64,000 nt of DNA, from assembly GCF_000179555.1 (NCBI RefSeq), contig NZ_AECZ01000021.1:1-64000 (forward strand). Direction: 5' to 3'. Position 1 is the stretch's first letter. Each line of letters begins with the position of its first letter. Source of the DNA: Solidesulfovibrio fructosivorans JJ] (lineage in GTDB: Bacteria > Desulfobacterota > Desulfovibrionia > Desulfovibrionales > Desulfovibrionaceae). Under the pieces are notes generated by a model that saw only the letters and a program-made list of their open reading frames with translations, had not been told where the DNA came from and searched no databases. Below, in pieces: positions 1 through 64,000 of the stretch. Both the position numbers and the translations under genes were made by a program.

Positions 1-30
1 TCCTAAAAGTTATGCCGCGAGTCCTGCCTT

Positions 31-240
31 TCCATGCGGCGCTTCGCCGCTGGCGCACCTTGTCGCCGCAATCGCGTCCGGCGTCGAGGCGCTACGCGCC
101 TCGTGCCGCCGGGCCGATTGCGGCGACAAACGTCCGAGCTCCCGCTCGCCAACCCCGCCTCCACCCGCCATCCCAAGCCGGGGACGGGGGGTCCGGGGGG
201 CGCGCTCGCCCCCCGGCGGGGGCTGGGGGGCAGAGCCCCC
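31..240. repeat. Family A structured intergenic repeat, copy A1
   Basis: This stretch carries no convincing gene. It contains three parts in order. Positions 36-50 form a hairpin with GCGGCG and CGCCGC arms. Positions 60-129 form a long inverted repeat, with TGTCGCCGCAATCG at 61-74 and its exact complement at 115-128, enclosing an inner hairpin GAGGCGC-TAC-GCGCCTC. Positions 181-240 form a G/C-rich module containing GGGGGGTCCGGGGGG and ending in a GGGGGCT...AGCCCCC hairpin. The same three-part order recurs at 12381-12613, and in reverse complement at 33991-34209. It lies downstream of the glycosyltransferase gene. Function is unknown. Confidence 0.8.
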
Positions 241-271
241 GCTTCTGCCGGGCCTGGGGCGGCGCCCCAGC

Positions 272-1384
272 CTATCCCCGCCTCACGCCATCGATCACTG
301 CCCGCATCCTTCCCACAAACACGCCCTCGCCAAACGCCCTGGCCCGGGCCTGGCAGGCCGGACGCATGGCCAGGCACCGGGCCGCGTCCAGGGCCGCAAT
401 GCCTTGCACCACATCGCTCGGGCCGGGGTCCGGGGGGAGCAGGATGCCGGTCTCGCCGTCGAGAACGGTTTCGGTCAGCCCGCCCTCGCGCACGCCGAGC
501 ACGGGTTTGCCGGCGGCCATGGATTCCACCGGGGAAATGCCGAAGTCCTCGTCGCGCGGGATGTAGATCGTGGCCAGACAGGAGCCGACAAGACGTTTCA
601 GGTCGTCGTCGGGCGTCCAGCCGAGGACGTCGATGTTGGGATGGCCGGCGGCCAGGGCGCGCACGCGGGAAAGTTCCGAGCCGCCCGAGACCACCACCAG
701 TCGCTTGTCGGGCATATGGCGAAAGGCTTCGACGATGACGTCCACGCGTTTGAGCACATCCACCCGGGCCGTGGACAGGTAGAAGGGTTCCTGGGCGAGG
801 AACCGGAAGGCGGAGACGTCCACGGGCGGATGCACGACCGTGGCCGGCAGCTTGAGAAAGCGCTCGATGCGGCGGCGCACGGTCTCGGAATTGGCCACGA
901 TGGCGTCCATGGCCCGGGCCGCGCGTTCGTAGGCGCGGCGGTAGCGGGCCAGAAGCAGGGCATAAAGCGGCCGGCGCAAGGCGGATTGGCGGGACAGGTA
1001 AAATTCGCGGTGGTCGTAGAGAATGCGCGGCGGCGTGTGGCAGTAGAGCACCTGCGGGGCGCGGATGCGGGCGTGGGCCAGCGGGGCCAGGGAACCGCTG
1101 TGGACGGCGAAGGGCGCTTGGGTGCGGTGAAAATTCTCGAAGGCCAGGCACATGGCCAGGGTTTTGGAAATGCGCGCGGCCAGGGGATGGCGGCGGTCCG
1201 CGTCGAGGTTATGCGGCGCGGCCGGGCCGAAATAGCCGTCGGGGAAGGCGGAGGGGGAATAGGTCCCCGTAAAAAGGCGCGCTTTAAAGGCCCGGGCCAG
1301 GGACACAGCCACTTTCTCGCCGCCGCCGGGAAAGGCGAAGGCGTCGTGGAGGACAAGGGGGCTGGCGTCGACGAAATCGGGCAT
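272..1384 (-). CDS. GT4-family glycosyltransferase
   Basis: A 370-residue GT-B fold glycosyltransferase of the group 1 (GT4) type, expected to transfer a sugar from a nucleotide-sugar donor to a glycan or lipid-linked acceptor on the cytoplasmic side. Visible signatures are an N-terminal Gly-rich acceptor-side loop (FPGGGEKV, residues 19-26) and the C-terminal donor-site EX7E motif (E279-E287 in DEDFGISPVE) followed by SMAAGKPVLG and GGLTETV. The start at MPDFVDAS was chosen because homology begins there; an upstream extension is Arg/Pro-rich and looks untranslated. There are no membrane segments. The donor and acceptor cannot be told from sequence. The neighbours give no polysaccharide cluster, so the role in cell-surface glycan synthesis is inferred. 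Confidence 0.88.
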   Translation of the reverse strand: MPDFVDASPLVLHDAFAFPGGGEKVAVSLARAFKARLFTGTYSPSAFPDGYFGPAAPHNLDADRRHPLAARISKTLAMCLAFENFHRTQAPFAVHSGSLAPLAHARIRAPQVLYCHTPPRILYDHREFYLSRQSALRRPLYALLLARYRRAYERAARAMDAIVANSETVRRRIERFLKLPATVVHPPVDVSAFRFLAQEPFYLSTARVDVLKRVDVIVEAFRHMPDKRLVVVSGGSELSRVRALAAGHPNIDVLGWTPDDDLKRLVGSCLATIYIPRDEDFGISPVESMAAGKPVLGVREGGLTETVLDGETGILLPPDPGPSDVVQGIAALDAARCLAMRPACQARARAFGEGVFVGRMRAVIDGVRRG

Positions 1385-1533
1385 GGGCTTCCTTGATGCG
1401 CGTGGCGCGGTCGGGTGGGGATAGCGTGGCCGGCGGCGTCTGGCAATGGGAGAAAATCTCCGGGGCGGCTTGCCAGGGCCGCAAGCGGTGTTACAAGAGA
1501 CAAAAAGCGCCCTGTGCGCCAAGGAGTTCCGCC

Positions 1534-1728
1534 ATGGCTTACAGTGAAACGGTGATTTTGAGCGGCGTGGAATGCGACTACGATCCCGAGACCCATATCG
1601 CCCTGGTCTACTGCTCCAATTGTTCCGAGCGCAATGAAGTGGAAGTCTTTCTCGACGAGAACGGTGAGCCCGAATATGCCGGGTTTGTCTGCGCCAAGTG
1701 CGGGACGTTCAACAGTCCGGAAGGCTGA
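1534..1728 (+). CDS. Small zinc-ribbon protein, hypothetical
   Basis: A 64-residue protein with two CxxC pairs (C27/C30 and C53/C56) spaced as in a zinc ribbon, plus an extra Cys14. The start is supported by AAGGAG at 1521-1526, eight bases before the ATG. It is acidic, has no signal peptide or membrane segment, and is probably cytoplasmic. It is followed 80 bp later by another small hypothetical gene on the same strand. Zinc binding is inferred from the cysteine pattern; a partner or function is not recognised. Confidence 0.7.
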   Translation: MAYSETVILSGVECDYDPETHIALVYCSNCSERNEVEVFLDENGEPEYAGFVCAKCGTFNSPEG

Positions 1729-1808
1729 AGCGATATTGCCGCCCGTGCCCGCCTCGGCTACACCTCTCCCCATGGGCGCATGACAACACGCCCGGGAGTT
1801 TTACCACC

Positions 1809-2012
1809 ATGGGGAACCTTGCCCATTACCTGGGAATGGTCAATAAAGCCCAAATTTATCAAGACCTTGTTTTTCTGCGCAACCGGATTTTCGACGCTAT
1901 GGAAGCGGAGTTGACCGAGGACGAAGTGGAGACGGTCAAGCGGACCTGGACCGACCGGGCCAAGGATGAAAGCGTGCCCGTGGTGCCCGCTGGCCAGGTT
2001 CGGGAAAGGTGA
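1809..2012 (+). CDS. Small hypothetical protein
   Basis: A 67-residue, largely helical, charged protein with no signal peptide, membrane segment or recognised motif. The ATG at 1809 has GGGAG about ten bases upstream; a second ATG at 1836 (MVNKAQIYQ) is an alternative start with a poorer ribosome site. It ends just before the double-hairpin repeat at 2020-2186 and converges on the minus-strand gene at 2203. I do not recognise a family. Confidence 0.55.
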   Translation: MGNLAHYLGMVNKAQIYQDLVFLRNRIFDAMEAELTEDEVETVKRTWTDRAKDESVPVVPAGQVRER

Positions 2013-2019
2013 AGTCCGT

Positions 2020-2186
2020 GCGAGAGGGGAACCCCTTTTGAAAAAGGGGTTCCCCTCTCGCGCTCTCCCCTCCCTCAAACTTTCAACGGTTACGGGTGAT
2101 GTAACGGTAGCGCCCCGTAACTATCGAAAGTCTTTGGAAAGGGGGCCCGGGGGGAGAACCTTTCCGCAAGAAAGGTTTCCCCCCGG
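2020..2186. repeat. Family B double-hairpin repeat, complete copy B1
   Basis: Two hairpins face each other between convergent genes. Hairpin X (2020-2061) is a perfect 20-bp stem, arms running from GCGAGAGGGG into AACCCCTTTT, with a 2-base loop. Hairpin Y (2147-2186) pairs CCGGGGGGAGAACC with GGTTTCCCCCCGG. The linker contains ACTTTCAACGGTTAC and its inverted counterpart GTAACTATCGAAAGT around a short core. The A/T run lies at the stem apex rather than after the stem, so it is not a textbook intrinsic terminator, although its position suggests a bidirectional transcription-end or boundary role. Confidence 0.85.
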
Positions 2187-2202
2187 TTCTTTTCTCCCAC
2201 CC

Positions 2203-2607
2203 TCACGAACCCGGGCGGCGCTTCAAGACGAGGTTCAGGGCGGGGCCGGATTTGGGCGTGAAGACGGCGTGGGCCTCGTTGGGCCCGACAACGGTTCCCT
2301 TGAGCAGATGGCCGCTGCCGTGCTGGGCGGCGAAATCGTCGCCGAGGACCACCCCGGCCACGTGGTAGGTATTGCTCCCGCCGCTGACGATGTCCGGAAT
2401 CACGATAACGCCCGAAATCATGTCGCCCTGCCGGGTAAAACTGGCCGTGACTTCCTGGCCCAGCACCGTGGCCGTCCATTGGCCGGCGATTTCCTTCCCC
2501 AGGCCGGGGATGTCCTTGCCCGCCCGGGCCGTCCCGGCGGACAGCATCAAGAGGGCCAGCAGGCTCCCCGTCGCCAGGACGGAAACATATCGGAGGGAAC
2601 CTTTCAC
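2203..2607 (-). CDS. Exported hypothetical protein
   Basis: A 134-residue protein beginning VKGSLRYVSVLATG, with a typical Sec signal peptide: basic start, hydrophobic core around residues 8-21 (VLATGSLLALLMLSAG), and an AxA-type site in TARAGK. The mature part is about 110 residues, probably beta-rich, with no cysteines or recognised catalytic motif; it resembles small periplasmic lipocalin-like or DUF proteins only in size. The GTG start overlaps the TGA stop of the upstream gene as GTGA (2604-2607), so the two are probably translationally coupled. Function unknown. Confidence 0.65.
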   Translation of the reverse strand: MKGSLRYVSVLATGSLLALLMLSAGTARAGKDIPGLGKEIAGQWTATVLGQEVTASFTRQGDMISGVIVIPDIVSGGSNTYHVAGVVLGDDFAAQHGSGHLLKGTVVGPNEAHAVFTPKSGPALNLVLKRRPGS

Positions 2608-2804
2608 AGCAGTCCCTCCCGCCGCATATAGCTGAGGAATTTCGTCCGAATGTTCTTCAATTCCGCCACCGCCGTCTCCAACAGAATGTAATGGCTCGAA
2701 AATTTGACCGCCTGTTCCAGCTCGCTCTGGCGCTTGGCCAGGCGCTGGTTGAGGTAATCCAAAAATGCCTGGACCCCGTGAGGCCCCTGATCCATATTTT
2801 CCAA
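2604..2804 (-). CDS. Small coiled-coil hypothetical protein
   Basis: A short helical protein (about 66 residues) with a heptad-like central part (LNQRLAKRQSELEQAVKF) and a basic C-terminus. The start is uncertain. AGGAG precedes a TTG at 2804 by six bases; ATG codons at 2795 and 2840 are alternatives. Its stop overlaps the start of the exported hypothetical protein by four bases, which indicates an operon. No family is recognised. Confidence 0.5.
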   Translation of the reverse strand: MENMDQGPHGVQAFLDYLNQRLAKRQSELEQAVKFSSHYILLETAVAELKNIRTKFLSYMRREGLL

Positions 2805-3307
2805 AGAGTGCTCCTGATCGCCTCGCAACACGACTGTCATCCGTTTCGCACATTTGCGGCCTGGGGCCGCTGGCCGGCTTTATAAGCCTATAATCAGGAA
2901 TGGGCCGCTGTTCAAGGATCGCGGGGGGACCTGGCCGGAAAAAAGCGGAAGCCGCCCAGGCCCAGGGAGTGGCCCAGACGGCTTCCTAAAAAGGCCGTGG
3001 TGGCGTGTTGGGGGAGGAGGCTAGGGGGTGGCCGCCACGGCCAGGTGATTTGGCGCGGTGTGGTTTCGGCTTTCGCCCACCGCTCTCGAATGACTCGATA
3101 GCAAATCCGGGGCCAACATCTTCCAGGGCTGTAATTTCTTTTTATCCACTGAAAAATCGGCCAATTATAAAAAAGCGCCAAAACGCATCGCCCCGGGCGG
3201 GCAAAAGAAACCTCGCGCCCCCCTTTTCTTTCGATTAGCTTTATTACAATCTTAACCGCGAAAGGCCGAGGCGGCCACGCCAGGCCGAAACGTCGGGAGG
3301 CGCGGAG
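2805..3307. other. Intergenic region between divergent genes
   Basis: No convincing gene, RNA or repeat is visible in these roughly 500 bases. The part from about 3130 to 3250 is markedly more A/T-rich than its surroundings and includes TATAAA at 3166-3171, a candidate -10 element for the HDOD gene on the plus strand, but I could not pair it with a good -35. GGGAGG at 3295-3300 is the ribosome site of that gene. Confidence 0.4.
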
Positions 3308-4576
3308 TTGGTGGATACGGTCAGCATCGATGACATAAAGGACGGCATGGTCACCGCGGAAGACGTGCACGGCCAGCAGGGAGTCCTTATCATCCCCCGG
3401 GGGACCGTCCTTGGCGAAGAGCAAATCCGGGCCATGCGGGCCTACGGCGTGCGCGACGTGGCCATGGTCTCCGACGCGGTCCAGCCCGACGACACGGCGG
3501 CGCGCATCGCGGCGTCCGAGGCGCGTTGCCGGGAGTTGCTGCGGCCGCGCTTTTCCGGCCTCGACCTCGACGCGCCCTTTGGCCGGGCGGTTTTCGACCT
3601 GGCCGCCGAGCGCGCCGCATCCCGGGCCCTCGAGGCCGGCATCGACTGGGACGCCCCCCTTTCCGAGCCCTGCCTGCTCGCGCCGCCGCCGGAAGAGCAG
3701 CTTTTTTCCGCCACGGCCGTCGATCCGGCCGGCCTCGTCTCGGACGAGGTGGAGCTGGCCACCCTGCCCGAGGTGCACCTCCGCCTGCTCGACGCCCTGC
3801 AATCCGAGACCAGCTCGAGCCAGGAGCTGGCCGCCTGCATCGGCCACGACCCGGGACTCACGACCAAGCTGCTGGGCCTCGTCAACAGCCCCCACTACGG
3901 TTCGCGCGCGCCCGTCGACTCCATAAGCTGGGCCGTATCCATGGTCGGGCGCAAGGAGCTGACCACCCTGGCCATGGGCCTGGCGGCGGTCAGCGCCTTC
4001 GACGACATCGCCCCCGAACTCTGGGACATGCGGGCCTTCTGGGGGCACGCCGCCGCCTGCGGGGTCTACGCCTCGCTTTTGGCCGAGGATTGTCCCGGCA
4101 CCGCGCCGCACCGGGTTTTCGTCGGCGGCCTTCTGGCCGACATCGGCCAGCTCGTGATCCTGCGCAAGCTGCCGGCCGCCGCCTGCCGGGCGCTTTTGCT
4201 GTCCCGGACGGAGGGATTGCCCATCGCCGTCGCGGAGACGGCCGTGCTCGGGTTCGACCATACGGCCGTGGGCCGGACGCTTCTTGCGCACTGGCATTTC
4301 CCGCAGGCGCTCACGGCCATGGTCGCCGACCACCTGCGGCCCGACGGACGGCCCGAAACACGCGAGACCGCCCTTGTCCACGTCGCCGACATCCTGGCCA
4401 CGGCCTGGGCCTGGCCGGCTTTTTCCAGCGCCCCCGTCCCCGCCCTGTCCGAGGCGGCCTGGGATTCCCTGGGTATCGCCCCGGAAACGCTGGCCCAGGT
4501 CGCCGAGGCGGGCGATGTCCGCATTCGGGACATCGAATCCGTCTTTTTCGCGGCCAATCCTTTGCCACGCCATTAA
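3308..4576 (+). CDS. HDOD-domain signalling protein
   Basis: A 422-residue cytoplasmic protein. The N-terminal part (about 1-65) contains a short beta domain seen before HDOD and HD-GYP modules (GMVTAEDVHGQQGVLIIPRG). An HDOD domain occupies about residues 150-345, with LATLPEVHLRLLDAL, IGHDPGLTTKLLGLVNSP and a later LLADIGQLVIL. HDOD domains are related to HD phosphohydrolases but lack the metal site, and they act in signalling and regulation through protein contacts. The start is TTG at 3308 or GTG at 3311 behind GGGAGG. A TPR gene follows after 21 bp on the same strand, probably in one operon. The signal sensed is unknown. Confidence 0.85.
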   Translation: MVDTVSIDDIKDGMVTAEDVHGQQGVLIIPRGTVLGEEQIRAMRAYGVRDVAMVSDAVQPDDTAARIAASEARCRELLRPRFSGLDLDAPFGRAVFDLAAERAASRALEAGIDWDAPLSEPCLLAPPPEEQLFSATAVDPAGLVSDEVELATLPEVHLRLLDALQSETSSSQELAACIGHDPGLTTKLLGLVNSPHYGSRAPVDSISWAVSMVGRKELTTLAMGLAAVSAFDDIAPELWDMRAFWGHAAACGVYASLLAEDCPGTAPHRVFVGGLLADIGQLVILRKLPAAACRALLLSRTEGLPIAVAETAVLGFDHTAVGRTLLAHWHFPQALTAMVADHLRPDGRPETRETALVHVADILATAWAWPAFSSAPVPALSEAAWDSLGIAPETLAQVAEAGDVRIRDIESVFFAANPLPRH

Positions 4577-4597
4577 CCGCAACGGAGGTTCCGGGAT

Positions 4598-5137
4598 ATG
4601 AAACCCGACGCCCGTCAATCCGTCTCCCGCCGCAACCTCGTCCGCGCCCTGCTCGGCCGGGACACCCCTCCCGCGCCCCAGGCCGCCGAAGCGGCCGCCG
4701 CTCCCGACCGCCATGCCGCCGGGGACGCGGCCTACGCCGCCGGGGACTACCCGGCCGCCGTGGCCGCCTATCGCGCCTCGATCCGGGGCGATCTGTCCAA
4801 CGCGCCGGTGCGGCTGCGCCTGGGTTACGCCCTGTACGTCCTGGGACAATACATCCAGGCCAGGGTTGAATTCGAACACGTGCTGCGCATCACCGGCGGC
4901 GAACCGATGGCCCGGCTGTGCCTGGGGCTGACGCTGCTCGCGCTGGACAAGCAGGAGCGGGCGGCCACCACGCTGGCCGCCTTCACCGCCCCCGAGCAGC
5001 CCGATCTGGAAAAAAGAACCGGGGAAGCGGCGCGCCTGCTCGCCACCGGAGAAGCGGCCGATCCGGAAGCGTTGCGGCGCGATATCGAAAGCGCGGCCCG
5101 GGCCACGGCCTTTTTACCCGAAATCGGGTTGGCATGA
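4598..5137 (+). CDS. TPR-repeat protein
   Basis: A 179-residue protein with a basic N-terminus (SRRNLVRALLG) and tetratricopeptide-like helices from about residue 40 to 125, including GDAAYAAGDYPAAVAAYRAS and RLGYALYVLGQYIQARVEFE. TPRs mediate protein-protein contacts. There is no clear signal peptide or membrane helix, so it is probably cytoplasmic. A GGAGG site lies upstream of the ATG. It follows the HDOD gene by 21 bp, so it may scaffold that pathway; this is inference from proximity. Confidence 0.75.
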   Translation: MKPDARQSVSRRNLVRALLGRDTPPAPQAAEAAAAPDRHAAGDAAYAAGDYPAAVAAYRASIRGDLSNAPVRLRLGYALYVLGQYIQARVEFEHVLRITGGEPMARLCLGLTLLALDKQERAATTLAAFTAPEQPDLEKRTGEAARLLATGEAADPEALRRDIESAARATAFLPEIGLA

Positions 5138-5157
5138 CGAAAGAAGGCGCCGAAACG

Positions 5158-5191
5158 TTGCCATGCTTCCCTGTGCACTGTATGGTGCACA
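5158..5191 (+). promoter_or_regulatory. Sigma-70-type promoter with overlapping operator-like inverted repeat
   Basis: TTGCCA (5158-5163) and TATGGT (5181-5186) are separated by 17 bases, a good sigma-70 arrangement. A perfect inverted repeat TGTGCAC-N6-GTGCACA (5172-5191) covers the -10 element. The ATG of the XRE-PAS gene is at 5196, so the predicted transcript start is almost at the start codon. No Shine-Dalgarno sequence is present. This suggests a leaderless message and autoregulation by the encoded HTH protein. Confidence 0.55.
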
Positions 5192-5195
5192 AATC

Positions 5196-7727
5196 ATGGA
5201 GTCCCATCCTTTCGGCGAGCGCATCCGCCGCAAGCGACTGGCCTTGCTGGCCGACGACCCTCGCTATTCCCTGCGTCGCCTGGCCGCGCGCCTCGGCATC
5301 CAACCGTCGTACCTGAGCCGGTTGGAACGCGGCGCGGTTTCAGGGCTGTCCGAAAAAAACATCCTGGCCCTGGCCGAAGAGCTGGGCGAAAACCCCGACG
5401 CGCTGCTCGCCCTGGCCGGCAAGATCGCCCCGGACGTGCGGGAAGTCTTGCTCGCCCGGCCCGAGGCCTTTGCCTCCCTGATCCGGCGTCTGGCCGTGCT
5501 CCCGGATGCGGAAAGGGACGTCTGCGGCGACACGGACGCTCTTTTGACGTCGTTTCGCGAAACCCAGCGGCTGGGGCGGGTGGGCAGTTTCAGTCGGAAT
5601 CTTGTCACCGGCGAGGCCTTTTGGTCCGAGGAATGTCTGCGCATTTTCGGCCTGCCCCCAAACGGCCCCTCTCCGAGCTACGCCGACTTCCTGGCCCTGG
5701 TCCATCCCGAAGACCGGGGCAAGGTGGAGGCGGCGCGCAAACAGCTCCAGGCCAAGGGGTGCCAGCTTCACTACAATTACCGCTTCCGGCGCGCCGACGG
5801 CCTGTGGCGCCATGCCAAAAGCGTGGCCCGCTCCGAGGCCGACGCGACGGGTCGGGTGGTGCGCTACCACGGGACCGTCCAGGACGTGACCAGCGAACGC
5901 CAGGCCCAGGAACATCTGCGTTCCATGGCCCGCTTCCCCGAAAGCAATCCCTTTCCCGTGATGCGCGTGGGCCGCGGCGGGCACCTTTCCTACGCCAACG
6001 CCGCCAGCGCGCCGCTTCTCGACAGCCTGGGCATGGCCGTGGGCCGGCCCGTGACGGCGGAACTCGCCGCCAGCGTGGCCAAGGCCCGGGAAACGGGGGT
6101 GCGCCAGGACCTCGACGTGTCCGTCGGCGAACGTATTTTCGCCATCGCCATGTCTCCGTCCTCGGTTTGGGGCGAAGTCAACTGCTACGGCCGCGACGTC
6201 ACGGAGGAACGGCGGGTCGCGGCCGGGGCGGGCAACGACGAGCGCTGTTGCCGGCAACTGTTCGACGCCGCGCCCATCGGCATTTTCCGGGCCACGACCT
6301 CGGGCCGGCTGCTCGCCGCCAATCCGGCCATGGCCGCGATGTTCGGCTATGCCTCGCCCGAGGACATGTACGCCCACCTCGGGCACAACGCCGGCCTGGG
6401 CTACCGCGACCCGAAACGGCGCGACGAGATCGTGCGCCGGCTGTCCCGTGACGGCACCATAGGCAGTTTCGAAAACCCGTATCTGCGCAAGGACGGGACG
6501 GAGTTCATCGGCAACCTGCACGCCCGGCTGGCCGTTTCCGAAGAGGGCGAACCCGTTGTCGAAGGGTTCGTGGAGGACGCCACCGCCCGCAAGCAGGCCC
6601 AGAGAGAACTGGCCGCGCGCGAGGAGCGGCTGCAAAACCACCTGCGCAATTTTCCCTTGCCCACCCTGACCTTCCGGCTGCGCGACCGGGAGTTGGTGCT
6701 CTTAAGCGCCAACAAGGCGGCCGAGGCGCTTTTCAAGGGACGCATCGGCTCCTGTCTGGAAGCCCCGGCCGGAGCCATTTTCGACGAGGCCCCGGAGGTC
6801 TACCTGGCCCTTTGGAGCGCCCTGGAATCGCGCACGACCGAAAGCCGGCAACTCCTTTTCCGGCCGCCGGGCGCGACCGAACCGGGGCTTTTCGCCATGA
6901 CCTTCGTCGCCGCCGGGCCGGACACGGTCATGCTCCACGCCGAGGAGATCACCGCCCTGGCCCGCACCCGCGAGGCCCTGCGCCGCGTCAACGACCAGTT
7001 GCGCGGCCTTTTGGACCATGTGCCGTGCGCCGTTTATTTCAAGGACCCCCAGGGCCGCTGCATCATGGTCAACCGGGCGGTGGAGGAGCTTTTCGGCCGG
7101 CCGGCCGAGGACATCGTCGGGCACCCTCCCGGACGCGTGCACGACAGCGAGGTGGCGGCGCGCATCAGCGAGGACGACAGGCAGGTCATGGAAACGGGAC
7201 AGGCCATCACCGTTGAAGAGGAAATCATCGCCCAGGGCCGGACCAGGACGTTCCTCACCACCAAGGCCCCGCTCCGCGACGCCTCGGGCCAGCCCTGCGG
7301 CCTGTGCGGCATGTCCCTCGACATCACCGCGGTCAAGACGCTCGAGCACGACCTCAAGGCCGAGCGCGACACCCTGGCCTCGGTGCTGGCCTACGTGCCC
7401 TATGCCGCGAGGCTGGTCGGCGCCGACGGGCGCACGCTTTTTCTCAACCAGCGCTTCATCGACCTGCTGGGCTATGATTTGCAGGATATTCCGGACGCCG
7501 ACGCCTGGATGCGCAAGGCCTACCCCGATCCGGAGCTGCGGGCAAAAGTGAGGGCCGACTGGCAGCAGTCGCTCGGCACGAACTGCCGGCGGGTCTACCC
7601 GGTCCGCTGCGCCGACGGCACCACGCTCTCCCTCGACTTCGATGTCGTGGCCCTGCCGGACGGACGGATGCTTTTGACCATGAGCCAGATCGAGGACGGG
7701 GATGATCGGAAAGAGAAACCGGCCTAG
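5196..7727 (+). CDS. XRE-type HTH regulator with multiple PAS domains
   Basis: An 843-residue soluble protein. Residues about 5-65 form an XRE/Cro-like helix-turn-helix (LRRLAARLGIQPSYLSRLER). The rest is a chain of about six PAS modules. The first is a PAS_3-type fold around 125-240 (WSEECLRIFGLP, LVHPEDRGKVEA), and later ones carry typical sequences such as YFKDPQGRCIMVNRAVEELF and LFLNQRFIDLLGYDLQDI. There is no kinase, GGDEF or receiver output, so the PAS chain most likely controls DNA binding directly. The start at MESHPFGERIRR follows the promoter and operator without a ribosome site. The stop codon overlaps that of the convergent hydrolase gene. Ligands are unknown. Confidence 0.85.
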   Translation: MESHPFGERIRRKRLALLADDPRYSLRRLAARLGIQPSYLSRLERGAVSGLSEKNILALAEELGENPDALLALAGKIAPDVREVLLARPEAFASLIRRLAVLPDAERDVCGDTDALLTSFRETQRLGRVGSFSRNLVTGEAFWSEECLRIFGLPPNGPSPSYADFLALVHPEDRGKVEAARKQLQAKGCQLHYNYRFRRADGLWRHAKSVARSEADATGRVVRYHGTVQDVTSERQAQEHLRSMARFPESNPFPVMRVGRGGHLSYANAASAPLLDSLGMAVGRPVTAELAASVAKARETGVRQDLDVSVGERIFAIAMSPSSVWGEVNCYGRDVTEERRVAAGAGNDERCCRQLFDAAPIGIFRATTSGRLLAANPAMAAMFGYASPEDMYAHLGHNAGLGYRDPKRRDEIVRRLSRDGTIGSFENPYLRKDGTEFIGNLHARLAVSEEGEPVVEGFVEDATARKQAQRELAAREERLQNHLRNFPLPTLTFRLRDRELVLLSANKAAEALFKGRIGSCLEAPAGAIFDEAPEVYLALWSALESRTTESRQLLFRPPGATEPGLFAMTFVAAGPDTVMLHAEEITALARTREALRRVNDQLRGLLDHVPCAVYFKDPQGRCIMVNRAVEELFGRPAEDIVGHPPGRVHDSEVAARISEDDRQVMETGQAITVEEEIIAQGRTRTFLTTKAPLRDASGQPCGLCGMSLDITAVKTLEHDLKAERDTLASVLAYVPYAARLVGADGRTLFLNQRFIDLLGYDLQDIPDADAWMRKAYPDPELRAKVRADWQQSLGTNCRRVYPVRCADGTTLSLDFDVVALPDGRMLLTMSQIEDGDDRKEKPA

Positions 7728-8278
7728 GCGATGCGGTTGAGCACATCCGTGGCCGAGGCGAAGGCCGCCCCGGCTTCGCGCATGGCGGCCATGGCCCGGT
7801 CGCAATCCCCGGGCTCGCGGTCGACGCCGGCAATGGCGTCGGTGATCACGGTCACGGCGAACCCCCTCTCCAGCGCGCCGAGCACGGCTTCCTTGACGCA
7901 GTATTCCGTGGCCACCCCGGCCACGTACAGGCGGCCGCCGTCGGCGACCAGGCCGCGCAGCAACACCTCGGCATGGGTATGCACGAAAAGCGACAGGGAA
8001 TCCTTGTTGAAGACGATGTCTCCCGGGCCGGGGGTCAGGGCGTCGACCACGCGGGCCCCGGGCGTGCCCATCACGCAATGCGGCGGCCAGGCGGCGAATT
8101 CCTCGGAATCCTCGGGATGGGCGTCGTTGTCGTAGACCACGGCCGCGCCGTCGGCCCGAAACGCGTCGCGCAAGGCCACGATGGGCGCGACCACCGTTTT
8201 TCCCTTCGGGAAAAAAAGTTTTCCCTCCGGCGAAATGAAATCATTGAGCATGTCGACGATCAGCAGCACGTTGTCCAT
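7724..8278 (-). CDS. Isochorismatase-family cysteine hydrolase
   Basis: A 184-residue cytoplasmic hydrolase of the isochorismatase/nicotinamidase superfamily. The catalytic triad candidates are visible: Asp in LLIVDMLNDF near the N-terminus, Lys in the NKDSLSLF stretch, and the nucleophile Cys in GVATEYCVKEAVLGAL. The last motif is characteristic of the nicotinamidase-like branch. The start at MDNVLLIVD is supported by GGGAGGAG upstream. The reaction is hydrolysis of an amide or related bond; nicotinamide deamination is plausible but not proven, since the metal-site histidines are not clear. Its TAG shares the palindrome CTAG with the stop of the convergent XRE-PAS gene. An SGNH hydrolase gene lies 44 bp upstream on the same strand. 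Confidence 0.85.
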   Translation of the reverse strand: MDNVLLIVDMLNDFISPEGKLFFPKGKTVVAPIVALRDAFRADGAAVVYDNDAHPEDSEEFAAWPPHCVMGTPGARVVDALTPGPGDIVFNKDSLSLFVHTHAEVLLRGLVADGGRLYVAGVATEYCVKEAVLGALERGFAVTVITDAIAGVDREPGDCDRAMAAMREAGAAFASATDVLNRIA

Positions 8279-8322
8279 GACGGCTCCTCCCACCAGAGCG
8301 GAATCCAGGGGGAAAAAACGAA

Positions 8323-9354
8323 CTAGTCCGCGCCGGACGCCGCTGGCGCGGGCGCGAGAATGGCCTTTTCCAAAAGCCCGGCCATCTCGGCATTGAGCTT
8401 CACGTTGGCGTGGGTGTCCACGCTGTTGACCACCATGTCCCCAGGATCGCGGCCGGCGAGAACCGGCGTCAGGTCCACGGTCTCCACACCCTTGCCCTTG
8501 AAATAGGCGGCCACGCGGGCGGTCATGGGCGCGGTGCCGGCCACGTCGGCAAGGCTCGGGATGATCAGCGCGATGAGCCGGACATGGCGCTTTCGGCACC
8601 AGTCCACGATGGAATCGAGTTCGCGCGCATGCTCGCCCCAGACCGCCGGGTCGATGTAGGCCGCGCGCAGGCGGTCCCAGAACGTCTTGGCCGCGTCCTC
8701 CAGGTTGCCCATGCGCGCCAGACGCCAGTAGACGAAATTGGCCAGGGCGAAATGGTCGACCAGATAGCCGGTGACCGCCCCCTTGGGAAATCGCACGGCA
8801 AACGGCAGCGGAAACTTGGCTTTTTCCGCCGCCCGGTAGATGTCGTTGACGAAGTAGGCCAGCACCACCACATCCGGCGTCTGGGGATAGCTCTCCAGGG
8901 CCTTGTCCTCGTCCACGGTGTCCCAGCCGATCTTGGAGGCGTTGGCCACGCGCCAGCCCGCGCCGAGCTTGCGCCCCAGCACGTCGCCGAAGCGGTCGGC
9001 GACGTTGTCGATGCCGTGCCCGGCGGCAAAGGAATCCCCCACCACCAGCACCAGCTTTTCGCCGGGAGCCTTGGGACGCGGTTCGGCGTCACGATAACCG
9101 AGGCTGTTGACCGGATGCCAGTGGCGCGCGAACCAGTTGCGACTGGACATGGTGATGTTGAAGCCGTCGGACTGGGCGAAAAAAAGGGCCATGGCCACTT
9201 CGAGGACAAGCAGGACCGCCAGCACGGCGTCCACGGCCACAAGCGCGCCCATGCCGCCGGTGCGGGCCCGGCCGCGCCGCAGGCGCGACAGCCCCCACAT
9301 GGCGACCAGATTCAGCGCGACAAGCGCGAGTACGACATAAAGAATATGGATCAT
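8323..9354 (-). CDS. Membrane-anchored SGNH/GDSL hydrolase
   Basis: A 343-residue protein with two N-terminal membrane helices (about residues 3-20 and 38-60) and an extracytoplasmic SGNH-type esterase domain. Block I is VVGDSFAAGHG, with the nucleophile Ser; a later YFVNDIY supplies the Asn block, and VDTHANVKLN near the C-terminus supplies the Asp/His pair. Such proteins deacetylate or esterify cell-surface glycans in many bacteria, but this substrate is unknown. plsY lies 15 bp upstream on the same strand, so the two are probably co-transcribed. Confidence 0.75.
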   Translation of the reverse strand: MIHILYVVLALVALNLVAMWGLSRLRRGRARTGGMGALVAVDAVLAVLLVLEVAMALFFAQSDGFNITMSSRNWFARHWHPVNSLGYRDAEPRPKAPGEKLVLVVGDSFAAGHGIDNVADRFGDVLGRKLGAGWRVANASKIGWDTVDEDKALESYPQTPDVVVLAYFVNDIYRAAEKAKFPLPFAVRFPKGAVTGYLVDHFALANFVYWRLARMGNLEDAAKTFWDRLRAAYIDPAVWGEHARELDSIVDWCRKRHVRLIALIIPSLADVAGTAPMTARVAAYFKGKGVETVDLTPVLAGRDPGDMVVNSVDTHANVKLNAEMAGLLEKAILAPAPAASGAD

Positions 9355-9369
9355 GGGCGTCCGGCGAGG

Positions 9370-9963
9370 CTAGCGTCCCTTGCGCCAGGACTTTTCCTGC
9401 CCGGCCACGAGGCGGGAGATGTTCTCGCGATGCTTGGCGATGACCAGCACCGCCACGATCAGGGCGGCATAGGTCAAGGCGCAGGGGCCAAGCCAAAAAA
9501 GGAGCACGGGCAGGCACACGGCCAACATCAGCGAACCGGCGGAGACGAACCCCGTGGCCCAGATGACCAGCACGCAGGCGGCCACGGACAGCAGCGCCGC
9601 AACCGGTGCCGCGCCCAGAAACACGCCGATGGTGGTGGCCACGCCCTTGCCGCCCTTGCCGTACAAAAAGACCGAATACATGTGGCCGACCACGGCCGCG
9701 ACAACGACAAAGGTCAAAAAGACCGCGCCGCCACCCATGGCCCGAGCCACCAGCACCGGCAGCAAGCCCTTGAGCAGGTCCAGGGCCAGGGTCAGCACGC
9801 CGTAGCGCGTGCCGCAAAGCCGCGCCACATTGGTGGCTCCGGTGTTGCGGCTGCCGGCAAGCCTGGGGTCCACGCCGCAGGAGGCCTTGGCCACGGCCAG
9901 ACCGAAGGGAAAGGCCGCGACAAGGTAGGTCAGCAAGACGAACGCAACAGAGGCAATGCCCAT
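9370..9963 (-). CDS. plsY: Glycerol-3-phosphate acyltransferase PlsY
   Basis: A 197-residue polytopic inner-membrane enzyme that transfers an acyl group from acyl-phosphate to glycerol-3-phosphate, the first step of phospholipid synthesis in the PlsX/PlsY route. The three cytoplasmic PlsY signatures are present: GSRNTGATNVARLCG, GHMYSVFLYGKGGKGVAT and KHRENISRL. About five hydrophobic segments and the total length match the family. A hairpin element at 10044-10115 separates it from the upstream RNase gene. The SGNH hydrolase gene follows at 15 bp. Confidence 0.95.
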   Translation of the reverse strand: MGIASVAFVLLTYLVAAFPFGLAVAKASCGVDPRLAGSRNTGATNVARLCGTRYGVLTLALDLLKGLLPVLVARAMGGGAVFLTFVVVAAVVGHMYSVFLYGKGGKGVATTIGVFLGAAPVAALLSVAACVLVIWATGFVSAGSLMLAVCLPVLLFWLGPCALTYAALIVAVLVIAKHRENISRLVAGQEKSWRKGR

Positions 9964-10043
9964 TTTCTACTCCGCATTTCCCCGGGAACGGGGGTTCGGG
10001 GGAGTTCCTCACCGGGAGAGTGGTGATGACGCCTTGAAATCCC

Positions 10044-10115
10044 TTTAAAAGTTCTTGAAGGGGGTCCAGGGGGAAACTTTTTTCAAAAAGTTTCCCCCTG
10101 GCCGCCGGAGGCATT
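10044..10115. repeat. Family B half-element (single hairpin), H1
   Basis: A 17-bp perfect stem, arms 10066-10082 and 10085-10101 (CCAGGGGGAAACTTTTT and its complement), preceded by AAAAGTTCTTGAAGGGGGT and followed by CCGCCGGAGGCATT. It lies 3' of the minus-strand RNase gene and 5' of plsY. The flanks GGGGTCCAGGGG and CCCCTGGCCGCCGGAGGCATT recur at 12570-12613 around a different stem. Confidence 0.75.
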
Positions 10116-10124
10116 TCTTTTTCC

Positions 10125-12242
10125 CTACCCTTCGGCACCCATGAAAAACGCCTCGGCGCCTTCGGGCAGCCGGGCCGGAATCTCCTCCGCGCCGAACACG
10201 CGCAGCTCGTTCGTCAACGGATCGATCCTGCCCAGGCGTAGCGCATAGCGCTGGCCGATGTAAATCGTGTCGCCCAGGGTGTCCTTCGTGGCCCGGACAT
10301 ACATCTGCATATCGGGCAGGGCCAGGGACACGAATCCGCCGCCGCCGAGATCCACCACGATGCCCTCGAAGGTGCGTTCGCGGCAGTGGCGTTGCAGAAA
10401 CAGCAGTTTCCAGTAGCGGGGCCGAAACCGCTGCACCCGGCCCACGGCCTCGAGGCGCGACGTCAGCTCGGGCAGCCGGGCCTCCAGCTCGCCCCGGCTC
10501 CAGCGCGGCGCGCCGGTGCGCAAGAGGCTTTCGAGCTGAGCCAGGTTGACGAGGTCGCCGTACCGCCGCAACGGCGAAGTGACCGGGGCATAGGCCGGCG
10601 CGGCCAGGGTGGCGTGGGGCCTGGGATCGGGTTCGGTCAGGGTCGGGGGCAACTCGCGCACCACCCGTTGGATCGACGGCGGATCGCCGTGCACGCCGCG
10701 AATCTCCGGGGAAAGGGCCGCGTCCTGGGTGCGAAAAAGCATGGCCGCGCCGCGCGACACCGCATATTCGGCGGCGGCGGTGTTGCCGAGGATCATGAAC
10801 TCGCTGACCATGAGCTGGGATTTGGGATAGCTCGGACACAGCCCCATCTCCACGGTCGTGTTGTCGGGATAGCCCGAGAGCACGACGTCCGGCTCGGGCC
10901 GCTCGATGATGACCGCCCCGCGCTCGAGGCGCTTTTGCCGCAGCATGACCGCCAGGGCGTGCCCCAACGTATAGGACCGCGGCGCATCGCCGGCATCGAG
11001 GGCCGCCTCCACGGCGGCGTAGGTGGTGTTTTCGGCCAGACGCACGAAGGTCTTGCGCATGGCGAAGCCGAGGATGTCGCCTTCCCCGGAAAATTCCCAC
11101 TCCATGACCAGGGACGGCCGCACCTCGCCGGCAAGCAGGCTGTACAGCCCGGTGCCGAGTTCCTCGGGCAGCATGTGGCTGACCCCCTCGGGCAGATAGA
11201 GACTCGAGGCCCGATAGGCCACGGCCTTATCGAGGGGGCCGTCGAATTCCCAGTCCAGGGCCGGATCGGCCAGGGCCAGGACCAGCCGCATGCCGCCGTC
11301 CGGGCGGGGCTCGGCGTAAAAGGCGTCGTCGATGTCGCGGGTGGTCGGGGAATCGACGCTGACGAAGGGGATGGACTCGGGCTCCTGGCACAGCGCGGCC
11401 AGTCCCGCCTTGCGCGCCTCCACCTCGGCGGCCAGCGGCCGCCACCAGTCGTCCCCGGCGGCGTAATCGGCCTGATCGAGCAGATAATTGTAGTGCGGCG
11501 GTACGATGCCCCACTGGGTGGCCAGGATGTAGGCCTGGAACGGATGGTCGGGCAGGCCCTTTCGCAGCATGGCCCACAAGGTGGCGGACTCGGGGTCGTC
11601 GGCGTCGGCCATGAGCCTGCGCAACAGGTTCTTGAGCTTCTCCGCCGCCTCGGGATCGAGCTTGGCGGCCAAGTTCGCGCCCTTCTTGCGGTCGCCGGAA
11701 AGCCAGCCCTGCCAGAGCTCCTTGAAAAACGCCTGGCCGGCGACCACGACCTTCTCCCGCTCCTCGGCGAGCTTGGCCTCGGCCATGCGCCGCTCCACCA
11801 GCTCGGCCGGGAACACCTCGAACTTGGGCGGATGAAATTTGAAATGCGTCTTGCAGCTCAAAAGCGCCCGGCCCATGGCCGCCACTGCGTCCACGTCCGG
11901 CTCCTCGCCCACAAGCCCGGCAAACCACTCGGCCGATTCCTCGCGCACCTCGCCCTGGGCCAGCTCCCACAACTCCAGCGGGGCAATGGCCTTGGCCGCG
12001 GCCTCGCGCCTTACCTGGTGCGCGGCCAGAATCTCCAGCATCTCGCTGCGGTCCCGGGTCCCGTCATAGCGCGGCCCCATCCAGGGCAGCACCCGGGAGG
12101 CGGCCAGCTTCTCCTCACGCTTGGTCAACGTGTAAAGCCGCAAACGGCCCGAAGATTCCTCCAACACCCAGGCGACCTGAGGCTGGTTGCCCTGCATGAA
12201 CTCCACCAGGCACCCCGGCCCGGCATACCGTTCCAACGCCAT
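10125..12242 (-). CDS. RNase II-type (RNB domain) exoribonuclease
   Basis: A 705-residue cytoplasmic enzyme that degrades RNA processively from the 3' end. The N-terminal 270 residues are poorly conserved. The RNB catalytic domain starts near residue 285 with PFVSVDSPTTRDIDDAFYAE, holding the clustered Asp residues that bind magnesium, and continues through YLPEGVSHMLPEELG and a late TSPLRRYGDLVNL. The C-terminal 80 residues look like a beta-barrel RNA-binding tail. The start at MALERYAGPG was chosen over an upstream extension translated from the repeat at 12279-12324. The family is RNase II/R-like; it is shorter than RNase R and lacks an obvious basic tail. Confidence 0.88.
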   Translation of the reverse strand: MALERYAGPGCLVEFMQGNQPQVAWVLEESSGRLRLYTLTKREEKLAASRVLPWMGPRYDGTRDRSEMLEILAAHQVRREAAAKAIAPLELWELAQGEVREESAEWFAGLVGEEPDVDAVAAMGRALLSCKTHFKFHPPKFEVFPAELVERRMAEAKLAEEREKVVVAGQAFFKELWQGWLSGDRKKGANLAAKLDPEAAEKLKNLLRRLMADADDPESATLWAMLRKGLPDHPFQAYILATQWGIVPPHYNYLLDQADYAAGDDWWRPLAAEVEARKAGLAALCQEPESIPFVSVDSPTTRDIDDAFYAEPRPDGGMRLVLALADPALDWEFDGPLDKAVAYRASSLYLPEGVSHMLPEELGTGLYSLLAGEVRPSLVMEWEFSGEGDILGFAMRKTFVRLAENTTYAAVEAALDAGDAPRSYTLGHALAVMLRQKRLERGAVIIERPEPDVVLSGYPDNTTVEMGLCPSYPKSQLMVSEFMILGNTAAAEYAVSRGAAMLFRTQDAALSPEIRGVHGDPPSIQRVVRELPPTLTEPDPRPHATLAAPAYAPVTSPLRRYGDLVNLAQLESLLRTGAPRWSRGELEARLPELTSRLEAVGRVQRFRPRYWKLLFLQRHCRERTFEGIVVDLGGGGFVSLALPDMQMYVRATKDTLGDTIYIGQRYALRLGRIDPLTNELRVFGAEEIPARLPEGAEAFFMGAEG

Positions 12243-12278
12243 GTTGTGTGTATATCCTTTTAGAGAAGAGATGCGGAA

Positions 12279-12350
12279 CCGGGGGAGGGAACCCTTTTTT
12301 GCAAAAAAGGGTTCCCTCCCCCGGACCCCCACCCTCCCCAAAAACTCTTA
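12279..12350. repeat. Family B half-element (single hairpin), H2
   Basis: A 22-bp perfect stem, arms 12279-12300 and 12303-12324 (CCGGGGGAGGGAACCC followed by six T, and its complement), then CCCCCACCCTCCCCAAAAACTCTTAATAA. It lies in the leader region of the RNase gene and immediately next to family A copy A2. Confidence 0.75.
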
Positions 12351-12380
12351 ATAAACGATGAGACCCTCTCCGCGCGTTTC

Positions 12381-12613
12381 TTCCATGCGGCGCTTCGCCG
12401 CCGGCGTGGTTGTCGCCGCAATCGCGTCCGGCGTCGAGGGGCTTTAGCCCCTCGTGCCGCCGGGCCGATTGCGGCGACAAACGTTCGAGCCTCCGCCAAC
12501 CTGCCACACGCCCGCTTCGCCAAAGCCGAATCGGGGGGTCCGGGGGGCCCGTGGCCTCCCGGCGGTGGGGTCCAGGGGAGGCAGAGCCTCCCCTGGCCGC
12601 CGGAGGCATTCCC
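12381..12613. repeat. Family A structured intergenic repeat, copy A2
   Basis: Same three-part layout as the copy at 31-240. A GCGGCG/CGCCGC hairpin is followed by the inverted repeat TGTCGCCGCAATCG...CGATTGCGGCGACA (12411-12479), with the inner hairpin GAGGGGCT-TT-AGCCCCTC, then a linker starting AAACGTTCGAGC, and the G/C-rich module (12532-12600) ending in CCAGGGGAGGC-AGA-GCCTCCCCTGG. The inner stem differs from A1 by paired substitutions that keep base pairing. It lies 3' of purH on the minus strand and 5' of the RNase gene. Confidence 0.85.
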
Positions 12614-12616
12614 CGC

Positions 12617-13894
12617 CTAGTGCCGAAACGACCGCTGGCCGGTAAAGACCATGGCCACTTGCGGCGTGGCCTCGTTGCAGGCGGCGACGACTTCGGTGTC
12701 GCGGATGGAGCCGCCGGGCTGGGCGATGGCGGTCACGCCCGCGCCGATGCACAGGTCCACGCCGTCGCGGAAGGGGAAAAAGCCGTCGGACACCAGCACC
12801 GAGCCGATGAGTCCGCCGCCCGCCGCCTCGGTGCGCTTTTCGATATCCTCGAGAAGTTTGGCCGCCTCGGGATCGGTCTTGGCCTTGAGCTTCAGTTCGT
12901 AAAGCGACATTTGGCAGGCGGCGAAGGCCAGTCCGTCGGCGTACTTGGTCTTGGCCTTGTGGATGGTGAGCTCCACCACGCCGACGCGGTCCTGCTCGCC
13001 GGTGCCGATGCCCACCGTCGCGCCGTTTTTGACGAAGATGACGGAATTGGAGGTCACGCCGGATTCCACGGCCCAGGCGAAGAGCAGGTCCTCGGCCTCG
13101 GCCGGGGTCGGAGTCCGGGCGGTGACGGTGGTGCCGGCCTTGTCGGTCGCCGTGGCCGGCAGAAAATCCTCGGCGGAAAGAATGCGGTTGCGGAAGGAGA
13201 ACTGGAGCACCATGCCGCCGTCGGCCAGGCATTTGACGTCGAGGAACGGCTGGCCCGCGAGCTTTTCCAGCTGGGCCAGGCCGGGCAGCTTGAAGATGCG
13301 CAGGTTCTTTTTGGACTTGAGAATTTCCAGGGCCTTGGGCTCATAGTCCGGGGCGGCCACCACCTCGAAATAGACGGCGTTGATCTTTTCCGCCGTGGCC
13401 ACGTCGAGGGTGCGGTTGACCACGATGGCCCCGCCGAAGGCGGCGATGCGGTCCGCGTGGAAGGCGGCCTCGAAGGCCGGGCAGAGTCCGTCGTCGGACC
13501 AGGCCGCGCCGCAGGGATTGTTATGCTTCAAGATGACGGCGGCGGGCTTTCGGGTCAGGTACTGGAGGATGTTGACCCCGTTGTCCACGTCGGTCAGGTT
13601 GGTCTTGCCGGGATGCTTGCCCGATTGCAGCAGGTGCTCCTCGGTGGCGGCGCAGACAAGGCCGTCGCCCGGGCCCCGGAAGGTCACGCCGCCAAGGGTC
13701 AGCCGCCCCTCGGCCGGGGCGTAGAGAGCGGCCGGCTGGTCGGGATTTTCCCCGTAACGCAAGCCTTTTTCCTGCCCGTCGATGGTCCAGGTCCTTTTGG
13801 CGAAAGTCAGTTCGGCATCGCCCAGGCGAATGACCAGTTCGGCCGGAAAGGGGTCTTCCACCATGGTGGTGTACATTTTCTTCAAGTCGCTCAT
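12617..13894 (-). CDS. purH: AICAR transformylase (PurH C-terminal half only)
   Basis: A 425-residue enzyme for the penultimate step of purine synthesis, formyl transfer from 10-formyl-tetrahydrofolate to AICAR giving FAICAR. It matches the AICARFT domain of bifunctional PurH, including LKHNNPCGAAW (the catalytic Lys-His pair), DRIAAFGGAIVVNR and SDGFFPFRDGVD near the C-terminus. The N-terminal MGS-like IMP cyclohydrolase domain is absent; the protein starts directly with MSDLKKMYTTMVED. IMP cyclohydrolase must therefore be encoded elsewhere. It is divergently placed relative to the operon with purA, which begins 150 bp away, so the shared intergenic region may carry common purine regulation. 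Confidence 0.92.
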   Translation of the reverse strand: MSDLKKMYTTMVEDPFPAELVIRLGDAELTFAKRTWTIDGQEKGLRYGENPDQPAALYAPAEGRLTLGGVTFRGPGDGLVCAATEEHLLQSGKHPGKTNLTDVDNGVNILQYLTRKPAAVILKHNNPCGAAWSDDGLCPAFEAAFHADRIAAFGGAIVVNRTLDVATAEKINAVYFEVVAAPDYEPKALEILKSKKNLRIFKLPGLAQLEKLAGQPFLDVKCLADGGMVLQFSFRNRILSAEDFLPATATDKAGTTVTARTPTPAEAEDLLFAWAVESGVTSNSVIFVKNGATVGIGTGEQDRVGVVELTIHKAKTKYADGLAFAACQMSLYELKLKAKTDPEAAKLLEDIEKRTEAAGGGLIGSVLVSDGFFPFRDGVDLCIGAGVTAIAQPGGSIRDTEVVAACNEATPQVAMVFTGQRSFRH

Positions 13895-14045
13895 AATCGT
13901 GGCGCTCCTTGCGCGTTGTCCGCGAGCGCATGCCTAGCACAGCCGGGAAGCGGCGGCAAATTGCATTTGGAAGGCCCGGCCAATTCTGCTACGAAGGCCT
14001 GTCCGCCCGGAAAGGCGGCCGGATTTCGGGGTTAGAGGTACGATC

Positions 14046-15732
<1,687 letters not shown>

Positions 15733-15793
15733 CCGGAGCGCTGCCCCGGCGGGCGGGGACGTTGTCACCGCCCGCCATGACGATCATTTCACC

Positions 15794-16666
15794 ATGTCCA
15801 TTCCCACATCCGCATCCGCCTTCGGGGTCACCGAGCGCCAGACGCACGTGCTGGCCGGAGTGGACGCCTTGGCGCGGGCGGTGCCGCAGGCGCTGATCCT
15901 GGAAGGCGGCTCGGCCGGGGAACGCGCGGCCGTGGCGCTCTTTCTGGCGGCGCGGCTCAATTGCGAAGCCGAAACGCCGCCCTGCGGCGTATGCGGCACC
16001 TGCCGGCAGATCCTGGACAACGTGTTCTTGGATTTGCAGTATTTCGACGGCGCGGCGGAGACGATCAAGGTGGACGCCATGCGCGAGGTGCGCCGGCTGG
16101 TGGGCGAGCCGCCGCGCGGGCCGGGCAAGCGGGTGATCATCCTGGCCGAGGCGCAGGCCCTCACGGAAGAGGCGGCCAATGCGCTTTTAAAGGCCATGGA
16201 GGAGCCGCGTCCGGGCAACGTGTTCGTGCTTCTCGCGCCCCAGCGCGAACGGCTTTTTCCGACCCTGGTATCGCGGTCGTTCACGTTGACCCTGGCCTGG
16301 CCGGACACGGACGTGCCGCTGCCGGCCGGCGGCGACGATGATCCGTGGCCGCTTCTGGACGCGCTGCACGGCTTCTGGCGCACGGGGCGGGGCTGGTTTC
16401 CGGCGAACAAGGGACGGCCGTCGCGGCTTTGCGCCGAGCGGGTGGTGACGGAGCTTTCGCGGGAGCTGGCGGCGTTTCTTGCCGGACGCGGGGGCACGGA
16501 TCTGGCCGATCTGCTTTCCGGCTGCCGGGACCCGGACATTCCCCGCCGGCTGGACCTGCTGCTCTCGGAGTGCCAGGAAGCGCTGGTGCTCTCCCCCACT
16601 CCCGTCAATCCGGCCCTGGTGCTCGATCGGCTGGCGACGCGCGCCTATCTGTGGCTGCGCGGCTGA
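15794..16666 (+). CDS. holB: DNA polymerase III delta-prime-type subunit
   Basis: A 290-residue AAA+-fold clamp-loader subunit. Visible features are a CxxC zinc module (CGVCGTC, around residues 63-70), the RVIILAEAQALTEEAANALLKAMEEP block typical of DnaX and delta-prime proteins, and a following VSR sensor motif (LVSRSFTL). The Walker A region is replaced by LEGGSAGERAA, as expected for delta-prime, which does not hydrolyse ATP. Its role is loading the sliding clamp for DNA replication. Its last 62 bases overlap the 3' end of the convergent SGNH gene. Confidence 0.85.
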   Translation: MSIPTSASAFGVTERQTHVLAGVDALARAVPQALILEGGSAGERAAVALFLAARLNCEAETPPCGVCGTCRQILDNVFLDLQYFDGAAETIKVDAMREVRRLVGEPPRGPGKRVIILAEAQALTEEAANALLKAMEEPRPGNVFVLLAPQRERLFPTLVSRSFTLTLAWPDTDVPLPAGGDDDPWPLLDALHGFWRTGRGWFPANKGRPSRLCAERVVTELSRELAAFLAGRGGTDLADLLSGCRDPDIPRRLDLLLSECQEALVLSPTPVNPALVLDRLATRAYLWLRG

Positions 16667-18383
16667 CCGTCTCCGAAGAAGAATCGGCCGGATAGCAGAC
16701 GACCTCGAAGCGCCGCCACGGGGGATCGAGGGACTCTTTGAATATCCGCGCTTCGTTGCGCAGTTCCAATTTCAGAAACACCACGCGCGCGGGTTTTTCC
16801 CGCAAATCGATTTCAGCCAATCGGCTCGTCTCAAAAGATTCAGGCGCGGCCACGTCCTTTTCCGAAGCGAATTGCAGCGTGGTGTAGTCGCTGCCGCCGC
16901 GCGACCAGGAAAGCTGGGCGTACCCGTTTACGGGCGGCGCGAATTTTCGGAAAAACGTCACGGAAACCTGGGCCATGGGCTTTTCCGATTCCACCCGCAG
17001 TGTCAGCGTGCCAAGCGGGCCGCGCGTGACGTCGGGTCGCAAGCCGCTTATCCGGTTGCGCCCATGTCTGATATCAACGGTCCAGGGCACGAGGTTGTCG
17101 CAACGCACGGCGCGAATGCGCACAGGGCCGTTTTGGGCCGGCGCGACGCACCGGGGACCGAATTTCAGGTTCAAACGAACCGGATCGGCATAATCGAACG
17201 CCCGCCGCGCCGGAGCGATCGACACGACAGGCCCGCGAACGGATCGCCGCACGTGGATGGCTTCGGCCACGGCAGTGGCCATGACGGTATTGCCCTCGGC
17301 GCTCAGGTGCCCGTTTCGCGGCAACAGGTAATAACGATCGACCGCCTCTCCGGACATGGCGCGCAGTTGCCGAGCCAGATCAATGACCGGAATGCCGTTT
17401 TCCCGGCAAAACGGCACCAGGGCCAATGCCGGCTGGTTGAAATCCTCCCGGACCTGGGCCGCATCCGGGGCCAGGACGAAAAGAAACCGGGCGCCCGTGG
17501 ACACGACCGCATCGCGCAGGGCCAGGAGCGCCCGGCGATAGTTGGACCACAGCCGTGAACGGGCAACACCGGGATCGGCCGTAAGCAGGCGTTGGCGATT
17601 GCCGAGCAAGGCATGTTCCGCGTCGGTCGGACGCACGTGGTAACCGGCGAGCGGTCCCGTCTCGGCGCGCGAGGGACCGGAGGGAGGAAGCCCGCTTTTG
17701 ACGAACCGCGTCAATCGCGGGAAGCGCTTTTCGAGCCATTGGTTGAGACGGCGGTCCACGGCCTCGCGGCCGGTGGCCCGCTCCAACGGATTATACCGGC
17801 CGCCCTGGCGAGCAAGCAGGTCTTCGCGGAAAAACGTTCCACCCATCGCCTCGAGATCGTTGATGAAAAATTGGACTACCACCACGTCAGGCTTGAGCTT
17901 CGCCCCTTTTTCACGGAAATAGGACAGCTCGTCAAAGATATCGTAGAATGGCACTCCGGCGTTTATGACCTGGACGTCGCGGTCGGGCAGGCGTCGCCGC
18001 AACAATGTTTCGAGAAGGGCGGGATACGTCGCGTCGTCGTCGACGCCGACGCCGTAGGTAAACGAATCCCCCAGACACAACACGCGCAGGCCGTCGGCCG
18101 TCTTCTCGGCCGAGACAGGTTCCTCGCCGCGAAATCCCTGATTGTTTGTGGTCACCGTGTAGGGCAGTCCGTCGATTTCACGCGCCGTCACCCGAAGACG
18201 CGGCTCCATGTCGCCAAGGACATTGGCATAGCCGCGCGGCTCGACCCGCACGGCAGGACGGGAACCGGTGAAGGCCCAGTAGAGGCTGATCGCAAGATGG
18301 ACGCCGAGGCACAGGCAAAAGACGAGAAAGCCGGCCAGGAAGATCAAACGCCTCGCCCCTCTCGGAGCGCTGTCGTTCATCAT
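16605..18383 (-). CDS. Large membrane-anchored SGNH hydrolase-like protein
   Basis: A 592-residue protein with one N-terminal membrane helix (about residues 13-35) and a periplasmic part. Residues about 100-385 are an SGNH-like domain: LCLGDSFTYGVGV (nucleophile Ser), NAGVPFYD, VVQFFINDLEA, and LPRNGHLSAEGNTV, where the residue before Gly-His is Asn although homologues often have Asp. Residues about 410-560 form a probable beta-sandwich, and the last 30 residues are low-complexity. Proteins like this acetylate or deacetylate surface polysaccharide (AlgX/AlgJ-like architecture), but the substrate here is unknown. Its 3' end overlaps holB on the opposite strand. A terminator separates it from ech. 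Confidence 0.7.
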   Translation of the reverse strand: MMNDSAPRGARRLIFLAGFLVFCLCLGVHLAISLYWAFTGSRPAVRVEPRGYANVLGDMEPRLRVTAREIDGLPYTVTTNNQGFRGEEPVSAEKTADGLRVLCLGDSFTYGVGVDDDATYPALLETLLRRRLPDRDVQVINAGVPFYDIFDELSYFREKGAKLKPDVVVVQFFINDLEAMGGTFFREDLLARQGGRYNPLERATGREAVDRRLNQWLEKRFPRLTRFVKSGLPPSGPSRAETGPLAGYHVRPTDAEHALLGNRQRLLTADPGVARSRLWSNYRRALLALRDAVVSTGARFLFVLAPDAAQVREDFNQPALALVPFCRENGIPVIDLARQLRAMSGEAVDRYYLLPRNGHLSAEGNTVMATAVAEAIHVRRSVRGPVVSIAPARRAFDYADPVRLNLKFGPRCVAPAQNGPVRIRAVRCDNLVPWTVDIRHGRNRISGLRPDVTRGPLGTLTLRVESEKPMAQVSVTFFRKFAPPVNGYAQLSWSRGGSDYTTLQFASEKDVAAPESFETSRLAEIDLREKPARVVFLKLELRNEARIFKESLDPPWRRFEVVCYPADSSSETVSRAATDRRASPADRAPGPD

Positions 18384-18415
18384 GCCGCCGCATAGCGGGC
18401 TTTCGGCGAAAAGAC

Positions 18416-18451
18416 AAACGCCCGCCGTCGGGAAACCGACGGCGGGCGTTT
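18416..18451 (-). terminator. Terminator of the ech operon
   Basis: A 16-bp stem (arms 18416-18431 and 18436-18451, core CCCGCCGTCGG) with a four-base loop, followed on the minus strand by GTCTTTTC. It lies 22 bp after the echF stop and before the next minus-strand gene. Confidence 0.7.
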
Positions 18452-18473
18452 ACGCTCACGATCAGGCTCGCCG

Positions 18474-18839
18474 CTATTCGGCGGCGGCTTCCTTTTTCTT
18501 CTTTTTGGGCACGCCCTGGAGGGAAATCGTCTCGTGCTCGGTGCTCACGGGACGGTGTTCCTTGGTCATGGACAGGCAGTTCGTGGGGCACACGTCCACG
18601 CAGATGCCGCAGTAGACGCAGGCCATGGCGTCACAGGTCCAGGTGCCGACCTTGTTGTCCACGGTGATACACTGGGACGGGCATTTGATCATGCAGGACC
18701 GGCAGAAGATGCACTCGTCGATGTTGTTGACGAGGGTGCCGCGAAACCCTTCGAAGTGGCCCCGCACGGCGAACGGATACAGTCGCGTGGAGCTTTTGGT
18801 CAGCAGGTTGGCGACAACGTTTTTGGTCATGTTGAACAT
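18474..18839 (-). CDS. echF: Ech hydrogenase ferredoxin-like subunit EchF
   Basis: A 121-residue NuoI/EchF-type protein carrying two [4Fe-4S] binding motifs, CIFCRSCMIKCP and CVYCGICVDVCP, which pass electrons between soluble ferredoxin and the hydrogenase module. The start MFNMTKNVVANLL follows GGAGCG; a second ATG lies three codons later. The C-terminal tail is Lys/Glu/Ala-rich. It is the last gene of the six-gene operon, 16 bp after echE, and is followed by a terminator. Confidence 0.93.
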   Translation of the reverse strand: MFNMTKNVVANLLTKSSTRLYPFAVRGHFEGFRGTLVNNIDECIFCRSCMIKCPSQCITVDNKVGTWTCDAMACVYCGICVDVCPTNCLSMTKEHRPVSTEHETISLQGVPKKKKKEAAAE

Positions 18840-18855
18840 GGAACGCGCTCCTTTT

Positions 18856-20082
18856 TTACCGTTCGGTGCAGCTGATGCAGGGGTCGATGGACAGCACGAG
18901 GACCGGCACGTCGGCCAGCTCGCACCCCGGCAGCATGGCCAGAAGCGGCGGGATGTTGGCGAACGTCGGGGTGCGGATGCGCACGCGGTCCATGTATTTG
19001 GAGCCATTGGCCTTGAGATAGTAGAGCAGTTCGCCGCGCGGCTGTTCCACGCGGGTGACGGCCTCGCCGTCGGGCTTACCCTTGACTTTGACGGACACGT
19101 GCCCGCTGGGGAGGTCGAGGTTGGGCGGCGGCGCGGCCACGGTGCGGCGGCGTTTGTCGTGCTTGTAGGCCTGCATGATGTCGCCGCGCTCCCCGGTGAT
19201 GGGCCGCGGCGTATCGTCGCCCAGGGCGCCTTCGATGTTGGTCGCGGTCTCGCCGGCGGGCATGCGGGCGATAGCCAGGCGCACCAGGTCGATGGACTGG
19301 AGCGTCTCCCGAAAGCGCACGGCCGAGCGGGCGTAGGAATCGCCGTCGTATTCGACGATGGGATCGAAGCCGAGTTCGCCGAAGGCCGCATAGCCGGTCT
19401 GCCGGGCGTCCTGGGCCCAGCCCGAGCCGCGAAGCGTGGGGCCAGCCGCGCCGAGCTGGTAGGCCTGCTCCTTGGTCAGCACGCCCTTGCCCACGGTGCG
19501 CTTTTTCACGGTGTAGTCGTTTAAGATGGTGCTCGAAAGCTGCTTGAGCTCCTTTTCGGAGATCGCCAGCTGCTGTTCGATCCACTGGCACTGTTCGGGG
19601 GAGAGGTCACGGCGCGTGCCGCCGATGACGTTGACGGAAACGACCACGCGGTTGCCGCAGGTGGCTTCCATGATGTCCATGATGCGCTCGCGAATCCGCC
19701 AGAACTGCATGAACAGGCTCTCGAAGCCGAAGGCGTCGGCGAAAAGCCCCAGCCACAGCAGGTGGGAGTGCATGCGGTGCAGCTCGCCCCAGATGGTGCG
19801 CAGGTACTTGGCGCGCGGCGGCACTTCGACGCCCATGATCTGCTCGAGGCCCTCGCAGTAGCAAAGCGCGTGCAGACAGGAGCAGATGCCGCAAACACGT
19901 TCGACGATCTGGATCATTTGGTTGAAGTCACGGATCTCGCACAGCTTTTCCAGTCCACGGTGAACGTAGCCCAAGGTCGGCAAGGCTTCGATGACAGTCT
20001 CGTCCTCGACGGTGAGCTTGAGGTGCAGGGGTTCCGGCAAGACCGGATGCTGCGGTCCGAAAGGCAATATGGTACGGGCCAT
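18856..20082 (-). CDS. echE: Ech [NiFe] hydrogenase large subunit EchE
   Basis: A 408-residue catalytic subunit of a group 4 membrane-bound [NiFe] hydrogenase, related to NuoD. Both nickel-binding cysteine pairs are intact: RVCGICS (C64/C67) and DPCISC (C402/C405) close to the C-terminus. Their presence separates it from complex I NuoD, which has lost them. The enzyme interconverts protons and H2 with ferredoxin as partner, coupled to ion transport. The short extension after the second motif (TER) suggests little or no C-terminal peptide to be removed in maturation. It lies between echD (12 bp) and echF (16 bp). Confidence 0.96.
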   Translation of the reverse strand: MARTILPFGPQHPVLPEPLHLKLTVEDETVIEALPTLGYVHRGLEKLCEIRDFNQMIQIVERVCGICSCLHALCYCEGLEQIMGVEVPPRAKYLRTIWGELHRMHSHLLWLGLFADAFGFESLFMQFWRIRERIMDIMEATCGNRVVVSVNVIGGTRRDLSPEQCQWIEQQLAISEKELKQLSSTILNDYTVKKRTVGKGVLTKEQAYQLGAAGPTLRGSGWAQDARQTGYAAFGELGFDPIVEYDGDSYARSAVRFRETLQSIDLVRLAIARMPAGETATNIEGALGDDTPRPITGERGDIMQAYKHDKRRRTVAAPPPNLDLPSGHVSVKVKGKPDGEAVTRVEQPRGELLYYLKANGSKYMDRVRIRTPTFANIPPLLAMLPGCELADVPVLVLSIDPCISCTER

Positions 20083-20094
20083 AGGGTTCCCTCT

Positions 20095-20460
20095 TTAGCT
20101 CTGTTTTTGGGCCACGCTGACCTTGCAGAAAGGCATGGCGCGGACTTCTTCTTCCAGATAGAGCGCTCCACCGAAATCGAGCACGATGTCGCTGAAGCAG
20201 ATGCCGAACTGGTCTCTGATCTCGTTTTCCACGAGCAAAGCGGCGAAATAGACCGGCGAGATGCTCGGGACCACGGTATCCTTGGGGATGGACAGCCGGT
20301 AATGCTTCATTACCAGGTCCTTGTCGTAGTGATAGATGACGTCGAAGGTGTCGTCGCCGGTCTGCACGGCGGACATGGTGATGAGCCGCCAGCCGTCGTC
20401 GAAGCATTCCTTGGCGACGGCCCGCACGGCGTCACAGGTAACGGGTATGGTTTCCAGCAC
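20095..20460 (-). CDS. echD: Ech hydrogenase subunit EchD
   Basis: A 121-residue NuoC-like subunit without cofactors. Family features are FDVIYHYDKDL and the conserved PVYFAALLVENEIRDQFG segment, which matches the NuoC/EchD motif. The GTG start (VLETIPVTC) is chosen because GAGGAT precedes it and homology begins there. It sits between echC and echE and is the scaffold of the peripheral arm. Confidence 0.9.
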   Translation of the reverse strand: MLETIPVTCDAVRAVAKECFDDGWRLITMSAVQTGDDTFDVIYHYDKDLVMKHYRLSIPKDTVVPSISPVYFAALLVENEIRDQFGICFSDIVLDFGGALYLEEEVRAMPFCKVSVAQKQS

Positions 20461-20519
20461 GTTCGTATCCTCGGTACGGGGCGATAGGCGCGCCCCGGTT
20501 GCATCGTTCGGACAGCGCC

Positions 20520-20963
20520 CTAGGCGGTCATGCCGAGCAGGGTCTTGACCTTTTCCAACGCGGCCACGACGCCGTCGATGATGGCCTCGGGGCGGGCCGG
20601 GCAGCCCGGGACGTAGACGTCCACCGGGATGACCTTGTCCACGCCGCCGACCACGTTGTAGGCCTCGCGGAACACGCCGCCCGTGCAGCCGCAGGCGCCG
20701 ATGGCGATGACGGCCTTGGGTCCGGGCATCTGGTCGTAGATGTTTTTGAGCACGTGCTTGTTGCGTTGGTTGACGGTGCCGGTCACCAGCAGCACATCGG
20801 CGTGCTTGGGATTGCCGACGTTGACGATGCCGAAGCGTTCGATGTCGTACAGGGGCGTGAGGCAGGCCAGGACTTCGATGTCGCAGCCGTTGCAGCTGCC
20901 GCAGTCGAAGTGGACCACCCACGGGGACTTGATCCGTCCTTTATTGATCATGTTGGATAACAT
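20520..20963 (-). CDS. echC: Ech hydrogenase small subunit EchC
   Basis: A 147-residue NuoB-like small subunit that binds the [4Fe-4S] cluster next to the NiFe site. Cluster ligands are visible in DCGSCNGCDIEV (residues 20-31), GACGCTGG and VPGCPARPE. There is no signal peptide, consistent with a cytoplasm-facing group 4 enzyme. It lies 30 bp after echB in the operon. Confidence 0.95.
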   Translation of the reverse strand: MLSNMINKGRIKSPWVVHFDCGSCNGCDIEVLACLTPLYDIERFGIVNVGNPKHADVLLVTGTVNQRNKHVLKNIYDQMPGPKAVIAIGACGCTGGVFREAYNVVGGVDKVIPVDVYVPGCPARPEAIIDGVVAALEKVKTLLGMTA

Positions 20964-20993
20964 GTATGCGCTCTCTTTGATGAGGGGTCGTGT

Positions 20994-21845
20994 TTATTGG
21001 GCGTACAGCCACAGCATGTTGATCACGGTCAGGACCACGCCCATGCCCACGGCGGACTTGAGCATGAAGCGCCAAGTCAAGCGGGCCGTGACGTTGTCCA
21101 CGATGATCTCGGCCAGGTAGGTCAGAACCACCAGGACGATCATGCCGACGACGCTCGTCGACCAGAAGAGCGCGCACAGCCCGAGGATCAGGATCACCTC
21201 GTACCAGTGGGCGATTTCGACCATGGCCAGATAGGGGCCGGAGTACTCGGTGTAGACGCCGCGCACCAGTTCCTGGTGGGCGTGCTGGCTGGCCGAGATG
21301 TCGAAGGGGGATTTGCGCAGCTTGATGGTGAGCGCGTAGCCCAACACGATGAACATCAACGGGATGTCGTAGAGCAGCGGACGCTCGAGGCCGAAGACGG
21401 CGCTGACCTTGAAGCTGCCGGTGACCATGGCGATGGCCGCGAAGACGAGAATCAGCAGCGGCTCGTAGGCCAGCATCTGGAGCAGCTCGCGCTGGCCGCC
21501 CACCTGGCTGTAGGGCGAGGGGGAAGCGAGCGCGCCCATGACCAGGAAGACCGCGCCCACGGTCAGGACGAAGAAGATCAGGAGCAGGTCGGAACCCATG
21601 AAGAGCAGCATCACGGACAGGGCCGCGCCGGTCACGTAGACATAGGCGCAAATGGCCTGCCAGGTGTTGGTGAGCATGGGCTCCTTGCCGAGCAGCTTGA
21701 ACACGTCATAGAGCGGCTGGAGGATCGGGGGCCCGTAGCGGGACTGCAGCCAGGCGGTGACGCGGCGGTCCACGCCGGTAATCAACGCTCCGGCTATGGG
21801 AGCCAGGACAAGGGCCGCAATAGCGATGATGATTTTGATGATCAC
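20994..21845 (-). CDS. echB: Ech hydrogenase membrane subunit EchB
   Basis: A 283-residue NuoH-like integral membrane protein that joins the peripheral arm to the membrane arm and probably takes part in ion movement. Typical NuoH segments are GPPILQPLYDVFKLLGKE near residue 40 and QELVRGVYTEYSGPYLAMVE in the later loop. About eight hydrophobic helices are present. The GTG start overlaps the echA TGA as GTGA (21842-21845), indicating translational coupling. Confidence 0.94.
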   Translation of the reverse strand: MIIKIIIAIAALVLAPIAGALITGVDRRVTAWLQSRYGPPILQPLYDVFKLLGKEPMLTNTWQAICAYVYVTGAALSVMLLFMGSDLLLIFFVLTVGAVFLVMGALASPSPYSQVGGQRELLQMLAYEPLLILVFAAIAMVTGSFKVSAVFGLERPLLYDIPLMFIVLGYALTIKLRKSPFDISASQHAHQELVRGVYTEYSGPYLAMVEIAHWYEVILILGLCALFWSTSVVGMIVLVVLTYLAEIIVDNVTARLTWRFMLKSAVGMGVVLTVINMLWLYAQ

Positions 21846-23761
21846 AGGGCGCCTCCGAAAAGCATGATCACGAGCACGGCCAGCGCGATCACGTTGATCC
21901 ACTTGGACAGCACGGCTTCGCCGAAGAACTGGTCGAGGTAGTAGTTGCTGGCGGTGGCGGCCACGGGCAGGCCCAGGGGGCCGAGGAAGCCGGGCTTGCC
22001 GTCGACCTTGAGCTGTTCGCCACACATGTAGGGTTCGGCGACCTCGGCAGCGGTCACCTTACGCGCATGCTTGACGGCGAAATAGAGGCCAAGGCCAAGA
22101 AGGATGAACAGCGGATAGATGATGAACACACCCGTCGGCGAATCCAGGTTGCCCAGGCGCACAACGTAGGCCGTGCCATGGTAGTACATGGCCACGACCG
22201 GGGCCACCAGGCTGGTGTAGATCAGGGGGGAGAAAAAGCTCGCGCCGACGGCCATGGCGGCCAGGATGACGAGCGGCAGACGCACCGAGGGCAGCTGGAC
22301 CTCGGGCGCGGGCCGTCCGAAAGGCGCGGACAGCATGGTGCCGGCCCAGCGGGCCCAGAAGAGCACGGTGAGCGCCGAGCCCAGGCCCAGCATGATCATG
22401 ATCAGGAACTGGCCGGTGGCGGACTCGATGGCCATCCACTTGGCCATGAGCATGCCGAAAGGCGGCAGCATCAGGGTGGCGATGGCCAGGATCATGATCA
22501 GCGCCGTGCGGGGCATGACGCCGTAAAGCCCGCGCATGTCCTCGATGTCGCGCGACCCGATCTTCTGTTCCACCGTGCCCACGCACAAAAAGAGCAGGGC
22601 CTTGGAGATGGCGTGGAAGATGATGAGCAGGATCGCCGCGGTGATGGCCGCCGGAGTGTTGATGCCGGCGCAGGCGATGATCAGCCCCAGGTTGGAGATG
22701 GTCGAGTAGGCCAGGATCTTCTTGCCGTTGGACTGCCCGACGGCCAGGGCGGCCGTGCCCAGGAAGACCACCGCGCCGAAAAGCGCGATGAAGTTGCTCA
22801 AGTAGGTTCCGACGTAGATCGGGGCCAGGCGCACGATGAGGTACACGCCGGCCTTGACCATGGTGGAGGAGTGGAGCAACGCCGAAACCGGGGTCGGCGC
22901 GACCATGGCGCCGGTCAGCCAGCTCTGGAACGGGGCCTGGGCGGCCTTGGTCATGCCGGCGAAGACCAGCAGGAACATGGGCACCAGGATGGCGCCGCCG
23001 GCCACGGCCAGTTCCGGCCCGCGGGCCAGGAGGTCCTGGAGCGAGAGCGTGCCGGCGGTATGCTGCAGCACGATGAGCGCGAAGAGGAAGGCCGCGCCGC
23101 CGAGCACGTTCATCCACAGGGCGCGCTCGGAATTCTTGCGAGCGATTTCGGTGTCGTCATGGCCGATGAGCATGAACGAACACAGCGTGGTGCATTCCCA
23201 GAAGAAATACATCCACAGCAGATTGTTGGCCAGAACCAAGCCGTTCATCGCGCCGAGGAACAGCACGATGAAAAAGAAAAAGCGCGGTTGCCTGGACTTG
23301 GCCAGGTGCAGATGCTCCTCGTGCTCCTTCATGTAGCCGATGCCGTAGATGGCGATCAGCGAGCCGATGATGGAGACGATGCACACCATGACCAGGCTCA
23401 GGTCGTCGGCGAAAAAGGCCGGCGTTTTTCCATGGCCGTGGACCATGAAGAAGTCGAGCCAGAAAAGGCCGACGATCTGGGCGGAGGTAAGCCAGATGAT
23501 GATCTGGTTTTTGCGTTTGAAACCCACAAACAGCACCACGAACAGTATGACGAAGTCGCCAAGAGTGACGAGCGAGTCATACAGCGGGGCTGGCGACAGA
23601 ATGAACGCTCCGCCGCGCAGCATGGCCACGGAAGCGAGGATGAGCACCCCCGCCATGGCCACCAGGATGACCTTGCGCACGTTTTGCTCACGCAAAACGA
23701 GCAACACGGCTGCGACCAAAAATGGCAGCAGCACCGTCGCGAACACCAACGTGTCGAGCAT
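21842..23761 (-). CDS. echA: Ech hydrogenase antiporter-like subunit EchA
   Basis: A 639-residue NuoL/MrpA-like membrane protein, the putative ion pump of the complex. It has about 14-16 helices, and conserved antiporter-family sequence including FFWECTTLCSFMLIGHD and TKAAQAPFQSWLTGAMVAPTPV, with the Lys and Glu used in proton pathways. The start MLDTLVFATVLLPFLVAAV is supported by GAGGTG five bases upstream; a longer reading adds 44 non-hydrophobic residues and was rejected. It is the first gene of the echABCDEF operon, the same order known in Desulfovibrio gigas. Confidence 0.94.
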   Translation of the reverse strand: MLDTLVFATVLLPFLVAAVLLVLREQNVRKVILVAMAGVLILASVAMLRGGAFILSPAPLYDSLVTLGDFVILFVVLFVGFKRKNQIIIWLTSAQIVGLFWLDFFMVHGHGKTPAFFADDLSLVMVCIVSIIGSLIAIYGIGYMKEHEEHLHLAKSRQPRFFFFIVLFLGAMNGLVLANNLLWMYFFWECTTLCSFMLIGHDDTEIARKNSERALWMNVLGGAAFLFALIVLQHTAGTLSLQDLLARGPELAVAGGAILVPMFLLVFAGMTKAAQAPFQSWLTGAMVAPTPVSALLHSSTMVKAGVYLIVRLAPIYVGTYLSNFIALFGAVVFLGTAALAVGQSNGKKILAYSTISNLGLIIACAGINTPAAITAAILLIIFHAISKALLFLCVGTVEQKIGSRDIEDMRGLYGVMPRTALIMILAIATLMLPPFGMLMAKWMAIESATGQFLIMIMLGLGSALTVLFWARWAGTMLSAPFGRPAPEVQLPSVRLPLVILAAMAVGASFFSPLIYTSLVAPVVAMYYHGTAYVVRLGNLDSPTGVFIIYPLFILLGLGLYFAVKHARKVTAAEVAEPYMCGEQLKVDGKPGFLGPLGLPVAATASNYYLDQFFGEAVLSKWINVIALAVLVIMLFGGAL

Positions 23762-23864
23762 AGGCACCTCGGAAAAAAGTTTAGGGACCGCCATGGACTT
23801 AACGCTCCGCCCCCGCCGCGAGGCTGAGCTATCCAAAAGCATTTCGGCCGCCTGCTTTGGAAAA

Positions 23865-23893
23865 GCTCTAGGCCCCATGGGGGAGAGCGTCAA
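23865..23893 (-). promoter_or_regulatory. Candidate promoter of the ech operon
   Basis: On the minus strand TTGACG (23893-23888) and TAGAGC (23870-23865) are 17 bases apart. The predicted start leaves a leader of about 95 bases before echA. The -10 is weak, so this is a tentative sigma-70 call. Confidence 0.4.
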
Positions 23894-24060
23894 GTTTATG
23901 CGTCTTATAAGAAATCACCAGCCGGCGCAATCGCGTGATTCCTTTCACAAGAGGTTCTCCGCAAAAGAAACCGCCCTTTCGCACCGTCAGGCCGGCTTCA
24001 TTGCAACCGAACGGGCGGCGCGTTCATGCTCCCTGAAATTCTTATAGAATCGCGCGGATG

Positions 24061-24092
24061 AAAAAGCCCGGGCAACGCATGCCCGGGCCTTT
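24061..24092 (-). terminator. Intrinsic terminator after the esterase gene
   Basis: An 8-bp GCCCGGGC stem (24066-24073 and 24081-24088) with a 7-base loop, followed on the minus strand by TTTTTC. It lies about 50 bases after the stop of the minus-strand esterase gene. The rest of 23894-24060 shows no gene or repeat. Confidence 0.8.
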
Positions 24093-24143
24093 CCATGACA
24101 ATCCTCCCGCCCCTTGCCCCTTTGGGCCCGGGGGGAGGGCGGC

Positions 24144-25139
24144 TCACTTCATGTATTTATCCAGAAAATCCAGCACCCGCGCCGTATTCTCCGGGGTCGT
24201 AAAGCGTTCGTCCAAATGATCCGCGCCCTTGAGGATGTCGATGACGACGCTGCCCTCCCCGGCTCCTTTGCGCAGCGCATCGGCGAAGTGGATGGATTGG
24301 GACACCGAGATGACCCGGTCCGCGTCGCCGTGCTGGATGAGGATGGGCGGAATCCCCGGATGGATATGACTCTCGGGAGACGCTTCCCGGTACAGTTGCG
24401 GGGCCTCGAGGGTCGTTTTGCCGATGAGCTTGTTGCCTTTTTCCGCCAGACGCTGCGGATCGCCCATGGTCAAAAAGTCAATGGGGCCGTACCAGTCGAC
24501 CACGGCGGCGACCTTGCTGGATTGCCCTCCGTTTCCGAGGCTCTTGTCCTCCAGTTCTCCGGTCCCGCCGGTGACGCCGGCCAGGGCCGCGAGATTGCCG
24601 CCCGCCGAGTCGCCCCACAAGGCGATCCTGTCCGGGCGCAGGGAATATTTGGCCGCGTTGGCGCGCACCCAGCGGATGGCGGCCTTGACGTCACCTATCT
24701 GGGCCGGGAAAAGCGCCTCCCCGGTCAACCTGTAGTTGATCGGCACCACGGCGTAGCCGCGATCCAGGGCCGCCAGCATGGGGGCGACCTGGAAATCCCG
24801 CTTGTCGCCGGCGGTGAACGATCCGCCGTGGATGGCGATGACCACGGGGAAGGGGCCGTCGCCCGTTTCCGGCAGGTAGATGTCCAGTTTTTGCGCCGGG
24901 GAAAGGGAGGCATAGGGGATATCCAGCCATTTGCGCCGGATACGGTCCGTATCCACCCCTTTGCGCGTCTTGAAGATCTGTTGCAGGTAGGCGTCGACCT
25001 CTTTTCCCCTGCCGCTCATCGCCCCCTCCTGCGCCCGGGCCGGACCGGCCGTGACCAGGAGAAACAGCAGCCCCGCAGGCAGTAGGAAAAAAGCCAACCA
25101 TAATGCTTGCGCCATGCCGGCTCTAAGATGCGCATCCAT
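24144..25139 (-). CDS. Exported alpha/beta-hydrolase (HSL-like esterase)
   Basis: A 331-residue esterase of the hormone-sensitive-lipase/carboxylesterase type. Residues about 8-36 form a signal peptide (ALWLAFFLLPAGLLFLL, then GPARAQ). Catalytic features are HGGSF (oxyanion hole), GDSAGGNLA (nucleophile Ser), HGDADRVI (acid) and the late ADHLDE (His). The start ATG at 25139 has GAGG eight bases before it; a GTG three codons upstream is an alternative. The likely role is hydrolysis of small ester or feruloyl-type substrates in the periplasm. A PadR repressor gene lies upstream on the same strand, with a palindrome between the two. Confidence 0.87.
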   Translation of the reverse strand: MDAHLRAGMAQALWLAFFLLPAGLLFLLVTAGPARAQEGAMSGRGKEVDAYLQQIFKTRKGVDTDRIRRKWLDIPYASLSPAQKLDIYLPETGDGPFPVVIAIHGGSFTAGDKRDFQVAPMLAALDRGYAVVPINYRLTGEALFPAQIGDVKAAIRWVRANAAKYSLRPDRIALWGDSAGGNLAALAGVTGGTGELEDKSLGNGGQSSKVAAVVDWYGPIDFLTMGDPQRLAEKGNKLIGKTTLEAPQLYREASPESHIHPGIPPILIQHGDADRVISVSQSIHFADALRKGAGEGSVVIDILKGADHLDERFTTPENTARVLDFLDKYMK

Positions 25140-25192
25140 CCGAAACACCTCTGGATTACAGGTTCAGAGTCTTAAACATTAAGATGCTACTT

Positions 25193-25204
25193 ACATCTAG
25201 ATGT
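25193..25204. promoter_or_regulatory. Perfect 12-bp palindrome, candidate PadR operator
   Basis: ACATCTAGATGT is a perfect palindrome in the 163-bp gap between the padR-like gene and the esterase gene. A related AAACATTAAGATG lies a few bases away at about 25175-25187. PadR family members bind short ATGT/ACAT-type dyads near their own and adjacent genes, so repression of the esterase is plausible. Confidence 0.4.
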
Positions 25205-25302
25205 TTGAGACAGTAATGAGCGGATACCGGGCTGTCAAGAGGCACGCGGGCGCGGCGGGGGAAGGCGTTCGAGGGGAGGGACGGCGAAACGGCCGCGCCG
25301 GG

Positions 25303-25647
25303 TCAGGGTCGGGAGAGTCCGGCGTAGGCCGCGAGGAAATCGCCCAGGATCGCCCGGCGGTTTTCGATCTCGCTTTTCCAGGAATCGAGCCGGTCCCAGC
25401 CCTTGGCGGTCATATGGTAGATCTTGCGCGCCGGGCCGGGGGTGGACGCGTCCCAGACGGAGGAAAGCTCGCCGTCGGCTTCCAGGGTCTTGAGCGCGCG
25501 GTAGATCGCGCCCGTGTCGATCTTGAGGCCGGGGAGGCGCTTGACCAGGGCATCGTGGATGGCCCCGCCGTGTCGCGGTTCCTGCGCGAGGACGAGCAGG
25601 ATGAACGCGGGCAGGTGGCGGGTTTGGCGGCGTTTTTTTTCCAACAT
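25303..25647 (-). CDS. PadR-family transcriptional regulator
   Basis: A 114-residue winged-helix repressor. The PadR domain is recognised by HLPAFILLVLAQEPRHGGAIHDAL and IDTGAIYRALKTLEADGELSS, followed by the wing containing RKIYHMTAKGWDRLDSW. The C-terminal helix is short, as in the smaller PadR subgroup, and would form the dimer interface. The usual role is ligand-released repression of a neighbouring gene, here most likely the exported esterase. No signal molecule can be inferred. Confidence 0.9.
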   Translation of the reverse strand: MLEKKRRQTRHLPAFILLVLAQEPRHGGAIHDALVKRLPGLKIDTGAIYRALKTLEADGELSSVWDASTPGPARKIYHMTAKGWDRLDSWKSEIENRRAILGDFLAAYAGLSRP

Positions 25648-25838
25648 GGTGCCTTTCGTCGTGTCGAATCGCGGACAGGGAGGATCGAATCCGCCCGCGC
25701 TTTGCCAGTCTAATGGGAAAAAGCCCTTTCGGAAAGGGGGGGTACGCTGCGCCTCGCAGGCGGGACGGGCCGCTCGGCGAACGGATGGGGCATCCTCATT
25801 TTTTTGCCCCGCATTCCATTTTTTTTCACTTCCGCCCC

Positions 25839-25866
25839 TTGCCTTTCGCCGTGATGTGGTTAGATA
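25839..25866 (+). promoter_or_regulatory. groES-groEL promoter
   Basis: TTGCCT (25839-25844) and TAGATA (25861-25866) are 16 bases apart. The predicted start falls just before the CIRCE element. The rest of 25648-25838 holds no gene that I can support. Confidence 0.6.
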
Positions 25867-25881
25867 GGTTTCCGCCCGCCG

Positions 25882-25908
25882 CTAGCACTCGCCTCTCGTG
25901 AGTGCCAG
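25882..25908 (+). promoter_or_regulatory. CIRCE heat-shock operator
   Basis: CTAGCACTC-N9-GAGTGCCAG matches the CIRCE consensus TTAGCACTC-N9-GAGTGCTAA except at outer positions. The outer change is matched on both arms (extended GCTAGCACTC / GAGTGCCAGC). It is the binding site for HrcA and places groES-groEL under heat-shock repression. Confidence 0.9.
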
Positions 25909-25947
25909 CGGCGGTCCAACTTGCCAAATACCACTGGAGGTCACTGT

Positions 25948-26238
25948 ATGAAGCTCAAACCCTTAGGCGATCGCGTGCTTGTCAAACGGCTGGAACAGGA
26001 GGAAGTCACCAAGGGGGGCATCATCATCCCCGACTCCGCCAAGGAAAAGCCCATGAAGGGCGAAGTCGTCGCCGTCGGCCCGGGCAAGCTCGACGACAAG
26101 GGCGATCACATGAAGATGCACGTCGAAAAGGGCGATCTGGTCCTTTTCAACAAGTACGCCGGCACCGAGATCAAGCTCGACGACGAAGAGCTGCTCGTGA
26201 TGCGCGAGGACGACATCCTGGCCGTCATCGAGGCCTAA
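25948..26238 (+). CDS. groES: Co-chaperonin GroES
   Basis: A 96-residue Cpn10 protein that caps the GroEL cavity. The mobile loop ([16 protein letters not shown]) and the N-terminal [15 protein letters not shown] are typical. The start has GGAGG eight bases upstream; an in-frame ATG nine codons earlier lacks a ribosome site. It forms the classical groES-groEL operon with a 53-bp gap, behind a CIRCE operator. Confidence 0.98.
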
Positions 26239-26279
26239 GGCCACCGGTTTCCCCATTCCGAATTTCCACTCTTTATTGA

Positions 26280-27932
<1,653 letters not shown>

Positions 27933-27960
27933 CCGACCGCTTCCACATCGTTACCGCCAA

Positions 27961-27991
27961 GGGGGCCGGACATCCGTCCGGCCCCCTTTTT
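27961..27991 (+). terminator. Terminator of groES-groEL
   Basis: An 11-bp perfect stem GGGGGCCGGAC / GTCCGGCCCCC (27961-27971 and 27976-27986) with an ATCC loop and five T, 28 bases after the groEL stop. Confidence 0.93.
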
Positions 27992-28072
27992 CGTCCGCCC
28001 CGGGCCGATCCCCGCGTTGACCGGCCGCCCCGGCCGCGCTATCTGATGGCAGCCTCAAACCAAGGAGACTTC

Positions 28073-28519
28073 ATGCCGGAATCCGCGCCCAAGGCCGACA
28101 CGGTCCACGACGCCCCGCCCTACGACCTCACCAATCCCCAGGTGCTTCTCGCCTGGCAGCGCAACCACCTGGCCAACGAACGCACCTTCCTGGCCTGGTG
28201 CCGCACGGGGCTGGCCCTTTTCGGCTTCAGCTTCGTCATCGAGCGCTTCGACTTCTTCATCCGGCAGATCCAAAACGTGCCCATGTTCGCCGGCATGGCC
28301 CAAAAACACTTCCACACCGAGGCCATAACGCTTTCCACCTTCGCCGTGGGCGTGCTGGTCATGGTCGTGGCCACCTGGCGTTTCTGGTACATCCGGCGTT
28401 GCATCAACAAGGGAGCCAGGACCTTTTCCGTCACCCCGGACATCATTTTCACCGCCGCCGTGGTCGGCATCATCATCGGCCTTTTTTCCGTGTTCTGGCA
28501 TCTGATCGTCCAGAAATGA
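28073..28519 (+). CDS. DUF202-family membrane protein
   Basis: A 148-residue inner-membrane protein. The N-terminal sequence [20 protein letters not shown] is the DUF202 (YidH-like) signature, followed by three hydrophobic helices at about residues 45-62, 85-105 and 125-145. The start MPESAPKAD has AAGGAG upstream. The biochemical role of DUF202 proteins is not established. A Cache-domain gene follows after 25 bp on the same strand. Confidence 0.85.
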
Positions 28520-28544
28520 CGCGCCCCAAACCGGAGGCCTCGCC

Positions 28545-29612
28545 ATGCGTCCAGCCATGGGTCTTTTCACCGTCTGCGTCCTTGCCGTCCTGCTCGTCGC
28601 CCCGCCCGCCCGGGCGGCCGAGACCAACCCCCTGGCCAGGGCCGTGATCCTGGAGGCCGCCGGCCGGCTCGACAGCCAGCTCGCGGCCGTTTCCGGCAGC
28701 GCCAGGGCCCTTGGCGCTGCCTATGCCGCCGTATGGCGCGACACCCCGGCCCCGCCCCCGGAAGTGCGGGCCAAATACCTGCAGAGCTACGCCGTCAAGG
28801 ACGGCGTGGTGGCCTTCCGCGACGCCTCCGGGCCGTGCGGGACCGATCCGCAGGCCATGGCCCCCTGCCAGGCGCTTTTTTTCTACAACGGCGAGAACTT
28901 CACCGACGAGACTTTCCGCGCCCTGGCGGCCATGACCAGGCTGGCCCCGGCCATGGCCGCCGCCTACGACGCCATGCCCTTTTCCTGGGTCTACCTGACC
29001 ACGCCCGGCCAGGAGTTCGCCATCTACCCCTACCTGCCCCTCTCCCGCGCCCTGGACAATTACCAACCCACCCAGAAAGGCTTCTACACGGCGGCCGATT
29101 TCGAGAAGAAGGCCTGCGGCTGGGAATCGCCCTACCTCGATCTGGCCGGAGCCGGCATGATGGTCACGGCCTCGTGCCCGGTCTACGACGGGGACAGGCT
29201 TCTCGGCGTGGCCTCGCGCGACGTGACCCTGGCCCAGTTGTCCAAGGACGTCATGGCCGATCTGGCCGCCATTCCCGGCGCCCAGGCCATCCTCATGAAC
29301 CGGCGCGGCAAGGCCATCGCGGCAAGCGACCCGAAGGTGGCGGATTGCATCGTCGCCGAAAACGCCAAGGCCGGCGACGCGGTGGTCTATTTCCGGGCCG
29401 ACCGGGGACTTGCCGCTCTCGGCCAGGAAAAAAACGTGGACAGTCCCGACGACAGCCTCAACGATGCGGCCGAGACGGTCATCGAACGGTCCGAAACCGA
29501 ACGGAAATGGCCCATTGTATTTTCCAGGGCCAAGGACACGGTGCTGGCCGCGCGACTCAACACCACAGGCTGGTACCTGGTGCTGGTGTTGCCCCACAAG
29601 GTGGCCAGATGA
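28545..29612 (+). CDS. Free-standing periplasmic Cache-domain protein
   Basis: A 355-residue protein with a signal peptide ([24 protein letters not shown], cleavage near residue 24) followed only by a double-Cache (dCache) ligand-binding fold. Typical features are [46 protein letters not shown], and a second lobe starting near residue 210. dCache domains are normally the extracellular part of chemoreceptors or kinases; here there is no C-terminal membrane helix or output. It may act as a soluble binding protein for another receptor or transporter. The TGA overlaps the cobC-cobQ start as ATGA, so the two genes are coupled. Confidence 0.75.
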
Positions 29613-32203
29613 GCGAGTCCTTTCCCCACGGCGGCAATCTCCGCGCCCTGGCGGCAACGGCCGGGCGCGATCCGGCCGACATCCTCGACGCCTCGGCCAG
29701 CATCAATCCGCTGGGGCCGCCGCCCTGGCTGCGCCAGGTCTTAAGCGCCGCCACGGGCGAGCTTGTCCATTACCCGGACCCGGACGCGACCGCGCTCATC
29801 GCCGCCGCCGCCGAGCGTTACGGCGCGCCGGCCTCCCATTTCGTGGCCGGCGGCGGCACGAGCGAGATCCTCTACGCCCTGCCCCGCGCGACCGGCCTGG
29901 CCCGGGCCGTGATCCCCACGCCCTGCTACGCCGACTACGCCACGGCCGCCCACAAGTCCGGCATGGACATCCGCCGGGTGCCGGCCGTGGAGTTCGACGA
30001 CTTCGCCGTCCACCTCGACCGGATCGAAGGCGTGCTGCGCTCGCCCTCCCTGGTCATGCTCGGCAGCCCCGGCAACCCCACCGGAAAGGTCCTCCCCGCT
30101 GACGCCATCGTGGACATGGCCTCGCGCCATCCCCAATGCCTGTTCCTGGTGGACGAGGCCTTCGCCGACTTCGTGCCGGGCTTTGCCTCGCTTGCCGGCG
30201 CGGACCGGCCGCACAACGTGGCCGTGCTCCTCTCGCTCACCAAATCCTTCGCCATCCCCGGACTGCGCCTGGGGCTCCTCGCCGCCAGCCCCGACCTGGC
30301 CGGTTGGGTGCGCAGCAAGCTCCCGCCCTGGTCGGTCAACACCCTGGCCCAGGCCGTGGGCGCGCGGGGCCTAGCCGACAAAAACTACCTGGAAGCGATC
30401 CGGCAAGCCCTGCCCGGATTGCGCCAGCGCCTTGCCGACGGACTCACGCGGCTCGGCTTTACGGTCCTGCCCGGCGCGGCCAATTTCCTTTTGGCCCGGC
30501 TTCCGGCCGAAGCCCCCTCTTCGGGCGAGGTCTGCCGCCGGGCGCTCACCGGGCACGGCGTGGCCCTTCGCGACTGCGCCAACTTTCATGCCCTGTCCGA
30601 CCGCTTCCTCCGGGTGGCCGTGCGAAAAGAGGACGAGACCGACCGCATCCTGGCCGCCCTGGCCGGGGTGCTCGATTCCCCCCTGGCCCCGTCCTTCGCC
30701 CCAAAGCGCGGGACGCCGGCGCTCATGGTCCAGGGCACGGCCTCCAATGCCGGCAAATCCGTGCTCTGCGCCGGGCTGTGCCGGGCGCTTGCCCGCCGGG
30801 GGCTTCGGGTCGCGCCGTTTAAATCCCAGAACATGTCGCTCAATTCCGGGGTCACGGCCGATGGGCTGGAGATGGGCCGGGCGCAGATCGTCCAGGCCAG
30901 GGCCTGCCGCCTCGCCCCGGACGCGCGCATGAACCCGGTGCTTTTAAAACCCACCTCCGACGTCGGCTCCCAGGTCATTGTCCTTGGCAAGCCCGTCGGC
31001 GTCATGCGGGTGGGCGAATACATCAAGTATAAGCCCCAGGCCTTCGCCGCGGCCAGGGACGCCTACGACGCGCTTGCCGCGGATGTGGACGTGATGGTGC
31101 TGGAGGGAGCCGGCAGCCCGGCCGAGGTCAATTTGCAGGCCCATGACATGGTCAACATGGCCATGGCCGCCCATGCCGGGGCGAAGGTGCTGCTCGCGGC
31201 GGACATCGACCGGGGCGGGGCCTACGCGGCGCTGCTCGGCACCATGGAGTGCCTGGCCGAAGCCGACCGAGCCCGGGTGGCCGGCTACCTGCTCAACCGC
31301 TTCCGGGGCGACCCGTCGCTGCTCGACCCGGCCAACGCCTTTTTGCGCCGGGCCACGGGCAGGGATGTCGTCGGCGTCGTGCCCTGGATCGACAACCTCG
31401 GCCTGCCGGAAGAGGATTCCGTCACCTTCAAGGACGGAGGAACCCTCCCGACCGCGCCCCCGGACGATCCCGACCGCCTCGACATCGCGGTCGTGGATTT
31501 GCCGCGCGTGTCCAACTTCACCGACCTGGACGCCCTGGCCGTGGAACCGGACGTCCATCTCCGCAGGGTGCGCGGGGTAAGCGAACTGGGACGGCCGGAC
31601 GCCGTGATCCTGCCCGGCAGCAAGAACACCCTGGCCGATCTGGCCTGGCTTGGCGAAACCGGGCTGGGCGCGGCGATCACCGCCCTGGCCGGAGAAGGGA
31701 CAACGGAAGTCGTGGGCATCTGCGCCGGCCTGCAAATGCTCGGCACGGCCGTGGCCGATCCGCTGGGACTTGAATCGGGCCGGAAGCGGGAGGAAGGGCT
31801 GGGACTCCTTGGGATCAGCACGGAACTGGCCGCCGCCAAGACCCTGGCCGCCACCCGGGCCGTGCACGCGGATTCAAAGCTGGCGCTTCGCGGTTACGAG
31901 ATCCACCACGGCCTGACCGTGCCCGACAACGCCACGCCGCCCCACCTCGCCGTGACCCGCGAAGACGGCTCGCCCCTGGGCTATGCCCGGCCGGACGGGC
32001 GCGTCTGGGGGGCGTATCTGCACGGCATCTTCGACGCCGACGCCTTCCGACGCCATTTCCTCAACACCCTGCGCAGGCGACGAAACCTTGCCCCCATCGC
32101 CCACCGCACGCCCTACGACCTGGAACCGGCCCTCGACCGGCTGGCCGACGTGTTGGAGGCCCACCTCGACCTCCCCGCGTTGCTGCGCAGGGTTGGTCTG
32201 TAA
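29609..32203 (+). CDS. cobQ: Fusion of CobD/CobC-like aminotransferase and cobyric acid synthase CobQ
   Basis: An 864-residue fusion. Residues about 1-350 are a PLP-dependent class I/II aminotransferase of the threonine-phosphate decarboxylase type (GGNLRALA start, [12 protein letters not shown] with the PLP Lys). Residues about 360-864 are cobyric acid synthase: [19 protein letters not shown] (ATP site), [18 protein letters not shown], and a glutaminase domain with [10 protein letters not shown] (Cys nucleophile) and YLHGIFDAD (His). Together these make (R)-1-amino-2-propanol phosphate and amidate the corrin side chains, steps of cobalamin assembly. The start overlaps the Cache gene stop by ATGA. 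The fused order is uninterrupted and in frame. Confidence 0.92.
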
Positions 32204-32221
32204 GGATCGATGAAAATGGAA

Positions 32222-32386
32222 CCGGGGGGAAACTTTTCTGAAGAAAAGTTTCCCCCCGGACCCCCTTTCCAAAGACTTTCAATAGTTACAGGGTGCTGTC
32301 GTTACAACACACATAACCGTTGAAAGTTTTGGGGAGGGGAGAGCGCGAGAGGGGAACCCTTTTTTCAAAAAGGGTTCCCCTCTCGC
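32222..32386. repeat. Family B double-hairpin repeat, complete copy B2
   Basis: Hairpin Y (arms 32222-32238 and 32243-32259, 17 bp) is followed by CTTTCCAAAGACTTTCAATAGTTAC, a core of about 20 bases, TAACCGTTGAAAGTTTTGGGG, and hairpin X (arms 32345-32364 and 32367-32386, 20 bp). It fills the gap between the convergent cobQ fusion and FmdB-type genes. Confidence 0.88.
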
Positions 32387-32419
32387 ACCTTCCTCTCATC
32401 TCCCCGAAATCGCGCCGCG

Positions 32420-32779
32420 TCAGGACGCGGCGCTGGCGCTCGAAGAAGTCGAGGAGCAGGAAGAACAGCCGCCGGAAGGCGCTTTGGAACAGGAGGAAGA
32501 GGAATCGGACGCGGTGGTCGTGGAAGAGGCGGAAGAATCCTCGGACTTGGCGGCGTGGGCCTTGCCGTTGGCGGCATCGCCGGCGGCGCTGCACCCGCCG
32601 TTGCCCTTGTAATCGGTCACATACCAGCCCGTGCCCTTGAGCACGAACGAGGTGTTGGACATGATGCGATGGGCCGGCGCGCCGCACGCCTCGCAGGGCG
32701 CTTCGTCCACGTCGAAATGTTTCTGCAAGATTTCGGAAATCTTGCCGCACTTGTCGCATTTGTATTCATAGATGGGCAT
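32420..32779 (-). CDS. FmdB-family zinc-ribbon protein with Ser/Cys-rich tail
   Basis: A 119-residue protein. Residues 1-45 are an FmdB-type putative regulatory zinc ribbon: MPIYEYKCDKCGK with CxxC, then CEACGAPAHRIMS with the second CxxC. The remaining 70 residues are low-complexity, rich in Ser, Ala and Thr, with several extra cysteines (GGCSSCSS near the end). FmdB proteins were named from amide/urea operons, but their role is unproven. GGGGAG lies upstream of the ATG. It converges on the cobQ fusion across a family B repeat. Confidence 0.85.
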   Translation of the reverse strand: MPIYEYKCDKCGKISEILQKHFDVDEAPCEACGAPAHRIMSNTSFVLKGTGWYVTDYKGNGGCSAAGDAANGKAHAAKSEDSSASSTTTASDSSSSCSKAPSGGCSSCSSTSSSASAAS

Positions 32780-33100
32780 CGTACACTCCCCTTGAGGCCG
32801 CTTTCGGCCCCGTGATCGGCCGCAACAAGTCATCTTTCGGCCCCCGTTTGTCAAGGGCCGTCCGGTTGGCCGCCGCACGGCTCGGCAGCACTCGACCATG
32901 TCGAGCGCCAAAAAAATAAACGGTTACGAGAGGCAGTCAAGGGGGGATACGCGAGGAAAATCCGCCGCAGGTCCGTCACGGAGATTCCCGCGACGGTCCA
33001 AGGCGAAGCGGAGCATCATGCGGCGACCTCTCCCAGACAAGATCCGGCTTTTCGAGAGAACCCTGCGAAAAGCGTATGCATGGAGACCAAGGACGCGACA
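32780..33100. other. Intergenic region between mucR-like and FmdB-type genes
   Basis: No gene or family repeat is supported. A short palindrome CTCGACCATGTCGAG lies near 32890-32904. TTGACA on the minus strand at 32854-32849 could be a -35 for the FmdB-type gene, but no good -10 is 16-18 bases away. Confidence 0.35.
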
Positions 33101-33499
33101 TTACTCGGTCGGCCGCCGTGTCCATAACTGCATTTCCCGCATCTTCTTGCGCCGTTCCCGTTGCAAGGCCTTGCACACGAGCGGCATCCCTTTTGGATAG
33201 CCCCATTTCGCCCGGTATTCTTCCGGTGTAAGCCCGAATTTCGCCAGATGCCGCTTGGTAAGGATCTTGTACGGCTTGCCGGATTCCATACAGGTGATGG
33301 TGCGCTCCTTGACAGCCTTCTTCGGATCGAGCGCCGTGTCGCCGGACGCCAGCTCACGAGCCCCGCCACTCGCAAGATCAATGGATTTGATGCTCCCGGC
33401 CAGCTTCGACATCATGGCCGTTATTTCCTCTTCCGTCATATTGCGAACCCTGGCCTGGGCCTTCACGATATCCAAAGCAAGAGACAGATACGTATCCAT
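33101..33499 (-). CDS. MucR/Ros-family transcriptional regulator
   Basis: A 132-residue DNA-binding protein. The MucR domain is recognised by the RHLAKFGLTPEEYRAKWGYPKGMPLV segment after ITCMESGKPYKIL. Classical Ros fingers have CxxC; here the second Cys is Ser (CMES) and only one His of the pair is clear, so this may be a metal-free variant, as known for some family members. The N-terminal 25 residues would oligomerise. TTGGAGGA precedes the ATG. Family members repress or organise virulence and exopolysaccharide genes and often themselves. An inverted repeat upstream (33548-33566) may be a target. It is divergent from the lipoprotein gene at 33650. Confidence 0.85.
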   Translation of the reverse strand: MDTYLSLALDIVKAQARVRNMTEEEITAMMSKLAGSIKSIDLASGGARELASGDTALDPKKAVKERTITCMESGKPYKILTKRHLAKFGLTPEEYRAKWGYPKGMPLVCKALQRERRKKMREMQLWTRRPTE

Positions 33500-33547
33500 G
33501 GGTCACTATCCTCCAATCAGGGATTTCATAACTGTTGCCACAAAATA

Positions 33548-33568
33548 GACAACACGTCAGGTTGTCAA
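33548..33568. promoter_or_regulatory. Inverted repeat with -35-like TTGACA upstream of the mucR-like gene
   Basis: GACAAC-N7-GTTGTC at 33548-33566 overlaps TTGACA read on the minus strand (33568-33563). TATTTT lies 15 bases further, a short spacing. The site sits between the divergent mucR-like and lipoprotein genes in an A/T-rich stretch, so it may be an operator and promoter; this is tentative. Confidence 0.35.
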
Positions 33569-33649
33569 GTCGTTCTTCACCCGAAAAAGGTTGCACCCCG
33601 CGGCAAGAGAAAATATCCCTTGATGAAATCCACCCACAAAGGAATACCC

Positions 33650-33979
33650 ATGACGGGAAAATCTCCCCTGCCCGCCCTGTCCCGACTGCTTGCCGTCGCC
33701 GCAATGATTCTGGCCGGTTGCAGCCACGCCTACGTCAATCCCAATATCGCCGATCCGGCCGACGCCAAAAAACAATTCGCCGCCGACTCCGCCATCTGCA
33801 CCCAGGAAGCCAACCAGGACGTGCCGCCCACCTACGGCATGGACCGCTTCTACTTCGACCCCACGCCGATCGCCGAAACCGAAAAATGGATGGGAAACGT
33901 GGTCGAAGACGACGACAACCTCGACGCCTACAGCGCCTGCATGCACCGCCGTGGCTGGCGCTTCAAAAAAAAGAAGTAG
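33650..33979 (+). CDS. Small lipoprotein, hypothetical
   Basis: A 109-residue protein with a lipoprotein signal (MTGKSPLPALSRLLAVAAMILAGCS, lipobox LAGC). The mature part has two cysteines (ICTQEA and YSACMHRRGW), possibly disulfide-bonded, and a basic tail of four lysines. AAGGAA precedes the ATG at 33650; an in-frame ATG at 33623 is less well supported. The pattern resembles small outer-membrane lipoproteins that carry a late CMxxxG(W/Y) motif. Function is unknown. Confidence 0.7.
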   Translation: MTGKSPLPALSRLLAVAAMILAGCSHAYVNPNIADPADAKKQFAADSAICTQEANQDVPPTYGMDRFYFDPTPIAETEKWMGNVVEDDDNLDAYSACMHRRGWRFKKKK

Positions 33980-33990
33980 ACGGCGACTTG

Positions 33991-34209
33991 GCAGGAGGGG
34001 GGCTCTGCCCCCCAGCCCCCGCCGGGAGGCCACGGGCCCCCCGGACCCCCCATCCGGTGCGCTTTGGCCGCGCGGGAGCGGGGTTGGCTGGCGGTCAGGC
34101 GGAAGCGGAGAAGATGCAGGCGGAATTTGCCGGGACGCTGCATGTCGCTTCGCGACAAGCTCGTCCCGACAAATTCCGCCTGCACCACGCCGTCGCCCCT
34201 TCGGGGCGA
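33991..34209. repeat. Family A structured intergenic repeat, copy A3 (reverse orientation)
   Basis: Read on the minus strand this has the same order as the copy at 31-240. The hairpin TCGCCCC-TTC-GGGGCGA (34193-34209) comes first. Next are 23-bp arms at 34115-34137 and 34162-34184 (one mismatch), enclosing an inner hairpin TGTCGC-TTC-GCGACA (34143-34157). Last is the G/C-rich module at 33995-34051, with GGGGGGTCCGGGGGG and GGGGGCTGGGGGGCAGAGCCCCC-like pairing. The cruciform arm sequence differs from A1 and A2 but the architecture is kept. It fills the gap between convergent genes. Confidence 0.8.
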
Positions 34210-34280
34210 AAAAAGAAGAAATTTACGTCAACAGGTTGAAAGAGACGTCGCCCCCCTCCCCCGGGAAAACAACATCCTTC

Positions 34281-34772
34281 CTAATGCACCGTACCGCTGG
34301 TGGGATCGGACGGGTTGCCGGTCGAGGCGAGAGTGGCGCTGAAGCGGAGCACGGCCGGGTCCTTGCGCCATTCGGAGAAGAGGTTGTCCCAGTCCGAGAA
34401 GGACATGTTTTCCTGGTCGAGCTGGGCCTCGTGGCCGGACATCCAGACCGAGAAGAGCTGCATGAGCATGGCCAGCGGCTTGCTGTCGAAGGCCTTGGCC
34501 ACGGTGCCGGGAGGGTAATTGCCGCCCTCCATGGACTTGAACACGAATTCCCCCACCGAGCGGCGGGAGGTTTCCATATCGATGGGCTGGCCGTTGACGC
34601 CGGAGATGAAGCTGGCCAGATCCGGGGTTTCGGCCCGCAGAACCGCCAGTTCGTCTTCCGGCACGTCCAGGTGCACCACCCCGTCCTGTTCCACGGCGAA
34701 GTAGAAACGGGCCCAGTGTTCGACCATGAAAACGCGGAATATTTCCTCGGCGGCCTTTTCCATAATGTCCAT
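34281..34772 (-). CDS. Hypothetical protein
   Basis: A 163-residue acidic, cytoplasmic-looking protein with no signal peptide, cysteine cluster or known motif. It has mixed alpha/beta character with FYFAVEQDGVVHLDVPEDEL near the start and a helical second half (AMLMQLFSVWMSGHEAQLDQ). AAGGAG lies upstream of the ATG. It starts 12 bp after the oppF-like stop, so it is probably co-transcribed with the transporter ATPases. I do not recognise a family. Confidence 0.65.
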   Translation of the reverse strand: MDIMEKAAEEIFRVFMVEHWARFYFAVEQDGVVHLDVPEDELAVLRAETPDLASFISGVNGQPIDMETSRRSVGEFVFKSMEGGNYPPGTVAKAFDSKPLAMLMQLFSVWMSGHEAQLDQENMSFSDWDNLFSEWRKDPAVLRFSATLASTGNPSDPTSGTVH

Positions 34773-34784
34773 GCGGTATGCTCC

Positions 34785-35786
34785 TTATGGCGCGACGCGG
34801 GGGCAGCGCACGAAATGCCCCGGCACAACCTGGGTCAGTTCGGGTTCGTCGGCGGCGCACTCGGGCACGGCCAGCGCGCAACGGGGATGAAAACGGCAGC
34901 CGTGGGGCATCGCGGCCGGGTCCGGCGTATCGCCGCTCAAAGGGGCAGGCAGCCGTCGCGCCGGATCGATGCTTGGAGCCGCCGCCAGAAGCGCCCTTGT
35001 ATACGGATGCAGCGGCGCGTCGTAAAGCGCCTCGGCCGGGGCCAATTCCACCACGCGGCCGAGGTACATGACAGCCACCCGGTCGCTTAAGTGCCCCACC
35101 ACGGCCAGGTCGTGGGAAATAAAGAGGTAGGCCAGACCCAGCCGTTCCTTGAGATCAGCCAGCAGGTTTATGACCTGGGCCTGGACCGAGACGTCGAGGG
35201 CCGAAACCGGCTCGTCGCACACGAGCAGCCGGGGCGAGAGGGCCAGCCCGCGGGCCACGGCCACCCGCTGGCGCTGGCCGCCGGAAAACTGGTGGGGAAA
35301 GCGCTTCGCGTGTTCGGGCAAGAGTCCGACCAGGGAAAGCAACTCCAGCACACGCTCACGGCGCTTGGCCCGGTCCATGCCCGCCGCCCGCAGTCCTTCG
35401 GCCACGGACCAGCCGATGGGGAGCCGGGGATTGAGCGAGGCGAACGGGTCCTGGAAGATCATCTGCACCAGTCCCGGGAGTTTTCGGCGCATCTCGCGAC
35501 CGCCTTCCCAGGGATCGTGCCCGTCCAGGCGCACGCTGCCCGTGTTTGGCGACTCGAGCCCCACAGCCAGCCGGGCCAGGGTCGACTTGCCGCAGCCCGA
35601 CTCGCCCACAAGCCCCAGCGTCTCGCCCGGGGCCACGGTCAAATCCACCCCGTCCACTGCCCGCACGGTCCGGGTCGCGGCCGAAAAAAAGCCCTGGCGC
35701 GACACATAGTGCCGCCGCACGCCGACCATATCCAGTACGGGCGTGCCGTTTTCCGGCTTCGTTTCTTCCCTTCCCAGTGTACCCAT
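34785..35786 (-). CDS. oppF: Oligopeptide/dipeptide ABC transporter ATPase, OppF-like
   Basis: A 333-residue ABC ATPase that powers peptide import. Walker A is [16 protein letters not shown], the signature is [15 protein letters not shown], and Walker B is LLVCDEPVSALD, followed by the switch HDLAVVGHLSD. The C-terminal OppF/DppF extension with HPYTRALLAAAP and CRFHPRC cysteines is present. It pairs with the OppD-like protein encoded upstream. A diverged family B half-element separates the two genes. No permease or binding-protein gene is adjacent. Confidence 0.9.
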   Translation of the reverse strand: MGTLGREETKPENGTPVLDMVGVRRHYVSRQGFFSAATRTVRAVDGVDLTVAPGETLGLVGESGCGKSTLARLAVGLESPNTGSVRLDGHDPWEGGREMRRKLPGLVQMIFQDPFASLNPRLPIGWSVAEGLRAAGMDRAKRRERVLELLSLVGLLPEHAKRFPHQFSGGQRQRVAVARGLALSPRLLVCDEPVSALDVSVQAQVINLLADLKERLGLAYLFISHDLAVVGHLSDRVAVMYLGRVVELAPAEALYDAPLHPYTRALLAAAPSIDPARRLPAPLSGDTPDPAAMPHGCRFHPRCALAVPECAADEPELTQVVPGHFVRCPRVAP

Positions 35787-35821
35787 AGCGGCTTCTACGG
35801 ACTCTCTGCCTTATTCACGTT

Positions 35822-35888
35822 AAAAAGTTGAGGAAGGGGAGAGCACGAGAGGGGCTACTGCCCTTTTCAAAGGGTTTCCCCTCTCGCA
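35822..35888. repeat. Family B half-element (diverged single hairpin), H3
   Basis: AAAAAGTTGAGGAAGGGGAGAGC is followed by an imperfect hairpin. CGAGAGGGG pairs with CCCCTCTCG and CCCTTTT with AAAGGG, with an unpaired CTACTG insertion in the left arm. It lies between oppD and oppF inside what should be one operon. Confidence 0.7.
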
Positions 35889-35905
35889 CCCTCTTCTCCC
35901 CTCCC

Positions 35906-36868
35906 CTATCCATACAACCAGCACCGCGCGCGGCGGCCGTTGTCCAGGGTGAAAAAGGGCGGCGCCTCGTGGGCGCAGGGCGCGAAGGCCCGGGGGCAGC
36001 GGGGATGAAAATGGCAACCCGTCGGCAGGGCGGACAGGCTCGGCACGGTGCCGGCGATGGGCGTCAGCCGGCCCCGGTCGGACAGACGCGGCAGCGAAGC
36101 CAAAAGCCCCTGGCTGTAGGGATGGGCCGGGCCGTCGAAAAAGGCCCGCACCCCGGCGTATTCCACCACCCGGCCGGAATACATCACGGCCACGGCATCG
36201 GCGGTCTGGGCCACCACGCCGAGGTTGTGGGTGATAAGCGCGATGGCCGTGCCCGAATCCCTGGTCAGGCCCAGCATGAGGTCGAGAATCTGGCGCTGCA
36301 CCGTGACGTCCAGGGCCGTGGTCGGCTCGTCGGCGATGAGCAGCTCCGGGGACAGGATGAGCGCCATGGCGATCATGACCCGCTGGCGCTGGCCGCCGGA
36401 AAGTTCGTGGGGATAGGCGGAAAGCCGCTTCGAGACGTCCGGCAGGCCCACCCGGGAAGCCATGGCGGCGGCGGCGTCCATGGCTTCCCGGCGGGAGGCT
36501 TTGCGGTGGATGCGCACGGGCTCGGCCACCTGGTCGCCGATGGTGAGCACGGGATTGAGCGAGGTCATGGGCTCCTGAAAGATCATGGAGGCCCGGCTGC
36601 CGCGAATGGCCCGGCGTTCCCGCTCGGGCAGGGCCAGGATATCCCGGCCGTCAAAGACCGCCTTTCCAGAGACCACCCGCCCCGGCGGCGGCACGAGCCC
36701 CAGTACCGACAGGGACAGCACCGTTTTGCCGCAGCCCGACTCCCCGACAACAGCCACGACTTCTCCGCGCCCGATGGCGAGGTCCACACCGTCGACGGCC
36801 GTAAGCGCGCCTCTGGGGGCGTCAAAGACCGTGGTCAGATTTTCCACGGAGAGAAGGGCTTGTTGCAT
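35906..36868 (-). CDS. oppD: Oligopeptide/dipeptide ABC transporter ATPase, OppD-like
   Basis: A 320-residue ABC ATPase, the partner of OppF. Walker A is [15 protein letters not shown], the signature [15 protein letters not shown], and Walker [13 protein letters not shown], followed by [12 protein letters not shown]. The OppD/DppD C-terminal region with [14 protein letters not shown] and [10 protein letters not shown] is present; these cysteines can hold an iron-sulfur cluster in related ATPases. The start [11 protein letters not shown] was chosen from homology; the ribosome site is weak. The gene upstream is divergent, so the permeases must be elsewhere or absent. Confidence 0.9.
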
Positions 36869-36983
36869 GGTCGCGGCGTTCCTGTCCCTTTCTACCGGCT
36901 TTGGAAGCCTCCAGCAAGGCCGGCCTGACGCCGTCGCGTATTTGTTTCTTGGCAATAAAGGACAAAACCGTTAGACACGCGCC

Positions 36984-37478
36984 ATGCCTTCCCCTTCAGC
37001 TTTGCCGCATCCCCTTTTCCCCGCCGCTGCCGGTTCCCGTTGCCGTACTGGGACATGGATTCGAACGCCTTGCGCGCGCGGCCTCCTCTACCTGGCCGTG
37101 GCGGCCATGCTGGCGATGACAAACTGTATCGAGACGGCTTGCGCCGCCACGCCACAAGCGACTGCGGACAGCGTCACCTACGATGCGCCTATTGTGTCCC
37201 TTTGGCGCGATCCAAATGCCTTCTTCGCCATCCAAACCCCATATGGAGAATTCCATTATATAGGCAGCGCCACAGTTTCCTCCGACGACGGCCGACAACT
37301 TCTGCGGCTACATGATCCTGACACGGCACTGCTGAAAGCCATCTTTCTCGCCGCCGACGGCAATCCTGTCCGGATTCGCGTCAGCACTGTGGCCAAAGGC
37401 GTGCTCGTGGGCATCGACGACGTCTCCGCCACCCTGGAACCACTTTCCCCGGCCGCGCCGGCAAAATCCGCCCCGTGA
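36984..37478 (+). CDS. Exported hypothetical protein
   Basis: A protein of up to 164 residues. A hydrophobic stretch (GLLYLAVAAMLAM, about residues 33-46) followed by ACAATP looks like a signal peptide with an unusually long N-terminal region, so the true start may lie closer to it. The mature part (about 110 residues) looks beta-rich, as in a small beta-barrel periplasmic protein (FFAIQTPYGEFHYIG). It has no known motif. Its TGA overlaps the start of the large glycosyltransferase as GTGA, so it probably works with that membrane protein. Confidence 0.55.
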   Translation: MPSPSALPHPLFPAAAGSRCRTGTWIRTPCARGLLYLAVAAMLAMTNCIETACAATPQATADSVTYDAPIVSLWRDPNAFFAIQTPYGEFHYIGSATVSSDDGRQLLRLHDPDTALLKAIFLAADGNPVRIRVSTVAKGVLVGIDDVSATLEPLSPAAPAKSAP

Positions 37479-40400
37479 AAACATCCTCCACTCGCTCCCA
37501 AAATACCTTTGCCGACTGGCCGTTATGGCTCGTACTGCTGCTTGCCGCGGCAATCCGCCTGTCGTTTCTCAACGCCATGGAACTGTGGTGGGACGAATTC
37601 GTGACGCTCGGCCGGTCGCTGCCCGCCATCCCCGCCCTGCTGTCGGGGCTTATGTACCAAAGCCCCTCGGCGGTCAGCACGGATTGCAGCCCTCCGCTGC
37701 ATCACCTGCTCGTGCACGCGGCGTTGCAGTTCGGCCGGGAAGGGGCGATCATCCGGCTGCCGAGCGTAATTTTCGGCTGCCTGTCCATCGCGTGTCTGAT
37801 GGGACTGTGCAAGCGCATGTACGGCCGACGCTGTGCCTTTGCCGGCGGTCTTTTTTGCGCGCTTTCCCTCTTTCACGTCTATTACTCACGGGACATTCGC
37901 TGGTACGGCGTCTATTACGGCTGCGCGCTGACCGCGCTTTACGCCCTGTACCGGGCGGTCACCGAAGACAAGACCTGGCAGTGGTGGCTCTTCTCCCTGG
38001 CCGGCGCCGCCAGTCTCTACGCTTCCTATGTCGCCGCCCCGTCGCTGGCCGGTGTAGGACTCTTCGTCGCCGGCATCGTGGTCGGGCGATTCGCCCGAGG
38101 GGAACGTCGCGAGGCCAAACGCCTCTTGCTGCGGGCCATCGTTGCTTTCGGCCTGATCATCCTGCTGTATGCGCCCTGGCTGCCGGCCCAGTATTACGCC
38201 TACCTTTCCTTTCACGGCAACGGCCGGACCAATGCCTTCGTGCTGACGGAATTCATGCGCAATGTGCGCTTTTTCCTGGAATACTTCTATCCGGGACGCT
38301 TCAACCGGCTGTACCTCGCCCTGCCCCTGGCGGCCGTGGGCTATCTTTTCGCCTTGCGCCGGGAAGGCAAACCCGGCGCCTGGATGATCCTGGCCTGGGG
38401 ACTGCCGCCCATTGCCGCGGCCTATGTGGTCAAAACGGATTTCTCCGTCTCGCCCAAATACGTCATGAGCGGATTTTATCTGCTCGCCTTCGGTCTGGCC
38501 TTCGGGGCCGAGGCGGTCGCCCGCCTGCTGGACAAGGCCCTGGTCTTCGCGAAGCCGCGCCTCCGGGCCACGGCCTGCTGGGGCGGCGTCCTGGCCCTCA
38601 TTTTGACGGCCGCCGCTTCCAATTTCCGGTACACCACGTTTTACCAGGGAAAAATGACGACGGACAAAGGGCCGTTACGCCAGGTCGCCTTGGCCCGGAA
38701 CGACATCAACGCCGTGCTCTACGATAACGAGCACAATTTCGCCTTTGTCGGAAACTGGTATCTGGGAGACGTCTTTCCCCAGGCCAGCGGGCGCTTCGGC
38801 CGCGCCTACAAACGGTATTACCTGTTGAGCGTCGGGCATCTTTCGCCCGCCTGGGCCCGGACGCTTTTCAAGACCCAATCCTTCGACGTCCTGGTCGGCG
38901 GACTGGTCAACCGCGCCCCCATCCCCGTCATCCCCGACAAGGCCGGCCAATTCCGCTATGCCGACGATTTTCGCGATTTCAAGCTCTTTCACGACGCCTT
39001 CGCCACGGACAACGTCACGGCCACTCTCGGCGGCGGCGGACTGGTGCCGGCGGACATGACCCGGCCGGGGACGATCCTGTACGCCTTTTCCCTGGCCGAC
39101 GCCCCCAACCCCACGGGAGCGAGGGTCGGGCTCACGGCCCAGTGCATGAAGCGCAACGCGTTTTTCCCCGATGCCTCGGCCACGGTCCTGGCCGGAAGCG
39201 ATCCCGATCACCTGACGCCCATCGGCCGGCTGGACGCCCTGTCCCCGCCCGGGCCGCCGAAAAAAAGCGCCGGCTGGCACGGCACCTACACGCGGACGGC
39301 ATCCTACGAGATTCCGGCGCGTGTCCTTGACGGCCCCATCGTCTACGTGGCCGTGACCGTTTCCGACGGCACCCGGGAGGGGCAGGTCAAGACCACCGAA
39401 GTGGCCATTGAAATCGACTGTCCCGGCCCACCGCCCGACCCGACGACGGTCCCGCGCCGCCAGTGGCGCACGATCCTGGCCAACCTCGCTCCGGGTCAGC
39501 GACCAGCGGGCGGCGCGGCCGTGAGCCCGGGTCGGCTCGCCGCCTTTTCCCGCGATCCGGACGTATTCCCCCCGGATACCGCTTCGGGCCTGGGGGGGCC
39601 TGACGACCGACAGGCCTTTCTTGCCGCCCATCCCGGGATTTCACCGGTCCATGTCATCCGCGATGCCGCCGGCGCGCCTCTCTTGGAGCTTTACGATCCC
39701 TGGCTCGCCGATCCGAACCTGCACCTGGCCGGCGACGCCCGCATGCGCGTTTCCCTGGGAGAACCGCCCCTCGGCTACGCGGCCCCGGGCAACATGCGGC
39801 CGACCCTGGCCACGTTTGCCGGCACCCCCTTGCCCCTGTCCTGCGGCCTGCCGTCGCAGGCCACGGCCGTCTACGCACGACAGGGACGAAGCTCCATCAT
39901 CGCCCGGGAACTTTTCGATGCCGGCCACTTCGCTCCCGGCGACTTTTACGCCATGCGCGACGTGCGGATTCTGCCCGACGCGGCGGCGCTGACCTGCATG
40001 GGCAAGAAAGACTGTCAGGCCACCTACCGCCTCACCGCTCCCTACCCCATGAAGCGGCTGGTGGTGACGAGTTACCCTTCCGTGTTCGGCGACGCCGCGC
40101 GGCGTAATCGTTGCAGCCTCTCCGTATCGGCAAACGGCCGCCCCTTCGAGACGGTCTTTACCCTGCGCAGCCAAGGCAGCGGCACCTGGGAAAACTCGGG
40201 GAACCATCCTTTTGTGGATGCCGTGCCCCTGCCGCAGGGAACGACCGACGTGCGCGTCAGGCTGGGCATGGTCACCGACGGCAGCCAGTGGTACTCCGGC
40301 CCGAGGCTGCCCATGACCTTTGAAATCACCCTGGACACCTCCGGCATGCCGCCCATGCCGCGGGCGACCGGGGAACTCGTCAACGCCACCCCGGGCGGGC

Positions 40401-40501
40401 TTCCCGTCGCCCTCCGCTTTCCCGACACGCCGCCCTCGACGTTCGACCGCCTGCGGCCCGGGCTGACCGTCACGCCCTGGATGCGTCCCTTTTTCAGGTG
40501 A
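37475..40501 (+). CDS. GT-C (GT39-like) membrane glycosyltransferase with large C-terminal extension
   Basis: A 1008-residue protein. Residues about 15-380 contain eight to ten membrane helices of a dolichyl/polyprenyl-phosphate-dependent glycosyltransferase. The first extracytoplasmic loop has ELWWDEFVTLG, with the Asp-Glu pair used as catalytic base in this superfamily, followed by SPPLHHLLVH. Residues about 390-1008 form a periplasmic region more than 600 residues long with no recognised domain. The GTG start overlaps the previous stop and has no ribosome site, so translation probably depends on coupling. The likely role is transfer of a sugar from a lipid carrier to a surface glycan or protein. 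Confidence 0.75.
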   Translation: MKTSSTRSQNTFADWPLWLVLLLAAAIRLSFLNAMELWWDEFVTLGRSLPAIPALLSGLMYQSPSAVSTDCSPPLHHLLVHAALQFGREGAIIRLPSVIFGCLSIACLMGLCKRMYGRRCAFAGGLFCALSLFHVYYSRDIRWYGVYYGCALTALYALYRAVTEDKTWQWWLFSLAGAASLYASYVAAPSLAGVGLFVAGIVVGRFARGERREAKRLLLRAIVAFGLIILLYAPWLPAQYYAYLSFHGNGRTNAFVLTEFMRNVRFFLEYFYPGRFNRLYLALPLAAVGYLFALRREGKPGAWMILAWGLPPIAAAYVVKTDFSVSPKYVMSGFYLLAFGLAFGAEAVARLLDKALVFAKPRLRATACWGGVLALILTAAASNFRYTTFYQGKMTTDKGPLRQVALARNDINAVLYDNEHNFAFVGNWYLGDVFPQASGRFGRAYKRYYLLSVGHLSPAWARTLFKTQSFDVLVGGLVNRAPIPVIPDKAGQFRYADDFRDFKLFHDAFATDNVTATLGGGGLVPADMTRPGTILYAFSLADAPNPTGARVGLTAQCMKRNAFFPDASATVLAGSDPDHLTPIGRLDALSPPGPPKKSAGWHGTYTRTASYEIPARVLDGPIVYVAVTVSDGTREGQVKTTEVAIEIDCPGPPPDPTTVPRRQWRTILANLAPGQRPAGGAAVSPGRLAAFSRDPDVFPPDTASGLGGPDDRQAFLAAHPGISPVHVIRDAAGAPLLELYDPWLADPNLHLAGDARMRVSLGEPPLGYAAPGNMRPTLATFAGTPLPLSCGLPSQATAVYARQGRSSIIARELFDAGHFAPGDFYAMRDVRILPDAAALTCMGKKDCQATYRLTAPYPMKRLVVTSYPSVFGDAARRNRCSLSVSANGRPFETVFTLRSQGSGTWENSGNHPFVDAVPLPQGTTDVRVRLGMVTDGSQWYSGPRLPMTFEITLDTSGMPPMPRATGELVNATPGGLPVALRFPDTPPSTFDRLRPGLTVTPWMRPFFR

Positions 40502-40512
40502 ACCGACAGCCC

Positions 40513-40541
40513 TTGCCTCCGGCATTTCCACGCGTTATAAG
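40513..40541 (+). promoter_or_regulatory. Promoter of the Bax-inhibitor-1-like gene
   Basis: TTGCCT (40513-40518) and TATAAG (40536-40541) are 17 bases apart. The predicted leader is about 34 bases and contains AAGGAGGA before the start codon. Confidence 0.65.
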
Positions 40542-40581
40542 CCCATAAAGGACCGTTCGTCTTTCCCAAGGAGGAAACCTC

Positions 40582-41295
40582 ATGAGCTATCCGTATCGCT
40601 CGATGCAGACGACCCAGTCCCGGGTCGAAGTTTTAAACGCCTTCATGCGCGGCGTATATGGCTGGATGTGCATGGGCCTTCTCGTCACGGCCGCCGCTTC
40701 CGCCTTTGTCGTCTCGAGTCCGTCCATCCTGCAGGCCGTCTTCGGCAACCAGCTGATCTACATCGGCCTGATCATCGCCGAGCTGGCCATGGTCGTGGGG
40801 CTTGCCGCCGCCATCAATCGCCTGTCCGCCACCGCCGCCACGAGCATGTTCCTGCTCTACAGCGCCCTAAACGGCGTCACGCTCTCGGTCATCTTCGTCA
40901 TTTACGCCAAGGCGGTCATCATCAACGCCTTTCTGGTCTCGGCCGGCATGTTCGGCGCCATGAGCCTTTACGGCCTGCTCACCAAGCGCGACCTGACCTC
41001 GCTCGGCAGCTTCATGTTCATGGGCCTTATCGGCATCATCATCGCGTCCATCGTCAACATCTTCACCAAGAGCGCCATGATGGACTTCATCATCTCGTGC
41101 GTGGGCGTGCTGGTGTTTATTGGCCTTACCGCCTACGACACCCAGAAGCTCAAGGTGATGGGCGACATGGCTCCGGCCGACGACGCCACGGCCGTACGCC
41201 GGGGAACGATTCTCGGCGCGCTGACCCTCTACCTCGACTTCATCAACCTCTTCCTCATGATGCTGCGTCTTTTCAGCGGCTCCAACCGCAACTAA
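40582..41295 (+). CDS. Bax inhibitor-1/YccA-family membrane protein
   Basis: A 237-residue inner-membrane protein with seven hydrophobic helices. Family features are MRGVYGWMCMGLLVTAAASA in the first helix, YSALNGVTLSVIF, GLTAYDTQKLK (the conserved Asp of the calcium/pH site) and ALTLYLDFINLFLMMLRL at the end. Bacterial members are thought to be proton-sensitive calcium leak channels or to interact with FtsH. It has its own promoter and an AAGGAGGA ribosome site. Confidence 0.93.
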   Translation: MSYPYRSMQTTQSRVEVLNAFMRGVYGWMCMGLLVTAAASAFVVSSPSILQAVFGNQLIYIGLIIAELAMVVGLAAAINRLSATAATSMFLLYSALNGVTLSVIFVIYAKAVIINAFLVSAGMFGAMSLYGLLTKRDLTSLGSFMFMGLIGIIIASIVNIFTKSAMMDFIISCVGVLVFIGLTAYDTQKLKVMGDMAPADDATAVRRGTILGALTLYLDFINLFLMMLRLFSGSNRN

Positions 41296-41321
41296 CAGGG
41301 GATTCTCCCCGATAGAAACGC

Positions 41322-41376
41322 CCGCCCCGGCCACCGGCGCCTTTCCTGCGTCGACGGCCGGGGCGGACACGCTTTT
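41322..41376 (+). terminator. Probable terminator after the Bax-inhibitor-1-like gene
   Basis: CCGCCCCGGCC (41322-41332) pairs with GGCCGGGGCGG (41356-41366) across a 23-base loop, followed by five T at 41372-41376. Confidence 0.5.
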
Positions 41377-41467
41377 TCCCTGTTTCCCGCCAGGCCCGCC
41401 ATGATCCTTTTCCCCATGCCCGCACCCCACCCCAGCCGTTTTCGCCACGCCCCAAGGGGGGGCCGTC

Positions 41468-42619
41468 GTGCGCAACGTCCGTAAACGTCCTCAAGGGCAC
41501 CGGCCCAACACCGCCCTCTCCCGGTTGCCCGGGAAGACCGCTCTGGCCGGCGCGGCCCTGTCCGCCCTGCTCGTGCCGCCCTCGAGACTTTGGGCCCTTG
41601 GCCGGCGCGTCAAGGCGAAGCTTCACGCCATGGGCCTGTGCCGGACCTGCCGGCCCAAGGCGCTTTCGGTGGGCGTCGGCGGCATGGCGGCCGAAAGCCG
41701 GGGCCGGGTGCTTCTCACGTCGTGGCTCCTCGGCTGGGCCAAGGCCAGGGGGGTGGCCGCGGCCGTGGCCGCCTCTCCAAGCGACGGCCGGCCGCCGGTC
41801 GTACCCTATCAGCTCACGCCCGGCGACGCCTGCGACGTCACCGGCATCGAGGCGGCGCTTATTGCCGGCTACGCGCCGGACGCGCGCCTGATTCTCGACA
41901 CCGATCCCATCCGGGCGGCCAAGACCGCCGAGCGCGCGTTTGCCCCGGAAATGCTGGTGCACCAGGACGCCCTGGCCGATCCGCGCCTGAAAAAGGACAT
42001 CGAGCTGGCCATCCTCACCGCCGACGACCTGGATTCCGGCTGGGACCGGGTGTTTCCGGCCGGACATTGGCGGCGCGACGCCTCGGCCCTGGCCAAAGCC
42101 GACGCCTTTTGCGTCTTTGCCGGCCCCCTGGCCCAGCATGCCGCTCTGGAGGCGGCGGGAGAACGGCTGGCCTCTTTCGACAAGCCCGTCTTCGGCCTGT
42201 CCTTCGACATCTGGCGTTGGCACGGTCCGGAAAAAGCCGTGGCCGGGGAGGAACTGGCCGGCGCGCCCTACGTCGCGGTATTGGCCGAATCCGACCGCGA
42301 ACTGCTGCCTGAGATGCTGCGCCGCCAGATCGGGGTCGCGCCCCGGATCATCTTTTTCGTCCACGACCGGCACCGCTTCACCCGCCAGGATTTCGAGAAC
42401 CTGCGCGTCGACGCCGCCCGGTTCAAGGCCAGAAACATCCTGACCGCGCCGCGTCTGGCCCTGAAACTGGCCCAGCACGGCGGCATCCTGGACGGATACG
42501 CCATCTGGACCTATGATCCGGAGGTCGTCTTCGGGCCGTCCCTGACGGACGGCACCCCGTTTCTCACCTGGTGGGAGGCGGCGTTCGAGCAGGCCGCCCG
42601 CAAACGAAAAACGCCGTAG
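41468..42619 (+). CDS. LpxK-like protein with degenerate active site
   Basis: A 383-residue protein that follows the layout of tetraacyldisaccharide 4'-kinase (LpxK), the lipid A kinase. Similar segments are an N-terminal hydrophobic stretch, SVGVGGMAAESRGRVLL where LpxK has a VGGTGKTP Walker A, PEMLVHQDALADPRLKKDIEL where LpxK has the DDGLQH motif, and a DRVFPAGHWRRDASALAKAD segment corresponding to LPAGPLREP. The Walker A Lys-Thr and the DDGLQ residues are not preserved. Catalysis is therefore doubtful. The start is GTG at 41468 behind AAGGGGGG. A binding lipoprotein gene follows after 25 bp. Confidence 0.6.
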   Translation: MRNVRKRPQGHRPNTALSRLPGKTALAGAALSALLVPPSRLWALGRRVKAKLHAMGLCRTCRPKALSVGVGGMAAESRGRVLLTSWLLGWAKARGVAAAVAASPSDGRPPVVPYQLTPGDACDVTGIEAALIAGYAPDARLILDTDPIRAAKTAERAFAPEMLVHQDALADPRLKKDIELAILTADDLDSGWDRVFPAGHWRRDASALAKADAFCVFAGPLAQHAALEAAGERLASFDKPVFGLSFDIWRWHGPEKAVAGEELAGAPYVAVLAESDRELLPEMLRRQIGVAPRIIFFVHDRHRFTRQDFENLRVDAARFKARNILTAPRLALKLAQHGGILDGYAIWTYDPEVVFGPSLTDGTPFLTWWEAAFEQAARKRKTP

Positions 42620-42644
42620 AATCTCAAGCGGGAGGGATATTCCT

Positions 42645-43874
42645 GTGACGCCCGCACGAGTAAAAAGTTTAGGAAAGGGAGAGCGCGAGAGGGGAGAACC
42701 CTTTGCAAAGGGTTTCCCCTCTCGCATCGCCTTCCTCCCCTTTCTCCTCCTCCTACCCCTTCTCCTCACCATTGCCTGCGGCCGGGAAAAAGGGCCCGAG
42801 GTACGCCTGGGCTTTATCGCCAGCTTCAGCGGCGACGATTTCCGCACCGGCCGCGACACCCTGGAGGCGGCCCGCTTCGCGGTGGAACAGGCCAACAAGG
42901 GCGGCTTCCCGACCATCGACGGCAAGCCCTGCCGCGTGACCCTGTTCGTGGCCGACGACAAGGCCGCGCCCGGACAGGCGGCGCGGGCCGTGCGCGATCT
43001 GGTCGAGAAAGACCACGTCATGGCCATCATCGGCCCCTACGCCAGCGAAACGGCCAATGCCGCCGCCCTGGCCGCCGACGCCGCCGGCGTGCCCCTGATC
43101 GCGCCCTCGGCCACGGCCGCCGTGGTCACGGCCGGCCGGCCCCACATCTTTCGCATCGCCTTCACCGACGCCTTCCAGGGACAGGTCCTCGGCCGGCTGG
43201 CCCGCAACAGCCTTGGCCTCGCCAGCGTCTCGGTCATCGCCAACCACAACAACCTGTCGAGCATGTCCCTGACCGGCGCGTTCCTGAAAGCCTTTGCCGC
43301 CTGCGGCGGCACGGCGCGCGTCTTTTACTACGAGGACCGCACCCGGGACTTCGGCGGCATCGTGAAACAGGCCCTGGCCGACGCGCCCCAAGGAGTATTC
43401 CTGCCCAATTCCAGCAAGGACGCGGTGCTGACCGCCCTGGCCCTGCGCCGTGCCGGCTTTACCGGCACCCTTTTCGGCGGCGACGCCTGGAACGGGCCGG
43501 AGGTGTCGGGCCTCGCCGCCTTCGACGGCTCCTTTTTCGTGGACCACTGGCGCGAAGACTGCCCGCGCCCGGCCTCCAAAACCTACGCCGAGGCCTTTCG
43601 CCGCGAACGCCGCCACCCGCCCACGGAGATGGGAGCCCTGACCCAGGACGCCGTGGATGTCGTGCTGGCCGCCGTGGGAAAGGCCCGCTCCGTGGCCCCC
43701 GAAGCCGTGACCAAGGCCCTCATGGCCCTGCCGCCCCACAAGGGCGTCACCGGCACTTTCGACTTCGTGGACGACGGCAATCCGTCCAAATCCCTGCTCA
43801 TCACCAAAGTCATCGGCAACGGCCAGACCAAAACCCAGGATCTCCCGCCGCCCGGACCATGCCCCAGGCAGTAA
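42645..43874 (+). CDS. Branched-chain amino acid-type ABC substrate-binding lipoprotein
   Basis: A 409-residue periplasmic binding protein of the LivJ/type I fold, probably lipid-anchored. The mature part starts after a lipobox-like LLTIAC and shows VRLGFIASFSGDDFRTGRDTLEAARFAV, DDKAAPGQAARAVRDLVEKD, IIGPYASETANAAAL and PLIAPSATA, all typical. The only usable in-frame start is GTG at 42645, nine bases after GGGAGG. The first 27 residues are encoded by the family B half-element at 42660-42725, so the n-region of the signal peptide is repeat-derived. Ligand is unknown; no permease is nearby. Confidence 0.85.
   Translation: MTPARVKSLGKGERERGEPFAKGFPSRIAFLPFLLLLPLLLTIACGREKGPEVRLGFIASFSGDDFRTGRDTLEAARFAVEQANKGGFPTIDGKPCRVTLFVADDKAAPGQAARAVRDLVEKDHVMAIIGPYASETANAAALAADAAGVPLIAPSATAAVVTAGRPHIFRIAFTDAFQGQVLGRLARNSLGLASVSVIANHNNLSSMSLTGAFLKAFAACGGTARVFYYEDRTRDFGGIVKQALADAPQGVFLPNSSKDAVLTALALRRAGFTGTLFGGDAWNGPEVSGLAAFDGSFFVDHWREDCPRPASKTYAEAFRRERRHPPTEMGALTQDAVDVVLAAVGKARSVAPEAVTKALMALPPHKGVTGTFDFVDDGNPSKSLLITKVIGNGQTKTQDLPPPGPCPRQ
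42660..42725. repeat. Family B half-element translated as part of a lipoprotein, H4
   Basis: GTAAAAAGTTTAGGAAAGGGAGAG is followed by a hairpin whose arms (42685 onward, to 42725) begin GCGAGAGGGG and end CCCCTCTCGC, apex CCCTTTGCAAAGGG. It lies entirely inside the coding sequence of the binding lipoprotein and is read as ERERGEPFAKGFPSR. Confidence 0.8.
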
Positions 43875-43902
43875 GACAGGACAGGAAAGACGCCGCCGGC
43901 GG

Positions 43903-43963
43903 CCAGGGGGAAACTTTTTGAAAAAAGTTTCCCCCTGGACCCCCTTCAAAAACTTTCAACGGT
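43903..43963. repeat. Family B half-element between convergent genes, H5
   Basis: A 17-bp perfect stem (arms 43903-43919 and 43922-43938, CCAGGGGGAAACTTTTT and its complement) followed by ACCCCCTTCAAAAACTTTCAACGGT. It lies between the binding lipoprotein and the lysozyme-like gene, whose stop codon falls inside the conserved linker. Confidence 0.8.
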
Positions 43964-44585
43964 GCGGGAGGACGGCCGGGTCGTCCGGACCGTGGTCCAG
44001 CTCGATATCCCCCGCCTCGCCCATGGCCAAAAGCAGGGCCATGCCTCCGCATTGGCGGCTGACCGCCGTCGGCGACCAGACATGGTCGGCCACGTACTTC
44101 CCGGAGGTGTAGGCCGTGGTGAAGCTCCACAGGTAGGGGCTCGGCACGCTTGGCCGCCGCAGCCGGTAGCCGAAGCCGTTGTAGCGTTCAAGAACGTAGG
44201 CCGTGCCCGGTACGGACCAATCGTCCCAGGCATCGAGATGCTGCAGGCAAAGCGCATCAATGGCGCTTTCCTCCCAGGTGAAAGGCGGTTCCCCGTCCAC
44301 TGGGCGTCCACGCGGCACGCGCGCCGTGCGCGCGGTCAGCGGATCGCCGTTGTGCAGATGGCGGGTGAAGTCCTGGCCGGATTCCAGGCTGTGCAGGATG
44401 CCGACCACGTGGGCGGGCACGCCGGTCGCCGTCGACACGGCCCGGTAGCGGGCCATGGGGGCCTCGGCCCAGATGCGCGCCGCCAGCCGGGAAACCAGGG
44501 CCGCCCGTTCGGGACGGATGGCGGCCTTTGTGAAGATTGCCCGATATTCCCGAGACAATTGGTCGGTGAGAGCCAGACGCGACAT
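43956..44585 (-). CDS. Lysozyme-family-like protein
   Basis: A 209-residue protein resembling the lysozyme family group (COG5526 type) found in proteobacteria. Diagnostic-looking segments are HSLESGQDFTRHLHNGDPL, FTWEESAIDALCLQ, ERYNGFGYRLR, SPYLWSFTTAYTSGKYVAD and RQCGGMALLL. These fit a small glycan hydrolase with a likely catalytic Glu in SLESG. There is no signal peptide, so export would need a holin or specialised system. The start MSRLALTDQ has GAGAGG upstream. The stop TGA is provided by the adjacent repeat. The family assignment is from memory of sequence pattern and is moderate. Confidence 0.6.
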   Translation of the reverse strand: MSRLALTDQLSREYRAIFTKAAIRPERAALVSRLAARIWAEAPMARYRAVSTATGVPAHVVGILHSLESGQDFTRHLHNGDPLTARTARVPRGRPVDGEPPFTWEESAIDALCLQHLDAWDDWSVPGTAYVLERYNGFGYRLRRPSVPSPYLWSFTTAYTSGKYVADHVWSPTAVSRQCGGMALLLAMGEAGDIELDHGPDDPAVLPHR

Positions 44586-44737
44586 GGAAACCTCTCCGGT
44601 TGCGGGTTGCATGCTGCCGCAACCTTATGAGTCCATGCGGGGGACGCGGCGTCAAGAGGGGACAAGGGGAACGGGTCCGCAAAACGGGCGGTCAAAAGCG
44701 GACAAACGGCAAAAGAGGCGCGGGAGCGCGCGAAGAG

Positions 44738-45841
44738 CTACACCGCCCAGGCGGTGCTGGCCCGGCGGCCGGCGGAAAAGCGCATGGCCATCTCGTAGGC
44801 CACGTTGACGTCTTTCATGGCCTCCTCGTCGCCGCCGAGATCGGGATGGTAGAGGCGGGCCATGTGGCGGTAAGCCACTTTGATCTCGTCCACGGAGCAG
44901 GGGTAATCCAGGCACAGGATGTCGTAGGCGCACTTGAGGTTCATGCCGCCCCGGCGGGCCAGCGCCCTGGCCCGGGACTGCCTGTCCTCGTCCAGGCGAA
45001 ACCCCTGCTGGTTCGCCCGCCGCGACGTGGTGGCGCGGTCGGCCCGCGCCCGGCTCGAGCCGGCCTGGGCGGACGCGCCCGAGGCCCCGAAGCGGGTTTC
45101 GCGCCGTTCGCCGCCGCCCGAGGAGGTGGTCCGGGAGGTGTTCTCGGTCCGGGAGCGTTCCCGGGAGGATGCCCCGGCCGCGCCCTGGGACCGCGAGGAG
45201 GCGGAACCGTTGCGCGAGGACCAGCGGTTCTCGCCGGCCCGCTCCTTGTCGCCCGAAGCGGCGGAAGCGCGAAAACGGGAGTTGGACGCCCCGGCCTCGT
45301 TGCCGGCGCTCGAACGGAAGGAGCGCCCCTGGCCGGCCTCGGCCCGCGTGTCGCCGGCCCCGGCGCGGGACCAGGAGTGGAACCGCTCGGAACCGGCCGA
45401 TGTCGCGCCGGCATGGGAACTCCCCGATGCGCCCGAGGGCCTGGACGCCCCGGCCTGCCCGGAACCGCCCGTCGCGCCCGAGGCATGGGTGCGGCCGGCT
45501 CCGGTCGCGGTCTTGTGGAAGCCGCCGGAAGCCCCGTGCGCGGCGCGACCGGCGGAAGCGCCGGCCGATGCGCCCTGGCCGCGAAAGGTCTGCTGCTGCC
45601 CCGACGCGGATTGCGCCCTGGACCGAAAATCGTGGCGCCCGTCAGCGCCGGTCGCGCCGCTGTGGGATCGGCCGCCGTTACGGGCCATTTTCAGGTTACG
45701 CAGGACTTCCTGGAGATGGACGAGAATTTCCTGAAGGATGGTGCGGGTGCGGTTGAGCTGGAGTTCCAGGGCCTGCCAATCCGTGCCGCCCGATGCGGGC
45801 CCGGCCCCGTAACTTGTCCGACCTTGCGCCTGTCTGTACAT
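44738..45841 (-). CDS. C-terminal J-domain protein with long low-complexity region
   Basis: A 367-residue protein. Residues about 20-50 form a helical, coiled-coil-like part (ALELQLNRTRTILQEILVHL). Residues about 55-300 are low-complexity, dominated by Ser, Gly, Ala and Arg. The C-terminal 70 residues are a J domain: CAYDILCLDYPCSVDEIKVAYR, then YHPDLGGDEEAMKDVNVAYE with the HPD tripeptide that stimulates DnaK ATPase. J domains usually stand at the N-terminus. The disordered linker may bind a client or nucleic acid. The lysozyme-like gene follows downstream on the same strand after 150 bp. Confidence 0.8.
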   Translation of the reverse strand: MYRQAQGRTSYGAGPASGGTDWQALELQLNRTRTILQEILVHLQEVLRNLKMARNGGRSHSGATGADGRHDFRSRAQSASGQQQTFRGQGASAGASAGRAAHGASGGFHKTATGAGRTHASGATGGSGQAGASRPSGASGSSHAGATSAGSERFHSWSRAGAGDTRAEAGQGRSFRSSAGNEAGASNSRFRASAASGDKERAGENRWSSRNGSASSRSQGAAGASSRERSRTENTSRTTSSGGGERRETRFGASGASAQAGSSRARADRATTSRRANQQGFRLDEDRQSRARALARRGGMNLKCAYDILCLDYPCSVDEIKVAYRHMARLYHPDLGGDEEAMKDVNVAYEMAMRFSAGRRASTAWAV

Positions 45842-45931
45842 GATTGCCGCCCGCGCCCCTTCGCAAATACCGCCAACGCGCTCCGAACACCCGCAAAAGG
45901 AACACGCAACGACTTGGTATCTCAGACATTC

Positions 45932-45961
45932 TTGAATAAAAACAACAAGGTTCCCTAGTAT
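45932..45961 (+). promoter_or_regulatory. Candidate promoter upstream of cheX
   Basis: TTGAAT (45932-45937) and TAGTAT (45956-45961) are 18 bases apart in a locally A/T-rich segment. The leader to cheX would be about 150 bases. The remaining part of 45842-46121 holds no gene. Confidence 0.4.
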
Positions 45962-46121
45962 TTCTACGCAATAGCCGCTTGCAGCGCAAGGCGTATTTCC
46001 CGGGCCGATCGGCCGCCCTGACCGCTAGTGACAGGCGACTTGGTTTTGATGTAAGCCTATGCGCGATACGACATAAGCCTTCTCGCCGGCCCCAGGCCTC
46101 GCGAGCAATTCGAGGAAGCCC

Positions 46122-46589
46122 ATGAAACCGACCGATGCCGAAGTCGCCAAGCCCTTCGTCGACGCCACCAAGCACGTCCTCACCATGATGGCCCAGCTCG
46201 ATCCCAAGGCCGGCAAACCCTATGTCAAGAAAGTCGATGCGGCGACCGGCGACGTCTCCGCCGTGGTCGGCCTGACAGGCGACCGTAACGGCAGCATTTC
46301 CATCAGCTTTTCTAAAAAATGCGCCATCGCCGTGGTCAAGAACATGCTTGGCGACGACATCGCCGACATCATCCAGGACGCCAAGGACGCCGTGGGCGAA
46401 ATCACCAATATGATCTCGGGACAGGCCCGGGCGGGCTTAAGCCAGCTCGGCCTCAACCTGTCCTCGTCCACGCCGACCGTCATTTTCGGCGACAACCACA
46501 CCATCAGCCACATCACCTCCGGAACGGTGGTGGCCATTCCGTTCACGACGGAACACGGGGATTTCACCCTGGAGTTCTGTTTCGAGTGA
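46122..46589 (+). CDS. cheX: CheX-type chemotaxis phosphatase
   Basis: A 155-residue protein of the CheX/CheC fold. These phosphatases remove phosphate from CheY-P and end the flagellar signal. The key motif AVGEITNMISGQAR has the Glu and Asn residues of the E-x2-N active site. The N-terminal FVDATKHVLTMM helix and a GLTGDRNGSISISFSK strand pair are also typical. It stands alone; no other che gene is in the window. A dsbD gene follows on the same strand. Confidence 0.85.
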   Translation: MKPTDAEVAKPFVDATKHVLTMMAQLDPKAGKPYVKKVDAATGDVSAVVGLTGDRNGSISISFSKKCAIAVVKNMLGDDIADIIQDAKDAVGEITNMISGQARAGLSQLGLNLSSSTPTVIFGDNHTISHITSGTVVAIPFTTEHGDFTLEFCFE

Positions 46590-46735
46590 TCAAGCCCGGC
46601 CGCCGCGCCCGTCCGCCCGCCCGGCCGCCTCGCGCGTCCCGGCAGGCCTGGCGGCGGCCGAAAGTCGACGCCATGGTCGTCCCCGCAGCCGTATCGCCCA
46701 GGACGCGGACCACGCGTCCCCACTTCCCCACCATC

Positions 46736-48688
46736 ATGCGTGCAACCAAAATTCAGACCCTTTTCCTCGTACTTCTTCTGCTCTCCTGGCTGCCGATCAC
46801 GGCGGCGACAAGCCGGGCCGCTCTGCCGGAAGCGGCCAAGCCCACGGAGGAGCTGCTCCCGGCCAGCCTTGAAACCGCATTGTACCGCCTTCCCGAAGGC
46901 GATCCTTCCGGCAAGGTGCTGGCTGTCCTGACCCTTGTTTCCGCTCCGGGCTGGCATGCCTACGCCGTGGGCCCGGCGGCCTCCGGCCAGTCGGCCCAGG
47001 CTTCGCTCCGGGCCGGGGACGCCACGGCCGTGGCGCTTTTTCCGCCCGGCACGCCTCAGCCCGATACCTTGCAGCCGGATAAGAACGTGTTGGTCTACGA
47101 GGGCAAGACCACCATTTTCGTGCCGATTTCCGAGACCATGTTCCATGCCCCGGCCTTAACCGGCACCATGCGGGTCTTTTCCTGTTCGGCCACGAGCTGC
47201 TGGCCGTCCACGCTGCCGGTTTCCATCCCGCTTTCCGGCCGTGACGCGCAATCCCTGCCCCCGGCCGAATCCGCGCCCTGGTGGCCGCTTTTCTCGGCGC
47301 TTCGCAGCGCCGCCCTGGCCATGCCCTCGGCCGCCTGCCCCGAACCGACCCATCCGGGCGTTCCCCGGCACGACGCCCGCCAGGACGCCGCCGGAAAGGC
47401 CGCCCCATCGTCGGACATCCCGGACTTGACGCCGCGCTTTTTCACCCCGGCCCTGGAAGTGTCGGGATTGCTCAAGGCCGCTCTGCTCGCCTTTTTGGCC
47501 GGGCTCATTCTCAATTTCATGCCCTGCGTGCTGCCCGTGGTCAGCCTCAAGCTCTCGGGGCTGCTGGCCATAAGCGGCGAGGAAGGCAAGGCCGAGCGCC
47601 GCCGCATCCTGCGCGAGCACAATTTCTTTTTCGCGCTCGGCATCGTGCTCTACTTCCTGCTTTTAAGTCTGGTGCTCGGCGCGTTCGGCCTGGCCTGGGG
47701 CGAGATGTTCCAGTCCTCGGCCCTGGCCGTGGTGGTTGCGACGGTGCTGTTCGCCTTGTCCCTAAGCCTGTTCGGGGTGTTCCACCTGCCGGTGGTGGAT
47801 TTGAAGATTTCCTCGGGCGGCCGGGGCCATACCCGTCGCGGCGCGTTTCTCACCGGCATGCTGACCACGCTTTTGGCCACGCCGTGCAGCGGTCCCTTTC
47901 TGGGCGGCGTTTTGGCCTGGACCCTGCTCCAGCCGCTGCCCGTGGTCATGACCGTCTTTGCCGCCATCGGGCTCGGCATGGCCTCCCCGTACGGCGTGCT
48001 GGCGATGTGGCCCCGGCTGGTGCGCTTCCTGCCCCGGCCCGGGGCCTGGATGCAGGGGCTGGAAAAGGCCATGGCCTTCCTCCTGGCCGCGACCTGCCTC
48101 TATTTCCTGGCCCTGCTGCCCTCGCACCGCGTTCTGCCGGCCCTGCTCGCGCTTTGGGCCACGGGCCTTGGCGCGTTCATCTTCGGCAAAAGCGGCCATC
48201 TGGCCCGGGGACGCCTGCAACGGCTCGGCATGATCGCCGCCGCCCTGGTCATCACCGGCGGCGGGCTGGCCTTCGCCCTGACCTACGCCCCGGCCGCACA
48301 AGCCCAGTGGGTGGAATACACGCCCGAGGCCTTTGCCGAACGCCTGGGCAAGGACAACCTGGTTCTGGATTTCACCGCCGACTGGTGCCCGACCTGCAAG
48401 CTCCTGGAGCGCACGGTGCTGACCCCGGACCGGCTCACCTCATGGTCGGGCCAGGGCAAGGTGGTGTTCATGAAGGTGGACCTCACCCGCCAGACCCCGC
48501 CGGCCATGGCCCTGCTGCGGGCGCTCGGCAGCCAGTCCATCCCGGTGGCCGCCTTTTTCCCGGCCGGCAGCGAGGCCAAATCGCCGCTGGTCCTGCGCGA
48601 CCTCTACACCGCCCGGCAGTTCGAGCAGGCGCTTGACGAGGCCTTCGGCAAGCTGACGGGCAAGCGACTCGAAGCGAAAAATCCCTGA
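46736..48688 (+). CDS. dsbD: DsbD-type thiol:disulfide interchange protein
   Basis: A 650-residue inner-membrane electron carrier that moves reducing power from cytoplasmic thioredoxin to the periplasm. It has a signal peptide (TLFLVLLLLSWLPITAA), an N-terminal periplasmic domain with FSCSATSCWPS, a central eight-helix part with LNFMPCVLPVVSLKL and TLLATPCSGPFLGG (the two membrane cysteines), and a C-terminal thioredoxin-like domain with FTADWCPTCKLLE. The ATG at 46736 lacks a clear ribosome site; ATG 46673 upstream is an alternative that adds 21 basic residues. In a cytochrome-rich organism it probably supports haem attachment and periplasmic disulfide repair. Confidence 0.93.
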   Translation: MRATKIQTLFLVLLLLSWLPITAATSRAALPEAAKPTEELLPASLETALYRLPEGDPSGKVLAVLTLVSAPGWHAYAVGPAASGQSAQASLRAGDATAVALFPPGTPQPDTLQPDKNVLVYEGKTTIFVPISETMFHAPALTGTMRVFSCSATSCWPSTLPVSIPLSGRDAQSLPPAESAPWWPLFSALRSAALAMPSAACPEPTHPGVPRHDARQDAAGKAAPSSDIPDLTPRFFTPALEVSGLLKAALLAFLAGLILNFMPCVLPVVSLKLSGLLAISGEEGKAERRRILREHNFFFALGIVLYFLLLSLVLGAFGLAWGEMFQSSALAVVVATVLFALSLSLFGVFHLPVVDLKISSGGRGHTRRGAFLTGMLTTLLATPCSGPFLGGVLAWTLLQPLPVVMTVFAAIGLGMASPYGVLAMWPRLVRFLPRPGAWMQGLEKAMAFLLAATCLYFLALLPSHRVLPALLALWATGLGAFIFGKSGHLARGRLQRLGMIAAALVITGGGLAFALTYAPAAQAQWVEYTPEAFAERLGKDNLVLDFTADWCPTCKLLERTVLTPDRLTSWSGQGKVVFMKVDLTRQTPPAMALLRALGSQSIPVAAFFPAGSEAKSPLVLRDLYTARQFEQALDEAFGKLTGKRLEAKNP

Positions 48689-48769
48689 CGCCGACGCGCC
48701 CCGGCGCATTTCGTCCTGGGAAAAAACCTTTCCCTAGCCTCCTCCCCCCCCCTCGTTCCCCGAACCACC

Positions 48770-49198
48770 CTACAGGCGTTTTTTGAAGCCGGCGGATTTG
48801 AAATATCCCTGGGCCGTGTAAAACGCCTGGGCATCCTCCCGGCCGGGGCCGGACACGAGCATGAGGTAGAAGCAATCCCGAGCCCTGGCCCGGCGCTCGA
48901 TTTCCGCCAGCAACCGCCGCCCCACGCCCCGCCGCCTGTGCCGCGCGGCCACGATCACGTTTTCCACCACCATGAACGGCCGGCACGGGCCGACCACGTC
49001 CAGGCAGACCACGCCCATGAGCGCGCCCACCAGTTCGCCCTCCCCGGAGACGGCTCCGAGCAGATGGTAGTCGGGGCTCGCGTCCATGCGGGAAAAAACG
49101 GCGGCCATATGCGCCGTATCCTGCGGCAGCCGCGACAGGGTTTCATAAAGCCCGGCCAAAGCCGGCAGTTGCTCGACCGTGATGTCCGCCACGCGCAT
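48770..49198 (-). CDS. GNAT-family N-acetyltransferase
   Basis: A 142-residue acetyltransferase using acetyl-CoA. The acetyl-CoA-binding motif is VENVIVAARHRRRGVGRRLLAEIERRA (R/Q-x-x-G-x-G/A type), and DCFYLMLVSGPGREDAQAFYTAQGY is the usual motif B. The start MRVADITVEQL has GGAGG upstream. The substrate is unknown. It lies downstream of the D-Ala-D-Ala carboxypeptidase gene, from which it is separated by a strong terminator, and converges on dsbD across 80 bases without a family repeat. Confidence 0.88.
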   Translation of the reverse strand: MRVADITVEQLPALAGLYETLSRLPQDTAHMAAVFSRMDASPDYHLLGAVSGEGELVGALMGVVCLDVVGPCRPFMVVENVIVAARHRRRGVGRRLLAEIERRARARDCFYLMLVSGPGREDAQAFYTAQGYFKSAGFKKRL

Positions 49199-49244
49199 GA
49201 CAGGCCTCCGCAAGGTTTGCCCAAGCAAACCACAGAGCCGGCCG

Positions 49245-49273
49245 AAAAAAAAGGGAACGCCCGAAGCGTTCCC
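49245..49273 (-). terminator. Terminator of the D-Ala-D-Ala carboxypeptidase gene
   Basis: On the minus strand GGGAACGC / GCGTTCCC (49273-49266 and 49260-49253) with a 5-base loop is followed by eight T. It lies 30 bases after the carboxypeptidase stop. Confidence 0.93.
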
Positions 49274-49302
49274 CAAAATCATCCGACACGTAACCGAAAT
49301 GC

Positions 49303-50382
49303 CTACGGCAGCGCCGGCGTGACGGGAGGCGGCGGGGGGGTGGCGGCCAGCACCTTGTTGTCCTTGGCGGATTTCTGGGCGGCCACGATCTTGAAGCCTT
49401 TGTCCAGGAGCTTGGACGTCTCGCGCAGGCGCACGCCGGCGCTGCGCGAACCGAGGACCACCCCGATCAACCGGGTATCGCCGCGCTTGGCCGTGGCGAT
49501 GATGTTGTAGCCCGAGGCGCAGACGAAGCCGGTCTTGAGGCCGTCCGCGCCCTCGTAGCGGCCGAGCAGCGCGTTGGCGTTGTGGCGCTGGCGGTTGTTG
49601 TGGGTGAAAAACTGCATGGAGTGGATGGTCAGCGCCTTGGGGAACTGCTCCAGATAGGCGCTGGCCAGGCGCAGCATGTCCCGGGCCGTGGTGACCTGCC
49701 CGTCGGCCGGCAGGCCGTTGGGGTTCATGAACCGGGAACGGGTCATGCCCAGGCGCTGGGCCGTATCGTTCATGACGTTGACGAAGGCGTCGGGATTGCC
49801 GTTTTCCAGGTACTCGGCCATGGCCATGCAGGCGTCATTGGCCGAGGCCACGGCGATGCCCTTGATCAGTTCCGTGACCTTGACGGATTCGCCGGCGCGC
49901 AGGCGCATGTTCGAACCGCCCTGGCTGGCGGCGCGCTGCGACACCTCGACCACGTCCCAGGGGTGCAGCTTTCCCTGACGGATGGCGTCGAAAATGATAT
50001 AGAGGGTGAGGATCTTGGTCAGGGACGCCGGGGGGATCTGGACGTCGGGGTTCTGCTCGTAGAGCAGTCCGCCGGTGTTCATGTCCCACAGCATGGCCGA
50101 TTTGACGGTCAGCCGCGGCACCGTGCACACGCCGATATCGCCTTCCTCGTTCTCGGACTCGCGCAGGGCGGGAGCGGCGGCCTTTTTGGCCCGGCGGGGC
50201 TTCTTGGATTTCTTGCGGGACGTCTTGGACGATTTGGCGGACTTGGCCGCCTTGCCGTCCTTGTCGTGCGCGGCATGGGAGGACCGCTTGGCCAGGGCCA
50301 GGCCCTCGCCGCAAAGCGGCGCGGCCACCAGCGAAAAAACGGCCGCGAGGATTACCAGGAAGACGCGAAAGGAATGCTGCAT
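49303..50382 (-). CDS. D-alanyl-D-alanine carboxypeptidase (S11)
   Basis: A 359-residue exported penicillin-binding protein that trims the terminal D-Ala from peptidoglycan stem peptides. The signal peptide is FRVFLVILAAVFSLVAAPLC. A Lys/Ser/Arg-rich linker of about 45 residues (KRSSHAAHDKDGKAAKSAKS and beyond) follows. The catalytic motifs are SxxK in PPASLTKILT, SxN in VASANDACM, and KTG in DGLKTGFV. The start MQHSFRVFL was chosen so that the signal peptide begins properly. It is divergent from the small lipoprotein and kinase genes. Confidence 0.93.
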   Translation of the reverse strand: MQHSFRVFLVILAAVFSLVAAPLCGEGLALAKRSSHAAHDKDGKAAKSAKSSKTSRKKSKKPRRAKKAAAPALRESENEEGDIGVCTVPRLTVKSAMLWDMNTGGLLYEQNPDVQIPPASLTKILTLYIIFDAIRQGKLHPWDVVEVSQRAASQGGSNMRLRAGESVKVTELIKGIAVASANDACMAMAEYLENGNPDAFVNVMNDTAQRLGMTRSRFMNPNGLPADGQVTTARDMLRLASAYLEQFPKALTIHSMQFFTHNNRQRHNANALLGRYEGADGLKTGFVCASGYNIIATAKRGDTRLIGVVLGSRSAGVRLRETSKLLDKGFKIVAAQKSAKDNKVLAATPPPPPVTPALP

Positions 50383-50519
50383 GCGACGCAAGTCCCCTTG
50401 ATACGCCTCGGCCCGGCCGACCCGCCCGGGCGCTGGGCGACGCGGCAAAAGCGGCGAACATGGCGTTCGCGCCTTCTACCCGCGCCGGTTTGGAATGTCA
50501 AAAGCCCGGAGCGCGGCCG

Positions 50520-50548
50520 TTGCGCCCAGGGCGACCTTGCCGTAGTAT
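50520..50548 (+). promoter_or_regulatory. Promoter of the lipoprotein-kinase pair
   Basis: TTGCGC (50520-50525) and TAGTAT (50543-50548) are 17 bases apart, about 57 bases before the small lipoprotein start. Confidence 0.5.
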
Positions 50549-50605
50549 CAATGGATGGCGGGAGCGAGGTCCTGGCCGCGATCCGCAACCACCTGGAGCC
50601 CCGAC

Positions 50606-50764
50606 ATGGTTCGTTCGACAATTCTCCTGATCCTTTGCGCCCTTTGCCTCCTCGCCTCGTGCAGCGGGACGCGGACGGCCTCCAACCTGGAAGTGCGCAC
50701 CACAGGCGATGCCCGCGTCTATGGAGTCTACACGAGTGGTTCTTACGGCGGCGGCCGGCGCTAA
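50606..50764 (+). CDS. Small lipoprotein
   Basis: A 52-residue lipoprotein: MVRSTILLILCALCLLASCSG gives a signal peptide with lipobox LASC, and the mature part is only about 33 residues ending GSYGGGRR. CTGGAG precedes the start. It lies ten bases before the histidine kinase gene, so the two are co-transcribed. It may be an outer-membrane or envelope-stress peptide, but the function is unknown. Confidence 0.65.
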   Translation: MVRSTILLILCALCLLASCSGTRTASNLEVRTTGDARVYGVYTSGSYGGGRR

Positions 50765-50774
50765 GCGCGAAAAC

Positions 50775-52268
50775 ATGACCGATCATTTCGACTTTCCCGA
50801 TATCCAGGAACGCCTGCAAAAGCTCGAAGAGGCTTTTGCCGACCACAATTCCTACCAGTTCCGCAAGACCGTGGCCGAATTGCGCCGGGCGATCAAGATG
50901 CGGGCCAATGCCGAGGCGCTGTCCCGGGCCGAACTGCTCGACGCCCGCAAGGAAAACGAGCGCAACCGCAAGCAAAGCCTGGATCTGCAAACCAAGCTCA
51001 AGACCGTGGTCGACCGCTTCGAAGGCAGCTTCACCGCCTTCGAGAAGTTCCGCAAGGCCATCCGCGTGGTGGAACTCATGCGCGGCCACGAGGACCTGCC
51101 CGCCATCCTGGACCGCATCCAGGACCTCTTCGGCCTGCGCACGGTCAGCCTCATCCTCGACGCGGCCGAGTTCGCCTCCTTCGACCCGCCCGGAGCCCGG
51201 CTGGCCGACCTGGACGCCATGCGCAAGGCCCTGTCCGAACTCATGCCCGGGGTCGCCACGCCCGGCTCCTTCATGTGCCCCATACGCGACGTGCCGGACC
51301 CGGAATTCTTCTTCGGCCGGGGCTTTTGCGCCGAGCGCAAGGTGCTTCTGCTCGGGTCCTGCTTCATCTCGCCCCTGCGCGACAAGTTCGGCCCCCAGCG
51401 CCTGATCGGCATCCTGAGCTTCTTCGATTCCAACCCCGACCGCTACACCCGCGAGAAGGGCTCGGAATTCGCCTCCCATTTCGCCGACATCCTCGGCTAC
51501 ACCATCGTCGACATCACGGACCGCAAAAAGGCCGAACGCCTGCGCGAGGACGTGGAGCGCATGACCCGCCACGACCTCAAGTCGCCGCTGACCGCCGTGC
51601 TCACCCTGCCCCAGCTTCTGCGCCGCGACGGCAACCTGACCGAGCGCCAGACCGACATGCTGAGCCTCATGCAGCACGCCGGCTACCGCATGCTCAACAT
51701 GATCAACCAGTCCCTGGACCTCTACCGCATGGAGCGCGGCGTCTACGAACTGACGCCGCAAAAGGTGGACCTGCTCCCCATCCTCGACAACATCGCCGGG
51801 GAACTCCACAGCGTCATCGAGGAGCACGGCCTGACCCTGGACATCCTGGTGCGCGGCGAGGCGCGCGCCGCCGGGGACACGTTCGTCGTGCGCGGCGAGG
51901 AAATGCTCCTTTACACCATGCTCTCGAACCTGGTGAAAAACGCCTTGGAAGCCTCCCCGCCCGGGGAACGCGTGACCGTGGAGCTGGCCGAAGGCAAGAC
52001 CCTCGCCATGGCGATCAAGAACGCCGGCGCGGTGCCGCAGCAGATCCGGGCCACCTTTTTCGAAAAATACGCCACGGCCGGGAAAAAGGACGGCACCGGG
52101 CTCGGCACCTACGGCGCGAAGCTCATCGCCGAAACCCACGGCGGCAAAATCGCCATGCACACCTCCGAGGCCGCCGGCACCGCCGTCACCGTCTTCTTCC
52201 CCAAACCCCGCGCCGCCAAGGCCCAGGCCGCGCCGGAACCCCGCACCGCCGTCAACGCCGGCGATTAG
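50775..52268 (+). CDS. Soluble sensor histidine kinase
   Basis: A 497-residue kinase without membrane segments. Residues about 1-80 form a coiled coil (FRKTVAELRRAIKMRANAEA). Residues about 95-245 look like a GAF-type sensor (LFGLRTVSLILDAAEFASFD, later LIGILSFFDSNPDRY). A HisKA domain has the phospho-acceptor His in ERMTRHDLKSPLTAVL (near residue 270). The ATPase domain shows NLVKNALEASPPGE (N box) and a GTGLGTYGAKLIAETHGG G box. The short Ala/Pro-rich tail has no receiver domain. No response regulator gene is adjacent. The start MTDHFDFPD is ten bases after the lipoprotein stop. Confidence 0.9.
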   Translation: MTDHFDFPDIQERLQKLEEAFADHNSYQFRKTVAELRRAIKMRANAEALSRAELLDARKENERNRKQSLDLQTKLKTVVDRFEGSFTAFEKFRKAIRVVELMRGHEDLPAILDRIQDLFGLRTVSLILDAAEFASFDPPGARLADLDAMRKALSELMPGVATPGSFMCPIRDVPDPEFFFGRGFCAERKVLLLGSCFISPLRDKFGPQRLIGILSFFDSNPDRYTREKGSEFASHFADILGYTIVDITDRKKAERLREDVERMTRHDLKSPLTAVLTLPQLLRRDGNLTERQTDMLSLMQHAGYRMLNMINQSLDLYRMERGVYELTPQKVDLLPILDNIAGELHSVIEEHGLTLDILVRGEARAAGDTFVVRGEEMLLYTMLSNLVKNALEASPPGERVTVELAEGKTLAMAIKNAGAVPQQIRATFFEKYATAGKKDGTGLGTYGAKLIAETHGGKIAMHTSEAAGTAVTVFFPKPRAAKAQAAPEPRTAVNAGD

Positions 52269-52290
52269 GGGAGTATTTTGTAAGATGGAA

Positions 52291-52457
52291 CCGGGGGGAA
52301 ACCTTTCTTGCGGAAAGGTTCTCCCCCCGGGCCCCCTTTCCAAAGACTTTCAATAGTTACAGGATGCTGGCGTCACATCACCCCTAGCCGTTAAAAGTTT
52401 TGGGGAGGGGAGAGCGCGAGAGGGGAACCCTTTTTTCAAAAAGGGTTACCCTCTCGC
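52291..52457. repeat. Family B double-hairpin repeat, complete copy B3
   Basis: Hairpin Y (52291-52307 and 52313-52330) has arms CCGGGGGGAAACCTTTC and GAAAGGTTCTCCCCCCGG. The linker CCAAAGACTTTCAATAGTTAC and AGCCGTTAAAAGTTTTGGGG is followed by hairpin X (52416-52457), which has one mismatch. It lies between the convergent kinase and hypothetical genes. Confidence 0.87.
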
Positions 52458-52487
52458 GCTTTTCGCGCTTTCCCTTCCCCAAGAGCC

Positions 52488-52922
52488 TCACGCCTGGGCG
52501 GTGAGCATGGGGGCGGAGCGGGAGGCGGTTGCTTCGCCGTTTCGGGCGTAGGCGCGCAGGCCGCGATTGCGGGCGGCGTCGGATGTCGTCTGGCCGGAGG
52601 CGGACGTTGTGGTGGCGGTGGAGCCCGTTTCGGAAGCGGTGACGCTCACGGCCACAGCCGCCTGGCGGGCCAGGGCCTGTCCCTGGCCGGCGAAATCGCG
52701 TCCGGGGGTGGACGCGCCGTCCCGCGAGGATTCGCCGGCCGGCACCGGTTCGCTGCCCACGGCGGCGGCTTCCTGGACGGGAGGCACGGCCGCGACGGCC
52801 TGCGGAGTGTTCATGCCTGTAGCGGCGGAGGCCGCCCGAACCGGCGGATCGGGCACGACCGGAGCCTGGGCCGCGTAGAGCCCCAACACCCCGTAACCGC
52901 CGCTGTCCACCGCATCGATCAT
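52488..52922 (-). CDS. Hypothetical Ala-rich protein
   Basis: A 144-residue protein that starts MIDAVDSGGYGVLGLYAAQA and is then low-complexity, rich in Ala, Ser, Thr, Val and Pro, with SGQTTSDAARNRGLRAYARN near the end. There are no cysteines, signal peptide or membrane helix. GGAGA precedes the ATG. The N-terminal GYGVLGLYAAQ looks conserved-like and could be a short binding motif. Function unknown; the gene could be an extended tail of flagellar or surface machinery, which is only a guess. Confidence 0.5.
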   Translation of the reverse strand: MIDAVDSGGYGVLGLYAAQAPVVPDPPVRAASAATGMNTPQAVAAVPPVQEAAAVGSEPVPAGESSRDGASTPGRDFAGQGQALARQAAVAVSVTASETGSTATTTSASGQTTSDAARNRGLRAYARNGEATASRSAPMLTAQA

Positions 52923-53036
52923 GGCTGTCTCCGCAAGAGGTCCACATTACGGACGGACCATTCCTTATCCAAGAGCCTTATCGGCCGCCCCCGCAATCTT
53001 CTTTAGCCCCGCCGCAAAAAAGCGTATGAGCCTCCC

Positions 53037-54068
53037 ATGCCGCAATCACGACCGGCCGTGTACGCCGTCACCCGCAAAGGAGCCGACCTCGGCCGCCGGC
53101 TGGCCGAAACGCTGGAAGCCGACCTTTTCGTTCCCGACCGTCTGGCCACGGAAACCGGAGCCAGGGGCTATGCCGCCCTGGGCGAACTTGTCGCCGCGAC
53201 GTTTCAGGCGCGCCCGGCCCATGTGTTCGTGTGCGCCTGCGGCATCGCCGTGCGGGCCATCGCCCCGCATCTTCAGGACAAATACAGCGATCCGGCGGTG
53301 ATCTGCCTGGACGACGCCGGCACTTTCGCCATAAGCCTGCTGTCCGGGCATTGCGGCGGAGCCAACGCCCTGGCCCGGGAGGCCGCCGCCTGCGTCGGCG
53401 CCGTGCCGGTGGTCACCACGGCCACGGACGCCGCCGGCGCGCCGGCCGTGGAGCTGCTGGCCCGGGAACGCGGCCTTGCGCTGGACAATCCGCAGGCCAC
53501 CCGCCGCATAAACGCCGTGCTGGCGGCCGGGGGGCCGGTGGCCGTGTTCGATCCGCTGGGGCTTTTCCCTGTGGACGATCCGGCGAAGGCCCGGTTTTTC
53601 GTCTGGGTGGCCGCGCCCGAACCGCCCGAGCCGGATATGCCGCTGGTGGTGGTGGACTGGCGGCAGGGCCGGCCGGCCCCGGACAGGCTTTATTTGCGCC
53701 CCAAGGCGCTTGCGGTCGGAGTGGGCTGTCGGCGGGGAGCCCCGGCGGCCGAGATCCTGGGACTCATCGAACGGGTGTGCCGGGAACGCGGCATTTCCCC
53801 GGCCAGCATCGGGGCGATCGCCTCCATCGCGGCCAAGCGCGACGAGGCGGGCATCCTCCAGGCCGCCGCCAGGCTCGGGGCGCGGACGATTTTCTACGAA
53901 GCGGACGAACTGGCCGCCGTGGCTGTTCCCCATCCGTCGGCCACGGTGCAACAACACATGGGAACGGGAAGCGTATGCGAAGCGGCGGCGATACTGGCAT
54001 CGAGCGGGGGCAGGCTGCTGGTCCCCAAAACGGCGACGAAACGCGCCACGGCGGCCGTGGCCGTCTGA
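53037..54068 (+). CDS. cbiG: Cobalt-precorrin-5A hydrolase CbiG
   Basis: A 343-residue enzyme of anaerobic cobalamin synthesis that opens the delta-lactone and releases acetaldehyde from cobalt-precorrin-5A. Features are VFVCACGIAVRAIAPHLQDKY and LLSGHCGGANALAREAA in the N-terminal part, and the C-terminal CbiG domain with LAVGVGCRRGAPAAEILGLI, ASIAAKRDEAGILQAA and a GTGSVCEAAA stretch. It overlaps the start of cbiH by 94 bases, indicating co-translation. Confidence 0.93.
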   Translation: MPQSRPAVYAVTRKGADLGRRLAETLEADLFVPDRLATETGARGYAALGELVAATFQARPAHVFVCACGIAVRAIAPHLQDKYSDPAVICLDDAGTFAISLLSGHCGGANALAREAAACVGAVPVVTTATDAAGAPAVELLARERGLALDNPQATRRINAVLAAGGPVAVFDPLGLFPVDDPAKARFFVWVAAPEPPEPDMPLVVVDWRQGRPAPDRLYLRPKALAVGVGCRRGAPAAEILGLIERVCRERGISPASIGAIASIAAKRDEAGILQAAARLGARTIFYEADELAAVAVPHPSATVQQHMGTGSVCEAAAILASSGGRLLVPKTATKRATAAVAV

Positions 54069-54814
54069 CGGTGGTCGGGCTTGGCCCGGGCGATGCGGCC
54101 CTGCTCGCGCCCATGGCGGCCGAAGCACTCGGGAGGGCCGAAATGGTGGCCGGATACGCCACCTACATCGACCTCGTGCCGCCGGAGCTGCTCGCCGGCA
54201 AGGACGTGACCGCGACGGGCATGACCGGCGAGGTGGCCCGCTGCCGGGCGGCCCTGGAAGCGGCGGCGGCGGGAAAGCGCGTGGCCCTGGTCTCGAGCGG
54301 CGACGCCGGGGTCTACGGCATGGCCGGGCTGGCACTCGAAATGCTCGAAGCCATGGCGCTTGCCGACCGGGTGGATTTCGACGTCGTGCCGGGCATTCCG
54401 GCCGTGTGCGCGGCGGCGGCCCTGCTCGGCGCGCCGCTCACCCACGATTTCGCCGTGGTCAGCCTGTCGGACCTGCTCACGCCCATGGAGGCCATCCGCC
54501 GCCGGCTGGACGCGGCCCTGGCCGCCGATTTCGTGCTGGCCCTTTACAACCCCCGCTCCCGGCGGCGCGCCGGCTACCTGGAGGAGGCGCTGGCCCTGGC
54601 GGGGCGGCACCGCGACGCGCAATCGCCCGTCGGCATGGTCAAAAACGCCTTTCGCCCGGGCCAGGAAATCCGGGTCACCCCCCTGGCCGAGGCCGACCCG
54701 GCCTTTGCCGACATGCTGACCCTGGTCGTGATCGGCAACGCCGCGACGCGCATGGCCGCCGGGCGCATGCTCACCCCGCGCGGCTATGCCGCGAAATACA
54801 CCCTGGACGGCTGA
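53975..54814 (+). CDS. cbiH: Precorrin-3B/cobalt-factor III C17-methyltransferase
   Basis: A 279-residue SAM-dependent methyltransferase of the CbiH/CobJ type that contracts the corrin ring. Family motifs are TVVGLGPGDAALLAP near residue 32, GYATYIDL, LVSSGDAGVYGMAGLALE, and VVPGIPAVCAAAALLGAPLTHDF. The start ATG at 53975 gives 27 non-conserved residues before the core and overlaps cbiG; no later ATG is available before the first motif. Together with cbiG it continues the anaerobic pathway. Other cbi genes are not nearby. Confidence 0.92.
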   Translation: MRSGGDTGIERGQAAGPQNGDETRHGGRGRLTVVGLGPGDAALLAPMAAEALGRAEMVAGYATYIDLVPPELLAGKDVTATGMTGEVARCRAALEAAAAGKRVALVSSGDAGVYGMAGLALEMLEAMALADRVDFDVVPGIPAVCAAAALLGAPLTHDFAVVSLSDLLTPMEAIRRRLDAALAADFVLALYNPRSRRRAGYLEEALALAGRHRDAQSPVGMVKNAFRPGQEIRVTPLAEADPAFADMLTLVVIGNAATRMAAGRMLTPRGYAAKYTLDG

Positions 54815-54865
54815 TTTCCCTACTCTTTCGGACTGAAATCTTCCGTCTTTTCCGGGCGATGCACC

Positions 54866-54895
54866 TTGACAGGCTGTTGGGGCTGGTCGTACACA
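54866..54895 (+). promoter_or_regulatory. Promoter of the cytochrome c3 gene
   Basis: TTGACA (54866-54871), a perfect -35, is 18 bases from TACACA (54890-54895). A perfect anti-ribosomal AAGGAGGTG follows before the ATG at 54935, so translation should be very efficient. Confidence 0.55.
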
Positions 54896-54934
54896 CCCTA
54901 TGTGAAAAATTATTCTTGGAAGGAGGTGTGAGGG

Positions 54935-55318
54935 ATGAGAAAGGCGTTGTTTACGATTCTCGCTTGCATGGCATTGGTCGGCTTCGTGGGCCTGCCCATG
55001 CTGCAAGCCGTGGAAGCTCCGGCGGACATGAAGATCAAGGCACCGGAAGGTTACAGCAAGGTCACCAAGACCGAAGTGGCGTTTTCCCACAAGGGCCATG
55101 CCAAGATCGACTGCAAGATGTGCCACCACAAGGGTGAAGCCACCCAGAAATGCTCCGCTGCCGGCTGCCACGACAGCAAGGACAGCAAGGACAAAGCCAG
55201 CGAGCATTCCTTCTACAAGGCTTTTCACGACATGAAGAGCCCGCACAGCTGCATCGGCTGCCACAAGAAGGAAGCCAAGGGCCCGACCAAGTGCCCCGAG
55301 TGCCATCCGAAGGCTTAA
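54935..55318 (+). CDS. Tetraheme cytochrome c3 (type I)
   Basis: A 127-residue periplasmic electron carrier. The signal peptide is FTILACMALVGFVGLPMLQA. The mature part has four haem c sites: CKMCH, CSAAGCH (CX4CH), CIGCH and CPECH, plus the extra histidines (SHKGHAK, HHKGEA, HSFYKAFH) needed as axial ligands. Many type I c3 proteins have CX4CH at haem 4 also; here haem 4 is CX2CH. It accepts electrons from periplasmic hydrogenases and passes them to transmembrane complexes in sulfate reducers. The strong promoter and AAGGAGGTG site indicate high expression. Confidence 0.96.
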   Translation: MRKALFTILACMALVGFVGLPMLQAVEAPADMKIKAPEGYSKVTKTEVAFSHKGHAKIDCKMCHHKGEATQKCSAAGCHDSKDSKDKASEHSFYKAFHDMKSPHSCIGCHKKEAKGPTKCPECHPKA

Positions 55319-55397
55319 TTGTGCCTTGGCGGGGCCGGGCGCCTATCCCCCGACCCCGCCTCCATATTTTTGACGCCGCATCCGGCCGAGGTATCCC

Positions 55398-57449
55398 ATG
55401 CCGACCGACAAACCTCTTTCCGAAACCGACGACGACATCATCGATCTGACCGATCTCGTCGAAGAGGGGAGCGGCGGCGGCGATGCCGGCGACGACGCCC
55501 CCGTGGACATGAGCTTCGAGCAGGAGCTCGAGGACCTGTTCGGCGACGCCGAGCCCACCCCGGCCCAATCCGCCGCGCCGGCCGATACGGCCGACGACGC
55601 GGGCGGGGACGACGCCATCGACCTCACCGGCCTCGAAGTCGAGGAAGCGCCCGAGAAGCCCGCCGAGGACGAGGACGCCATCGATCTGGCCGGCCTGGGC
55701 GTCGACGAGGACGAGGCGCCCGCCGCCGCGGAAGCTCCGGCCCCGGGCGCCGAAGAGGAGGCCATGGCCGACCTCTTCGGCGACGACGCCGCAAAGGCCG
55801 AAGGCGACGACCTCCTGGCCCAGTTCGATGCCGCCAAGGAGCCCGCCGCCGAAGCGCCCGCCACGGACGAAGCCTTGGCGGAAGGCGAAGCGGACGAGGC
55901 CCTGGATATTTCCGACATGGCGCTGTCAGCCCTCGAGTCCGAAACACCGGCGGGCAAGGAGCCCGGCGAGGCCCCGCAGCTTGAACCGAGCATGGACGAC
56001 CTGCTCGGCGATCTGCCTCCGGCCCCGGAGGGTGCCCCGGCCGAGGCCGGCGGCCCCGATCTGGCGGAACTCGCCACCATCGAGGAGACTTCGGCCGCCC
56101 CGGCGGCCGCCACGGCGGCCGCCGCCGGAGCCATCGATCTGGCCGCCCTGGACAAGCTCATCGATACGGCCAAGGGGCCGGTCCCGAAAGCGCCTGAAGA
56201 GGAAGCCGCCGACGCCGGCCGCCTCAACGCCCTGGCCGAACGCATCGACGCCCTGGAAACTTCCACCGCCACGTTGTGCGACAAGGTCGAATCCCTGCCC
56301 ACGGCCGCCGACGGCGACGCTTTGGCCGACGCCCTGTCGGCGCGGCTGGAAGACGCCCTGGCCGAACGCCTGGAAGCGATCATGGCCGGCCAGCCCACGC
56401 CGGACCACGAAGCGCTCAAGACGGAAATTCTCCACGCAGCGGAAGAGCATGGGGCCGCCGCCCGGGACGCGATGCTGGCCGAGGTGCGCCAGTCCCTGAC
56501 CCGGCTGGAATCCCTCACCCAGGAGCAGCAGGGACGGTTCACGGATTTCGCCGCGACCATGGAGACCCGGCTGGCCGAGATCACCCGCGATTTGCCGCAG
56601 CCCGATGAATTCGCCACCAAGGACAGCCTCTCCGCCAGCCTGGAAGCGCTCGGCGAAACGCTTTCCCGCGACATCGCCGGCAAGCTCGACGAGCGCCTGA
56701 CCGAACTGCGCCGGGAACTGCGCGAGACGCTCAGCACCGAGTTGGCGTCGACCCTGGACGAGCGCTTCGCCGAAGCCCTGGAATCGGCCAAGCAGGCCGC
56801 CCGGCAGGAAGTCGAGGCCCTCGGCGAGATGCTGACCGGCCGCATCGAAGCCCTGGAATCCGAACGCCAGGACTCCGAAGCGCGCCTCGCGGCCATGACC
56901 GAGGACGTGACCGGCCAGGTGCGCGATGCCCTCGCCCCTTCCCTCACGGCCCTCGAGGCCAAGGCGGACCGCGCGGATATCGACGCGGCCCTGGCCCCCG
57001 CCCTTGAAGCCCTTGCGACCAAATTGGACAAGGCGGACCTCGACGCCGCTCTGGAGCGACTCGAAGCCAAGGCGGACCGCGCGGATATCGACGCGGCCCT
57101 GGCCCCCGCCCTCGAAGCCCTTGCGACCAAATTGGACAAGGCGGACCTCGACGCCGCTCTGGAGCGACTCGAAGCCAAGCCGGATCAGGCCGGCCTTGAC
57201 GCCGCCATCGACGCGGCCATCGCTCCCGCCCTGGAGGGCCTTGCGGCCAAACTGGACAAGACGGAACTCGACGCGACCCTGGAGCCCCTGCGCGGGCGAC
57301 TGGAAGCCGCGCTCGGCAAAGAGGAGCTCGACACGGCCATACACGCCCTGCGCGAGGAAATGGCGGCCGACATCAAAAAGCTCGTGCCCAAGGCCGCCGC
57401 CGACGTGATCCGCGAAGAGATCACCGCCCTGGCCAAAGAATTGCTGTAG
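55398..57449 (+). CDS. Acidic, repeat-rich coiled-coil protein
   Basis: A 683-residue cytoplasmic protein with no signal peptide. The N-terminal 270 residues are acidic and disordered-looking, with repeated short motifs: IDLTDL, IDLTGL and IDLAGL; DLFGD at two places and DLLGD at a third. Residues about 275-520 are a long coiled coil (NALAERIDALETSTATLCDK onward). Residues 519-590 contain a 36-residue tandem duplication starting LEAKADRADIDAALAPALEA. It ends in a helix around MAADIKKLVP. I do not recognise it; repeated acidic motifs and coiled coil suggest a scaffold or polarity protein. It follows cytochrome c3 by 79 bp. Confidence 0.75.
   Translation: MPTDKPLSETDDDIIDLTDLVEEGSGGGDAGDDAPVDMSFEQELEDLFGDAEPTPAQSAAPADTADDAGGDDAIDLTGLEVEEAPEKPAEDEDAIDLAGLGVDEDEAPAAAEAPAPGAEEEAMADLFGDDAAKAEGDDLLAQFDAAKEPAAEAPATDEALAEGEADEALDISDMALSALESETPAGKEPGEAPQLEPSMDDLLGDLPPAPEGAPAEAGGPDLAELATIEETSAAPAAATAAAAGAIDLAALDKLIDTAKGPVPKAPEEEAADAGRLNALAERIDALETSTATLCDKVESLPTAADGDALADALSARLEDALAERLEAIMAGQPTPDHEALKTEILHAAEEHGAAARDAMLAEVRQSLTRLESLTQEQQGRFTDFAATMETRLAEITRDLPQPDEFATKDSLSASLEALGETLSRDIAGKLDERLTELRRELRETLSTELASTLDERFAEALESAKQAARQEVEALGEMLTGRIEALESERQDSEARLAAMTEDVTGQVRDALAPSLTALEAKADRADIDAALAPALEALATKLDKADLDAALERLEAKADRADIDAALAPALEALATKLDKADLDAALERLEAKPDQAGLDAAIDAAIAPALEGLAAKLDKTELDATLEPLRGRLEAALGKEELDTAIHALREEMAADIKKLVPKAAADVIREEITALAKELL
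56952..57167 (+). repeat. 108-bp coding tandem duplication
   Basis: Positions 56952-57059 and 57060-57167 are near-identical 108-bp units, differing at only two silent sites that I could find, each encoding 36 residues. A degenerate third unit starts at 57168 (LEAKPDQAGLDAAIDAAIAP). The near-identity implies a recent duplication. Confidence 0.9.
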
Positions 57450-57470
57450 AAAAGAAAGAGAAGATGAGAT

Positions 57471-57634
57471 GCGAGAGGGGGACCCTTTTTGAAAAAAGGG
57501 TCCCCCTCTCGCGCTCTCCCCTCCAAAAAACTTTTAACGATTACAGCATGTTATCGTTAACGACCTGTCACCGTTAAAAGTCTTTGGAAAGGGGGTCCGG
57601 GGGGAAACTTTTCTACAGAAAAGTTTCCCCCCGG
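57471..57634. repeat. Family B double-hairpin repeat, complete copy B4
   Basis: Hairpin X (arms 57471-57490 and 57493-57512, 20 bp) comes first. The linker follows, with CTTTTAACGATTAC and CCGTTAAAAGTCTTTGG in inverted arrangement, then hairpin Y (57597-57634). In X the pair step AA/TT of copies B1 and B2 is GA/TC, a compensatory change. It lies between convergent genes. Confidence 0.88.
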
Positions 57635-57655
57635 CTCTTTTCCCCTCCCCTACAC

Positions 57656-59908
57656 CTACACTACGAATCCCAAGGCACCGGCCAGGATGGCTGTGGAGCC
57701 GGCGAAGGGGCGGCGTTCCCACAGGGCGTTCTGGGCGGCCCACCAGTCCGGGTGCAGGTCCAGGTCGGCGGTCCGGGCGACCAGCCGGGCCAGCTTGCGG
57801 CAGTCCGGGTCCGGCTCGGCCGCGCGTCGGGCGGTTTCGGCGGCCAACCGCGCCTCCAGGGCCGCCTTGACCGGCGAATTGCGCCCGGCCTCGATCAGGA
57901 AAAGCCGCAGCAGCGCCTCGCGCTTTGCCGGCAGCGGCAAATCGAACACCTCGTGCCACAAGAGCCCCGGCCACAGGTGCAGCCACAGGGGCGCGAGATT
58001 GAGCGTATTCTGGGCTTCCTGCAGCTCGGTGACGAGTTTCCTTGCCGTGGCGGCCTGGGCCAGCATGGCGGCAAAGAAGGCGTCCTCGGCGTGGCGGGCG
58101 AAGGCATCGGCCAGGGCTTGCCGCTTGTTGACGGGAAGGCCCACGTCGCGGAAGCACACCCCCTCCTCGGCTCCGCCGCCGGCCGCGACCATGGTCACGC
58201 AGCCGTCGAAGGGATCGGCGGTCGCGGCCTGGCGGAAGCTTACGGCGAAATCCTCGGTGGCGGTTTCCAGGTGGTAGCGGATGGAAGCCGTGCCGGGGCG
58301 CGCGCCGCCTTCGGGATCATCCAGGCGCACGGTCACCGACACGCCCGGCCAACGGGCCTCGGCGTTTTCGCCGCCCGTCGGCAGGCGTTCCTCCAGGCCG
58401 AGGGTGAGCAGGGCCTGGGTGACGAGGGTTTTGGGCGTTTCGCGCCGGGGCCGGACCATGTTTTCCCAGATGTCGCGGCCCGAGCCCATTTCCGGGTCGT
58501 TGGAGCGCGCCTTGGCCAGGATGTCCGTGATTTCTGGCTCGGGGTCGGCCATGCCCGTGGCCCGGGCCAGCTCCATGGCCCGCAGGGCGAAGGTCAGGCC
58601 ATTGACCGGCTCGAGCCGTGAAATCTCGTCGAAAAACCAGGCGCAACTGGCAAAGGAAGCCAGTCCCCAGGCCTGCATGGACAGCAGTTTCCAGGCCGTG
58701 CCCCGGGCCGCTTCCGGCAGTTTCGGCGCGAAGTGCGCGGCCTCGAAGGCGGCCGGGGCCATGCTTGCGGCCAGGACCTTCCCGTAGGCCGTAAGCGCCT
58801 GGCGGGGATCGGTGAAAAGAGCCTTGCCGGCGGCGAAAAAGTGGGCGTCCAGCCGGGATTTGAGGCGGTTTAAGGCCTCGCGCAGCGGCGCGCGCCATTT
58901 CTGGTTGTAGCCCGGATGGCCGCCGTTGGTGCAACCGCAGTCCGAGCGCCAGCGCTCGACGCCGTGGGCGCAGCTCCAGGCCGAGGCCTCGCGAATGCGC
59001 ACGAACCGCCTGGGCGCATCGGCCTCCAGGTAGGCGGCGTAGTTGGTGAGCGTCAGCCCGTCGCGGCCGGAGCGCGCCTGATCGAGCACGTAGGCCAGGG
59101 CCATTTCGCCGAAGGTGAAGTGGTGGCCGTAGGTCTCGCCGTCGGTGGCCAGCGACAAGAGCCCCTCCCCGGCCGCGCCGGAAAGGCGGCGGAAAAACTG
59201 CTCGCCGTCGGCCAGAAGCCGCTCGAAGGCCACGGCCTGGGACAGGGGGCCGTGGTAGAAAAAGACCGCCATGGGTTTTCCCGACGGCAAAAGGACCTTG
59301 TAGGGCCGGCGGATGTCCAGGGAGCCGGCGTCCACGCCGCGCCAGTTTTCGCCGTCGTCGCTGACGGCCGTGGCCTGGGACGGGGCCAGGATGGTGAAGC
59401 GGATGCCGGCGGCGGCCAGGGCTTCGAGGGTCGGCGTGTCCACGGCGGTTTCGGACAGCCACATGCCTTCCGGGTCACGGCCGAAGCGGGACCTGAAATC
59501 CTCCACCGCCCAGGCCACTTCGAGCTCCTTGTCCAGGTCCGAGGCCAGGGGCATGATGACGTGGTGGTAGATCTGGGCCAGGGCGTTGCCGTGGCCCAGG
59601 CGTTTGACGCTTTCGCGGTCGGCCTCGAGCATGCGGGCGTAGGTGTCCGGGGCCGAGCGGGCCATCCAGGCGAGCAACGTCGGCCCGGCGTTGAAGCTCA
59701 TCCACTCGTAGCAGTTGAGCAGTTCGACGATGCGTCCCGAACCGTCCAGCCGACGGGCCCTGGCCATGGGCGCGTAGGATTCGCGGCAGATGCGCTCGTT
59801 CCAGTGGCGGCTCGGGGCGGCGCTGCCTTCGGGCAAAATGAGCCCGAGCCAGGGATCCTCGCGGGGGGGCTGGTAAAAATGGCCGTGGATACAAAGGGCG
59901 CGGTCCAT
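57656..59908 (-). CDS. Glycoside hydrolase family 57 protein
   Basis: A 750-residue cytoplasmic enzyme of the GH57 alpha-amylase/4-alpha-glucanotransferase type. The first conserved region is LCIHGHFYQPPRED near the N-terminus. Also visible are NCYEWMSFNAGPTLL, GMWLSETAVDTPTLEALAAAGI (nucleophile Glu region) and LATDGETYGHHFTFGEM (acid Asp region). The C-terminal 300 residues belong to the extension seen with this subgroup (DUF3536-like). It probably acts on glycogen or a related alpha-glucan. The start MDRALCIHGHF was chosen because homology begins at CIHGHFYQPP. A triplicated secreted protein gene lies upstream, nine bases away. Confidence 0.85.
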   Translation of the reverse strand: MDRALCIHGHFYQPPREDPWLGLILPEGSAAPSRHWNERICRESYAPMARARRLDGSGRIVELLNCYEWMSFNAGPTLLAWMARSAPDTYARMLEADRESVKRLGHGNALAQIYHHVIMPLASDLDKELEVAWAVEDFRSRFGRDPEGMWLSETAVDTPTLEALAAAGIRFTILAPSQATAVSDDGENWRGVDAGSLDIRRPYKVLLPSGKPMAVFFYHGPLSQAVAFERLLADGEQFFRRLSGAAGEGLLSLATDGETYGHHFTFGEMALAYVLDQARSGRDGLTLTNYAAYLEADAPRRFVRIREASAWSCAHGVERWRSDCGCTNGGHPGYNQKWRAPLREALNRLKSRLDAHFFAAGKALFTDPRQALTAYGKVLAASMAPAAFEAAHFAPKLPEAARGTAWKLLSMQAWGLASFASCAWFFDEISRLEPVNGLTFALRAMELARATGMADPEPEITDILAKARSNDPEMGSGRDIWENMVRPRRETPKTLVTQALLTLGLEERLPTGGENAEARWPGVSVTVRLDDPEGGARPGTASIRYHLETATEDFAVSFRQAATADPFDGCVTMVAAGGGAEEGVCFRDVGLPVNKRQALADAFARHAEDAFFAAMLAQAATARKLVTELQEAQNTLNLAPLWLHLWPGLLWHEVFDLPLPAKREALLRLFLIEAGRNSPVKAALEARLAAETARRAAEPDPDCRKLARLVARTADLDLHPDWWAAQNALWERRPFAGSTAILAGALGFVV

Positions 59909-59916
59909 AGGCGGGC

Positions 59917-61392
59917 TTACTCCTGTCCTTTTTTGCGTTCGATGTCCTCGCCGGCGGCGTCCGGCGCGGCGAAAATTTTCTTGTCCAGGGCGTCGAGCGC
60001 CTTGGCGGCGATGCGGCCCTCGCGGTGGCGCAAGAGCGAGGCGTCCACGTAGTGCACCTCCATGGGCCCGACCTTGGGCCGCACCAGGGCGATGGACAGG
60101 CCCGGCCAGGACCACTGGTGGATGCGGCCGCCGTCGTCGGACGGCCGGGTTTCGGGCTGCCCGTACTTGGCGCTGTAGGCGGCCAGCACGCGCTTGTAGT
60201 CCGAGTCGGGGCCGTCGCTCGAGGCGGCGATGGTCAGCGCCACCCCGGCCAGCCGATTCTGGTCGTAGCCATACAGCACGCTTGCAAGGGGAATATCGCC
60301 GAGATGCAGCCGTTCGTCGCCGCGACGGTAATATTTGCGGCCCCGATGGGTGTAGAGATATTCCCCGGCGGGCAGGGCCTGGGGCGGGGAGCCGAAGGCC
60401 GCGCCGCGAAACGAGCGTGGCGGATCGCCCTGGGAAAACAGGCGGAAGCCCCCGGAAAGCGCCGGCGGCGCGCCGGCGGCCGTCTCGGCGGCGTCCATGG
60501 CGGCGAGCAGCTTGGCGTCGGCGTAACGGATGGTCACGCCGCCGGCCTCCACATCGCGGGAAAGCGCGATCTGGGCCTCGGGCCAGCTCCAGACCAGTTC
60601 CTCCTCCAAGGTGGCGGCGATGGCGCGCGGCGGCCCGTATTTGGCGATGTAGGCCCGGCGCAGGGCCTCGAAATCGCCGCCCTCGCCCACCCGCATGACC
60701 ACGGCGAAAAGCCTGTCCTGAAAAAAGCCGTAGAGGATGTCGGTCAGCCGCAGGTCCCCGAGCTCCAGGCTGTCCCCTGGCCGGCGGTAATAGGCGGCCG
60801 CGCCCTCGCGGTAGGCCGGGGTCAGGCCGGGGATGCCGGAAAGCTTCCGGCCGAAGCGCAGGCCCCGGAAGCCGATGGGCCCACGGCGGCGGATATCCTC
60901 GGCGCTTTGCCAGACCTCGCGCTCGTCGGCGCTCATTCCCGGCAGATAGAGGTAATCGACCACGGTTTTTCCGTCCCGGGCGAAATGGGACAGAGAAACG
61001 GAAAAAAGCGGCCGCCGCCAGACAAGACGCAAGAATCCCGGCGCGCCCTCGCGCGCCGGACGGCCGTACTTGGCGTCATAGGCGGCCACGAGGTCGCCCA
61101 ACCCTTCACAACCCGCAAGCGTCATGCGCACGAAAAAAAGCGCCCCGCGCGAAAAACCGTAGCGGATGTCCGTGGAACAGGCCTCGCCCAGAAGCGGCTT
61201 TTCATTCGGACGGCGGTAAAAAGCCGTGTCGCCGAAGCGGGCCACAAGCTCCATGTCCGGCATGTCGGCCAGAGGCGCGCCAAAGGCCAAGCCGCGAAAT
61301 TCCGGCTGGGACGCGGATTGGGCCCTGGCCTCGGCGCACCAGCCGAGACACAGCAGGACACAGAGCAGAAAGGCATGGCATCGGCAACCCAT
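59917..61392 (-). CDS. Secreted protein with three tandem copies of an unknown domain
   Basis: A 491-residue protein with a signal peptide (HAFLLCVLLCLGWCAEARAQ). The rest consists of three homologous units of about 125-150 residues, each starting FRGLAFG, FRGLRFG or FRGAAFG. Each continues with a FYRRP/YYRRP/YYRRG strand, an LGD...DI.YGF or VLYGY segment, an AAYDAKYGRP/RAYIAKYGPP/AAYSAKYGQP helix and a W-containing strand. I do not recognise the domain. It lies nine bases before the GH57 gene, and a HAMP-type sensor gene is nine bases upstream, so all three are probably one operon. Confidence 0.75.
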   Translation of the reverse strand: MGCRCHAFLLCVLLCLGWCAEARAQSASQPEFRGLAFGAPLADMPDMELVARFGDTAFYRRPNEKPLLGEACSTDIRYGFSRGALFFVRMTLAGCEGLGDLVAAYDAKYGRPAREGAPGFLRLVWRRPLFSVSLSHFARDGKTVVDYLYLPGMSADEREVWQSAEDIRRRGPIGFRGLRFGRKLSGIPGLTPAYREGAAAYYRRPGDSLELGDLRLTDILYGFFQDRLFAVVMRVGEGGDFEALRRAYIAKYGPPRAIAATLEEELVWSWPEAQIALSRDVEAGGVTIRYADAKLLAAMDAAETAAGAPPALSGGFRLFSQGDPPRSFRGAAFGSPPQALPAGEYLYTHRGRKYYRRGDERLHLGDIPLASVLYGYDQNRLAGVALTIAASSDGPDSDYKRVLAAYSAKYGQPETRPSDDGGRIHQWSWPGLSIALVRPKVGPMEVHYVDASLLRHREGRIAAKALDALDKKIFAAPDAAGEDIERKKGQE

Positions 61393-61401
61393 GACCGCTC
61401 C

Positions 61402-62565
61402 TCAGCGAGCCAGACGCCGGCCCAGACGGTGGGCCATCTCGGTCAGGCTCGCGGCCAGTCCCCCGACCTCGTCATGGCTTTTGACGGAAAGCGTCGCGGT
61501 CAGCCGCCCCTCGGCCAGATCCCGGGCAAAGGCGGCGCACCGGCGCACCGGCATGCCGAGCAAAGCGCCCATGGCCACGGCAAAGGCCAGACCGAAAATC
61601 AAAATGCCCCAGCCGGCAAAGCCGAGCACAAGCCGCAAGCCGTTGAGCGATCCGGCCAGTCCGCCGGCCTCCCCAGCCACCTCGGCCAGAGACGCCCCGC
61701 CCAACCGGGCGGCCCCGGCCAGGGCGGCATGCTCGGCTTCGAGAATCTTGCGCCCCGTCTCCCGCAGGGCCTTCCAGTCGGCAAGGACCGCCGTCACGGC
61801 CTGGCGATAGTCGGCCAAGGCGGCGAACACCGGGGCAAGCCGCTTAGCCTCGTCGTCGGAACCGGCCCTGGCGTCGCGAAGGGCGGCCTCGGCCGCGTCG
61901 AAGCGGGCCCCGGCCTCGGTCAACCGGGCCGGATCGCGCTCGCCCCGGGCCTCACCGGCCGCGACGGCCACATCCCGGCCGGCGCGCCGGGCCGCCTGGG
62001 CCAGCTTCAGGCGGGAGGCCAGCTGACGCAACACGTCGGGCGCGGGATAGCGGGCGGCCAGCGCCTTGTCCCACTGGGCGGTCTTCTGTCCGATGTAGTC
62101 GTCCACGGCCGCGTCATAGGCGGCTTCGGCCTCGGCCAGCCGGGCGCGGCTGGCGCTTAGCCGCTCGTTGGCGACGACCGACGACTCGGCGGCCTTTTTG
62201 TAGGCGTCCAGAAAAAAGCCGATCTTGCCGGCCTCGGCGGCCAGATCCTTGAGCTCCGGACGGGAGGCGGCCTCCTGGGCGGCGTGCAGCACGTCGGCCG
62301 CCTTGGCCAGATTCCGCTTGGCCCGTTCCAGGGATTCGCGATCGGAACTTAAGGCATAGTCCCGGATGGACTGGGAGGCCAAAAGCAGCTGGCGTTCCAC
62401 GGCCACAGCCAGATCGGCCCGAGGCAGGCGCGTCGTTTCCAGAGCCTTGAACCGGCCGGACAGGGCGTCGAGGCGGGAGACGGCGAAAAGCCCGAGCAAC
62501 AAGGCGGCGACGGCCGCCACGCTGACGGCGGCGGCGATCTTGAGCGGATAGAGCGGAAACCTCAT
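61402..62565 (-). CDS. Chemoreceptor-like membrane protein lacking a signalling domain
   Basis: A 387-residue protein with two membrane helices (about residues 9-28 and 310-335) flanking a long helical periplasmic domain, as in helical-bundle chemoreceptors. After the second helix comes a HAMP-like segment (PVRRCAAFARDLAEGRLTATL, then KSHDEVGGLAASLTEMAHRL). It then stops: no methyl-accepting, kinase or cyclase domain follows. The start MRFPLYPLK has AAGGA upstream. It may be a regulator that dimerises with other receptors or a sensor subunit for the secreted proteins downstream. It lies 170 bp after pstB. Confidence 0.75.
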   Translation of the reverse strand: MRFPLYPLKIAAAVSVAAVAALLLGLFAVSRLDALSGRFKALETTRLPRADLAVAVERQLLLASQSIRDYALSSDRESLERAKRNLAKAADVLHAAQEAASRPELKDLAAEAGKIGFFLDAYKKAAESSVVANERLSASRARLAEAEAAYDAAVDDYIGQKTAQWDKALAARYPAPDVLRQLASRLKLAQAARRAGRDVAVAAGEARGERDPARLTEAGARFDAAEAALRDARAGSDDEAKRLAPVFAALADYRQAVTAVLADWKALRETGRKILEAEHAALAGAARLGGASLAEVAGEAGGLAGSLNGLRLVLGFAGWGILIFGLAFAVAMGALLGMPVRRCAAFARDLAEGRLTATLSVKSHDEVGGLAASLTEMAHRLGRRLAR

Positions 62566-62735
62566 GCCGGTGCGTCCTTTGTTGGTTGCGGATGCGGCAC
62601 GGGGGCGGCGGGATACGGCGGACCGGGCTCCCGAGCTATTGCCCGATCCATAGCGGGTATTGGCGCGAAAACAAAGGGGGGCAAAGCCCCCCTTGACGTA
62701 CTCTCGCGCGAAGCGGCGTATGCGCCCGGCCGGCA

Positions 62736-63497
62736 TCAGCCGAAACGGCCGGTGATGTAGTCCTCGGTCTGCTTCTGGGCCGGGCGGGTGAAGATGGTTT
62801 CGGTGGCGTCCACCTCGACCAGCTTGCCCATGTAGAAAAAGGCGGTGCGGTCCGAAACGCGGGCCGCCTGCTGCATGCTGTGGGTGACGATGATGATGGT
62901 GAAATTGCGCTTGAGCTCGTGGATGAGCTCCTCGATCTTCTGGGTGGCGATGGGATCGAGCGCCGAGGCCGGCTCGTCCATGAGCAGCACTTCCGGCTCG
63001 ATGGCCAGGGCCCGGGCGATGCACAGGCGCTGCTGCTGGCCGCCGGAAAGCCCCAGGGCCGAATCGTGGATGCGGTCTTTGACCTCGTCGAAAAGCGCCG
63101 CGCCCTTGAGGCTTTTTTCCACCTGCTGGGAAATGTAGGTGTTGTCCCGCACCCCGCCCACGCGCAACCCGTAGGCCACGTTCTCGAAAATGCTCTTGGG
63201 AAAGGGGTTGGGCTTCTGGAAGACCATGCCCACCCGGCGGCGCAGTTCCACCACGTCCAGACTCGGGGCATAAACGTTCTCGCCGTCCAGGGTGAGCTCC
63301 CCTTCCACCCGGGTGCCGGGAATGAGGTCGTTCATGCGGTTGAGGCAACGCAGGAAGGTGGATTTGCCGCAGCCCGAAGGACCGATCAGGGCCGTAACCT
63401 GCTGCTCGTAGACGGTGAGATTGATGTCCTGGAGGGCCTTGAACCGGCCGTAGTAGAAATTGAGGCTCTTGGCGGCCATTTTTACGGTGTCGGGCAT
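62736..63497 (-). CDS. pstB: Phosphate ABC transporter ATPase PstB
   Basis: A 253-residue ATPase of the high-affinity phosphate importer. Motifs are Walker [20 protein letters not shown], the PstB-typical [21 protein letters not shown]-loop region, signature [15 protein letters not shown], and Walker [13 protein letters not shown]. The terminal [10 protein letters not shown] is also typical of PstB. A PhoR-like kinase gene lies 76 bp upstream on the same strand; pstSCA are not in the window. Phosphate starvation control is expected but no PhoB box was identified. Confidence 0.96.
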
Positions 63498-63573
63498 GGG
63501 AGGTTCCTTTTCGTTCGGTTACTGTACGCGCGGGAGCGTCTTGCGCGCAGCCTGCATCCCAGGTGTGGAAGTT

Positions 63574-64000
63574 TCATGACGATTGGGTCGATGGTCCGAG
63601 ACAAACCGTCGCCGCCGCCTCGGGCTCGGGGCGCGCCAACGCGGGCAGGGTGAAATAAAACGCGGCCCCGGTCATCTCGCCCCGTCCCCGGTCGGCCCAT
63701 ATCCGGCCGCCGTGGCGTTCCACGATATGCTTGACAATGGCCAGGCCAAGCCCCGTGCTGCCCTGGGTTTTGGAGCGGTGGCGCTCCACGCGGTAGAAGC
63801 GCTCGAACACGCGCTGGCGTTCCTCGGGGGGAATGCCCGGCCCCTGGTCCAGCACGCCGAAGGTCACGGCCCGGGCCTCGGCGTCCGGGCAGGCGGTCAT
63901 GGCGATGCGCGAGCCCTCGGGCGCGAACCGGGTGGCGTTTTCGAGCAGGTTGCGCCAAACCTGGGTGAGCTGGCCGCCGTCGCAACGCACGAAAAGTTCC
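63574..64000 (-). CDS. phoR: PhoR-like sensor histidine kinase, C-terminal part (truncated by window edge)
   Basis: The ATPase domain of a histidine kinase, about 142 residues visible, continuing beyond the window. N box WRNLLENATRFAPEGS, G1 VLDQGPGIPPEERQRVFERFYR, and G2 GSTGLGLAIVKHIVERHGG are intact. The sequence style and the location upstream of pstB match PhoR, the phosphate-starvation kinase. The N-terminal sensor and HisKA parts are not seen. The C-terminal tail is Ala/Pro-rich and ends GPSTQSS. Confidence 0.8.
   Translation of the reverse strand, partial: ELFVRCDGGQLTQVWRNLLENATRFAPEGSRIAMTACPDAEARAVTFGVLDQGPGIPPEERQRVFERFYRVERHRSKTQGSTGLGLAIVKHIVERHGGRIWADRGRGEMTGAAFYFTLPALARPEPEAAATVCLGPSTQSS

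Follow-up and report, generated by a model that had tools for sequence, protein, structure and literature searches.

A substrate-binding lipoprotein gene at positions 42645–43874 of the window (the whole 64,000-nucleotide stretch of Solidesulfovibrio fructosivorans DNA analysed here) contains, shortly 3' of its start codon, a hairpin-forming repeat that is usually found just past the ends of genes, and the question is whether this repeat is translated as the start of the protein. The gene follows lpxK (tetraacyldisaccharide 4'-kinase; 41468–42619, plus strand; Pfam LpxK, E = 9.7e-23), the stop codon of which lies 25 nt before a GTG at 42645. The open frame of the lipoprotein has 442 codons, in which the GTG (42645–42647) is the sole in-frame ATG, GTG or TTG before the lipobox Cys, and a Shine-Dalgarno-like GGGAGG (42630–42635, plus strand) is found nine bases 5' of it. 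The first-pass annotation had named this GTG as the only usable in-frame start, and the frame scan bore this out. Read from there, with GTG as M, the precursor is MTPARVKSLGKGERERGEPFAKGFPSRIAFLPFLLLLPLLLTIAC, and its N-terminus is laid out as MTPAR-VKSLGKGERERGEPFAKGFPSR-IAFLPFLLLLPLLLTIA-C. The accompanying claim that the repeat forms the N-terminus stood for codons 6–27 (the family B half-element read as VKSLGKGERERGEPFAKGFPSR; 42660–42728, plus strand), of which 42661–42728 is 97% identical to the repeat consensus. It did not stand for the first five codons (MTPAR; 42645–42659, plus strand), which lie outside the repeat, as this starts at about 42660, and which are perhaps a remnant of the old n-region. 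The repeat hairpin (42683–42725, given without strand; arms 42685–42703 and 42707–42725) is followed by the hydrophobic signal core and lipobox (IAFLPFLLLLPLLLTIA, then Cys; 42726–42776, plus strand), as read from the translation, and by the mature lipoprotein with its stop codon (42777–43874, plus strand), a Peripla_BP_6 substrate-binding protein (Pfam E = 3.8e-48). The lipobox segment fits the lipoprotein pattern of PROSITE PS51257. By composition and this pattern, a basic n-region, a hydrophobic core and a lipobox ending in Cys are all present.

The repeat belongs to a family with many copies in the genome of the window (G000). A strict pattern counted 104 copies in this genome, 100 of them listed, versus 0 for the reversed control, and the best 40 of 283 first-look candidates obtained with positions 42660–42740 as query were 90–100% identical. 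Allowing up to 3 mismatches, a search of both strands of the 64-kb window for the hairpin core gave 13 matches, or about six hairpins, where 0.27 were expected; other hairpin-repeat copies, from two families, are found at 2019–2203, 32217–32402, 35841–35901, 43898–43943, 52282–52489 and 57469–57651, several of them as neighbouring pairs. The G000 loci fetched hold 104 distinct places, which include neighbouring weaker copies and are not exactly the 104 of the strict pattern. With the repeat oriented as in the window copy, the right-hand gene was convergent at 73 of these 104 places, ran in the same direction at 30 and was not called at one; the stop of the convergent gene was 5–60 nt from the repeat in 64 places, with a median of 18 over the 73. 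At the 57 places examined in a second genome, G004, which came from the best 150 of 451 peptide candidates, the right-hand gene was convergent in 43 (34 with the stop at 5–60 nt) and in the same direction in 14, fractions that are biased because the last 11 stretches were picked for long open frames. All these neighbour-gene calls come from a codon score trained on nine frames of the window, not from annotation. Given that the right-hand genes are mostly convergent and their stops close, the repeat is a 3'-end repeat, and the window copy has the opposite orientation, at the head of a gene. A second hairpin is often found upstream of the repeat (49 of 105 places with a loose pattern, one place being counted twice). 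In the usual orientation a T run comes about 18 nt after the stem and does not directly follow it. The hairpin of the window copy was rejected as an intrinsic terminator, since a terminator scan of 41300–44200 listed it on neither strand, and the 14 Rfam matches up to an E of 1 in 41400–44100, all far under the gathering scores, were taken as chance.

Of the 14 genus genomes compared, G000 and G004 alone have the repeat in abundance (best 40 of 282 and of 297 candidates scored); seven of the remaining 12 have one weak match each and five have none. A close orthologue of the window gene is found in nine of the 14, with the repeat in this gene only in G000 and G004, and an lpxK match shares the locus with the lipoprotein gene in all eight orthologous loci tested (L002–L009). 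The first-pass annotation had expected a shorter, normal signal peptide in orthologues lacking the repeat. This is what was found in all seven (63–68% identical in protein to the window gene), each of which has an ATG with Shine-Dalgarno-like purines 24–29 codons 5' of the Cys position. In three of them (L005, L008 and L009) the lipobox Cys is missing and the protein resembles an ordinary secreted one, and anchoring has thus been gained or lost within the genus. Since orthologues without the repeat exist, the repeat in the window gene is an insertion. The named protein relatives belong to Solidesulfovibrio in three of four loci, the fourth being a distant Beggiatoa match. The lpxK of G004 (L002) matches in two frames, 231–923 and 892–1383, that overlap at about 892–923, which suggests a frameshift or sequencing error.

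Taken with the layout of the reading frame, these comparisons make it very probable that the repeat was inserted in frame after the GTG, is translated from GTG 42645 as the n-region of the signal peptide and is tolerated there; judged from the sequence, the most likely reading adds about 22 amino acids to the precursor. In the proposed sequence of events, the repeat would have multiplied in the lineage of the two Solidesulfovibrio-type genomes, and a copy would have landed, probably by direct insertion, in frame just 3' of the start codon of the lipoprotein gene beside lpxK. Translation from GTG 42645 would then continue through the repeat, whose basic and stop-free frame makes a long n-region. 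Two of the three forward frames of the repeat are indeed stop-free and basic, and because the frame used here is one of this kind, the precursor would keep a usable signal peptide. Of the parts of a signal peptide, the n-region best tolerates differences in length, provided that it remains basic. Cleavage at the Cys, presumably by signal peptidase II, would take off the addition together with the signal peptide during lipoprotein processing, so that the mature protein would be unchanged and the insertion tolerated as a probably neutral one.

Alternatively, the repeat could be a leader only, with translation beginning at one of two in-frame near-cognate codons, ATC 42726 or ATT 42771, and the hairpin lying in the 5' UTR. 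The hydrophobic core starts exactly at ATC 42726, and passages of PMC3733652 caution, for REPs at the NH2 termini of ORFs, that the real start may be downstream. However, neither codon has a suitably placed Shine-Dalgarno sequence in the 20 bases 5' of it, ATC 42726 directly adjoins the 3' arm of the hairpin, and a start there would give a signal peptide without positive charge. The n-regions read from GTG 42645 and from its G004 counterpart have net charges of +4 and +3, respectively, and those of the four lipoprotein orthologues range from +1 to +4. Moreover, a purine-rich stretch stands 5' of the GTG in G004 as in G000, though the remaining spacer differs between them. A leader-only repeat is thus very improbable, and a start after the repeat, which the first-pass annotation had named as the observation that would overturn its claim, is not borne out at either codon. 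In the G004 orthologue one TTG, without a Shine-Dalgarno sequence, is present after the repeat; the window gene has none there.

Arrival of the repeat might also have deprived the gene of its proper start and left it silent or decaying, which the combination of a GTG start and a repeat insertion could be taken to imply. Against this, the frame is stop-free in both G000 and G004, with 92% identity, and substitutions between these two genomes, both of which have the insertion, carry a third-position bias: over the 365 codons of the gene body they number 16, 14 and 40 by codon position. The dN was well below the dS by both methods used (0.041 and 0.147 by NG86; 0.036 and 0.397 by YN00), giving dN/dS of about 0.28 and 0.09, respectively. 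By these comparisons the gene body is under constraint, and a silent or decaying gene is extremely improbable. From the GTG to the Cys, G000 and G004 differ in length at a single place, by 6 in-frame nt located 3' of the GTG and 5' of the repeat; the sole substitution in the hairpin alters an amino acid (A to S).

The proposed reading of the repeat as coding sequence is not confined to the window gene. Three further genes, the N-termini of which were taken from the sequence and not from annotation, have an N-terminal repeat in both G000 and G004: an SMC-like gene, a ChaN-like lipoprotein gene and a GT2 glycosyltransferase gene (the name SMC-like, as well as radical-SAM-like and prepilin-peptidase-like below, was assigned by eye). 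The SMC-like protein, which had no Pfam match, starts with MTSIPLED-LGKGERERGEPFAKGFPSR-TSFSENDLSEERQ; both genomes have the same repeat peptide in the same frame, zero start codons between the repeat and the conserved body, and a difference of 3 nt between repeat and body. Orthologues in all 12 other genomes of the genus are without the repeat. The SMC-like gene has the repeat as unambiguously as the window gene. In the ChaN-like lipoprotein (Pfam Cofac_haem_bdg and PDZ) the repeat is read in the other open frame, as MLRITTLTAINFRKGRTREGRTLLKGFPLSHLPVFFLFSSLLLAGC, and translation could instead start at a TTG that lies in the hairpin loop, seven bases 3' of GGGGAG; from there, the final part of the repeat would still be used. 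The GT2 glycosyltransferase begins with MMPIKSLGRGERERGEPFSKGFPSR... and has an alternative TTG start at the 3' edge of the repeat. The repeat is absent from the ChaN-like gene in 11 of 11 and from the GT2 gene in 10 of 10 other genomes with a match. Because of these TTG codons, at the 3' edge of the repeat or in its loop, the GT2 and ChaN-like captures are ambiguous. Two kinds of locus were rejected as captures. At the window copy 35841–35901, the open frame 35828–36928 crosses the repeat and looks antisense, the copy appearing to stand after a minus-strand gene; copies followed by an ordinary ATG (L045, L053, L130, L143, L149, L161 and L168 of G000) were not counted.

Between G000 and G004, the length difference from repeat to body was a multiple of 3 in all four N-terminal-repeat pairs (0, 27, 3 and 0 nt), while among the other orthologous pairs this held for 4 of 25 (p = 0.003, one-sided Fisher test); the comparison left out two anchorless pairs (L035–L098 and L050–L187), one duplicate target and alignments of less than 350 bases. 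In an earlier count by single gaps, 11 of the 75 found at other pairs were multiples of 3. The weight of the frame test should not be overstated, as two of the four pairs show no length difference, and in the GT2 gene the 27 nt come after the alternative TTG. What bears on read-through is confined to the 3 nt of the SMC-like gene and to the 6 nt of the window gene, the latter outside the span of the test.

The first-pass annotation had also suggested that a hairpin near the beginning of the message may affect translation, which modelling does not back. The region 42620–42760 folds with −62.4 kcal/mol (z = −4.5), and the hairpin starts 38 nt 3' of GTG 42645. The modelled cost of opening positions −20 to +16 was 17.4 kcal/mol with the sequence to +36 and 18.1 kcal/mol with the sequence to +150 (15.8–18.3 kcal/mol between these), a change of about 1 kcal/mol; it was 13.7 kcal/mol in G004 and 12.3–21.0 kcal/mol in the seven orthologues. 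No special effect of the hairpin on initiation is thus predicted, and its role as a translational control of the window gene was rejected. These results also bear on the proposal that the repeat is kept for a gain, either because its charge or length helps export or because the hairpin tunes expression. Two of the four N-terminal-repeat genes encode lipoproteins with basic n-regions, as such a gain would have it; yet two of four are too few for a bias, the orthologues manage without the repeat, and the modelled effect of the hairpin is as small as given above. We regard a gain as decidedly unlikely, and a tolerated insertion, not an adaptation, is the best account of the repeat in the window gene.

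Given its stop-free basic frames and, at the ChaN-like gene, the GGGGAG seven bases before TTG, the repeat can provide an n-region and perhaps a ribosome site and start as well. A far more general proposal is that intergenic repeats are portable N-terminal cassettes, accepted at lipoprotein n-regions; repeats with their usual place at 3' ends would then have given rise to new signal-peptide starts time and again, in at least two lineages and from families unrelated to each other. We consider this proposal unlikely. In the ChaN-like gene of another genome, G011, the N-terminus (L195; G011:C1:1266316-1266391) lies in a different, likewise abundant repeat, unrelated by eye to the first. Among the best 40 of 407 candidates scored with this 76-base query, most covered query bases ~5–65, including the candidate ATG. 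Should translation start at this ATG, repeats would have entered one and the same signal peptide in two lineages. In G006, G009, G005, G012, G007, G008 and G013 the coding n-region of the ChaN-like gene contains a palindrome of the GGGGCGCGGGAA..CCCGCGCCCTG type, which sits where G000 and G004 have the repeat. This palindrome is not a repeat, because it occurs once per genome (up to 3 mismatches), at that locus; it was absent from G011, the eighth genome searched.

Long charged n-regions before an ordinary core are known from extended signal peptides, such as the ESPR of autotransporters. The window gene resembles them in this layout and differs in that its extension consists of a repeat that is specific to the lineage and that orthologues lack. 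Palindromic elements inserted in frame have been described in Rickettsia, where, according to passages of PMC10969869, these elements (RPEs) are about 150 bp long and nearly half are within genes. As in this kind of element, a dispersed palindromic repeat is found here in frame inside an open reading frame, and indeed in unrelated genes, with a recurring peptide and confined to a lineage. In contrast to the RPE description, the present unit is about 70 bp, is mostly found just past stop codons and has few captures. According to passages of PMC3733652, most REPs lie close to 3' ends, between genes that converge or run in the same direction; some are inside ORFs, at the NH2 end more often than at the COOH end, and many of the NH2-terminal ones may be extragenic, with the start call wrong and translation beginning downstream. 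The present repeat is like the REPs of these passages in being a high-copy hairpin near 3' ends with some copies at ORF termini, and unlike them in its arms of 19 nt (84% paired), as against listed REP stems of 5–13 bp. The exact tetranucleotides GTAG and CGTC, as distinct from tag variants such as TGTC or CCTC, were not found in the 74-base consensus. A link to a GTAG/Y1 (RAYT) transposase was rejected, as the one Y1_Tnp match in G000 lies in a 3,357-base locus without a repeat match of more than 9 bases.

Among the titles and abstract openings listed from the Desulfovibrio literature on intergenic and palindromic repeats, none describes this repeat; searches on REPs, MITEs, signal peptides and N-terminal extensions found no case of a repeat in such a role, and the term "signal peptide" is absent from PMC3733652. 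The in-frame palindromic repeat is a known type of event; within the literature searched, this repeat family seems to be new, as does the role of a repeat as the n-region of a signal peptide. N-terminal repeats are often blamed on wrong start calls, as in the passages of PMC3733652, and two genes described here have, in G000, no start codon between repeat and body. The window gene shows how a repeat might replace the n-region of a signal peptide with the mature protein untouched, and two genomes with the repeat next to others without it make a natural set for following how intergenic repeats become coding.

The repeat also meets reading frames at their ends. The stop codon of the convergent gene is inside or beyond the repeat at five of the 104 G000 places (L058, L116, L119, L125 and L145) and at seven of the 57 G004 places (L080, L081, L109, L181, L183, L186 and L188), and at these twelve loci the repeat seems to supply C-terminal residues; two of three such C-termini translated end with ...ARGETL (L058 and L116). 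Some minus-strand genes to the left of the repeat were flagged as reading through it (L033, L035, L043, L087, L098 twice, L137 and L162); the flag at L087 seems a wrong frame call. At L032 (repeat 1500–1574, reverse complement) and L190 (repeat 1498–1564, reverse complement), a radical-SAM-like and a prepilin-peptidase-like gene start at an ATG 5–11 nt past the repeat without a visible Shine-Dalgarno sequence; the ribosome site was perhaps displaced by the repeat. A protein query with the repeat-encoded N-terminus had 218 first-look candidates in G000, compared to 19 without the N-terminus; such repeats can therefore flood homology searches.
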